The position numbers and the translations under genes were made by a program. The notes under the pieces are model-generated. The model ran no database searches. It saw nothing but the letters and a program-made list of their open reading frames with translations, and had not been told where the DNA came from. This document shows, piece by piece, positions 1 through 30,917 of a DNA stretch of 30,917 nt (within the stretch, counting starts at the first letter, position 1; every line of letters begins with the position of its first letter). The stretch comes from a virus, in IMG/VR virus record IMGVR_UViG_3300042896_000059, positions 1-30,917 of that record, one strand, 5' to 3'.

Positions 1-127
1 AGATGGAATGATTTTAGTGGTAGCTATTGAAGGTATTATTGCTGAAATTAAAGAAGCAGTTGCTGAAGTAGAAGCACCTGAGGCAGAAGTTGAAGTAGAA
101 GTTGAAGCACAAGCGGAAACAGTTGCT
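1..127. repeat. Left copy of 127-bp terminal repeat (circular junction)
   Basis: These 127 bases are identical to the last 127 bases of the window. Both copies lie inside one continuous reading frame, so joining them rebuilds an intact gene. The length 127 equals a common largest k-mer in short-read assembly. The simplest reading is therefore the overlap left when an assembler closes a circular or circularly permuted genome, not a biological terminal repeat. Confidence 0.95.
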
Positions 128-361
128 ACACCTAAAAGAATTGTTGAATCAGTTTCTAAAGAAATGTTCTTTGCTGAAATTGAAAAACTAAGAACTGAAA
201 TTGCTGAATTAAAATCAGTAAAATCAGAATTAAGTTCAGAAGTTGTTGTTGAACCATTAACACATAGTCCTGAAGTTAAGAATGAAGTTAAACTAAATAA
301 AATATCAACTAATCGCCAAATGACTACACAAGATATAGTTATGGCAAAACTTTTTAATTAA
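1..361 (+). CDS. Scaffold-like protein upstream of capsid, 3' part (gene continues from 30615)
   Basis: This is the C-terminal part of a protein that starts at 30615 and runs through the circular junction, about 178 residues in all. This part contains a long acidic run rich in E, V and A (repeated EVE and EAE), then a helical coiled-coil-like segment (FFAEIEKLRTEIAELKS), then a polar tail. Acidic, helical, low-complexity proteins just before the major capsid gene are typical of head scaffolding or assembly factors. The major capsid gene follows after 7 bases and the prohead protease lies upstream, which supports a head-assembly role. Scaffold function is inferred from composition and position; I recognise no catalytic motif. 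An apparent ATG at position 8 is internal and is not the true start. Confidence 0.75.
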   Translation, partial: DGMILVVAIEGIIAEIKEAVAEVEAPEAEVEVEVEAQAETVATPKRIVESVSKEMFFAEIEKLRTEIAELKSVKSELSSEVVVEPLTHSPEVKNEVKLNKISTNRQMTTQDIVMAKLFN

Positions 362-368
362 ATAAATT

Positions 369-1322
369 ATGGCTACTACTACAAGTATTACTACTACTTA
401 TGCTGGAGAATTTGCAGGAAAATATATTTCTGCTGCATTACTTTCAGGTTCAACTATCGCTAATGGCGGTATTGAAGTTAAACCAAATGTAAAATACAAA
501 GAAGTATTGAAAAAGATTGCTACTGATGCAATTGTTAAAGATGCTACTTGTGATTTTACTGCAACTTCTACTGTTACATTAACAGAGAAAATTTTACAAC
601 CTGAAGAATTCCAAGTGAATTTGGAATTGTGTAAAAAATCATTTAAATCGGATTGGGAAGCGGTACAAATGGGTTATTCTGCATTTGATAACTTGCCACC
701 TGCTTTTGCTGATTTCTTGCTTTCTCACGTAGCTGCTAAAGTTGCTGAAAAAACTGAACAAAACATTTGGAAAGGTGTTACTGCTAATGCTGGTGAATTC
801 AATGGATTTGCTACATTGCTTTCTTTAGATGCTGCTTTACCTGCTGCACAAGAAGTTGCTGGAACTACTGTAACTGCTGCTAATGTTGTTGCTCAATTAG
901 GTCTTGTTGTAGATGCTATTCCTGCTTCACTTTACGGAAAAGAAGATTTATATTTATATGTTTCTCAAAACATTGCAAGAGCATATGTAAGAGCATTAGG
1001 TGGATTTGGTGCAAGTGGATTGGGTGCTAATGGTACTAACTCACAAGGTACACAATGGTTTAACAATGGTTCACTTTCTTTTGATGGTGTTAAAATCTTT
1101 GTTGCTAATGGATTGGCTGCTAATACAGCTATTGCTACTTTGAAATCTAACTTATTTTTTGGAACAGGTTTATTAGCTGATTCAAATGAAGTTAAAGTTT
1201 TAGATATGGCTGATATTGATGGTTCTGAAAACGTAAGAGTAATTATGAGATTTACTGCTGGTGTTCAATACGGAATTGTTGAGGACATTGTAACTTACGG
1301 AATCACTAACGCTGCTAACTAA
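369..1322 (+). CDS. Major capsid protein (HK97-fold candidate)
   Basis: A 317-residue protein that should form the icosahedral shell. It begins with a Thr-rich N-terminus (MATTTSITTTYAGEFAG) and resembles capsid proteins of Bacteroidetes siphoviruses, with the segments KDATCDFTAT, LELCKKSFKSDWEA and a Gly/Ala-rich C-terminal half. The length suits an HK97-type subunit without a large delta domain. It follows the scaffold-like gene directly and is closed by a strong terminator, an arrangement that favours abundant capsid mRNA. Its codons are richer in GCT and GGT than the early genes, consistent with high expression. The HK97 fold is inferred from family resemblance and context. Confidence 0.85.
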   Translation: MATTTSITTTYAGEFAGKYISAALLSGSTIANGGIEVKPNVKYKEVLKKIATDAIVKDATCDFTATSTVTLTEKILQPEEFQVNLELCKKSFKSDWEAVQMGYSAFDNLPPAFADFLLSHVAAKVAEKTEQNIWKGVTANAGEFNGFATLLSLDAALPAAQEVAGTTVTAANVVAQLGLVVDAIPASLYGKEDLYLYVSQNIARAYVRALGGFGASGLGANGTNSQGTQWFNNGSLSFDGVKIFVANGLAANTAIATLKSNLFFGTGLLADSNEVKVLDMADIDGSENVRVIMRFTAGVQYGIVEDIVTYGITNAAN

Positions 1323-1342
1323 TAATTAGAAGCATACTAAAT

Positions 1343-1373
1343 AAAGGGTAGGTAATATTACTTACCCTTTTTT
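1343..1373 (+). terminator. Intrinsic terminator after major capsid gene
   Basis: A near-perfect stem pairs AAAGGGTAGGTA with TACTTACCCTTT (one G-U wobble) around a four-base ATAT loop. Six Ts follow (1368-1373). It lies 20 bases after the capsid stop codon and probably lets capsid mRNA end here while some transcription reads on. Confidence 0.88.
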
Positions 1374-1395
1374 ATTAACTTTAAAATACAAAACT

Positions 1396-1938
1396 ATGCC
1401 TTGTGATATTTCGTTGGGACGTGCTGAACAATGCAAAAATAGCATTGGAGGCCTTAGAGCTGCATACTTCATTAACTGGGGTGATGCAACAACTGTTACT
1501 TATTCTGCAACAGCAGGAATGGAAGATGTTATAACTGCTTTAGGTGGTACACCTGTAGGTTATAAATATGAATTGAAGGGAACTTCTACTTTTGAACAAA
1601 CTGTAACAAGTTCAAGAGAAAATGGGACTACATTTGTAGACCAAAAATTAAGTTTAAGTTTAGCTAAATTAACTATTGCTGACCATAAACAATTGAAATT
1701 ACTTTCTTATGGTAGACCACAAGTTATAATTGAAGATAACAATGGAAACTTCTTTTTAGCTGGTTTAACAAAAGGAATGGATTTAGTAACTGCTACTATT
1801 TCAAATGGTGCTGCTATGGCAGATATGAGTGGATATAAAATGGAATTTCAAGGAATGGAGCCAGTTGCTGCAAACTTTGTAACTGGACCATTAACGACTG
1901 GTATTTTAGCTTCTATTGTTGAAGGTACTGTAGCATAA
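1396..1938 (+). CDS. Structural protein, probable major tail (tube) protein
   Basis: A 180-residue protein starting MPCDISLGRAEQCKNSIGGL, with beta-rich segments (KYELKGTSTFEQTVTSSRENGTTF, given in part; YKMEFQGMEP) and a hydrophobic, Gly/Ala-rich C-terminus. The N-terminal pattern of C, G-R and C-K-x-S-x-G-G is one I associate with tail-tube proteins of Bacteroidetes phages. Strong terminators on both sides isolate it with the capsid gene as a highly expressed unit, which suits a multicopy structural protein. The tail-tube role is inferred; a head decoration protein is the main alternative. Confidence 0.6.
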   Translation: MPCDISLGRAEQCKNSIGGLRAAYFINWGDATTVTYSATAGMEDVITALGGTPVGYKYELKGTSTFEQTVTSSRENGTTFVDQKLSLSLAKLTIADHKQLKLLSYGRPQVIIEDNNGNFFLAGLTKGMDLVTATISNGAAMADMSGYKMEFQGMEPVAANFVTGPLTTGILASIVEGTVA

Positions 1939-1958
1939 TTTTATTATTTGTTTTTTTT

Positions 1959-1991
1959 AAAAAGGTGTACTTTAATTAGTATGCCTTTTTT
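1959..1991 (+). terminator. Intrinsic terminator after tail-tube candidate
   Basis: AAAAAGGTGTAC pairs with GTATGCCTTTTT (two G-U wobbles) around an eight-base loop and ends in a T run. A run of eight Ts lies just before it, so it could also act on the opposite strand. Confidence 0.85.
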
Positions 1992-1999
1992 GTTTTAAA

Positions 2000-2038
2000 A
2001 CAATTCCTATTTTAATTTATTAATATAAAAAATATTAT
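2000..2038 (+). promoter_or_regulatory. AT-rich leader shared with 22281-22321, candidate phage-specific promoter
   Basis: The stretch begins ACAATTCC and contains TTAATATAAAAAA just before the start codon at 2039. Almost the same sequence, in the same position after a terminator, precedes the tail chaperone gene at 22322. It lacks the host TAnnTTTG element. It may be a late promoter recognised with the phage sigma-like factor, or a conserved translation leader. Confidence 0.5.
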
Positions 2039-2368
2039 ATGATAATTTTAAGACAACAAATAGAACCACAAACTATATCATTTATTCCTCGTGAATTAAG
2101 TGCTACAACTATTGTTTTAAGAAATGAAGTTACTAATATAGAAACTACAATAGAAGCAAATTTTTATTTATTTGATTATTATTTAACTGCTGTAGAAGTT
2201 TTTGATTTAAAAGAAAATACATATTACAATTTGACTATTAAGAATGGTTCTAATATAGTTTATAAAGATAAAATATTCTGTACAAATCAAGTTATAGAAG
2301 ATTTTACAGTTAATAAAAATGAATATGTAGCAAACGTTACAACAAACGAATTTAAAATATATGAGTAA
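2039..2368 (+). CDS. Conserved structural-cluster protein of unknown function
   Basis: A 109-residue, beta-rich protein with alternating hydrophobic and polar residues, few charged helices, and a recognisable YKDKIFCTNQ segment near residues 75-85. Similar small proteins sit next to the portal gene in Bacteroidetes phages, but I know no function. It follows the conserved leader after a terminator, so it probably opens the transcript that carries portal, connector, baseplate and fibre genes. It overlaps the portal gene by 8 bases, which suggests translational coupling. Confidence 0.75.
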   Translation: MIILRQQIEPQTISFIPRELSATTIVLRNEVTNIETTIEANFYLFDYYLTAVEVFDLKENTYYNLTIKNGSNIVYKDKIFCTNQVIEDFTVNKNEYVANVTTNEFKIYE

Positions 2369-4154
2369 TATATCCATTGTTAATTTAAGTGCTTATACAA
2401 GTCCTGTAATACAAGAAAATAAAAGAAACAATTATATTGAATATGGAAGTGATAATAATTACTTTCAATATTTGATTGATAGATATTTATATAGTGCTAC
2501 AAATGGTGCTATTATTACAGGTATTGCTAATATGATTTATGGTAAAGGATTAGATGCTTTAGATTCTAATAAAAAGCCTAATGAATATGCACAGATGAAA
2601 TCTATTGTAAAGGATTCTGATTTAAAGAAAATAGCTTTAGAAAGAAAACTTTTAGGAATGGCTGCTATGCAAGTTGTAATGGAAAAGAAACAAGTAAAGC
2701 AAGTACTTCATTTTCCTATGCATACATTAAGAGCAGAAAAATGCAATGATAAAGGACAAATAGAAAATTGGTATTATTTCCCTGATTGGACAAAAAAGAA
2801 GCCAAGTGAAGAACCAAAGAAGATTCCTGCTTTTGGATTTGGTAATGGTAATGAAGTTGAACTTTATATTATAAAACCATATGTTAGTGGATTTTATTCA
2901 TATAGTCCAATTGATTATAGTGGTGCTTTACCTTATGCTTTGCTTGAAGAAAACATAGCAGACTATCAAATTAATGATTGTCAAAATGGATTTAGCGGAA
3001 CTAAAGTAATCAATTTCAATAATGGTATTCCTTCAGAAGAAATGAGGGAAAAAATGAAACGTGATGTACTTGGTAAATTAACAGGTGCAAGAGGTGAAAA
3101 AGTTATTGTTGCTTTTAATGCTAATGCTGAATCAAAGACTACAGTTGAAGATTTACCTTTAAATGATGCTCCAGCACATTATGAATATTTATCTAAAGAA
3201 TGTTTTGATAAGTTAATTGTAGGACATAGAGTTACTTCACCAATGTTATTAGGAATTAGAACAGGTGATGGTGGATTAGGTAACAATGCAGATGAAATAA
3301 AGACTGCTACGCTATTATTTGATAACATAGTAATTAAACCTTACCAACTTGAAATAATTGATGCTTTAGACGAGATTTTAGCAATCAATAGTATATCATT
3401 AAAACTTTATTTTAAAACAATACAGCCTTTAGAATTTGTTGATATTTCAGGTATGAATGCTGAAACTACAGAAGAAGAAACAGGGGTTAAAATGTGTTCA
3501 CATAATTTAGCTACAGATTCTATTGCTGATTTATTAATTGAAAAAGGAGAAACATTAAGCGACGAATGGTTTTTAATTGATGAAACTGAAGTTGATTATG
3601 ATACTGAAGAAGAATTAGATTTAGAAATTAACACTTTAAATAATAAAAAGAAAAGCACATTATCTAAAATGTGGAAATTTATTACTTCTACAGGAACTGC
3701 AAGACCAAATGCTAAAAGTCCTGAGCAAGATAAAGTTGTTGATGGTGTTCAATTTGTTACAAGATATGTTTATAGTGGTGATTTAAGCGGTGAAAGAGAA
3801 TTTTGCAGTAAAATGCTTCGTGCTGACAAAGTATATCGTAAAGAAGATATTGTAAATATGGAATCACAAGTTGTTAATGCTGGATTTGGAAAAGGTGGTG
3901 CTGATTCTTATTCTGTATGGCTTTATAAAGGTGGACCAAGATGCAATCATAAATGGCTAAGAAGAACTTATGCTAATTTTGATGGTATTAAAATAGACCC
4001 TACAAATCCAAATGCAAAAGCTATTAGTTCTGCTACTGCTGAAAAATATGGTTATAGAATTAGAAATGAAAAAGAAGTAGCTATGAAACCAAGTGATATG
4101 CCAACAAAAGGATATACACAAGAGTATTGGGATAAAATGGGATATACAAATTAA
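2361..4154 (+). CDS. Portal protein with extra C-terminal domain
   Basis: A 597-residue protein. Residues 1 to about 380 look like a phage portal: an N-terminal YIEYGSDNNYFQYLIDRYLY segment, then the HRVTSPMLLGI and GLGNNADEIKTA segments, a pattern shared by Bacteroidetes phage portals. The portal forms the dodecameric ring at one capsid vertex through which DNA enters and leaves. From about residue 475 a second domain begins (SGEREFCSKML, YRKEDIVNMES, CNHKWLRRTYAN). It resembles C-terminal domains of phage minor-head or portal-associated proteins and contains Cys/His residues that could bind metal. Portal identity is well supported; the function of the second domain is not known to me. The gene lies downstream of the capsid gene, an unusual order. 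Confidence 0.85.
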   Translation: MSNISIVNLSAYTSPVIQENKRNNYIEYGSDNNYFQYLIDRYLYSATNGAIITGIANMIYGKGLDALDSNKKPNEYAQMKSIVKDSDLKKIALERKLLGMAAMQVVMEKKQVKQVLHFPMHTLRAEKCNDKGQIENWYYFPDWTKKKPSEEPKKIPAFGFGNGNEVELYIIKPYVSGFYSYSPIDYSGALPYALLEENIADYQINDCQNGFSGTKVINFNNGIPSEEMREKMKRDVLGKLTGARGEKVIVAFNANAESKTTVEDLPLNDAPAHYEYLSKECFDKLIVGHRVTSPMLLGIRTGDGGLGNNADEIKTATLLFDNIVIKPYQLEIIDALDEILAINSISLKLYFKTIQPLEFVDISGMNAETTEEETGVKMCSHNLATDSIADLLIEKGETLSDEWFLIDETEVDYDTEEELDLEINTLNNKKKSTLSKMWKFITSTGTARPNAKSPEQDKVVDGVQFVTRYVYSGDLSGEREFCSKMLRADKVYRKEDIVNMESQVVNAGFGKGGADSYSVWLYKGGPRCNHKWLRRTYANFDGIKIDPTNPNAKAISSATAEKYGYRIRNEKEVAMKPSDMPTKGYTQEYWDKMGYTN

Positions 4155-4161
4155 TTAAGAT

Positions 4162-4662
4162 ATGGCAAAAGCATTATTCATAAGTACAAACGATTTAGTA
4201 AAGAATACATTTTTAAATGGAAATGTAGATCCTGATACATATACGCAATATATCTTTCAAGCACAGCAAGTTCATATTCAGAATTATTTAGGTACTAAGT
4301 TATATAATAAAATAAATGATGGAATTGTAGCAGGTACATTAGCAAGTCCATATACAACGCTTTTAAGCGATTATATTAAGATGATGGTAATACATTGGAC
4401 AATGGTAGAATTCTTACCTTATTCATCTATTAAAATAACTGAAAAAGGAGTATTTAAACATAATTCTGAAAATAGTACAACTGTAGACAAAACAGAAATA
4501 GATTCGTTAATTGCAAAATCAATGGACACTGCTCAAAGTTATACAAATAGATTTATTGACTTTATGACTTTTAACCAACAGTTATTTCCTGAATATAATC
4601 TAAATTCAAATGCTGATGTATATCCAGATAAAGACACAAATTTCACAGGATGGGTTCTATAA
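4162..4662 (+). CDS. Head-tail connector (adaptor) candidate
   Basis: A 166-residue, mainly helical protein with the start FISTNDLVKNTFLNGNVDPD and a segment YNKINDGIVAG typical of small adaptor proteins that dock under the portal. It directly follows the portal gene (7-base gap) and precedes baseplate-like and fibre genes. I take it as the ring-forming adaptor, similar in role to HK97 gp6 or SPP1 gp15. This rests on length, position and family resemblance, not on a catalytic motif. Confidence 0.65.
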   Translation: MAKALFISTNDLVKNTFLNGNVDPDTYTQYIFQAQQVHIQNYLGTKLYNKINDGIVAGTLASPYTTLLSDYIKMMVIHWTMVEFLPYSSIKITEKGVFKHNSENSTTVDKTEIDSLIAKSMDTAQSYTNRFIDFMTFNQQLFPEYNLNSNADVYPDKDTNFTGWVL

Positions 4663-4739
4663 AAGAAACGTATAAACCAAAAGAGATAAACGTAAAAAAA
4701 TTAGAAGTTTTTTTAAATAAATTAGAAAAGAAAATATGA
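4650..4739 (+). CDS. 29-residue basic peptide, overlapping both neighbours
   Basis: A very short frame (MGSIKETYKP, then a Lys-rich helix ending NKLEKKI). It starts 13 bases inside the connector gene and ends in an ATGA overlap with the next gene. Such nested packing is typical of real phage micro-genes and fills an otherwise empty 73-base gap. No function recognised. It could instead be only a coupling leader for the downstream gene. Confidence 0.5.
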   Translation: MGSIKETYKPKEINVKKLEVFLNKLEKKI

Positions 4740-5071
4740 GTTTAAATTTTTCACATATAAAAGGAGATACATTTGAATTAGTTAATTTTGCTTTAGTTAA
4801 AAATACTGTAGCTTTAGATTTAACAGGTGCAGTAATTAAAATGCAATTAAAAAAAGAATGTGGTGGAATTCCTATTTTATCTTTTACTACTGTAGCTTCT
4901 GCTGGTTTAACTATTTTAAATGCAGCAGGTGGTTTATTTAAGATAAACAAGCAGATTATAAATATACCTGAATTTAATTATATTTATGATATTGAAATAA
5001 CATTTGCTAATGGTGATGTTAAAACTTGGGTATCAGGTGATTTTATTGTAAAATGTGATATAACAAGATAG
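4736..5071 (+). CDS. Baseplate BppU-N-like beta-sandwich protein
   Basis: A 111-residue protein with the pattern HIKGDTFELVNFAL, DLTGAVIKMQLKK, FTTVASAGLTI, GGLFKINKQII and YDIEITFANGDVKTWVSGDF. This matches the small immunoglobulin-like domain found at the N-terminus of phage upper baseplate proteins, which anchors receptor-binding proteins to the tail tip. It sits just before the long fibre gene (1-base gap), which fits an adaptor role for the fibre. Domain assignment comes from recognised sequence pattern. Confidence 0.65.
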   Translation: MSLNFSHIKGDTFELVNFALVKNTVALDLTGAVIKMQLKKECGGIPILSFTTVASAGLTILNAAGGLFKINKQIINIPEFNYIYDIEITFANGDVKTWVSGDFIVKCDITR

Positions 5072-5072
5072 T

Positions 5073-7061
5073 ATGGATAATATAAACATTACAGTTAATG
5101 AAACTATTGAAAATATAGTTGTTAATCCATCTATAACTACTGAAGTAATTGATGTAAATATTACAGGGACTACTGAAACTGTAAATATTGATGTTACACC
5201 TAATTTAACAACTGTTAATATTAATAGTATTTCAGGTTCACCTGTTACTAAAACTTCAGATTTAATAAATGATGGTGAGGATGGAATAAATCCTTTTATT
5301 ACTTTGGAGGATATTCCTGCAGTTACAGGTTTTGTACCTTATATTGGAGCTACAGAGGATGTAAATTTAGGTGAGTTTGGAGTTCAATTAGGAAATATTG
5401 AATTTGATTTAACACCGACAAATACACCTACAGCAGTTGGTTCAATGTTTTGGAATGATACAGCGGGAACTTTAGATTTAAAACTAAAAGGCGGTGCAGT
5501 AACTTTACAGATAGGTCAGGAAACAGTTGCAAGAGTAGTAAATAAAACAGCTACAAATATAACTTTATTAGAAAGTAATTATCAAATCGTAAGAGTTACA
5601 GGAGCACAAGGACAACGCCCAAAAGTAGATTTAGCTTTAGCGAATAATGATTTAAATAGTACTACAACTTTAGGCTTAGTAACCGAGAATATATTAAATA
5701 ATCAAGAGGGATTTATAACTACAAGCGGACAAGTACAACAAATAAATACAACTGGAAGTTTGCAAGGTGAAACTTGGGCAGATGGTGATGTATTATATTT
5801 AAGTGGTACTGTAGCGGGTAGATGTACTAATATAAAACCTATTGCACCTGTTCACACAGTAATCATTGGATTTGTAGAATATGCACATATTACACAAGGT
5901 AAAATTTTTGTTAAAGTAGATAACGGTTATGAATTAGAGGAGCTTCATAACGTTAGTGCTATTGCTCCAAATAATAATGAAGTTTTAACATACGATACAC
6001 CTACGCTATTATGGAAGCCTAAAACAATAGCTACAATTTTAGGATATACACCTTTTCAATTACCTTCATTAACTTCAGGCTCAGTTTTATTTTCAGATGG
6101 TACAACTATTGCACAAAAAAATAGTAACTTCTTTTGGGATAATACGAATAATAGGTTAGGTATTGGAACGAATGCACCTACAGATAATTTAACAGTTATC
6201 GGAGGAATAACAACAAAAGCAGGAGCGTCAAATACTCAAATTACGATGTATGATGAAAATTCATCTACATATACTCAAATAATAAAAAGAAGAAGTAATA
6301 ATAGTGGTAACTTTGGATTACCTGTAGGGTCATCTGAAATAACTACAAATACAGCATTTGGTATTAATTCAAACGCTTATTTAGCTTTTGCAATTAGTAA
6401 TAGCGAAAAAGGAAGATTTGCACCAACAACGGGTAATCTATTAATCAACACCACAATAGACAACGGTGGTAAACTTCAAATCAAAGCTCCTGGAGCATTA
6501 TCAACTGATATAGCTTTACGAGTTAGAAATAGTGCGGATACTGGGAATTTAGTTACTATTGATGGAACAGGAGTTTTAAAAGTTGGTAATACAAATTATA
6601 GTTATTTAACTAATAACGCAGTCGCTTTTTTTGCAACTGATGGTAATATAGTTGTAGATAGCGGTAGGTCATTACTATTTTCACAAGGAGCTACAGTTAA
6701 TTCAAGATTTAGTTTTAATGGGAATTTTTCTTTTGGGGCAAATGTTAATCCAACTTCACGTGTGTACATTAGAGGGACAGGAACAACAAGTTCAACAACA
6801 GCTTTTATAATAGATAATAGTGCAGTTTCTCAATTATTAAAAATAACGGATGATGGTTCTTTATTACTTGGAATAGGTTCAGCAGTAGCATCTGCTAAGG
6901 TACAAATAGATTCAACTACACAAGGATTCCTTCCACCAAGAATGACAAACGCACAAAGATTAGCAATAGCTACACCTGCAATAGGATTGATAGTTTATTG
7001 CACAGATACAATAGAAGGTTTATATATTAACAAGTCCACAGGATGGACATTTATAATTTAA
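5073..7061 (+). CDS. Tail fibre / receptor-binding protein
   Basis: A 662-residue protein rich in T, N, G and S, as expected for trimeric beta-structured fibres. The N-terminal 70 residues are a run of V/I-T-N repeats that may attach to the baseplate. The middle contains a YIGATEDVNLGEFGVQLGN segment and repeats of the type RLGIGTNAPTDNLTV, common in Bacteroidetes phage fibres. The C-terminus (QGFLPPRMTNAQR, GLIVYCTDTIEGLYIN) is a typical tip domain of these fibres. I see no obvious chaperone-type peptidase motif. It should determine host surface binding. Two small structural or lysis genes follow. Confidence 0.8.
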   Translation: MDNINITVNETIENIVVNPSITTEVIDVNITGTTETVNIDVTPNLTTVNINSISGSPVTKTSDLINDGEDGINPFITLEDIPAVTGFVPYIGATEDVNLGEFGVQLGNIEFDLTPTNTPTAVGSMFWNDTAGTLDLKLKGGAVTLQIGQETVARVVNKTATNITLLESNYQIVRVTGAQGQRPKVDLALANNDLNSTTTLGLVTENILNNQEGFITTSGQVQQINTTGSLQGETWADGDVLYLSGTVAGRCTNIKPIAPVHTVIIGFVEYAHITQGKIFVKVDNGYELEELHNVSAIAPNNNEVLTYDTPTLLWKPKTIATILGYTPFQLPSLTSGSVLFSDGTTIAQKNSNFFWDNTNNRLGIGTNAPTDNLTVIGGITTKAGASNTQITMYDENSSTYTQIIKRRSNNSGNFGLPVGSSEITTNTAFGINSNAYLAFAISNSEKGRFAPTTGNLLINTTIDNGGKLQIKAPGALSTDIALRVRNSADTGNLVTIDGTGVLKVGNTNYSYLTNNAVAFFATDGNIVVDSGRSLLFSQGATVNSRFSFNGNFSFGANVNPTSRVYIRGTGTTSSTTAFIIDNSAVSQLLKITDDGSLLLGIGSAVASAKVQIDSTTQGFLPPRMTNAQRLAIATPAIGLIVYCTDTIEGLYINKSTGWTFII

Positions 7062-7064
7062 CAA

Positions 7065-7367
7065 ATGGGATTATTAGTTAGTGCTACAAGTAGCAAAAAA
7101 ATTTTGATTAAAGGTACAGAGATTGAATTACCAAGTGTGTACGTTCGTGTTGAATTTGCAGCAAGAGCTAACGGAACAACATTAGAAATAGCAGCTACAA
7201 CTTATGCAAGTAAGGCAGCTTATGATGAAGGTACAGGGGCAATTTTTACCGATGTTCAACAAGGTGCTTTTACTGCTGAATTAGTGGATGGACAAATGCA
7301 AGACTTATCAAGTGCAGAGTTATACTCTAAAATGGCTTTCGAGCAAATGGGTTATGATGTTAAATAG
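7065..7367 (+). CDS. Conserved small tail/fibre-associated protein
   Basis: A 100-residue protein with LIKGTEIELPSVYVRVEFAA near the N-terminus and a helical C-terminus (SSAELYSKMAFEQMGYDVK). Similar proteins commonly follow the fibre gene in Bacteroidetes phages. A beta-rich N-terminal half and the position 3 bases after the fibre gene suggest a structural or fibre-assembly role, but I cannot name one. Confidence 0.65.
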   Translation: MGLLVSATSSKKILIKGTEIELPSVYVRVEFAARANGTTLEIAATTYASKAAYDEGTGAIFTDVQQGAFTAELVDGQMQDLSSAELYSKMAFEQMGYDVK

Positions 7368-7382
7368 TGATATAATATTCGG

Positions 7383-7565
7383 ATGAGTAAGGAGCAATTT
7401 GATATAATATTAAGTAAATGGATTTCTCGCAAGTTATTAGTATTTCTGATAGCTTGTGGAGGTTTATTTAGTGGAACTTTAACTTCATCTGATTGGGTAG
7501 TTATTGCAACTGCTTACATAGGTATAGAAGGAATTACAAACATAGTAGAAAGACTAAGAAAATAA
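7383..7565 (+). CDS. Holin-like small membrane protein
   Basis: A 60-residue protein with two predicted membrane segments (about residues 17-34, KLLVFLIACGGLFSG, and 37-53, DWVVIATAYIGIEG) joined by a short turn, and basic residues at the end (RLRK). Two-membrane-span proteins of this size next to an endolysin are commonly holins, which permeabilise the inner membrane at the time of lysis. It opens the lysis cluster and overlaps the next gene by one base. Confidence 0.6.
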   Translation: MSKEQFDIILSKWISRKLLVFLIACGGLFSGTLTSSDWVVIATAYIGIEGITNIVERLRK

Positions 7566-7813
7566 TGGATAATTTAGAGCAATTAAGTAAAGATATAAAA
7601 GAGATTAAACAGGCTTTATTAGGAAGTGAATTTAATAACTTTAAAGGTATGGTTTCACAAATGAAGGAAACAGATGAACGGGTTGAAAAATTAGAGATTT
7701 TCAAGAATGAGATTTCTGTTTATGTAAATCAGTTCAAAGTTGCTTTTGTAATTATATTCGGAACTTTAATTACTCTATTATTTAAATATTTTCAATACGA
7801 TGAAGTTAAATAA
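7565..7813 (+). CDS. Coiled-coil plus membrane-anchor lysis protein (XhlA-like)
   Basis: An 82-residue protein: an N-terminal helical coiled-coil region (EQLSKDIKEIKQALLG, QMKETDERVEKLEIFKNE) and a single C-terminal membrane helix (VAFVIIFGTLITLLF). This architecture matches the XhlA type that works with a small holin in PBSX-like systems. I chose the ATG at 7565 because it overlaps the previous stop (TAATG) and because the upstream in-frame extension lies inside the holin gene. It overlaps the endolysin start by 14 bases. Confidence 0.65.
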   Translation: MDNLEQLSKDIKEIKQALLGSEFNNFKGMVSQMKETDERVEKLEIFKNEISVYVNQFKVAFVIIFGTLITLLFKYFQYDEVK

Positions 7814-8246
7814 TAACGGTTATTTGCTTATTTGTGAATTTGAGGGATTGAGTTTAAAACCCTACTTGTGCCCGGCAAAAAAACCTACCATTGGCTACGG
7901 AAATTGCTATTATCCTGATGGTAAACGTGTAACAATGTTAGATAAAGAAATTAATAAACAACAAGCATTTGATATGTTTAAATCAATTGCTGATAGATTT
8001 GCAAGTAAAGTTTCTAAATTAGTTACAAGTCCTTTAAATCAAAATCAGTTCAACGCCTGTGTTAGTATATGTTACAATATTGGAACAGGTTCTTTTGCAA
8101 GTTCTACATTATTAAAATTAGTTAATAAAAATCATAATGATATTTTAATTGGTTTAGAATTTAAGAAGTGGAATAAAGTAAATAAAAAAGAAGTAACTGG
8201 ATTAACAAGAAGAAGAAATTATGAAGCAGATATTTATTTTAGTTAG
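7800..8246 (+). CDS. Endolysin, GH24 lysozyme (muramidase)
   Basis: A 148-residue T4-type lysozyme that cleaves the beta-1,4 bond between N-acetylmuramic acid and N-acetylglucosamine in peptidoglycan. The E-x8-(D/C)-x5-T catalytic pattern is visible as Glu15, Cys24 and Thr30 in the segment EGLSLKPYLCPAKKPTIGYG. A C-terminal GLTRRRNYEADIY segment matches the family's GLxxRR motif. Cys in place of Asp is a known variant of GH24. There is no signal peptide, so export depends on the holin genes just upstream. The frame overlaps the spanin gene by 26 bases. Confidence 0.92.
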   Translation: MKLNNNGYLLICEFEGLSLKPYLCPAKKPTIGYGNCYYPDGKRVTMLDKEINKQQAFDMFKSIADRFASKVSKLVTSPLNQNQFNACVSICYNIGTGSFASSTLLKLVNKNHNDILIGLEFKKWNKVNKKEVTGLTRRRNYEADIYFS

Positions 8247-8661
8247 TTTAATTTTAATTGGATGTAGTTCTAGAAAAGTAGCAATACAAGAAGTTAAAAA
8301 AGATTCTTTGAAACAAATAGAAACTAAAATTGTTACAAAAGAAGAAACAAATATTGCTATTAAAAATGATATTTATACTGATGAATTTACTATAACACCT
8401 TTAGATATTTTAAAAGATATTGTAGTGAATGGTATAACGTATAAAAACGTTGTTTTAAGATACAAAAAAGTAAAAGATAATAGTTTACATATTGAAAAGA
8501 AAACAATCGTTAAAAACGAAGTTAAAAAGGAATTAATTAAAACTTCAATTAAATCATTTAAAAAAGATATAGATAAAAAAGCTAATTATTGGAATTACTT
8601 ATGGTTACTTTTAATTCCAGTTATTTATTATTTATATAGAAGATTCAGATTTTTGATATAA
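8221..8661 (+). CDS. Unimolecular spanin candidate (lipoprotein plus C-terminal membrane helix)
   Basis: A 146-residue protein with a lipoprotein signal at the N-terminus (hydrophobic core then lipobox LIGC, Cys15). It has a long polar, Lys-rich middle and a C-terminal membrane helix (about residues 122-139, YLWLLLIPVIYYLY) followed by a basic tail. A lipid anchor for the outer membrane and a helix for the inner membrane in one chain is the architecture of unimolecular spanins such as phage T1 gp11, which join the two membranes in the last step of lysis of Gram-negative hosts. It is the last gene of the lysis cluster. The role is inferred from architecture and position. Confidence 0.72.
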   Translation: MKQIFILVSLILIGCSSRKVAIQEVKKDSLKQIETKIVTKEETNIAIKNDIYTDEFTITPLDILKDIVVNGITYKNVVLRYKKVKDNSLHIEKKTIVKNEVKKELIKTSIKSFKKDIDKKANYWNYLWLLLIPVIYYLYRRFRFLI

Positions 8662-8680
8662 GCATAATTAGCCTTGTTAT

Positions 8681-8774
8681 TTCTCTTTGCTTATTTTGTT
8701 AAAATTTGTTTTCTTATTTAAATGTTTCTTTAAAAACTTATTTTAATTTTCTTTAAAATACTTATTTTGTTTTT
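8681..8774 (+). repeat. Iteron-like array: four CTTATTT repeats at 23-24 bp spacing
   Basis: The core CTTATTT occurs at 8690, 8713, 8737 and 8761, that is at intervals of 23, 24 and 24 bases. The last two units share a longer match of about 20 bases (TTTCTTTAAAA then ACTTATTTT). Regular spacing in a non-coding region is unlike random AT-rich sequence and resembles iterons bound by an initiator or repressor. Confidence 0.6.
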
Positions 8775-8839
8775 GGTAACTCTACAAGGCAAAGTTAGTC
8801 TATTTAAAATTAAAGTCTAACTATTTTAAAATATATTTT

Positions 8840-8874
8840 TTAACAAGATTGTTAATATCTTAAAAGTACATTTG
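8840..8874 (+). promoter_or_regulatory. Promoter of ninG with overlapping operator-like inverted repeat
   Basis: TACATTTG (8867-8874) fits the Bacteroidetes -7 consensus TAnnTTTG. Upstream, TTAACAA-GA-TTGTTAA (8840-8855) is a perfect 7-bp inverted repeat whose right arm supplies a TTG near the -33 position. A protein bound there would block the promoter. Transcription would begin about at the ATG at 8878, giving a leaderless or nearly leaderless mRNA. Confidence 0.6.
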
Positions 8875-8877
8875 TAT

Positions 8878-9267
8878 ATGATTAAACCAACACGAAAAAG
8901 TTTAGTAGAAAAATTAGATAAAATATTCAGTCAATATATAAGACGTAAAGATGCTATTAATGAAATAGCTGAATGTATTACTTGCAATAAAAAAGACCAT
9001 TATAAAAAGCTACAATGCGGGCACTTTATGAGTAGAAGGCACTATTCAACACGTTGGTTAGAAACTAATGTTGGAGTTCAATGTTATGGGTGTAATATTA
9101 CAAATCAGGGACAACAATATAAATTTAGTCAATATCTTGGTGATAAGTTATCAGAAGAAATGTATATTAAGTCAAAACAAATAGTTAAATTTGCTGATGT
9201 AGATTTGATTGAAATGATTGAATATTATAATAATAAAATACTGGCTTTAGAAAGTAAAGAAAACTAA
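8878..9267 (+). CDS. ninG: NinG/Rap-like recombination protein
   Basis: A 129-residue protein of the NinG family (lambda Rap), structure-specific nucleases that act on branched recombination intermediates. The family pattern is clear: CITCNKKDHYKKLQCGHFMS near residues 35-55, followed by TRWLETNVGVQCYGCNI and GQQYKFSQYLG. The paired CxxC and CxxC with the central GHF form a zinc-binding HNH-like core. I chose ATG 8878; a TTG two codons earlier lies inside the promoter -7 element and cannot be the usual start. It opens the early region, upstream of ERF and SSB-like genes with which it should act. The reading frame continues for 30 more codons after the stop. Confidence 0.85.
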   Translation: MIKPTRKSLVEKLDKIFSQYIRRKDAINEIAECITCNKKDHYKKLQCGHFMSRRHYSTRWLETNVGVQCYGCNITNQGQQYKFSQYLGDKLSEEMYIKSKQIVKFADVDLIEMIEYYNNKILALESKEN

Positions 9268-9360
9268 AGGGAGTTTGCAACTACTTTACAAGTTGGTGGA
9301 ACGGGAGCGAAACAAAGTAGTCATAATTCGCAAGTTAGTAAGTCAGGTGGGAAAGGCTAA
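9268..9360 (+). other. GC-richer stretch after ninG: possible stop-readthrough extension or structured RNA
   Basis: After the ninG TAA the same frame stays open for 30 codons and reads plausible protein (LQVGGTGAKQSSHNSQVSKS), ending at a TAA at 9358. The stretch is about 43% G+C by my count, far above its surroundings. It can also fold: ACTACTTT (9280-9287) pairs with AAAGTAGT (9314-9321), and GCGAA (9307-9311) pairs with TTCGC (9327-9331). Together these form an H-type pseudoknot starting 12 bases after the stop codon. It may promote readthrough, or be an independent RNA element. Confidence 0.45.
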
Positions 9361-9400
9361 CATTTTTTTAAAATTTTTTGTTTTTGTTTTTCTTTGTTTT

Positions 9401-9430
9401 AAAAGGCTACTGTAAAAGGTAGCTTTTTTT
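9401..9430 (+). terminator. Intrinsic terminator downstream of ninG
   Basis: AAAAGGCTAC pairs with GTAGCTTTTT (one G-U wobble) around an eight-base loop, with Ts continuing to 9430. The sequence from 9361 to 9400 is almost pure A/T and holds nothing else I can name. Confidence 0.85.
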
Positions 9431-9465
9431 ATTTGTTAAAGTTTTGTTAAAAAAATATAACTTAG

Positions 9466-9495
9466 TTTTATATTCAAAAAACAGTTATATATTTG
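9466..9495 (+). promoter_or_regulatory. Early promoter (TTTTATATT ... TATATTTG)
   Basis: TATATTTG (9488-9495) is a full match to the Bacteroidetes -7 consensus, with a T-rich TTTTATATT about 20 bases upstream. It follows the terminator at 9430 and precedes the run of small genes beginning at 9525. The same arrangement recurs at 15541 and 22020. The start codon follows 29 bases later after an A-rich leader. Confidence 0.8.
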
Positions 9496-9524
9496 CAAAA
9501 GAAATAACAATTAAAACAAACATT

Positions 9525-9617
9525 ATGAAACAACATTTAAAAGATTTCGCATTATCATTAGCATTTATGGCTACACTTACACTAATTTATTTAACACTAA
9601 CTTTTTATTTTTTATAA
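9525..9617 (+). CDS. 30-residue single-span membrane peptide
   Basis: A tiny protein: short charged N-terminus (MKQHLKDF) and one hydrophobic helix rich in L, T, A and F to the C-terminus. It is the first gene after the early promoter, with an A-rich leader and a two-base gap (TAA-T-ATG) before the next gene. Its function is unknown. Phage peptides of this form can act on the host membrane or exclude other phages, but nothing here shows that. Confidence 0.6.
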   Translation: MKQHLKDFALSLAFMATLTLIYLTLTFYFL

Positions 9618-9618
9618 T

Positions 9619-9798
9619 ATGAAAGATTTAACTGATTTCCAAAGGTTTCAAATCCAAAGTTTACAAGCAAGAATATGCGAACTTGAAAACATTAACAATC
9701 AATTATCTAATTACTGCTTTGAAGCATTATCAGATGAATGTCCAGCAGAATATAAAACTATAATCAAAAAAGAAATTTATAACTTAAAAGCAAATTAA
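9619..9798 (+). CDS. Small helical protein of unknown function
   Basis: A 59-residue protein (MKDLTDFQRFQIQSLQARIC start) with a heptad-like helix over residues 8-30 and a second helix at the C-terminus (YKTIIKKEIYNLKAN). It lies between the membrane peptide and the ribbon-helix-helix protein in the early operon. No family recognised; a small coiled-coil regulator is possible. Confidence 0.6.
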   Translation: MKDLTDFQRFQIQSLQARICELENINNQLSNYCFEALSDECPAEYKTIIKKEIYNLKAN

Positions 9799-9799
9799 A

Positions 9800-9937
9800 A
9801 TGGAATTAGAAAAAGTTATACAAGTTAGAATGTGTATTGAAGATTTAAAAGAATTAAAAGAATTGGCTAAAAAAGAAAGATTAAATATTTCAGCATATTG
9901 CAGAAGAGAATTAACTAAAAATATAAAAACAAAATAA
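9800..9937 (+). CDS. Ribbon-helix-helix DNA-binding protein candidate
   Basis: A 45-residue protein with the Arc/CopG-type layout: a short strand (KVIQVRMC), helix 1 (IEDLKELKELAKKERL), a turn and helix 2 (SAYCRRELTKNI). The N-I-S-A-Y-C-R-R segment matches the usual turn into helix 2. Such dimers bind operator palindromes, so it may control the early promoters, possibly the inverted repeat before ninG. The link to a specific operator is inference. Confidence 0.6.
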   Translation: MELEKVIQVRMCIEDLKELKELAKKERLNISAYCRRELTKNIKTK

Positions 9938-9938
9938 A

Positions 9939-10496
9939 ATGGAATTAACATTAAATCAAAAACTGTCTTTAATTCAAAAAGAATTTAAAGCTAATAAGTC
10001 AAAATTTAATAGTTTTGGTAAATACAATTTTAGAAGTGCTGAAGATATATTAGAAGCATTAAAACCTTACAATGAAAAATACCAAGTATCTTTTATTATT
10101 AGAGAAAAAATGATTAGTTTTGACCCACCAATTATGTTATCTGAAGCAATTATTTATGATAACAATGGAATTAATGAAATATCAGCATCTTCGGTTGTTG
10201 GAATAGATTTAGAACAAAAAGGAATGCAAATGCCACAAAAATATGGTTCAGCTTCATCTTATGGTAAAAAATACGCTTTAGGTAACCTTTTACTTATTGA
10301 TGACACACAAGATGCTGATGCAACAAATAAACACGAAAAAGAGCCTATTAAAGACGATAAAAAGTTTTTAAATAAAAACACACCTGAATTTAATAAAGCT
10401 ATTGATTATTTAAAAAATGGTGGTACATTTACAGCAATAGAATCTAAATATAAAATGACTAAAGAAGTTCGAGAAGAATTATTAAAAGCAAAGTAA
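9939..10496 (+). CDS. erf: ERF-family single-strand annealing protein
   Basis: A 185-residue recombinase of the ERF type, which anneals complementary single strands in phage recombination and genome circularisation. The family pattern is visible: KLSLIQKEFKANKSKFNSFG then YNFRSAEDILEALKP, and the conserved segment with GSASSYGKKYALGNLLLIDD about residues 103-123. The C-terminal 60 residues are a polar linker and a small helical domain (FTAIESKYKMTKEVREELL). It lies with SSB-like, NinG and 5' exonuclease genes. Confidence 0.9.
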   Translation: MELTLNQKLSLIQKEFKANKSKFNSFGKYNFRSAEDILEALKPYNEKYQVSFIIREKMISFDPPIMLSEAIIYDNNGINEISASSVVGIDLEQKGMQMPQKYGSASSYGKKYALGNLLLIDDTQDADATNKHEKEPIKDDKKFLNKNTPEFNKAIDYLKNGGTFTAIESKYKMTKEVREELLKAK

Positions 10497-10499
10497 ATT

Positions 10500-10721
10500 A
10501 TGAAAAAATTATTATTATTAACTGTATTTTTATTAGTAAGTTGCAGTAAACAAGACGAAGTTTTGAATTGTGATTGTGGAAAAGTAATTCAATCAAATTC
10601 TTTTAATGTTTTAGGAAATCAATTTTCAGTTTTTACAGTTAGAAATAATTGCACTGGAATAGAAAAGCAAACAAGGAGAGATGGAATTGTAACTGTAGGT
10701 ACACAAATTTGTAATTATTAA
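10500..10721 (+). CDS. Small lipoprotein, conserved in Bacteroidetes phages
   Basis: A 73-residue protein with a lipoprotein signal peptide (LLLLTVFLLVSC, lipobox Cys at residue 15) and a small mature domain containing CDCGK, FTVRNNCTG and a C-terminal IC. Three or four Cys could form disulfides in the periplasm. A lipoprotein made in the early operon might change the host surface, for example in superinfection exclusion, but that is speculation; I know no assigned function. It starts 3 bases after the ERF gene. Confidence 0.75.
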   Translation: MKKLLLLTVFLLVSCSKQDEVLNCDCGKVIQSNSFNVLGNQFSVFTVRNNCTGIEKQTRRDGIVTVGTQICNY

Positions 10722-10779
10722 ATAAAACTGAATAGCTGACAACAGTAAAAAAAGGTAAGCAATAAAATAAATATATATT

Positions 10780-11079
10780 ATGGGAGCATTAATTAATTTA
10801 AGTTTAAGAGTTGACAAATTACCAAAAGAAAAATTTGTTCAAGGTAAAGATGGAGCGGTTTATTACAATTTTACAATTGGAGTAAATGACGATTCTAACC
10901 AATACGGACAGAATGTTTCTGCTACAGATTCGCAAACTAAAGAAGAACGTGATGCTAAAAAGACTAAGTCTTATTTAGGAAATGGAAATGTAGTTTGGAC
11001 AGATGGTAACATTAAACTTGCAGATAAAAAAGTAGAAGTTACTGCAAAAGAGGAAATTTCAAGCGACCTCCCTTTTTAA
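10780..11079 (+). CDS. SSB-like single-stranded DNA-binding protein
   Basis: A 99-residue protein with an OB-fold-like beta pattern (ALINLSLRVDKL, VYYNFTIGVND, KKVEVTAKE) and an acidic C-terminal tip SSDLPF. That tip matches the DxPF tail by which single-strand binding proteins recruit repair and replication partners. It lies between the ERF and helicase genes, where an SSB is expected. It is shorter than bacterial SSB, and the exact family is unrecognised. The stop codon lies within a perfect 14-bp palindrome CCTTTTTAAAAAGG (11071-11084). Confidence 0.68.
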   Translation: MGALINLSLRVDKLPKEKFVQGKDGAVYYNFTIGVNDDSNQYGQNVSATDSQTKEERDAKKTKSYLGNGNVVWTDGNIKLADKKVEVTAKEEISSDLPF

Positions 11080-11117
11080 AAAGGTAAAATAAATTTTTTA
11101 TTACCATTTTAAAGTAT

Positions 11118-11125
11118 TACCTTTG
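11118..11125 (+). promoter_or_regulatory. Candidate promoter -7 element for the HNH gene
   Basis: TACCTTTG fits TAnnTTTG and lies 25 bases before the start codon at 11151. No clear -33 element is visible. A private promoter would suit a mobile HNH gene inserted in the operon. Confidence 0.5.
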
Positions 11126-11150
11126 TTATTATTAATTTAAATATAATTAT

Positions 11151-11690
11151 ATGAATACGATTGTAACAAAGGTTTGCTTTAAATGTAACGTTAAAAAAGA
11201 ATTAAATGATTTTTATAAACATCCAAAAACAAAGGATGGATATTTAGGTAAATGTAAAATATGCACTAAATTAGATGTAAAAATTATAACACAAAAATCA
11301 ACATCTACTGCAGAAGGTTTAGAAAAAGAAAGAGAAAGGAATAGAGAAAAATATCATAGACTTTTATATAAAGATAAACATAAGCCTACATTTGAAAATA
11401 AAAAAAAGATTTCAGAAAAATATAAAATTAAATATCCTGAAAAACAGAAAGCCAAAACATTATCTCAAAGAGTTAAACTTTTAGATGAAAAAAATCAAAG
11501 ACATCATTGGAATTATAATATTGAATTTGCAAAAGATGTAATTGAATTAAATAGAACAGACCACGCAAAAATTCATAGATTTATAAAATACGATAAAAAT
11601 ACTTTTATATATAAAGATTTAAATGGCATTTTATTAGATACAAAAGAAAAACATTTAGAATTAATAAATAAAGTATTATTAAATTTTTAA
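11151..11690 (+). CDS. HNH endonuclease (homing type candidate)
   Basis: A 179-residue protein. The N-terminus is a zinc-finger-like domain (CFKCNVKKELNDFYKHP, then GKCKIC) seen in many phage HNH endonucleases. The middle is a Lys-rich helical linker. The C-terminal domain has the HNH-type pattern RHHWNYN, then VIELNRTDHAKIHR. These enzymes make strand breaks and often spread by homing. It sits between the SSB-like and ATPase genes with its own candidate promoter before it and a 40-base hairpin after it, and is not overlapped with its neighbours as other genes are. It is probably a mobile insertion. Confidence 0.78.
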   Translation: MNTIVTKVCFKCNVKKELNDFYKHPKTKDGYLGKCKICTKLDVKIITQKSTSTAEGLEKERERNREKYHRLLYKDKHKPTFENKKKISEKYKIKYPEKQKAKTLSQRVKLLDEKNQRHHWNYNIEFAKDVIELNRTDHAKIHRFIKYDKNTFIYKDLNGILLDTKEKHLELINKVLLNF

Positions 11691-11700
11691 ATTTAATTAA

Positions 11701-11740
11701 CTATAAATCGGCATTAATTTAATTTAGTGCCGAAATATAG
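11701..11740. other. 40-base imperfect palindrome/hairpin after the HNH gene
   Basis: The segment runs from CTATA to TATAG and folds on itself: outer arms CTATA/TATAG, an AA/AA internal loop, then TCGGCATTAA with TTAGTGCCGA (one wobble) around a 6-base loop. There is no T tail, so it is a weak terminator at best. It may be an operator, an RNA-processing site, or the edge of the inserted HNH segment. Confidence 0.6.
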
Positions 11741-11765
11741 TAAACAAAAAACAAACAAATAAACA

Positions 11766-12608
11766 ATGGATAAAGACGCACAAAGATTATTAATGCAAAT
11801 GTATGAGGAAGATTGCTTTATTAATCCATTAGAAAAAATAGAACACCCAAAACCCGCAATATCATTTGGAACTAAAAGTTATGAAACAAAAGATGGTGAA
11901 GTAAGTTATCCAGTACCTTTAGGAACATACGGAAACTTTAGTTTTATTCAAGCACCACCTAAATCAAAGAAAACATTTTTTGTATCATTATTATCGGCAA
12001 TTTATTTAGCTGAACATTTAGAATCATTTTGCGGTGATTTAAAAGCAAATAGAGAAGATAAACATTTAGTACATTTTGATACTGAACAAGGGAACTTTCA
12101 CGCTGCAATGGTATTTAAACGCCCAATTGATATGACTGGTTTAAAAACAGATAAATATCATACTTTAGCACTTAGACAACTTTCATTTAAAGAAAGAATA
12201 GATTTTATAGAATATTATCTTTACGACAAATTAGAAGGTAAAAATATTGGTTTAGTTATTATTGATGGAATTGCAGATTTATGTAGTGATGTAAATAACA
12301 TAGAAGAATCTAATAATGTAGTTCAAAAGTTAATGAAATGGACAAAGGAATTAAATTGTCATATAATAACAGTTATTCACTCTAATTTTGGTTCAGATAA
12401 ACCAACAGGTCATTTAGGTTCATTTTTAGAAAAGAAAACAGAAACACAAATACAATTAGAACTTAACACAGTAAATAAAGGATTGGTAACAGTAAGTTGT
12501 AAACGTTCAAGAAATGCATCTTTTGAAAACTTTAGCTTTAAAGTTAATAGTTTTGGATTGCCACAAGTTGAAGGAGCATTTTATGACCCACTAAAAGATA
12601 TATTCTAA
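11766..12608 (+). CDS. RecA-fold AAA ATPase / replicative helicase-like protein
   Basis: A 280-residue protein with a modified Walker A (APPKSKKT, residues 63-70), a candidate catalytic segment HFDTEQG (103-109), Walker B LVIIDGIAD (163-171) and a sensor segment ITVIHSN (201-207). This is the RecA/RepA-like (AAA_25) layout of small phage and plasmid helicases or recombination ATPases. It should act at the replication fork or in strand exchange. The gene has a long A-rich leader after the hairpin, and overlaps the next gene by one base. Helicase versus recombinase mediator cannot be settled from the sequence. Confidence 0.8.
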   Translation: MDKDAQRLLMQMYEEDCFINPLEKIEHPKPAISFGTKSYETKDGEVSYPVPLGTYGNFSFIQAPPKSKKTFFVSLLSAIYLAEHLESFCGDLKANREDKHLVHFDTEQGNFHAAMVFKRPIDMTGLKTDKYHTLALRQLSFKERIDFIEYYLYDKLEGKNIGLVIIDGIADLCSDVNNIEESNNVVQKLMKWTKELNCHIITVIHSNFGSDKPTGHLGSFLEKKTETQIQLELNTVNKGLVTVSCKRSRNASFENFSFKVNSFGLPQVEGAFYDPLKDIF

Positions 12609-12901
12609 TGGAAACAACAATTAAAAATCATTTAAACGATTTACATATTTCCGCAGCAAGAATGTTAGTATTAAATTCAGATAACAAAATGTTAATAAGT
12701 TTTTTTAAAGACTTAAACGAAAAGTTGTTATATTTGAAACAGTTAGTAGATTACGATTCAAAATATAATTGGATTGAAATTGAAAATATTATTGAAGATT
12801 TAAAAAATAAAGATTTAGAATTGACAAATGTTAGAATTAATATCCAATTAAAAGAAATTACAACCGAAAAAAAAGAAGCTATAATAAGTGTAAAATTTTA
12901 A
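12608..12901 (+). CDS. Hypothetical helical protein
   Basis: A 97-residue, mostly helical acidic protein (METTIKNHLNDLHISAARML start), ending in an apparent beta strand (AIISVKF). It is coupled to the ATPase gene by a TAATG overlap and followed by the sigma-like gene after 2 bases. An accessory factor for the ATPase is possible; I recognise no family. Confidence 0.65.
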   Translation: METTIKNHLNDLHISAARMLVLNSDNKMLISFFKDLNEKLLYLKQLVDYDSKYNWIEIENIIEDLKNKDLELTNVRINIQLKEITTEKKEAIISVKF

Positions 12902-12903
12902 AT

Positions 12904-13446
12904 ATGAGTAATTATAAATGGCTTGAACAAGTTGCAAAACACCATAAAGAATGGGTTGAAACTATACATAAACTTGGTGAATATGATTTTGCTGAAGATA
13001 TAGTTCAAGAAAGTTATATTGCTTTAATTAAATACGCTGATGAAAGTAAACTAATTGATGTAAATGGTAATGTACGTAAAGGATATATGTATTTCACTCT
13101 TAGAAGTCTTTATTATCAGTTTTATAATAAAAAGAAAAAGATTAGTAAAGTATCTTTTGATGGTTGTTGGGAATTATTCGACGATTCAAATGTAGAAGAA
13201 CATAAAGCATATAATGATATATGTTTAATGATTGATGAAGAAATAGATAACTGGCACTGGTATGATAGAAAACTGTTTAAATTATATCGTGATACAGATA
13301 TGTCTATGCGAGATATTGCAAAAGAAACAAATATAAGTTTAATATCAATATTTCATAGCATTAAAAACTACAAAGAAATATTAAACACTAAGTTTCAGAA
13401 AGATTATCAAGATTATATTAATAATGATTATAATAATATTTACTAA
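12904..13446 (+). CDS. Sigma-70-family-like transcription factor
   Basis: A 180-residue protein with two sigma-like parts. Residues about 25-45 contain DFAEDIVQESYIALIKYAD, which fits the conserved region 2 (core-binding) signature. The C-terminal part has MSMRDIAKETNISLISIFHSIKN, a helix-turn-helix like region 4, which contacts the -35 element. The acidic middle linker (DDSNVEEHKAYND) is typical of short group IV factors. Such a factor could redirect host RNA polymerase to phage promoters, and the conserved non-host leaders at 2000 and 22281 are candidate targets. Family identity is good; the target is inference. Confidence 0.72.
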   Translation: MSNYKWLEQVAKHHKEWVETIHKLGEYDFAEDIVQESYIALIKYADESKLIDVNGNVRKGYMYFTLRSLYYQFYNKKKKISKVSFDGCWELFDDSNVEEHKAYNDICLMIDEEIDNWHWYDRKLFKLYRDTDMSMRDIAKETNISLISIFHSIKNYKEILNTKFQKDYQDYINNDYNNIY

Positions 13447-13667
13447 TGGAAAAAATTAATTATTTGTTTATACCAATAAATTTTATATTAAAAAAATTTA
13501 ATTATTTATTTATGTATAAAGAACAAGCGCATTTTAATATAAAAACATTTGAAGTAGATTATAAAAATATATCATTTGAATTATTAAAAATAGAAAAAAT
13601 AGATAATAAATTTTGTAAAATAATAAAAAAAACAATACTATGGCAAAAAGAAAAGCAAAAGGTTTAG
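13446..13667 (+). CDS. Possible small protein, AT-rich composition
   Basis: A 73-codon frame rich in I, K, F, L and N, coupled to the sigma-like stop by TAATG and overlapping the next gene by 28 bases. It fills a 193-base gap that would otherwise be empty in a tightly packed operon. The amino-acid composition is what AT-rich non-coding DNA would give, so it may not be translated. Confidence 0.4.
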   Translation: MEKINYLFIPINFILKKFNYLFMYKEQAHFNIKTFEVDYKNISFELLKIEKIDNKFCKIIKKTILWQKEKQKV

Positions 13668-14017
13668 GAGATACAATTGAAAGTATTACAGAAGCTATAG
13701 GAATTAAAGCGGCAGTTGAAATGTTTACAAAAGCAACTGGAGTAGACTGTAATTGCGACAAACGAAAAGAAACACTAAACAAATTATTTCCTTACAATAG
13801 AAATATTAACTGTTTAACTGAATCAGATTATAATTTACTTGGTGAATTTTTAAAACTACATAAAAATACTTTAACTCCTACAGAACAATTAGCAGTTTCA
13901 GATATTTACTTTAACGTATTTAATTATCGTTTGCAATTAAGTTCTTGCGGTTCTTGTTGGAAAGGTAAAATTGAAGAATTAAGACAAGTATATAACGAAT
14001 ACAAAATTAATGACTAA
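13640..14017 (+). CDS. Conserved phage protein with paired Cys motifs
   Basis: A 125-residue protein starting MAKRKAKGLGDTIESI, with a DCNCDKRKETLNKLFPYN segment (about residues 36-53) and a second Cys pair in CGSCWKGKIEE. This is a conserved family in Bacteroidetes phages; the CxC and CxxC pairs may bind zinc. Function is unknown. It overlaps the nuclease-like gene by 8 bases, so it may act with it. Confidence 0.75.
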   Translation: MAKRKAKGLGDTIESITEAIGIKAAVEMFTKATGVDCNCDKRKETLNKLFPYNRNINCLTESDYNLLGEFLKLHKNTLTPTEQLAVSDIYFNVFNYRLQLSSCGSCWKGKIEELRQVYNEYKIND

Positions 14018-14762
14018 CTGGAAAGAATCAGATTTATTTGATTGGTTAAAAGAAAATGTATATCCTGATTTAGTTAAAGCAAAGAATCAAATGTCAAGGT
14101 GGGATTGTTATAGTCCAACTACAGGACATAGATTAGAGCTAAAGTGTAGAAAAACACATTATGGAACTTTACTACTTGAGAAAAAGAAATATGATGCAAT
14201 GAAATATGAATGTGAAAAGCATTTAGATACACCAATGTATTTTAATTCTACACCTAAAGGAATTTATTCTTTTAATTTAAATATTATAATCCCTGAATGG
14301 GAAACTAATTTTAAAAATCCAGCAACAACACAATTTTACAATACAAATAGAATAGAAAAAGAAGTAGCATATTTAGAAATAACAAAAGCAAAACAATGGA
14401 AAACAATGGAAAACAATATAATACAACAAGAATACCTTAAATCAGTAATATTAAGTCAATTACTACTTGAATCAAATGAATCGTTATTTTTTACAACACA
14501 GTACAAGCAGCAGATTAAACATAAAATAAATAGTTTAAACAAAGACTTAGAAGAAACAGTAAGAAAAGAATATAAAATTATTTATAATACAGACCCTGAA
14601 ACAACTACTAACATTTTAAATAGTATTGAATCAATTGTAAAGAAACTACAAACAAATTCAATAGATGAATTAGTTTTTATAAATGCAGTTATAGATAAGT
14701 ATAAAGAAAATAAAGAATGGTTTACTGAGTACGGAGAAACTGAGTTTTTAAAACTTGACTAA
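14010..14762 (+). CDS. PD-(D/E)XK-like nuclease domain fused to a helical protein
   Basis: A 250-residue protein. The first 130 residues contain SRWDCYSPTTGHRLELKCRK (about residues 29-48), in which D...ExK fits the metal-binding core of PD-(D/E)XK nucleases, followed by a beta/alpha segment. The remaining 118 residues are a separate-looking helical protein starting at an internal Met (MENNIIQQEYLKSV). The two parts meet exactly at a 10-bp tandem duplication (14391-14410). Without one copy, the first part would end at a TAA and the second would start at its own ATG. So it looks like a recent fusion of two genes. The nuclease call is from motif pattern only. Confidence 0.65.
   Translation: MTNWKESDLFDWLKENVYPDLVKAKNQMSRWDCYSPTTGHRLELKCRKTHYGTLLLEKKKYDAMKYECEKHLDTPMYFNSTPKGIYSFNLNIIIPEWETNFKNPATTQFYNTNRIEKEVAYLEITKAKQWKTMENNIIQQEYLKSVILSQLLLESNESLFFTTQYKQQIKHKINSLNKDLEETVRKEYKIIYNTDPETTTNILNSIESIVKKLQTNSIDELVFINAVIDKYKENKEWFTEYGETEFLKLD
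14391..14410 (+). repeat. 10-bp tandem duplication AAACAATGGA x2 at a gene fusion
   Basis: Two copies of AAACAATGGA stand head to tail and a partial third follows. Ten is not a multiple of three, so the duplication changes the frame. Removing one copy makes a TAA 18 bases after the remaining copy starts and leaves ATG-GAA-AAC as the start of the second gene. Confidence 0.75.
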
Positions 14763-15025
14763 TGGCAAAGAAACAATTAGAAAAATATATTCCAACAGAT
14801 GAAGAATTACAATGTAGTTACATCTGTCACAAGAATGATTTAGCTTACGTTATACAGCCAATAAAAGATTCAAAGAAGTATAAAGTAGTTAAGTTTCAAA
14901 TATCAAATATATTAGAATTTTTTATTTTAAAAGATGATATAGAAGACTTAGAATTTACAGAATACGATGCTTTAAAAAAAACAATGGAATTATATACACA
15001 ACACTCAAAAAGATTTAACAAATGA
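14762..15025 (+). CDS. Hypothetical protein, early operon
   Basis: An 87-residue protein (MAKKQLEKYIPTDEELQCSY start) with a mixed alpha/beta pattern, LAYVIQPIKDSKKYKVVKF and an acidic centre. It is coupled by TAATG to the nuclease-like gene and overlaps the next gene by 4 bases. No family recognised. Confidence 0.65.
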   Translation: MAKKQLEKYIPTDEELQCSYICHKNDLAYVIQPIKDSKKYKVVKFQISNILEFFILKDDIEDLEFTEYDALKKTMELYTQHSKRFNK

Positions 15026-15216
15026 AAGATACAATAGTAGAATCAGTTATAGAACAATTTAAACAGCGTTCTGAGGTAGGAATAAAGAAATATGGTGTAA
15101 CATTAGATAGAGATGATTTAACTATGTTAGAATGGCTAAAACACTTACAAGAAGAATTGATGGATGCAACGCTTTACATTGAGAAATTAAAATCTAAATT
15201 AAATTTTGAATTATGA
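15022..15216 (+). CDS. Small MazG-like helical protein
   Basis: A 64-residue protein: VIEQFKQRSEVGIKKYGVTL, then DDLTMLEWLKHLQEELMDAT and a last helix. The W-L-x-H-x-x-E-E-x-x-D pattern resembles the first half of MazG/phosphoribosyl-ATP pyrophosphohydrolase helices, and this short form is common in phages. Whether it hydrolyses nucleotides is uncertain, because the complete four-helix active site is absent. It overlaps both neighbours by 4 bases. Confidence 0.65.
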   Translation: MKDTIVESVIEQFKQRSEVGIKKYGVTLDRDDLTMLEWLKHLQEELMDATLYIEKLKSKLNFEL

Positions 15217-15269
15217 AAAGTAAACAATCAGCATTACAAAGAATCAATAGAATAATAGATTTTAAATAG
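15213..15269 (+). CDS. Micro-gene of 18 codons, frame continuing past an amber stop
   Basis: An ATGA overlap starts the peptide MKSKQSALQRINRIIDFK, which ends at TAG (15267-15269). The same frame stays open for a further 29 codons to 15359, with sensible Lys/Asn/Ile-rich helical content (NKESVNEVYRKIINQKLN). The gene may be truncated by a recent amber mutation, or be read through. Otherwise the 15270-15339 stretch is empty. Confidence 0.4.
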   Translation: MKSKQSALQRINRIIDFK

Positions 15270-15339
15270 AAAAGAGGTAATAATAAAGAATCAGTTAATG
15301 AAGTATATAGAAAGATTATTAATCAAAAACTAAATAAAA

Positions 15340-15483
15340 ATGCCAATACCAGAACCTAAACAAGGAGAACACGAAAAAGAATTTGTACAGCGATGTATGA
15401 TTGATGAAAAGATGAAAACAGAATATCCTGATACAGACCAAAGATATACTGTATGTAGAAGTCAAATTAAGGGAAGCAATTAG
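15340..15483 (+). CDS. Small conserved phage protein (RCM..EYPD..QR..VC motif)
   Basis: A 47-residue protein with MPIPEPKQGEHEKEFVQRCM at the start, then EYPDTDQRYTVCRSQ. This Cys-bearing pattern recurs in small proteins or domains near prohead-protease genes in many phages. Here it sits alone at the end of an early transcript. Function unknown. Its stop codon is part of a terminator loop. Confidence 0.7.
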   Translation: MPIPEPKQGEHEKEFVQRCMIDEKMKTEYPDTDQRYTVCRSQIKGSN

Positions 15484-15498
15484 CTTCTCTTTTTTTTT
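15470..15498 (+). terminator. Intrinsic terminator ending the first early transcript
   Basis: AGGGAAGC pairs with GCTTCTCT (one wobble) around loop AATTA, followed by nine Ts from 15490. It overlaps the last codons of the preceding gene. Confidence 0.85.
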
Positions 15499-15500
15499 GT

Positions 15501-15548
15501 TAAATATTTGTTAAAATGTTTTTTATGTTAATAAGTTGATTATATTTG
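15501..15548 (+). promoter_or_regulatory. Early promoter, conserved with the one at 21981
   Basis: TATATTTG (15541-15548) is a full -7 match. The upstream sequence TAAATATTTGTTAAAATG is nearly identical to that of the 22020 promoter, with TTTG 30 bases before the -7 element in both. Both follow an operon end, and both have a leader with AATTTAAAACAA before the ATG. Confidence 0.82.
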
Positions 15549-15572
15549 TATAACAATTTAAAACAATAACAA

Positions 15573-15683
15573 ATGGCATATTCAAAAAACCCAGTAGAAA
15601 AAAGATTATCAATCTTTGAACAAGAGAAACAAAGCAGATTAAAAGCAATAGAATTGCTTAAACAATTAAAAGAAAAGAAATGA
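15573..15683 (+). CDS. 36-residue helical peptide
   Basis: A short protein (MAYSKNPVEKRLSIFEQEKQ, then a Lys/Leu-rich helix) at the start of the second early transcript. It ends in an ATGA overlap with the next gene. It has a good A-rich leader 25 bases after a strong promoter, so it is probably expressed strongly. Function unknown. Confidence 0.6.
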   Translation: MAYSKNPVEKRLSIFEQEKQSRLKAIELLKQLKEKK

Positions 15684-15871
15684 AACCAAAAGAAAAAGCA
15701 ATTGAATTATACGAAAAATTTTACTATAAACTTCCAATTGAATTAATGGAAAAAGTTTTGGATTGTACGGCACAAGAATGTGCCTTAATTGCAGTTGATG
15801 AGATAATTGATAAAGATGGATATAATAATGAATATTGGCAAGAAGTTAAACAAGAAATAAAGAAGCTATGA
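15680..15871 (+). CDS. Small conserved phage protein
   Basis: A 63-residue helical protein (KEKAIELYEKFYYKL, then CTAQECALIAVDEIID and a polar tail). This pattern, with A-x-x-L-x-x-K-F and C-A-L-I-A-V-D-E-I, recurs in small early proteins of Bacteroidetes phages; no function is known to me. It starts and ends with ATGA overlaps. Confidence 0.7.
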   Translation: MKPKEKAIELYEKFYYKLPIELMEKVLDCTAQECALIAVDEIIDKDGYNNEYWQEVKQEIKKL

Positions 15872-15966
15872 TAGAAAATTTAACAGTTTATTTTTTAGGA
15901 ACTATAACAGGAGTATTTTTAACAGTAACAACTTGGCTTTACATAAAATCAAAAGAAAATGAATAA
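15868..15966 (+). CDS. 32-residue single-span membrane peptide
   Basis: A hydrophobic helix of about 23 residues (VYFLGTITGVFLTVTTWLYI) with a short N-terminus and a charged C-terminus (KSKENE), which suggests the C-terminus faces the cytoplasm. It overlaps its upstream neighbour by 4 bases and its downstream neighbour by 8, the packing seen for translated genes. Function unknown. Confidence 0.6.
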   Translation: MIENLTVYFLGTITGVFLTVTTWLYIKSKENE

Positions 15967-16168
15967 GCAAGAAATATTAGAAACTTTAAGTAATTGCATT
16001 GAATTAGTAAAGCTAAGAGAAAATGTTTATTTAAGAAATAGATTAACTGAAGTAGCTGATGCTTTAATAAAAGAATGGTATGAATCAGAAATGTATCACG
16101 AACAGATAAAACAGATACTACATCACGATGAAACATATGAAAACTTAAACAACTTAAAAATAAGATAA
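15959..16168 (+). CDS. Hypothetical helical protein
   Basis: A 69-residue protein of helices (MNKQEILETLSNCIELVKLR; LTEVADALIKEWYESEMYHE). It is linked to the following gene by a TAATG overlap. A pair with the next protein, of similar size and helical type, is plausible. No family recognised. Confidence 0.62.
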   Translation: MNKQEILETLSNCIELVKLRENVYLRNRLTEVADALIKEWYESEMYHEQIKQILHHDETYENLNNLKIR

Positions 16169-16371
16169 TGAACGAAGCAGCATTAATAAAAATACAAAGT
16201 AAAATAATAGGATTAGATAGAAATCTACATACTTATGTAAATGATTTAATAAATGGTAAAAGTCTTTTAAGTGATGAACATTTAACTATTATGATTGAAA
16301 GTACAGAACGTGAATTAAGTATTTATAATCATATTTTAAAGTTAATAATTAACAATCAAAACGTAAACTAA
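16168..16371 (+). CDS. Hypothetical helical protein
   Basis: A 67-residue helical protein (IKIQSKIIGLDRNLHTYVND; then EHLTIMIESTERELSIYNHI). It lies between another small helical protein and the cytosine methyltransferase, with one-base overlaps on both sides. No function recognised. Confidence 0.62.
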   Translation: MNEAALIKIQSKIIGLDRNLHTYVNDLINGKSLLSDEHLTIMIESTERELSIYNHILKLIINNQNVN

Positions 16372-17015
16372 TGAAAGTATTAAACTTATATGCTTGTTTA
16401 GGTGGTAATCGTTTATTATGGAAAGATTGTGAAGTTACAGCAGTAGAATTAGATGAAGAAGCTGCAAGATTATACCAAGAACGCTTTCCAAATGATATAG
16501 TAATAGTTACAGATGCACATCAATATTTATTAGACCATTATAAAGAGTTTGATTTTATTTGGAGTTCACCGCCTTGTCCAAGTCACTCAAGAGCAAGATA
16601 TTGGAATAGTTCAAATTATGACACAACTACAGAAGCAATTTATCCAGATTTAAAATTATATGAAGAAATATTATTTTTACAACATTATTATAGAACAGGA
16701 AAATATGTTGTTGAAAATGTAATTCCATATTATGAACCATTAATAACTGCTCAAAAAAGAGGGCGTCATTTATATTGGACAAATTTTAAACTTCCAAATG
16801 ATTTAAATGATAGAAGAATTCAAGTTGGAGCAGGTAAAGACGAGTTAAAAAGATTATGTGAATTTCATAATTATGATTTTAATCTATATAAAGGAACACA
16901 ATCAGTTATAAAAATGGCAAGAAATTTAGTTGATTATGAAGCAGGATTAACTATATTTAATACAGCAAAAGGAATAGTAGAACAATCTAAAATTAACCAA
17001 ACACAATTATTTTAA
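16371..17015 (+). CDS. DNA cytosine C5-methyltransferase
   Basis: A 214-residue enzyme that should transfer a methyl group from S-adenosylmethionine to carbon 5 of cytosine. Motif I is LYACLGGNRLL (residues 6-16) and an acidic VELDEEAA follows. Motif IV SSPPCPSHS holds the catalytic Cys69, motif VI is ENV (115-117), and a motif VIII-like QKRGRHLYW follows. It is short compared with bacterial Dcm-type enzymes (usually over 300), so the target-recognition region is small. No restriction partner lies nearby. A role in protecting phage DNA from host restriction is likely. Confidence 0.85.
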   Translation: MKVLNLYACLGGNRLLWKDCEVTAVELDEEAARLYQERFPNDIVIVTDAHQYLLDHYKEFDFIWSSPPCPSHSRARYWNSSNYDTTTEAIYPDLKLYEEILFLQHYYRTGKYVVENVIPYYEPLITAQKRGRHLYWTNFKLPNDLNDRRIQVGAGKDELKRLCEFHNYDFNLYKGTQSVIKMARNLVDYEAGLTIFNTAKGIVEQSKINQTQLF

Positions 17016-17728
17016 TGATAGTATTATTTGATGCAGACAGTTTGATATTTTCAAGCTGCTACAAGAAACGAGAAACGATAGAAGATGATGGATTTCACCA
17101 TAACATAGAAGATTCAATAGCTAAATTTGATGAAGTGTTTATGTCTATTATAAATCACTTGGAAGATTTCTACGAAATAAATGAAGTTAAAACATTTTCA
17201 GGAAGTAAAGGAAACTTTAGAAAATATATAAGCCCAAAGTATAAAGCAAATAGAGATTACAATAATCTACCACCTTTGTTAAATGAAATGCATACATTTG
17301 TAAAAGAACAATATAATTCTATTTGGGGTTATGGATGTGAAACAGATGATATAGTTGCTAAATACTGGTATGAGTTATCAAATGAAATAGGAAGGGACAA
17401 TGTTATAATAGTTTCAATAGATAAAGACTATAAACAGTTCCCTTGTTTGATGTATAACTATCACGCTAAGCATAAAGAGATTTACGATATAAGTGAACAA
17501 GAAGCATTGTATAACTTTTACGAGCAAATGATTATTGGAGATACTGCTGACAATGTAAACTACTGCAAAGGATATGGTAAAAAGTATGCAGAAAAATATT
17601 TAGCTGATTGCAATTCTAAATATTCTTATGTAAGAAAGTTATATGAATTATTTAAAATAATATACAAAGGAAAAGCAAGACAAAAATATGTTGAATGCTG
17701 GAACTTATTAAAACTAAAAACAGAATGA
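17015..17728 (+). CDS. FEN/T7-gp6-like 5'-3' exonuclease
   Basis: A 237-residue nuclease. Acidic metal-binding motifs are visible in order: FDADSLIFSS (residues 5-14), CETDDIVAKYW, VSIDKDYKQFP and IIGDTADNVNYCKGYGKKYA, the last being the helix-hairpin-helix-like turn that grips DNA. A basic KYKANRDY segment marks the helical arch. The family removes RNA primers and flaps and makes 3' tails for recombination, which suits its ERF and SSB-like partners. It overlaps the methyltransferases on both sides. Confidence 0.85.
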   Translation: MIVLFDADSLIFSSCYKKRETIEDDGFHHNIEDSIAKFDEVFMSIINHLEDFYEINEVKTFSGSKGNFRKYISPKYKANRDYNNLPPLLNEMHTFVKEQYNSIWGYGCETDDIVAKYWYELSNEIGRDNVIIVSIDKDYKQFPCLMYNYHAKHKEIYDISEQEALYNFYEQMIIGDTADNVNYCKGYGKKYAEKYLADCNSKYSYVRKLYELFKIIYKGKARQKYVECWNLLKLKTE

Positions 17729-18378
17729 AAGTAACAGATAAAATAACAATAACAAATGAAGATAATATGTTAATGATGGCAAGGTATCCTGATAACTATT
17801 TTGATTTAGCTATTGTAGACCCTCCTTATGGGATTGGAGCTGATAAGGCTCAAAACGCTGGAGGAGAAAAATTTGGCTATAAAAAATATAAAGAATCAGA
17901 CTGGGATAGTTCAATTCCTTCAAAAGAATTTTTTATTGAACTTCAAAGAGTTTCTAAAAATCAAATTATATGGGGAGGAAATTATATGACAGAACATTTA
18001 CCACCATCTATGGGTTGGATTATTTGGGATAAAGGTCAAAGAGGTTTTAGTTTAGCTGATGGAGAAATGGCGTGGACTTCTTTTAATAAAGCAATGAGAA
18101 TATTTGAATTTAGTAGAGCAGGATGTATTAAAAGTAATAATACAATGATTGAAAAATTTCATCCAACAGCAAAACCTTTTGAATTATATAAATACTGCCT
18201 TGATAAATATGCAAAAGAAGGAGATAAAATACTCGATACACATTTAGGCTCTGGAAGTATAGCAATAGCTTGTCACGATTACGGATTCGATTTAACAGCT
18301 TGTGAATTAGATAAAGAATATTTCGATAAAGCAATACAAAGAATAACAAATCACACTAACCAACAAAAACTATTTTAA
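17725..18378 (+). CDS. DNA N6-adenine/N4-cytosine methyltransferase (beta class)
   Basis: A 217-residue amino-methyltransferase. The catalytic DPPYG lies at residues 32-36, and the cofactor loop DTHLGSGS at 171-178 is followed by CELDKEYFDKA. Catalytic motif before cofactor motif is the beta-class order. HPTAKPFELYKYC before the cofactor loop is typical of the family. I chose ATG 17725 because it overlaps the upstream stop (ATGA); longer in-frame starts lie inside the exonuclease gene. It pairs with the C5 enzyme to modify phage DNA in two ways. Confidence 0.88.
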   Translation: MKVTDKITITNEDNMLMMARYPDNYFDLAIVDPPYGIGADKAQNAGGEKFGYKKYKESDWDSSIPSKEFFIELQRVSKNQIIWGGNYMTEHLPPSMGWIIWDKGQRGFSLADGEMAWTSFNKAMRIFEFSRAGCIKSNNTMIEKFHPTAKPFELYKYCLDKYAKEGDKILDTHLGSGSIAIACHDYGFDLTACELDKEYFDKAIQRITNHTNQQKLF

Positions 18379-18900
18379 ATGGAAATAACAGAAAGATTAA
18401 AAGAAATAATATTACAAGAAACAAATACAGACTTTACTATAAAGATACGTAAACGTGAAACAATAGAACTAAGAGCATTATACTGCAATGTATTGAAACA
18501 ATTAAAGCCAAACATAACTTTACAATCTATAGGCGACACACTTGAATTAAACCACGCTACAATTATACACGCATTAAATAAATATAATGAATACGAGAAA
18601 TACAATAAAGATTTAAAAAGATTAAAAGCAAGTGTATTAAGTCACTTTATTAAATCAAATGAAAATATAGAGGAATTATCTTTAGAAGAACAAATGCAAC
18701 AAGATATTTATAATCTAACATTTGAAAATGATACATTAAGAATACAACTTAATAAGCAAAAAGAAATAAAAAAATATAGTTATGAAATAATAGAAAACTT
18801 AAACAACTTATTAGACGAAACATTTGGAACAATTCAATATGATTTAATAGATGAAAGACTAAAAGCATTTTATAGAATGAATAAAAACATAAAGTTATGA
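18379..18900 (+). CDS. DnaA domain IV-like DNA-binding protein
   Basis: A 173-residue protein. Residues about 24-75 match the C-terminal DNA-binding domain of DnaA: a KIRKRETIELRALYCNVLKQ helix, then TLQSIGDTLELNHATIIHALN, where NHATIIHA corresponds to the DHATVLHA signature that reads the DnaA box. There is no ATPase domain. The rest is a coiled coil (QLNKQKEIKKYSYEIIENL). It could bind a phage origin or regulatory repeats, or compete with host DnaA. It starts right after the methyltransferase stop. Confidence 0.8.
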   Translation: MEITERLKEIILQETNTDFTIKIRKRETIELRALYCNVLKQLKPNITLQSIGDTLELNHATIIHALNKYNEYEKYNKDLKRLKASVLSHFIKSNENIEELSLEEQMQQDIYNLTFENDTLRIQLNKQKEIKKYSYEIIENLNNLLDETFGTIQYDLIDERLKAFYRMNKNIKL

Positions 18901-19079
18901 AACCATCTGAAGTAAGAAACGTTAGATTACAGACACGAGTTTCACAAAAAGATATAGAAACATTAGGAGGTAGAAACAACGTCTTAAAACTATTAAAAGC
19001 AATAGTAAGAATGAACTTAGAAAACAAAGAACAATTAATAAAACAATACGAAAAACAAAAAGCTAATTATGAAATATGA
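18897..19079 (+). CDS. Small basic protein, possibly DNA-binding
   Basis: A 60-residue basic protein (SEVRNVRLQTRVSQKDIETL, then GGRNNVLKLLKAIV). The strand-like RNVRLQTRVS followed by two helices resembles a ribbon-helix-helix layout, though the match is weak. It is coupled to the DnaA-like gene by an ATGA overlap, so a partner role is possible. Confidence 0.6.
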   Translation: MKPSEVRNVRLQTRVSQKDIETLGGRNNVLKLLKAIVRMNLENKEQLIKQYEKQKANYEI

Positions 19080-19161
19080 AAAACAAATAATAGAAATAAC
19101 TGCTTGGATATGTACAATAGTATGGATAAGTGTATTTGTAATTATAATAATAAACTTATGA
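19069..19161 (+). CDS. 30-residue single-span membrane peptide
   Basis: Charged N-terminus (MKYEKQIIEI) and a hydrophobic helix with two Trp (TAWICTIVWISVFVIIIINL). It overlaps the upstream gene by 11 bases and the downstream gene by an ATGA. It is the third membrane peptide of about 30 residues in the early region, which suggests a recurring design. Function unknown. Confidence 0.58.
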   Translation: MKYEKQIIEITAWICTIVWISVFVIIIINL

Positions 19162-19352
19162 CAGCAAAAGAACAAGCGGAAAACTATATGAAACTTAAAC
19201 AAGGTTACATATCAGCTAAAGAAAGAGCAAAGATATTATTCGATAAATATTCAATAGAATACAATAGAGCATTAGTATCAGGTTCAATGCAGCAATCAGA
19301 ACACTGGAAAGAAGTAGCACAAGAATTAAGTAAACTATATAAAAATAAATAA
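19158..19352 (+). CDS. Small conserved helical phage protein
   Basis: A 64-residue protein starting MTAKEQAENYMKLKQGYISA, with helices and EHWKEVAQELSKLYKNK at the end. I chose ATG 19158 for its ATGA overlap; the longer in-frame start at 19104 would lie inside the membrane-peptide gene. The T-A-K-E-Q-A start followed by a helical body resembles other small early proteins here (for example at 15680). No function known. Confidence 0.65.
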   Translation: MTAKEQAENYMKLKQGYISAKERAKILFDKYSIEYNRALVSGSMQQSEHWKEVAQELSKLYKNK

Positions 19353-19353
19353 G

Positions 19354-19530
19354 ATGAAAACAATAAAATATTTAATAGAAGAAATAGTAGATTTAAAAGT
19401 AAATTTAATATCATTAGAAAATAAAAATACAAACTTAAATAACGAATGGAAAGCAGCTAAAGATATTATATTTAATTTAAAACAAGAAATAACAAATTTA
19501 AGAATAACTTTACAAGAAAAAAATAAATAA
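19354..19530 (+). CDS. Coiled-coil peptide
   Basis: A 58-residue protein with near-continuous heptads (IKYLIEEIVDLKVNLISLEN; IIFNLKQEITNLRITLQEKN). It is one base after the previous stop and two before the next start. It would form a dimeric coiled coil. No function recognised. Confidence 0.6.
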   Translation: MKTIKYLIEEIVDLKVNLISLENKNTNLNNEWKAAKDIIFNLKQEITNLRITLQEKNK

Positions 19531-19532
19531 CT

Positions 19533-19757
19533 ATGCCAGATATAACAATGTGTAGTGGCAACAATTGTGAACTAAGTTCAATGTGTTACAGATATAAAGC
19601 AGAACCAAGCGAATATAGACAATCGTATTTTTGTAAACCACCTAACAATGGATTAGAATGTGAGTACTATTGGGAAATAGAATGTGAGTATTGTTATCAA
19701 ACAAACGGAGTACATAAAATAAGTTGTCCAACAACTAAAATACAAATAAATTTATAA
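19533..19757 (+). CDS. Cys-rich conserved phage protein
   Basis: A 74-residue protein with nine Cys in CSGNNCELSSMCYRY, SYFCKPP, LECEYYWEIECEYCYQ and a last SC. The first part (C-x4-C-x5-C-Y-R-Y ... R-Q-S-Y-F) is a pattern found in small phage proteins; the Cys probably bind zinc. Function unknown. It sits at the end of a chain of small early genes. Confidence 0.72.
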   Translation: MPDITMCSGNNCELSSMCYRYKAEPSEYRQSYFCKPPNNGLECEYYWEIECEYCYQTNGVHKISCPTTKIQINL

Positions 19758-19759
19758 TT

Positions 19760-20065
19760 ATGAAAGAAGAAACACTTGAAGAAGCTGCGTATAGATTTAA
19801 AACATTTTGCTCTTGGGGTTGTGAAAAATCTTTTATCGAGGGTGCTAAATGGCAACAAGAAAGAAGTTATAGTGAGGGAGAAGTTATAAGGTTAGCGTTT
19901 AAGTTTTATTTAGATATGTCAAACCAAATGAATGTACCTGATAATTTAATCACAAAAAACTACACAAATGTAGATGAATGGTTTAATAAACTTAATCCAA
20001 TAAAAAAATATTACGAGCAAATGAACAAAGAAGTTCATTTTAATAGAGGAAATTTAAATAAATAA
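19760..20065 (+). CDS. Conserved phage protein (FIEGAKWQ family)
   Basis: A 101-residue protein with EAAYRFKTFCSWGCEKSFIE and GAKWQQERSYSEGEVIRLA, a pattern common in small early proteins of Bacteroidetes phages. No function is known to me. The C-terminal 50 residues are helical and polar. It precedes another conserved small gene with one spacer base. Confidence 0.7.
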   Translation: MKEETLEEAAYRFKTFCSWGCEKSFIEGAKWQQERSYSEGEVIRLAFKFYLDMSNQMNVPDNLITKNYTNVDEWFNKLNPIKKYYEQMNKEVHFNRGNLNK

Positions 20066-20066
20066 A

Positions 20067-20306
20067 ATGAAAGCAATATTAGAATTTAATCTACCTGAAG
20101 ATAATACAGAATACCTTGCAACAGTTAAAGCAATGGATATGGCTAACTTTATATTTGAATTGGTATATAACACAAAGAAAGGATTAATTAATCAACTGAA
20201 TGATTCTATTACATCAGAATTTAAACAAGATGGAATTGATTTAGTATTTGAAAAGATTTATGAATTGTTAGAACATCATAATATAGCCATTGATGAACTA
20301 ATTTAA
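20067..20306 (+). CDS. Conserved phage protein (KAILEFNLPED start)
   Basis: A 79-residue protein that begins with MKAILEFNLPEDNTEYLATV, a frequent opening in small phage proteins. Helices follow (AMDMANFIFELVYNTKKGL; VFEKIYELLEHHN). Here it is the last gene of the early region before terminase. Function unknown. Confidence 0.72.
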   Translation: MKAILEFNLPEDNTEYLATVKAMDMANFIFELVYNTKKGLINQLNDSITSEFKQDGIDLVFEKIYELLEHHNIAIDELI

Positions 20307-20356
20307 ACAACTATAGATTTTATTTATTATTATTATATTTAAATATAACTTTTAAT

Positions 20357-20641
20357 ATGGCATTCGAAAAAGGACATAAATTAAGCAAAGGTAGACCACC
20401 AAAGGTAGAAGAAGAAAAAGTAAATAATATATTCTTAAAAGCATTAGGTGAACTTTATAATAAAGAAACAGAAGATGAAACTAAAATAGCTTTTGTTAAA
20501 GATACATTAATGCAATCACAAAGAGGTCAATTATTTATTGCAGAACATATCTTCGGTAAACCAAAAGAAACAATAGAAACTACACACAATCTAAATGACT
20601 TTAATATAAAAGATATATTCACAATTGATAAATCTAAATAA
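20357..20641 (+). CDS. terS: Terminase small subunit
   Basis: A 94-residue protein whose N-terminus KGHKLSKGRPPKVEEEKV and C-terminal QLFIAEHIFGKPKETIET match small terminases of Bacteroidetes phages. It should bind the packaging start site and regulate the large subunit. A 50-base AT-rich leader without an obvious host promoter precedes it. It overlaps the large subunit gene by 17 bases, which suits coupled translation. Confidence 0.78.
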   Translation: MAFEKGHKLSKGRPPKVEEEKVNNIFLKALGELYNKETEDETKIAFVKDTLMQSQRGQLFIAEHIFGKPKETIETTHNLNDFNIKDIFTIDKSK

Positions 20642-21830
20642 TAAATATAATCTATTAGGTTCAGATAGTAGATACTTTGTAATTACAGGTGGAAGGGGTT
20701 CAGGGAAATCATATTCTTTGAACTCATTTCTATTGCTACTAACTTATGAAGTAGGACACGTTATATTATTTACACGTTATACATTAACTTCTGCAAACGT
20801 TTCTATTATACCTGAATTTATAGGCAAGATTGAAACAGCCAATTTAACGAATGATTTTTATATTACTAAAGATGAAATAGTAAACAGAAAAACAGGATCT
20901 AAGATACTCTTTAAAGGTATTAAAACAAGTAGTGGAACACAAACTGCAAACTTAAAATCATTAGCTGGAGTTACTACTTGGATATTAGATGAAGCAGAAG
21001 AATTAACAGATGAAGAAACATTTGAAAAGATAGACTTCAGCATAAGAACTATTGGAATTCAGAATAGAGTTTTATTAGTATTGAATCCAGCAACTAAAGA
21101 ACATTTTATTTATAAGAAATTCTTCGAAGATAAAGGAGTTCAAGCAGGAAGTAATTTAATCAAAGGAGATACTACTTATATACATACAACGTATTTAGAT
21201 AATATAGATAATCTATCAGAATCATTTATTAGTCAAGTAGAAAATATAAAGAGTAGACGACCTGAGAAATACAAACATCAAATATTAGGTGGATGGTTAG
21301 ATAAGGCAGAAGGAGTTATCTTTACTAATTGGACAATAGGTAAATATGAACAAGTATCTAAGTCTGTATTTGGACAAGATTTTGGTTTTAGTAATGACCC
21401 TACTACATTAATAGAATGCAATATAGACACAGCTAACAAACGAATTTATATAAATGAACGTTACTACTTACAAGCATTAACAACGTCACAGATATATCAA
21501 TTAAATAAACAACATTGTTTAGATAGTTTAATAGTTGCTGATTCAGCAGAACCAAGATTGATTAGTGAATTACAAACATCAGGTTTAAATATTGTTCCAG
21601 CAATTAAAGGACAAGGTTCAGTAACTTATGGAATAGCATTACTACAAGATTATGATCTAATTATATCACCTGAATCAATTAATCTAATTAAAGAGTTAAA
21701 TAACTACAGTTGGTTAGAAAAGAAAAGTAATACACCTATTGATAATCATAATCACTTAATAGATGCTTTAAGATATGCTGTAGGTTATCAATTAGAGAAC
21801 CCAAATAAAGGAAACTACTTTATATATTAA
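20625..21830 (+). CDS. terL: Terminase large subunit (packaging ATPase and nuclease)
   Basis: A 401-residue PBSX/XtmB-type packaging motor. ATPase: Walker A GGRGSGKS (residues 22-29), Walker B WILDEAEE (119-126) and motif III LVLNPAT (151-157). Nuclease: Asp252 in GQDFGF, Asp306 in VADSAEP and Asp380 in HLIDALRYA form the RNase H-like metal site. The only in-frame start able to include Walker A in full is TTG at 20625, inside the small-subunit gene. A stop codon lies 18 bases upstream and there is no ATG before the ATPase motif. So it uses TTG or a coupled start. Confidence 0.92.
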   Translation: MINLNNKYNLLGSDSRYFVITGGRGSGKSYSLNSFLLLLTYEVGHVILFTRYTLTSANVSIIPEFIGKIETANLTNDFYITKDEIVNRKTGSKILFKGIKTSSGTQTANLKSLAGVTTWILDEAEELTDEETFEKIDFSIRTIGIQNRVLLVLNPATKEHFIYKKFFEDKGVQAGSNLIKGDTTYIHTTYLDNIDNLSESFISQVENIKSRRPEKYKHQILGGWLDKAEGVIFTNWTIGKYEQVSKSVFGQDFGFSNDPTTLIECNIDTANKRIYINERYYLQALTTSQIYQLNKQHCLDSLIVADSAEPRLISELQTSGLNIVPAIKGQGSVTYGIALLQDYDLIISPESINLIKELNNYSWLEKKSNTPIDNHNHLIDALRYAVGYQLENPNKGNYFIY

Positions 21831-21832
21831 TT

Positions 21833-21982
21833 ATGAGCTACGGACAAATGATTGCAGCAATACAATGTTACATACATCACGTTAAGAATGTAGAAGTAAT
21901 GATTAACTTACCGAGAAACATAGGTGAGATTAAAAAGATGCAGCAAATGTATTTAATAGCAAGTGCTTATTTGAATAGTTAA
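21833..21982 (+). CDS. 49-residue hypothetical protein after terminase
   Basis: A short protein (MSYGQMIAAIQCYIHHVKNV start; EIKKMQQMYLIASAYLNS end), starting two bases after the terminase stop. It is helical, with no membrane segment or known motif. Position and spacing support expression with terminase. Its 3' end overlaps the conserved upstream element of the next promoter. Confidence 0.6.
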   Translation: MSYGQMIAAIQCYIHHVKNVEVMINLPRNIGEIKKMQQMYLIASAYLNS

Positions 21983-22027
21983 ATATTTGTTAAATGTATT
22001 TTATTTAAAACATAAGTATTATATTTG
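21981..22027 (+). promoter_or_regulatory. Promoter for the gene at 22050
   Basis: TATATTTG (22020-22027) is a full -7 match. The upstream block with AAATATTTGTTAAATGTATTT (given in part) corresponds closely to the 15541 promoter, at the same distance. It drives a one-gene transcript that ends at the terminator at 22245. Confidence 0.82.
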
Positions 22028-22049
22028 CTTATAATTTAAAACAAAAGAT

Positions 22050-22217
22050 ATGAAAACATTTAAAGTTGAAGGTTGGTATAGATATAGAAATGCAGATGAA
22101 AAAGATTTTGAACAAGAAATAATAAGATGCAATAGTGTTCAATTAGCAATTCAATTATTTACAGATAAATATAATAACATTCATTTTTTTAAAATTTACA
22201 CAACAGAGATTATTTAG
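22050..22217 (+). CDS. Small conserved protein with its own promoter and terminator
   Basis: A 55-residue alpha/beta protein (MKTFKVEGWYRYRNADEKDF; QLAIQLFTDKYNNIHFFKIY). The K-x-V-E-G-x-Y-R-Y-x-N-x-D-E pattern is a small phage family of unknown function. A strong early-type promoter and a terminator isolate it as a single-gene unit within the late region. It may be a moron expressed early. Confidence 0.7.
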   Translation: MKTFKVEGWYRYRNADEKDFEQEIIRCNSVQLAIQLFTDKYNNIHFFKIYTTEII

Positions 22218-22244
22218 ATTTGGTTAATTTAATAATTGGAAATT

Positions 22245-22273
22245 AGACTTACAGAAATGTAGGTCTTTTTTTT
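22245..22273 (+). terminator. Intrinsic terminator before the tail genes
   Basis: AGACTTACA pairs with TGTAGGTCT (one wobble) around a GAAA tetraloop, followed by eight Ts. This is a strong terminator. Confidence 0.9.
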
Positions 22274-22280
22274 GTTTAAT

Positions 22281-22321
22281 ACAATTCCAACTTTATTTTA
22301 TTAATATAAAAAAACAATAAT
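22281..22321 (+). promoter_or_regulatory. Conserved AT-rich leader of the tail operon
   Basis: Starts ACAATTCC and includes TTAATATAAAAAA (22301-22313), the same as at 2000-2038, again just after a terminator and just before a structural operon. No TAnnTTTG element is present. Candidate late promoter or translation leader. Confidence 0.5.
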
Positions 22322-23005
22322 ATGAAGTTAGAGATTAGCATACCAACAGAATTAAAAGAAATTAAATTATCACAGTATCAGGCTTTCTTAAAGATAGCTA
22401 AAGACAATGAAGATAGTGAATTCTTACATCAGAAGATGGTTCAAACATTTTGTGGAATAGATTTAAAAGAAGTAGCGGAAATAAGATATAAAGATGTAAT
22501 TGACATTACTAATTCTTTAGGTAAAATGTTTGATGTTACAAACCATAAATTTATCAATAGATTTAAAATGGGTGGTGTTGAATTTGGATTCATACCTAAT
22601 TTAGACGATATGACCTTTGGAGAATATACAGATTTAGATACGTATATAACTGACTGGGACAATATGCATAAGGCAATGGCAGTATTATATAGACCTATTA
22701 AAAAGAATGGTTTAAATGGCACGTATGAGATTGAAAAGTATAATGGTTCTATAACATATTCAGATGTAATGAAGCACGCACCATTGGATGTTGTATTTGG
22801 TGCTAATGTTTTTTTTTACACTTTAGGCAACGAACTATTGAAAAGTACGATGACTTATTTGGAGAACAACAAGGAGATACAGAATATTCTGCATCAGCAC
22901 AATTCGGAAAAAGGTGGGGATGGTATAGTTCAATCTATGCTCTTAGTAAAGGAAGCATTATCGAGTTTGATAGAATTACCGAATTACCAATTAACCAATG
23001 TTTAA
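22322..23005 (+). CDS. Tail assembly chaperone, G-like form
   Basis: A 227-residue protein made by normal decoding. It has a helical body (KLSQYQAFLKIAKDNEDSEF) and a DDMTFGEYTDLDTYITDW segment typical of tail-chaperone proteins in Bacteroidetes phages. Near codon 164 the mRNA has nine Ts (22809-22817), where a fraction of ribosomes should slip by -1 to make the longer GT form. As in lambda, the short and long forms together bind the tape measure and guide tail-tube polymerisation; the tape-measure gene lies downstream. Confidence 0.82.
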   Translation: MKLEISIPTELKEIKLSQYQAFLKIAKDNEDSEFLHQKMVQTFCGIDLKEVAEIRYKDVIDITNSLGKMFDVTNHKFINRFKMGGVEFGFIPNLDDMTFGEYTDLDTYITDWDNMHKAMAVLYRPIKKNGLNGTYEIEKYNGSITYSDVMKHAPLDVVFGANVFFYTLGNELLKSTMTYLENNKEIQNILHQHNSEKGGDGIVQSMLLVKEALSSLIELPNYQLTNV

Positions 23006-23067
23006 CATATCTAACATTTGAGAAACAAAAGAATCAAATAGAATCAGATTTAATTAAAAAAAGATAA
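22807..23067 (+). CDS. Frameshifted T domain of the GT tail chaperone
   Basis: This frame is -1 relative to the G-like gene. It opens after a TAA at 22804 and has no ATG, GTG or TTG, so it can be reached only by a shift on the T run. It encodes KYDDLFGEQQ, then FGKRWGWYSSIYALSKG and CLTYLTFEKQKNQIE, the conserved domain of GT proteins in related phages. The fusion with G would be about 248 residues. The TAA overlaps the next ATG by one base. Confidence 0.87.
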   Translation, partial: CFFLHFRQRTIEKYDDLFGEQQGDTEYSASAQFGKRWGWYSSIYALSKGSIIEFDRITELPINQCLTYLTFEKQKNQIESDLIKKR

Positions 23068-23522
23068 TGAGTACATTTTACGAAATAACACAATCAATTA
23101 AGAATAAATTACAAGAAGATTTATTTGTGAATACAGTGACTACTGGAGATATATTTAAAGTTGATTTAAACAAACAAACTATATTTCCTTTGAGTCATAT
23201 TATAGTTAATTCAGTATCTTATCAGGGTCCTGTGTTAAATTATAATATATCTATTTTATGTATGGATATAGTAGACGAATCTAAAGAAAAAGTTACAGAT
23301 ATATTTATAGGTAATGACAATGAGCAAGATGTATTGAATACTCAATTAGCAGTTGCAAATAGATTCTTAGAAGTATTAAGACGAGGTGCATTAGCTGAAG
23401 ATTATGAACTTGTAAATAATACAGCATCAATAGAATTTTTTACTGAAAGGTTTGAAAATAAAATAGCAGGAGTTACTGCTACATTTGATATTGCAATATC
23501 CAATATGATGACGAAATGTTAG
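23067..23522 (+). CDS. Tail completion / minor tail protein candidate
   Basis: A 151-residue protein with VNTVTTGDIFKVDLNKQTIF, then PLSHIIVNSVSYQGPVLNY and a C-terminal beta segment (GVTATFDIAISNMM). The pattern of D-x-x-K-Q-T-I-F-P-L-S-H-I is recurrent in tail genes of Bacteroidetes phages. The position after the tail chaperone and before a gp10-like protein suggests tail completion or terminator function; that is inference. Confidence 0.65.
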   Translation: MSTFYEITQSIKNKLQEDLFVNTVTTGDIFKVDLNKQTIFPLSHIIVNSVSYQGPVLNYNISILCMDIVDESKEKVTDIFIGNDNEQDVLNTQLAVANRFLEVLRRGALAEDYELVNNTASIEFFTERFENKIAGVTATFDIAISNMMTKC

Positions 23523-24046
23523 AAGTTGATGCAGTCATAAAGAAATTTAGAGATTATGTTATTCAACAAGCAAGAAGTAATCTTTCAAAGACTGGACATA
23601 ATAACACTAAAGAACTTTATAATAGTTTAAAAGGTGAAATAGTTACAGAAGATAAATATACTATTGTAGGCTTTCAGATGGCAGATTATGGTACGTTTGT
23701 AGATTTAGGTGTTAAAGGTAAAACAAGTTCTGATAAAGCACCTAATAGCCCTTATAAGTTTGGAAGTGGAACAGGTAGAAAAGGTGGTTTAACACAAGGA
23801 ATAAATAAATGGGTTAAACAAAAAGGATTTCAATTTAGAGATAGAAAGTCAGGTAGATTTTTAAGTTATGATTCAACTGCTTATTTAATTACACGTTCAA
23901 TATTTCACAAAGGAATTAAACCAAGTTTGTTTTTTACTAAACCATTTGAAGCAGGATATAAAAAGTATATTGATGTAGATTTAATAAAAGCATTTGGACA
24001 AGATATAGAAACAATGGTAGATTATAATTTAAAGAATTTAAAATGA
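23516..24046 (+). CDS. HK97 gp10-like neck / tail-joining protein candidate
   Basis: A 176-residue basic protein with VIKKFRDYVIQQARSNLSKT, then YGTFVDLGVKGK and a C-terminal SLFFTKPFEAGYKKYIDVDL. The arrangement N-terminal helix, Y-G-x-F-V-D-x-G strand and F-F-x-x-P-F resembles gp10-type tail-completion proteins, which cap the tail or join it to the head. It overlaps both neighbours by 4-7 bases. Confidence 0.65.
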   Translation: MLEVDAVIKKFRDYVIQQARSNLSKTGHNNTKELYNSLKGEIVTEDKYTIVGFQMADYGTFVDLGVKGKTSSDKAPNSPYKFGSGTGRKGGLTQGINKWVKQKGFQFRDRKSGRFLSYDSTAYLITRSIFHKGIKPSLFFTKPFEAGYKKYIDVDLIKAFGQDIETMVDYNLKNLK

Positions 24047-25107
24047 ATATAATAAAAAGTAGAAGTCCATATTTTATAACAGTAGATGAAGCATCACAGA
24101 TAGGTGGTAAGATAGAAATATTCTTATGGCATAAAGACGAAACAGAACCTACAACTAATCCTAAGGTATTAACTAAATTAATTCCAAGTACTACACAAAG
24201 AAGGTTAGATTGGAATATATCAAACTATGTTAATGAATTTATAGATGTAGTTAATTCTATAAAAGTTACAAATGTAGACACAGAAAATCCTGACAACTGG
24301 TGCTTTTGTAAAGTTAAAAGATATAAGTTAATTGGTTCTACTTATACTTTGTTAGATACAACAACTTACACTTGCGTACAAGGATTTACAGAATACACAG
24401 ATGGAAAACAAGATGCACTTGTAAGTGATATTTATTTATTATGTAGAAACTTTATAGATAATAATTATAGATTGAATTCTGATTATGGATATTTTAATTT
24501 ATTAATTGATTCTAACGACAATGATTATCAAATAATTTATGATAATTCAGATAGCTCATTTACTTATGATATTCCTACAAATCAAATTAATTTATATAAA
24601 GTACCTTATAGCAATTCTAATTTAGGTGACCCTGATTTAGATTGTACAATTACTATTTATAATGTAACAGAAGATTATATTGAGAATGTTTTAAAAACTA
24701 ATGCAGTTGAAGAATGTAAATATACACCTGTAGAATGTTCATTTATAAATTCAAGAGGTGGATGGCAATTTCTAACGTTCTTTAAAGCACAAAGTAATTC
24801 AATGACAGTAAAAGGTTCAGATTATAATTTATTACCTGACGCAATAGATTATAATGTTTATAGAGGACAAGGTAAAATGTTTAATATAAATGGAAACAAA
24901 ACTATTAAATGTAATACAGGTTGGGTTAAAGAAAATTATAATGAATTGATTAATAATTTACTTTTAAGTGAAACTGTATTATTAGATAATAAACCTGTAA
25001 AAGTTAAAACACAATCACACACTTATAAAACTGATTTGTTAGATAGAAATATAAACTTTGAAATTGATTTTGAATATTCATTTGACTTAATAAATAATGT
25101 TATATGA
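24043..25107 (+). CDS. Tail protein, unknown (distal-tail candidate)
   Basis: A 354-residue beta-rich protein, with the opening SRSPYFITVDEASQIGGKIE and IPSTTQRRLDWNISNYVNEF. Such openings mark a conserved tail protein in Bacteroidetes phages, next to the long protein that follows. Position before the baseplate-like protein suggests the tail tip. No enzymatic motif is visible. Confidence 0.65.
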   Translation: MNIIKSRSPYFITVDEASQIGGKIEIFLWHKDETEPTTNPKVLTKLIPSTTQRRLDWNISNYVNEFIDVVNSIKVTNVDTENPDNWCFCKVKRYKLIGSTYTLLDTTTYTCVQGFTEYTDGKQDALVSDIYLLCRNFIDNNYRLNSDYGYFNLLIDSNDNDYQIIYDNSDSSFTYDIPTNQINLYKVPYSNSNLGDPDLDCTITIYNVTEDYIENVLKTNAVEECKYTPVECSFINSRGGWQFLTFFKAQSNSMTVKGSDYNLLPDAIDYNVYRGQGKMFNINGNKTIKCNTGWVKENYNELINNLLLSETVLLDNKPVKVKTQSHTYKTDLLDRNINFEIDFEYSFDLINNVI

Positions 25108-27086
25108 TAGTAGTAGGTTTATACATAAAGAATTTATCTACTTCAGAATTTGATAGAGTAGAATTATTTAGTGATGAAAAAATTAGTGTAACAAGTTCAG
25201 TACAAAATATAAATGATATATCTAAAACATTATCAGACTATAGCCAAACATTTACGGTACCTGCTACTAAGAATAACAATAATATTTTTAAACATTGGTA
25301 TGAAAATTCTATCTATACTCAATTTAGTACTTTAAAAAAAGCAGATGCTTATATTGAATTAGATACAATACCATTTAGAATTGGAAAGATTCAGTTAGAA
25401 AGTTGCGATTTAAAAAATGGACAAGCACAAAATTATTCAATTACTTTCATAGGTAACTTGGGAAACTTGAAAGATAAATTTGCTGGGTTATTTTTAAAAG
25501 ATTTAAGCAGCACAGAATTTGATGAAGCACATAATGGTACAATTGTAAAAGATAAAATATTCTCAACTGCTACAAGTGGCAATGTAATGTATCCTTTAAT
25601 TTCATCTTTGAACTATTGGGCATATGGAGCAGGATATAATATTAATAATTCTGCTACACCAATTTACTACACAGATCTATTTCCTGCATTACGTTTAAAA
25701 TCTATTTTAAAAATGATAGAAACGCAATTTGGTTTAACATTTACAGGTGACTTTTTAAATGAAGATAGATTTGCTGCTGCTTATTTGTGGTTAAAAAATG
25801 CTGAAACATTTTCAATTAAAGGCGTTTCTGATTTAGTAACTTGGGATAGTACTGCAAATGATTATGGATATACTGTAGACTTAGATAACGAAAGTTTTGA
25901 ATCAATAGAAACTGGTGATATTTACATTAATAAATATGCAACATTAGATATTACTTCAACTGTAGCAGGTTTAATTTACTATGTAGAAACATATAGAAAT
26001 GGAATTAAGATTTTAAGTCAGCAAAGAGTATCTACAACGAGTTCGCAAACTATAACTGTTTCAGGTATTGGTTTTGGTATTCCTAATGATGTTTATACAA
26101 TTAGAATATTAGCACCTTTGGTAATGACATTTGATTGTACATTAAATTTAACTACTGTATTAATTGATAGCACAGTTTTAACAATGAATGTTTTAAAAAA
26201 TGTATCACAAACAACAACTGCACCAAATTTAGGTATTAAGAACTATATGCCTGAAATTAAAATAGAAGATTTCTTTAGTGGTATTTTAAAAATGTTTAAT
26301 CTTACTTGCTTTTCAACTGATGGTGTAAACTACACAATAGATACTTTAGAAAACTATTATACTACTGGTGATATTATTGATTTATCAAAATACATAAAAT
26401 CAGATAGTACAAATTTATCAAGAGTAAAAGCATATAAGAAAATAAACTTCTTATATGAAAAATCAGATTCATTAGTTAATGTAGGTTTTCTTTCAAATAA
26501 TGGTGTTGAATACGGAAATTTATTATATGATACAACAAATGAAGGTGAAGAATATTCTATTAAATTGCCCTTTGAAGATTTAAACTTTAACAATCTAAAA
26601 GATAAATTACAAGTAGGTTATGCTTTAAAAACTGATTTACAAAAATATACACCTAAACCTGTTATTTTATATGATTATAATCAAACTGCTTTAACAAGTT
26701 TAACAAGTACTAACTTATATTTCTCAACTGCAATATCAGGAAGTGGAACAAGCTATACAAGTTACAAACCATTTGGACAAGAATATAACGATGGAACAAC
26801 AACTTGGAGTTTAAATTTTCCTGAGCAACAGAGTACATTAACAAATCAATTAGTAACTAATAGTTTATATCAAACTTATTATTCAAAATACATAGGTAAT
26901 ATATTTGATTATAAAGCACGAATAGTAAAAGTAAGTGCAATATTACCTATATCAATTTTAACTTCTTTAAAACTTAACAATAGAGTTCTAATAAGAGATA
27001 AAAGATATATTATAAATTCTTTTACAACTGATTTAACAACAGGTGAAGCATCATTTGAATTATTAACTGACTTAAGAATATTATGA
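25104..27086 (+). CDS. Large tail/baseplate protein (tail-tip candidate)
   Basis: A 660-residue protein with ISVTSSVQNINDISKTLSDY and SQTFTVPATKNNNNIFKHWY near the N-terminus. These segments are conserved in long tail proteins of Bacteroidetes phages. The rest is beta-rich and polar, with C-terminal LLTDLRIL. Its size and position between the small tail proteins and the tape measure suit a baseplate hub or tail-tip protein. It overlaps both flanking genes by 4 bases. Confidence 0.7.
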   Translation: MIVVGLYIKNLSTSEFDRVELFSDEKISVTSSVQNINDISKTLSDYSQTFTVPATKNNNNIFKHWYENSIYTQFSTLKKADAYIELDTIPFRIGKIQLESCDLKNGQAQNYSITFIGNLGNLKDKFAGLFLKDLSSTEFDEAHNGTIVKDKIFSTATSGNVMYPLISSLNYWAYGAGYNINNSATPIYYTDLFPALRLKSILKMIETQFGLTFTGDFLNEDRFAAAYLWLKNAETFSIKGVSDLVTWDSTANDYGYTVDLDNESFESIETGDIYINKYATLDITSTVAGLIYYVETYRNGIKILSQQRVSTTSSQTITVSGIGFGIPNDVYTIRILAPLVMTFDCTLNLTTVLIDSTVLTMNVLKNVSQTTTAPNLGIKNYMPEIKIEDFFSGILKMFNLTCFSTDGVNYTIDTLENYYTTGDIIDLSKYIKSDSTNLSRVKAYKKINFLYEKSDSLVNVGFLSNNGVEYGNLLYDTTNEGEEYSIKLPFEDLNFNNLKDKLQVGYALKTDLQKYTPKPVILYDYNQTALTSLTSTNLYFSTAISGSGTSYTSYKPFGQEYNDGTTTWSLNFPEQQSTLTNQLVTNSLYQTYYSKYIGNIFDYKARIVKVSAILPISILTSLKLNNRVLIRDKRYIINSFTTDLTTGEASFELLTDLRIL

Positions 27087-27229
27087 TAAAAAACATTTTA
27101 GATTTATTATCACTTCACGAACACTATGGACAAAGTGAAGTAATAGAAATAGCAAAAGGAAAATATAAATTAATAACTACTTGGGGTCAAGTAATTGAAC
27201 AAATAAAAAGACAATGGAAAATAAGGTAG
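27083..27229 (+). CDS. 48-residue protein overlapping the tape measure start
   Basis: A short frame (MIKNILDLLSLHEHYGQSEV; ITTWGQVIEQIKRQWKIR) with ATGA overlap upstream and a 16-base overlap with the tape-measure start. Helical and basic at the C-terminus. It fills a gap that would otherwise be empty and is probably translated. No function known. Confidence 0.6.
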   Translation: MIKNILDLLSLHEHYGQSEVIEIAKGKYKLITTWGQVIEQIKRQWKIR

Positions 27230-29049
27230 TAAATTTAGAGATACATAGTAATATTGATGATATAACTAAAAATGTAAAGAAGTTAACTAATACATTTGAA
27301 GATACTACTAAAGAAATAAAAGACATACAAAAGTCTACTAAAGGTGCTGAAGCAGGAATTAAATCTATGTCTGATGGATTTAAAGGAATGGGTTTAGCTA
27401 TTAAAGCAATTGGTATTGGTTTAGTAATGGATGCCTTTAATATGTTTAAAGAGATATTAGGTAAGAATCAAAAAGTAGTTGATTTATTTAATACAGCTAT
27501 TGGTGCTTTATCTATTGCATTTAATGATTTAATTGGTTTTGTAGCTGATAATTTTCCTGCTGTAGTTAAAGTATTTAAAGATGTATTTGAAAATCCTACA
27601 AAATATATACAAAAGTTTGGTGATTTAATTAAAGAAAATTTAATTGAAAGATTTAATTCATTTTTAGATACTATAGGATATTTAGGAAGTGCATTAAAAA
27701 AAGTATTTGAAGGAGATTTTGCTGGTGCAATGGAATCTGTTAAACAAGCAGGTAAAGAATCTATTGATATTTTAACTGGAGTTAATGATACATTTGATAG
27801 AGGTAAAAAGGCTATTGGTGATGCTGCTGATGCAATTGCTAATTATGCTGTTAAAACATTTAATGCTTCAGAAGCTAATATAAAACTACAAAATACAGCT
27901 CTTATTGCTGCTGCTCAACAAGCTAAATTAGTTGAACAATATGATAGACAAGCAGAAGGATTAAGACAAATTAGAGATAATGATTTATTGTCTATTGGAG
28001 AAAGAATTAAAGCAAATGATGAACTTGGAAAAGTTTTAGAAAAGCAACAAAAAGCAATGTTAGCTTCTGCAAATTTACAAAAAGATGCAGCGGCAGCTAC
28101 TTATAATTTAAATAAAACAACAGAAAATAGAGTTGCTTTAATAAATGCAGAAGCAAATGTTGAAGGAGTTTTAGCACAAATTAAAGGTTTAAAAAGTGAA
28201 CAACTTTCTAATGAAAATTCATTAATAAAAGAATCTAACGAGTTAATTCAAAGTCAAATTGATACAAAAAATGAATTAAATATTAAATCAAAACAGTTTG
28301 ATTCAGAACAAGAATTGACTGAAATAAAAAAATTAGAAAAGCAAAGAGAAGTTATAGTATTACAACAAGAAATAGATAATGCTGAATTATTACGTAAGAG
28401 AAAATTATATTCTGATGGTACACAAGCAAGAGTAGATGCAGAAAATGAATTTTTAATTAAAAAACAAGAAACTGATAATGCTTTAGTTACTAATCAAACT
28501 GAAACTAATAAGAAATTAAAAGCAGATGCTGAAGCACTTAGAGATGCTAAATTAGCAATTAGAAATGCAGAATTAGATGCAGTTAGTGGCGGTATTAATA
28601 TATTAAAAGGAGTATTTGAGAAAAATAAAGGAATACAAAAAGGATTATTAATAGCTGAAAATGCGGCGGGTATTGCTAAGATTATAATTAATACAATGGC
28701 TGCAAATGCTAAAGCATTATTATTAGGTCCTATATTAGCACCACCAACAATAACTGCAAATACTATTAGTGCAAGTATTGGAGTAGCTTCTTCAATAGCT
28801 GCAACTGCAAAAGGATTAGCCGCTTTAGGTGGTGGTTCTGCTGGTGGTTCAAGTTCAGTTGGTAGTGGTGGTATGACTGCTCCTGCTGCTCCTTCATTTA
28901 ATGTAGTTGGTGCAAGTTCAACAAATCAATTGGCACAAACAATAAATTCAAAAGACCAACAGCCTTTAAGAACATATGTAGTGGCAGGTGATATTAGTAC
29001 TGCTCAAAGTTTGAACAGAAATATTATACAATCAGCATCAATAGGATAA
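27214..29049 (+). CDS. Tail tape measure protein
   Basis: A 611-residue protein that sets tail length. The N-terminal half is helical with KNVKKLTNTFEDTTKEIKDI and a hydrophobic stretch (MGLAIKAIGIGLVMDAF). The middle is a long coiled coil rich in K, E, Q and A (about residues 230-460). The C-terminal part is an Ala/Gly/Ser-rich hydrophobic region (TISASIGVASSIAATAKGLA). At about 0.15 nm per residue the tail would be near 90 nm. It follows the tail genes and precedes the prohead protease. Confidence 0.85.
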   Translation: MENKVVNLEIHSNIDDITKNVKKLTNTFEDTTKEIKDIQKSTKGAEAGIKSMSDGFKGMGLAIKAIGIGLVMDAFNMFKEILGKNQKVVDLFNTAIGALSIAFNDLIGFVADNFPAVVKVFKDVFENPTKYIQKFGDLIKENLIERFNSFLDTIGYLGSALKKVFEGDFAGAMESVKQAGKESIDILTGVNDTFDRGKKAIGDAADAIANYAVKTFNASEANIKLQNTALIAAAQQAKLVEQYDRQAEGLRQIRDNDLLSIGERIKANDELGKVLEKQQKAMLASANLQKDAAAATYNLNKTTENRVALINAEANVEGVLAQIKGLKSEQLSNENSLIKESNELIQSQIDTKNELNIKSKQFDSEQELTEIKKLEKQREVIVLQQEIDNAELLRKRKLYSDGTQARVDAENEFLIKKQETDNALVTNQTETNKKLKADAEALRDAKLAIRNAELDAVSGGINILKGVFEKNKGIQKGLLIAENAAGIAKIIINTMAANAKALLLGPILAPPTITANTISASIGVASSIAATAKGLAALGGGSAGGSSSVGSGGMTAPAAPSFNVVGASSTNQLAQTINSKDQQPLRTYVVAGDISTAQSLNRNIIQSASIG

Positions 29050-29080
29050 AACAAATCAAAATTAAATTAATTATAATAAT

Positions 29081-29671
29081 ATGAGAATAGTAGAATTAAT
29101 AATAGACGAGAACGAAAAATTAAGTGGAATTGATGCAGTATCAATTGTAGAATTTCCAGCAATAGAATCTAATTTTGTTGCATTAAGTGAACAATTAGAA
29201 CTTGCTAAAGTAGATGATGAAAAAAAGATTTTAATGGGTGCTGCTTTAATACCTAATAAAAATATTTATCGTAGAAATGGAAATGATGAATATTATATTT
29301 TCTTTTCAGATGATACAGTACGAAAAGCAAGTGAATTATTTCTTATGAATTCAAATCAAAATAATACAACTTTAGAACACGATAAAAAGTTAAAAGACTT
29401 AAGCGTAGTTGAATCTTGGATTGTTGAAGATACTGAAATGGATAAATCTAAAAAGTATGGTTTAAATGCTCCTGTAGGTACTTGGATGGTATCTATGAAA
29501 GTAAACAATGATGCTATTTGGAATGACTTTGTAAAAACAGGAAAAGTTAAAGGATTTAGTATTGAAGGATATTTTAGTGACAAATTAGAAATGAGTTTAG
29601 AAGTTGCTAAAGAGCAAGAGTTACTTTCTAAAATTAAAGACATCATTTTAAATGGTGAAAAAAAAAATTAG
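29081..29671 (+). CDS. Prohead serine protease, XkdF/Peptidase_S78_2-like
   Basis: A 196-residue protein by normal decoding. His100 in TTLEHDKKLKD and Ser160 in KGFSIEGYF are the likely catalytic pair of the XkdF-type prohead protease, which matures the capsid by cutting scaffold and itself. The core segments GAALIPNKNIYRRN, DDTVRKASE, SVVESWIVED and GTWMVSMKVNND fit the family. It ends at a TAG after ten As (29658-29667); a -1 slip there would add a HAD-like domain. It lies beside head genes, as expected. Confidence 0.85.
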   Translation: MRIVELIIDENEKLSGIDAVSIVEFPAIESNFVALSEQLELAKVDDEKKILMGAALIPNKNIYRRNGNDEYYIFFSDDTVRKASELFLMNSNQNNTTLEHDKKLKDLSVVESWIVEDTEMDKSKKYGLNAPVGTWMVSMKVNNDAIWNDFVKTGKVKGFSIEGYFSDKLEMSLEVAKEQELLSKIKDIILNGEKKN

Positions 29672-29970
29672 CATCACAAAAAATATCATTTGATTATGAT
29701 GATACACTTTCAACTGCTAAAGGAACTGAATTAGCTAAAAGATTAATTGAACAAGGCAATAGTATTTATATTATTTCTGCAAGAGATTCAAAAGATGGTA
29801 TGCTAAACAAAGCAAAAGAATTAGGAATATCAGATAGTAAAGTTTATGCTACAGGTTCAAATGAAAATAAAATAGCTAAAGTTAAAGAATTAGAAATACA
29901 AGTACATTATGATAATAATGAAAACGTTATTAAACAACTTGAAGGAATTGGTAAATTATTCACAAACTAA
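29659..29970 (+). CDS. HAD-like phosphatase-type domain, readable only by -1 frameshift from the protease
   Basis: This frame lies -1 to the protease gene and opens at the A run, right after a TGA at 29656. It has no usable start codon before the domain. It encodes about 100 residues with the HAD core: DYDDTLST (motif I, DxDxT), IISARDS (motif II-like), KVYATGSNENK and HYDNN (metal-binding acidic motif). A fusion by -1 slippage would give about 296 residues, with the HAD domain C-terminal to the protease. A missing A in the sequence would look the same. Function of the domain in the head is unknown. Confidence 0.75.
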   Translation, partial: KKKLASQKISFDYDDTLSTAKGTELAKRLIEQGNSIYIISARDSKDGMLNKAKELGISDSKVYATGSNENKIAKVKELEIQVHYDNNENVIKQLEGIGKLFTN

Positions 29971-29980
29971 AAATAAAATT

Positions 29981-30160
29981 ATGAGTCAAAAAACAAGTTC
30001 ACCAAAAGGTGGTAAAAGAGGTTGCGTATGTAAAGATGGAACATACAATTCTAAATGTTGTACAGGAGAATTATCTGAACAAGGTATTGGAAGTTTAACA
30101 GGTCAAGCTACTACAATTGTAACTAATGTAGACGGAAGTAGAACTATCACACATAACTAA
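29981..30160 (+). CDS. Small Cys-containing phage protein
   Basis: A 59-residue protein (MSQKTSSPKGGKRGCVCKDG; YNSKCCTGELSEQGIG). Three short Cys groups (CVC, CC) and a Gly/Ser-rich body suggest a small structural or metal-binding peptide. I chose ATG 29981, after the A-rich leader AAAATAAAATT; a longer in-frame start at 29909 would lie inside the HAD frame. It is common beside head genes in Bacteroidetes phages. Confidence 0.75.
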   Translation: MSQKTSSPKGGKRGCVCKDGTYNSKCCTGELSEQGIGSLTGQATTIVTNVDGSRTITHN

Positions 30161-30186
30161 TTTATAACAAATATAAATAACATTAA

Positions 30187-30200
30187 TTAATATAAAAAAA
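30187..30200 (+). promoter_or_regulatory. TTAATATAAAAAAA leader motif, third copy
   Basis: TTAATATAAAAAAA ends four bases before the start codon at 30205. The same motif lies 19 and 21 bases before the starts at 2039 and 22322. Only the short motif is shared here, not the ACAATTCC part. Confidence 0.45.
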
Positions 30201-30204
30201 TAAT

Positions 30205-30594
30205 ATGACAACTGAAAAATTAGTAAACAATGCTTTGTTTGGAAAAACAGAATTAGCAAGTGTAAAAGTAGAATTAGCTTTTGATTTTGGAACTATAATC
30301 AAACAAACAGATACAGCATTAAAAGACACATCAAGTGCATCTGCTAAATTAAATAAAGCTGCCGCTGATTATGCAAACGCTAAAAAAGCATTTACACAAT
30401 ATCAAAACGTACCAAGTACCTATCAAAAAAATGTTGATGGATATTTTAAAGAATATGCTAAAAAAGCAGCTGAATTAAATATTGATGTAAAATCTACACA
30501 ATTTTACAAAGAATATTTAGATGTTGTTTCAAAAATTGGACAAATTTCTGATAATGTTGGGCAAATGAAGGATGCTATTGCATCAGCTAAATAA
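30205..30594 (+). CDS. Helical head-cluster protein of unknown function
   Basis: A 129-residue protein rich in A, K and D (DTALKDTSSASAKLNKAAAD; YQKNVDGYFKEYAKKAAELN). It is almost entirely helical, with coiled-coil character. It sits between the protease and the scaffold-like gene, so it may assist head assembly, for example as a core or decoration protein. No family recognised. Confidence 0.7.
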   Translation: MTTEKLVNNALFGKTELASVKVELAFDFGTIIKQTDTALKDTSSASAKLNKAAADYANAKKAFTQYQNVPSTYQKNVDGYFKEYAKKAAELNIDVKSTQFYKEYLDVVSKIGQISDNVGQMKDAIASAK

Positions 30595-30614
30595 TTAATA
30601 TTAAATAAGTAAAT

Positions 30615-30917
30615 ATGAATGTAATTAATGAAATCAAAACTCTTTTGGGTATGGAAGTAAAACTTGCTCAAATGAAACTTAAAGATGGAGTTACTGTTTT
30701 AGAAGCAGATGCTTTTGAACCTGAAATGCCAATCTTTATTGTTAATGGTGAAGAACGTATTCCAATGCCAGTTGGAGAATATGAACTTGAAGATGGAATG
30801 ATTTTAGTGGTAGCTATTGAAGGTATTATTGCTGAAATTAAAGAAGCAGTTGCTGAAGTAGAAGCACCTGAGGCAGAAGTTGAAGTAGAAGTTGAAGCAC
30901 AAGCGGAAACAGTTGCT
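30615..30917 (+). CDS. Scaffold-like protein upstream of capsid, 5' part (continues at 1..361)
   Basis: This is the start of the 178-residue protein whose end lies at 1-361; the frame is open through the end of the window. The N-terminal part has a short helix (MNVINEIKTLLGMEVKLAQM) and a small beta-domain (GVTVLEADAFEPEMPIFIVN; PVGEYELEDGMILVVAIEGI), followed by the acidic repeats. The compact N-terminal domain ahead of a long acidic helical tail would allow it to bind capsid subunits and leave space inside the prohead. Assembly role is inferred. Window bases 1-127 duplicate 30791-30917. Confidence 0.75.
   Translation, partial: MNVINEIKTLLGMEVKLAQMKLKDGVTVLEADAFEPEMPIFIVNGEERIPMPVGEYELEDGMILVVAIEGIIAEIKEAVAEVEAPEAEVEVEVEAQAETVA
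30791..30917. repeat. Right copy of 127-bp terminal repeat (circular junction)
   Basis: Identical to window bases 1-127. It lies within the scaffold-like gene. A true biological repeat would more likely sit between genes or near a packaging site; this one cuts a reading frame, so an assembly overlap is the better reading. Confidence 0.95.

Follow-up and report, generated by a model that had tools for sequence, protein, structure and literature searches.

Homopolymeric runs that allow one gene to be read into two proteins are a known principle of recoding, described for tssM, for dnaX and for the Ig-like domains of phages. The closest precedent for the locus analyzed here is tssM: in TssM1 of Citrobacter rodentium and TssM3 of Yersinia pseudotuberculosis a poly-A run, of 11 As in Citrobacter, lies within one open reading frame (ORF) and two length variants result, slippage making long and short forms at roughly 15–25% (PMC4256274). 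Which of the two forms depends on slippage, the long or the short one, differs between the two species (PMC4256274). The dnaX genes likewise recode at a conserved A-run and yield two C-terminal variants, gamma and tau, the runs being A_AAA_AAG in E. coli, A9 in Thermus and A10 in other bacteria (PMC3711429). Among phage structural genes, the -1 frameshift of the lambda G/GT-type tail chaperone gives two forms (PMC5009743). For modules that land in or out of frame the closest precedent is the phage Ig-like C-terminal domains (T3, A2, A118 and PSA), which are promiscuous on phage structural proteins and joined sometimes in frame and sometimes via a shift (PMC5009743); the same review notes that chance may decide whether such a module arrives in frame.

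We analyzed 30 917 nt of viral DNA (IMG/VR record IMGVR_UViG_3300042896_000059; hereafter ‘the window’), in which a run of ten As (A10) lies between a prohead protease gene and a HAD-like domain in the -1 frame. This A10 is very probably a programmed slippage site from which two forms of the prohead protease would be made from one gene, with RNA polymerase as the likelier agent. The site differs from tssM, a secretion-system protein with experimentally proven slippage, as it belongs to a phage gene for a head protease whose modules are interchangeable, and is predicted from sequence; as in tssM, slippage would give a long form with the HAD-like module and a short form with a second module, YTDYP. 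In dnaX the shift truncates a polymerase subunit and is not modular, and lambda G/GT concerns another gene and another run. Unlike the Ig-like systems, the modules are here HAD and YTDYP, sit on the protease or the portal, and share a fixed A10 joint that is common to modules and frames.

Organization of the protease–HAD junction

The protease gene (29081–29671, + strand) encodes an XkdF-type prohead protease (Peptidase_S78_2) of 196 aa in what we term frame 0. Its product matches Pfam PF14550 with an E-value of 6.4e-16 and 58.9 bits (gathering score 24), and it also matches head maturation protease entries of PHROG. By protease, the nearest isolates are Nonlabens phages (48% identity); a DNA-level search of the phage collection gave no match. 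The 3′ end of the gene reads GAA AAA AAA AAT TAG and contains exactly ten As (29658–29667, +), with the stop codon TAG (29669–29671, +) just 3′ of the run, as the preliminary description had noted. The slippery A_AAA_AAA pattern that it had recognized, a heptamer of the type X_XXY_YYZ, is indeed present in the protease frame, at 29659–29665. One extra A in the run would produce a single continuous protease–HAD frame. In a genome so rich in A, an A10 alone is not rare (a Markov simulation predicts about 1.3 per genome), and the non-chance part of this run is its position and its conservation. Downstream lies a gene for a small Cys-rich protein (29981–30160, +), which follows the protease in most relatives.

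A TGA (29656–29658, +) closes the -1 frame just 5′ of A10, so that the HAD frame can be entered at the A-run only. From 29659 this frame is open to a TAA at 29968–29970, and the 103 open codons would occur by chance with a probability of about 1e-4 at the composition of the window. The encoded product (29659–29970, +) consists of a KKK linker and 100 aa, and we found no ATG, GTG or TTG in the -1 frame before the HAD domain. The earlier statement that the domain has no possible start holds for this frame, but a third-frame ATG (29652–29654, +), which is not conserved, could be used if the run lost one A. An internal start at ATA or ATT of the sequence KISFD was discarded, since the linker that precedes it is conserved. 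Standard annotation would drop a startless HAD or call it a pseudogene, and gene callers miss such domains.

The assignment of the -1 product to the HAD-like domains, likewise proposed before, is borne out by motifs and modelling. Across 47 homologues the HAD motifs (DxDxT, IIS, K and DNN) are invariant or nearly so, the corresponding residues being D12, D14, S40, K71 and D85. An AlphaFold2 model of the domain reached a pLDDT of 94.9, and its top PDB matches are KdsC/YrbI phosphatases, with an E-value of 7e-4 and a TM-score of 0.59 on the query length, which is moderate. In the viral library its closest models belong to HAD-like phage proteins and to XkdF-named proteins in which the domain is included, the latter being one-frame fusions. 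Pfam assigned no HAD family at curated score to the domain of the window; a sub-threshold match to PF00702 was obtained for an ATG-started HAD relative only. The motifs and the model thus identify the domain as HAD-like, with a Rossmannoid HAD fold; in the head it may act as a phosphatase or serve as a fold only. A plasmid search with the HAD protein found none; an example of a peptide from the domain is ISFDYDDTLSTAK.

Conservation of the run and the frame in related loci

We gathered relatives of the window by protease and HAD searches that did not ask for A-runs. The arrangement of an A10, a HAD-like domain in the -1 frame and a missing start was observed in ten distinct sequences from several metagenomes (the window, L003, L035, L057, L061, L064, L084, L087, L089 and L108), although A10-bearing HAD cassettes move as units and the ten are thus not ten independent events. 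The protease of L108 is only 54% identical to that of the window and the same joint is kept. Startless HADs make up 10 of 76 distinct HAD contexts, and in 10 of 10 an A10 is located twelve bases upstream; the association has a hypergeometric probability of 7e-11, computed ignoring phylogeny. At all 27 distinct protease junctions carrying the run, its length is exactly ten.

In the listed pairs of sequences the dN/dS values of the -1-frame HAD range from 0.08 to 0.52, with dS up to 1.3, the weaker signal of 0.52 belonging to the pair of the window and L003. Substitutions concentrate at third positions, the variable HAD columns being distributed as 36/23/67 over the three codon positions. These comparisons indicate that the HAD is under purifying selection in the -1 frame. 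The -1 linker KKKVQLA resembles that of one-frame fusions (KKKIQLA in the protease of L090 and KKKIELA in the portal of L098), and this conservation of the KKKxxLA linker, encoded by the run and the bases that follow it, suggests that the run is itself translated. Features expected of programmed recoding at a homopolymer and seen here are a second ORF that abuts the first in a shifted frame without a start, a relation of slippery site and frame that is conserved in relatives, and purifying selection on the second ORF. Together with the one-frame fusions, the conserved run, frame, missing start and linker and the selection on the HAD strongly support the proposed protease–HAD fusion by a one-base shift.

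The search of relatives suggested at the outset revealed both conserved A-runs and one-frame protease–HAD proteins. Separate HAD genes with their own ATG, which had been regarded as evidence against recoding, do exist (L052, L056, L092, L120 and L123), but all of these relatives are without an A-run, and they therefore do not count against recoding in the window. One match of the A-run and HAD pattern in the genome collection, on an Aquimarina contig, was rejected as a chance match that is not a HAD gene.

The same run before other modules

The same A10 precedes a YTDYP module of about 100 aa, fused in frame 0, in 15 related proteases. In these genes the -1 frame stops (TAA, TGA or TAG) no more than about two codons past the run, so that slippage would yield a short form, and the +1 frame also stops a few codons on. 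The HAD itself follows A10 in frame 0 in L090, where the -1 frame ends within a few codons. Our scan for YTDYP did not require A-runs and, pooled with other loci, gave 114 distinct contexts, in which the run length is 10 (17 contexts), 11 (1), 7 (3) or no run is present (93). The A10 of these contexts occurs in all three codon phases, in proteases as well as portals, e.g. GAA AAA AAA AAG, GGT AAA AAA AAA AGT and GCA AAA AAA AAA GAT (the loci L208 and L209 come from a viral pattern scan catching out-of-phase sites only). It appears from this comparison that the kept feature of the run is its length and not its codon phase. Well inside ORFs we counted 509 A7, 66 A8, one A9 and 21 A10 in 2.4 Mb of loci, a pooled census mixing loci from neutral searches with loci from searches that favoured A-runs. 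The 21 intra-ORF A10s sit at module borders, and runs of ten or more As within genes are found almost only there. An in-frame A12 was seen inside an unrelated long ORF (L228, about 3970–3981). In the portals of L098, L208, L226 and L289 an A10 or A11 separates the core from an inserted HAD, YTDYP or short module of the AIC type; every one of these modules is in frame 0, and the -1 frame is closed immediately.

On the protease tree near-identical cores end in nothing, in A10–HAD (-1), in A10–YTDYP (frame 0), in an ATG-started HAD or in other tails, and 30 module changes were counted. L185 and L108 share a divergent core and carry different modules after A10. Other architectures include a one-frame protease with a small module, HAD and YTDYP (L178, 2296–3645) and a protease with an internal HAD (L135, 2475–3506). 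Haloarchaeal viruses carry YTDYP on their portal and prohead protease, and Roseobacter phages carry it on proteins annotated as major capsid protein. The module, which has no Pfam match, occurs in tailed viruses of haloarchaea, Roseobacter and Vibrio (KC292026, MZ334528, PV211010 and others), where its carriers are the protease, the portal and proteins annotated as capsid protein. Judging from these occurrences, HAD and YTDYP domains travel between head proteins. Most module-bearing relatives are without A10, from which it follows that slippage is not required for module function in general.

Proposed recoding and its agent

According to the proposed mechanism, straight reading of A10 would give the 196-aa protease, while one gained A, or a reader set back by one base, would give a 296-aa protease with a C-terminal HAD-like domain. 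The host RNA polymerase stuttering on A10 to produce A11 transcripts would be the likelier agent; ribosomal -1 slippage on A_AAA_AAA, which would yield the same protein, may play a part as well. The HAD would be one of several interchangeable modules swapping at this border, and the frame in which a module landed would decide whether slippage gives the longer or the shorter form. Since the protease enters the prohead, both forms may do so, and a fraction of the copies would then bring the fused module into or onto the head. We further propose, with slightly more doubt than confidence, that A10 may be a switch for optional domains: a slippage cassette of fixed length, indifferent to frame, between a protease or portal core and interchangeable C-terminal modules, a cassette that would set the module-bearing fraction. 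If the recoding is real, a prohead protease is made in two forms by homopolymer recoding, and the comparative set would hold cases in which the same A10 leads to a long form with one module and a short form with another. Such a set would yield a rule, open to testing, for the attachment of optional domains to the head proteins of phages.

The preliminary description had proposed a -1 frameshift. A one-base shift at the A-run is well supported by our data, but the agent may be RNA polymerase rather than the ribosome, and on balance we lean slightly towards slippage mainly by the polymerase. What favours it is the exact length of the run in all codon phases, together with the lack of a conserved RNA structure and of Shine–Dalgarno (SD) use. 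Transcriptional slippage is associated with runs of more than 7 As (PMC3711429), and A10 exceeds this length. No conserved RNA structure was detected downstream of the junctions; z-scores near -3 were isolated, in L003 and L289 only, and a downstream structure as common stimulator was therefore rejected. Rfam and tRNA scans of the window gave no matches. An SD-like motif was found for none of the 44 ORFs of the window, and ribosomes of the Bacteroidia fail to recognize SD motifs (PMC9976891). From the SD absence and the Nonlabens relatives we infer a host in the Bacteroidota. Neither a conserved downstream structure nor an upstream SD, the usual though not always required stimulators of ribosomal -1 frameshifting, was thus seen at the junctions.

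That the same two products come purely from ribosomal -1 frameshifting on A_AAA_AAA or A_AAA_AAG is less probable, and still the most serious competitor. Every A10 context includes an in-frame A_AAA_AAA, and most -1 cases end in AAA AAA AAG, A_AAA_AAG being one of the best motifs in E. coli (PMC4066793). Of 10 lysine columns, only the one capping the run is invariably AAG (14 of 14 sequences); lysine codon conservation alone is weak, as AAA is preferred anyway, and only the capping AAG stands out. This wobble G, present in most relatives, creates the A_AAA_AAG heptamer and keeps the ribosome in play, and the same phages contain a -1 site at a conserved T9 (described below). However, an A7 would suffice for a ribosomal shift, yet the length stays at ten in codon phases 0, 1 and 2. 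The codon after the run is AAT in the window, AAC in L026 and ATT in L090, no conserved stem follows A10, and stimulation of the SD type is unlikely in this translation system (PMC9976891).

Other explanations of the junction

It is improbable that A10 is merely a recombination joint for module swaps, with an out-of-frame HAD tolerated since A10 happens to slip. Modules do change on nearly identical protease cores, as the 30 changes on the tree illustrate, and the combination of A10 with GATTGANTTAG-like DNA behind it is seen repeatedly, in portals as well as ahead of different modules. Such a joint would not account for a run length that is exact whatever the codon phase, for the capping AAG or for the -1 stops that come at once where YTDYP is fused in frame 0, nor for the selection that keeps the HAD in the -1 frame. 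A recombination joint is, moreover, compatible with slippage, and the two are not exclusive.

Even less probable is a free HAD of about 105 aa translated from nine-A transcripts, on which ATG GTG A9 opens the HAD frame from the ATG at 29652. Nine of the ten sequences have this ATG, and relatives have separate ATG-started HAD genes. The exception is L108 (GCAGACGA10), and both the TGA upstream of the run and the conserved KKKxxLA linker favour reading through the run; slippage would be needed here too.

Phase variation, in which changes of run length in the phage DNA toggle the HAD, deserves little credence: poly-A can slip at replication, but neither A9 nor A11 occurs at any of the 27 distinct protease junctions with the run. 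Although homopolymers are error-prone and one more A would join the frames, a sequencing or assembly error, as raised originally, or a decayed fusion is the least probable of all and was rejected, as contigs from several metagenomes agree in A10 and frame, purifying selection acts on the HAD at dS values of up to 1.3, and A10 is found in frame-0 fusions as well.

A probable second frameshift site in the same genome

A run of nine Ts (T9, 22809–22817) lies in the ORF at 22322–23005; from this run the -1 frame, which extends to about 23067, encodes an additional startless domain of about 84 aa. The T9 is exact in 19 of 19 relatives in which the site is visible, and the -1 relation holds in all but L340. 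Judged by layout, this phage group probably uses the site for a tail-chaperone frameshift of the G/GT type, and a conserved -1 site in the same genome supports the recoding reading of A10. In L340 the domain after T9 is in the local 0 frame, perhaps due to an indel or an assembly slip. The window carries a terminal direct repeat of 127 bases (1–127 = 30791–30917), given which it is probably a complete phage genome, and one gene is split across its ends, starting at 30615 and ending at 361.
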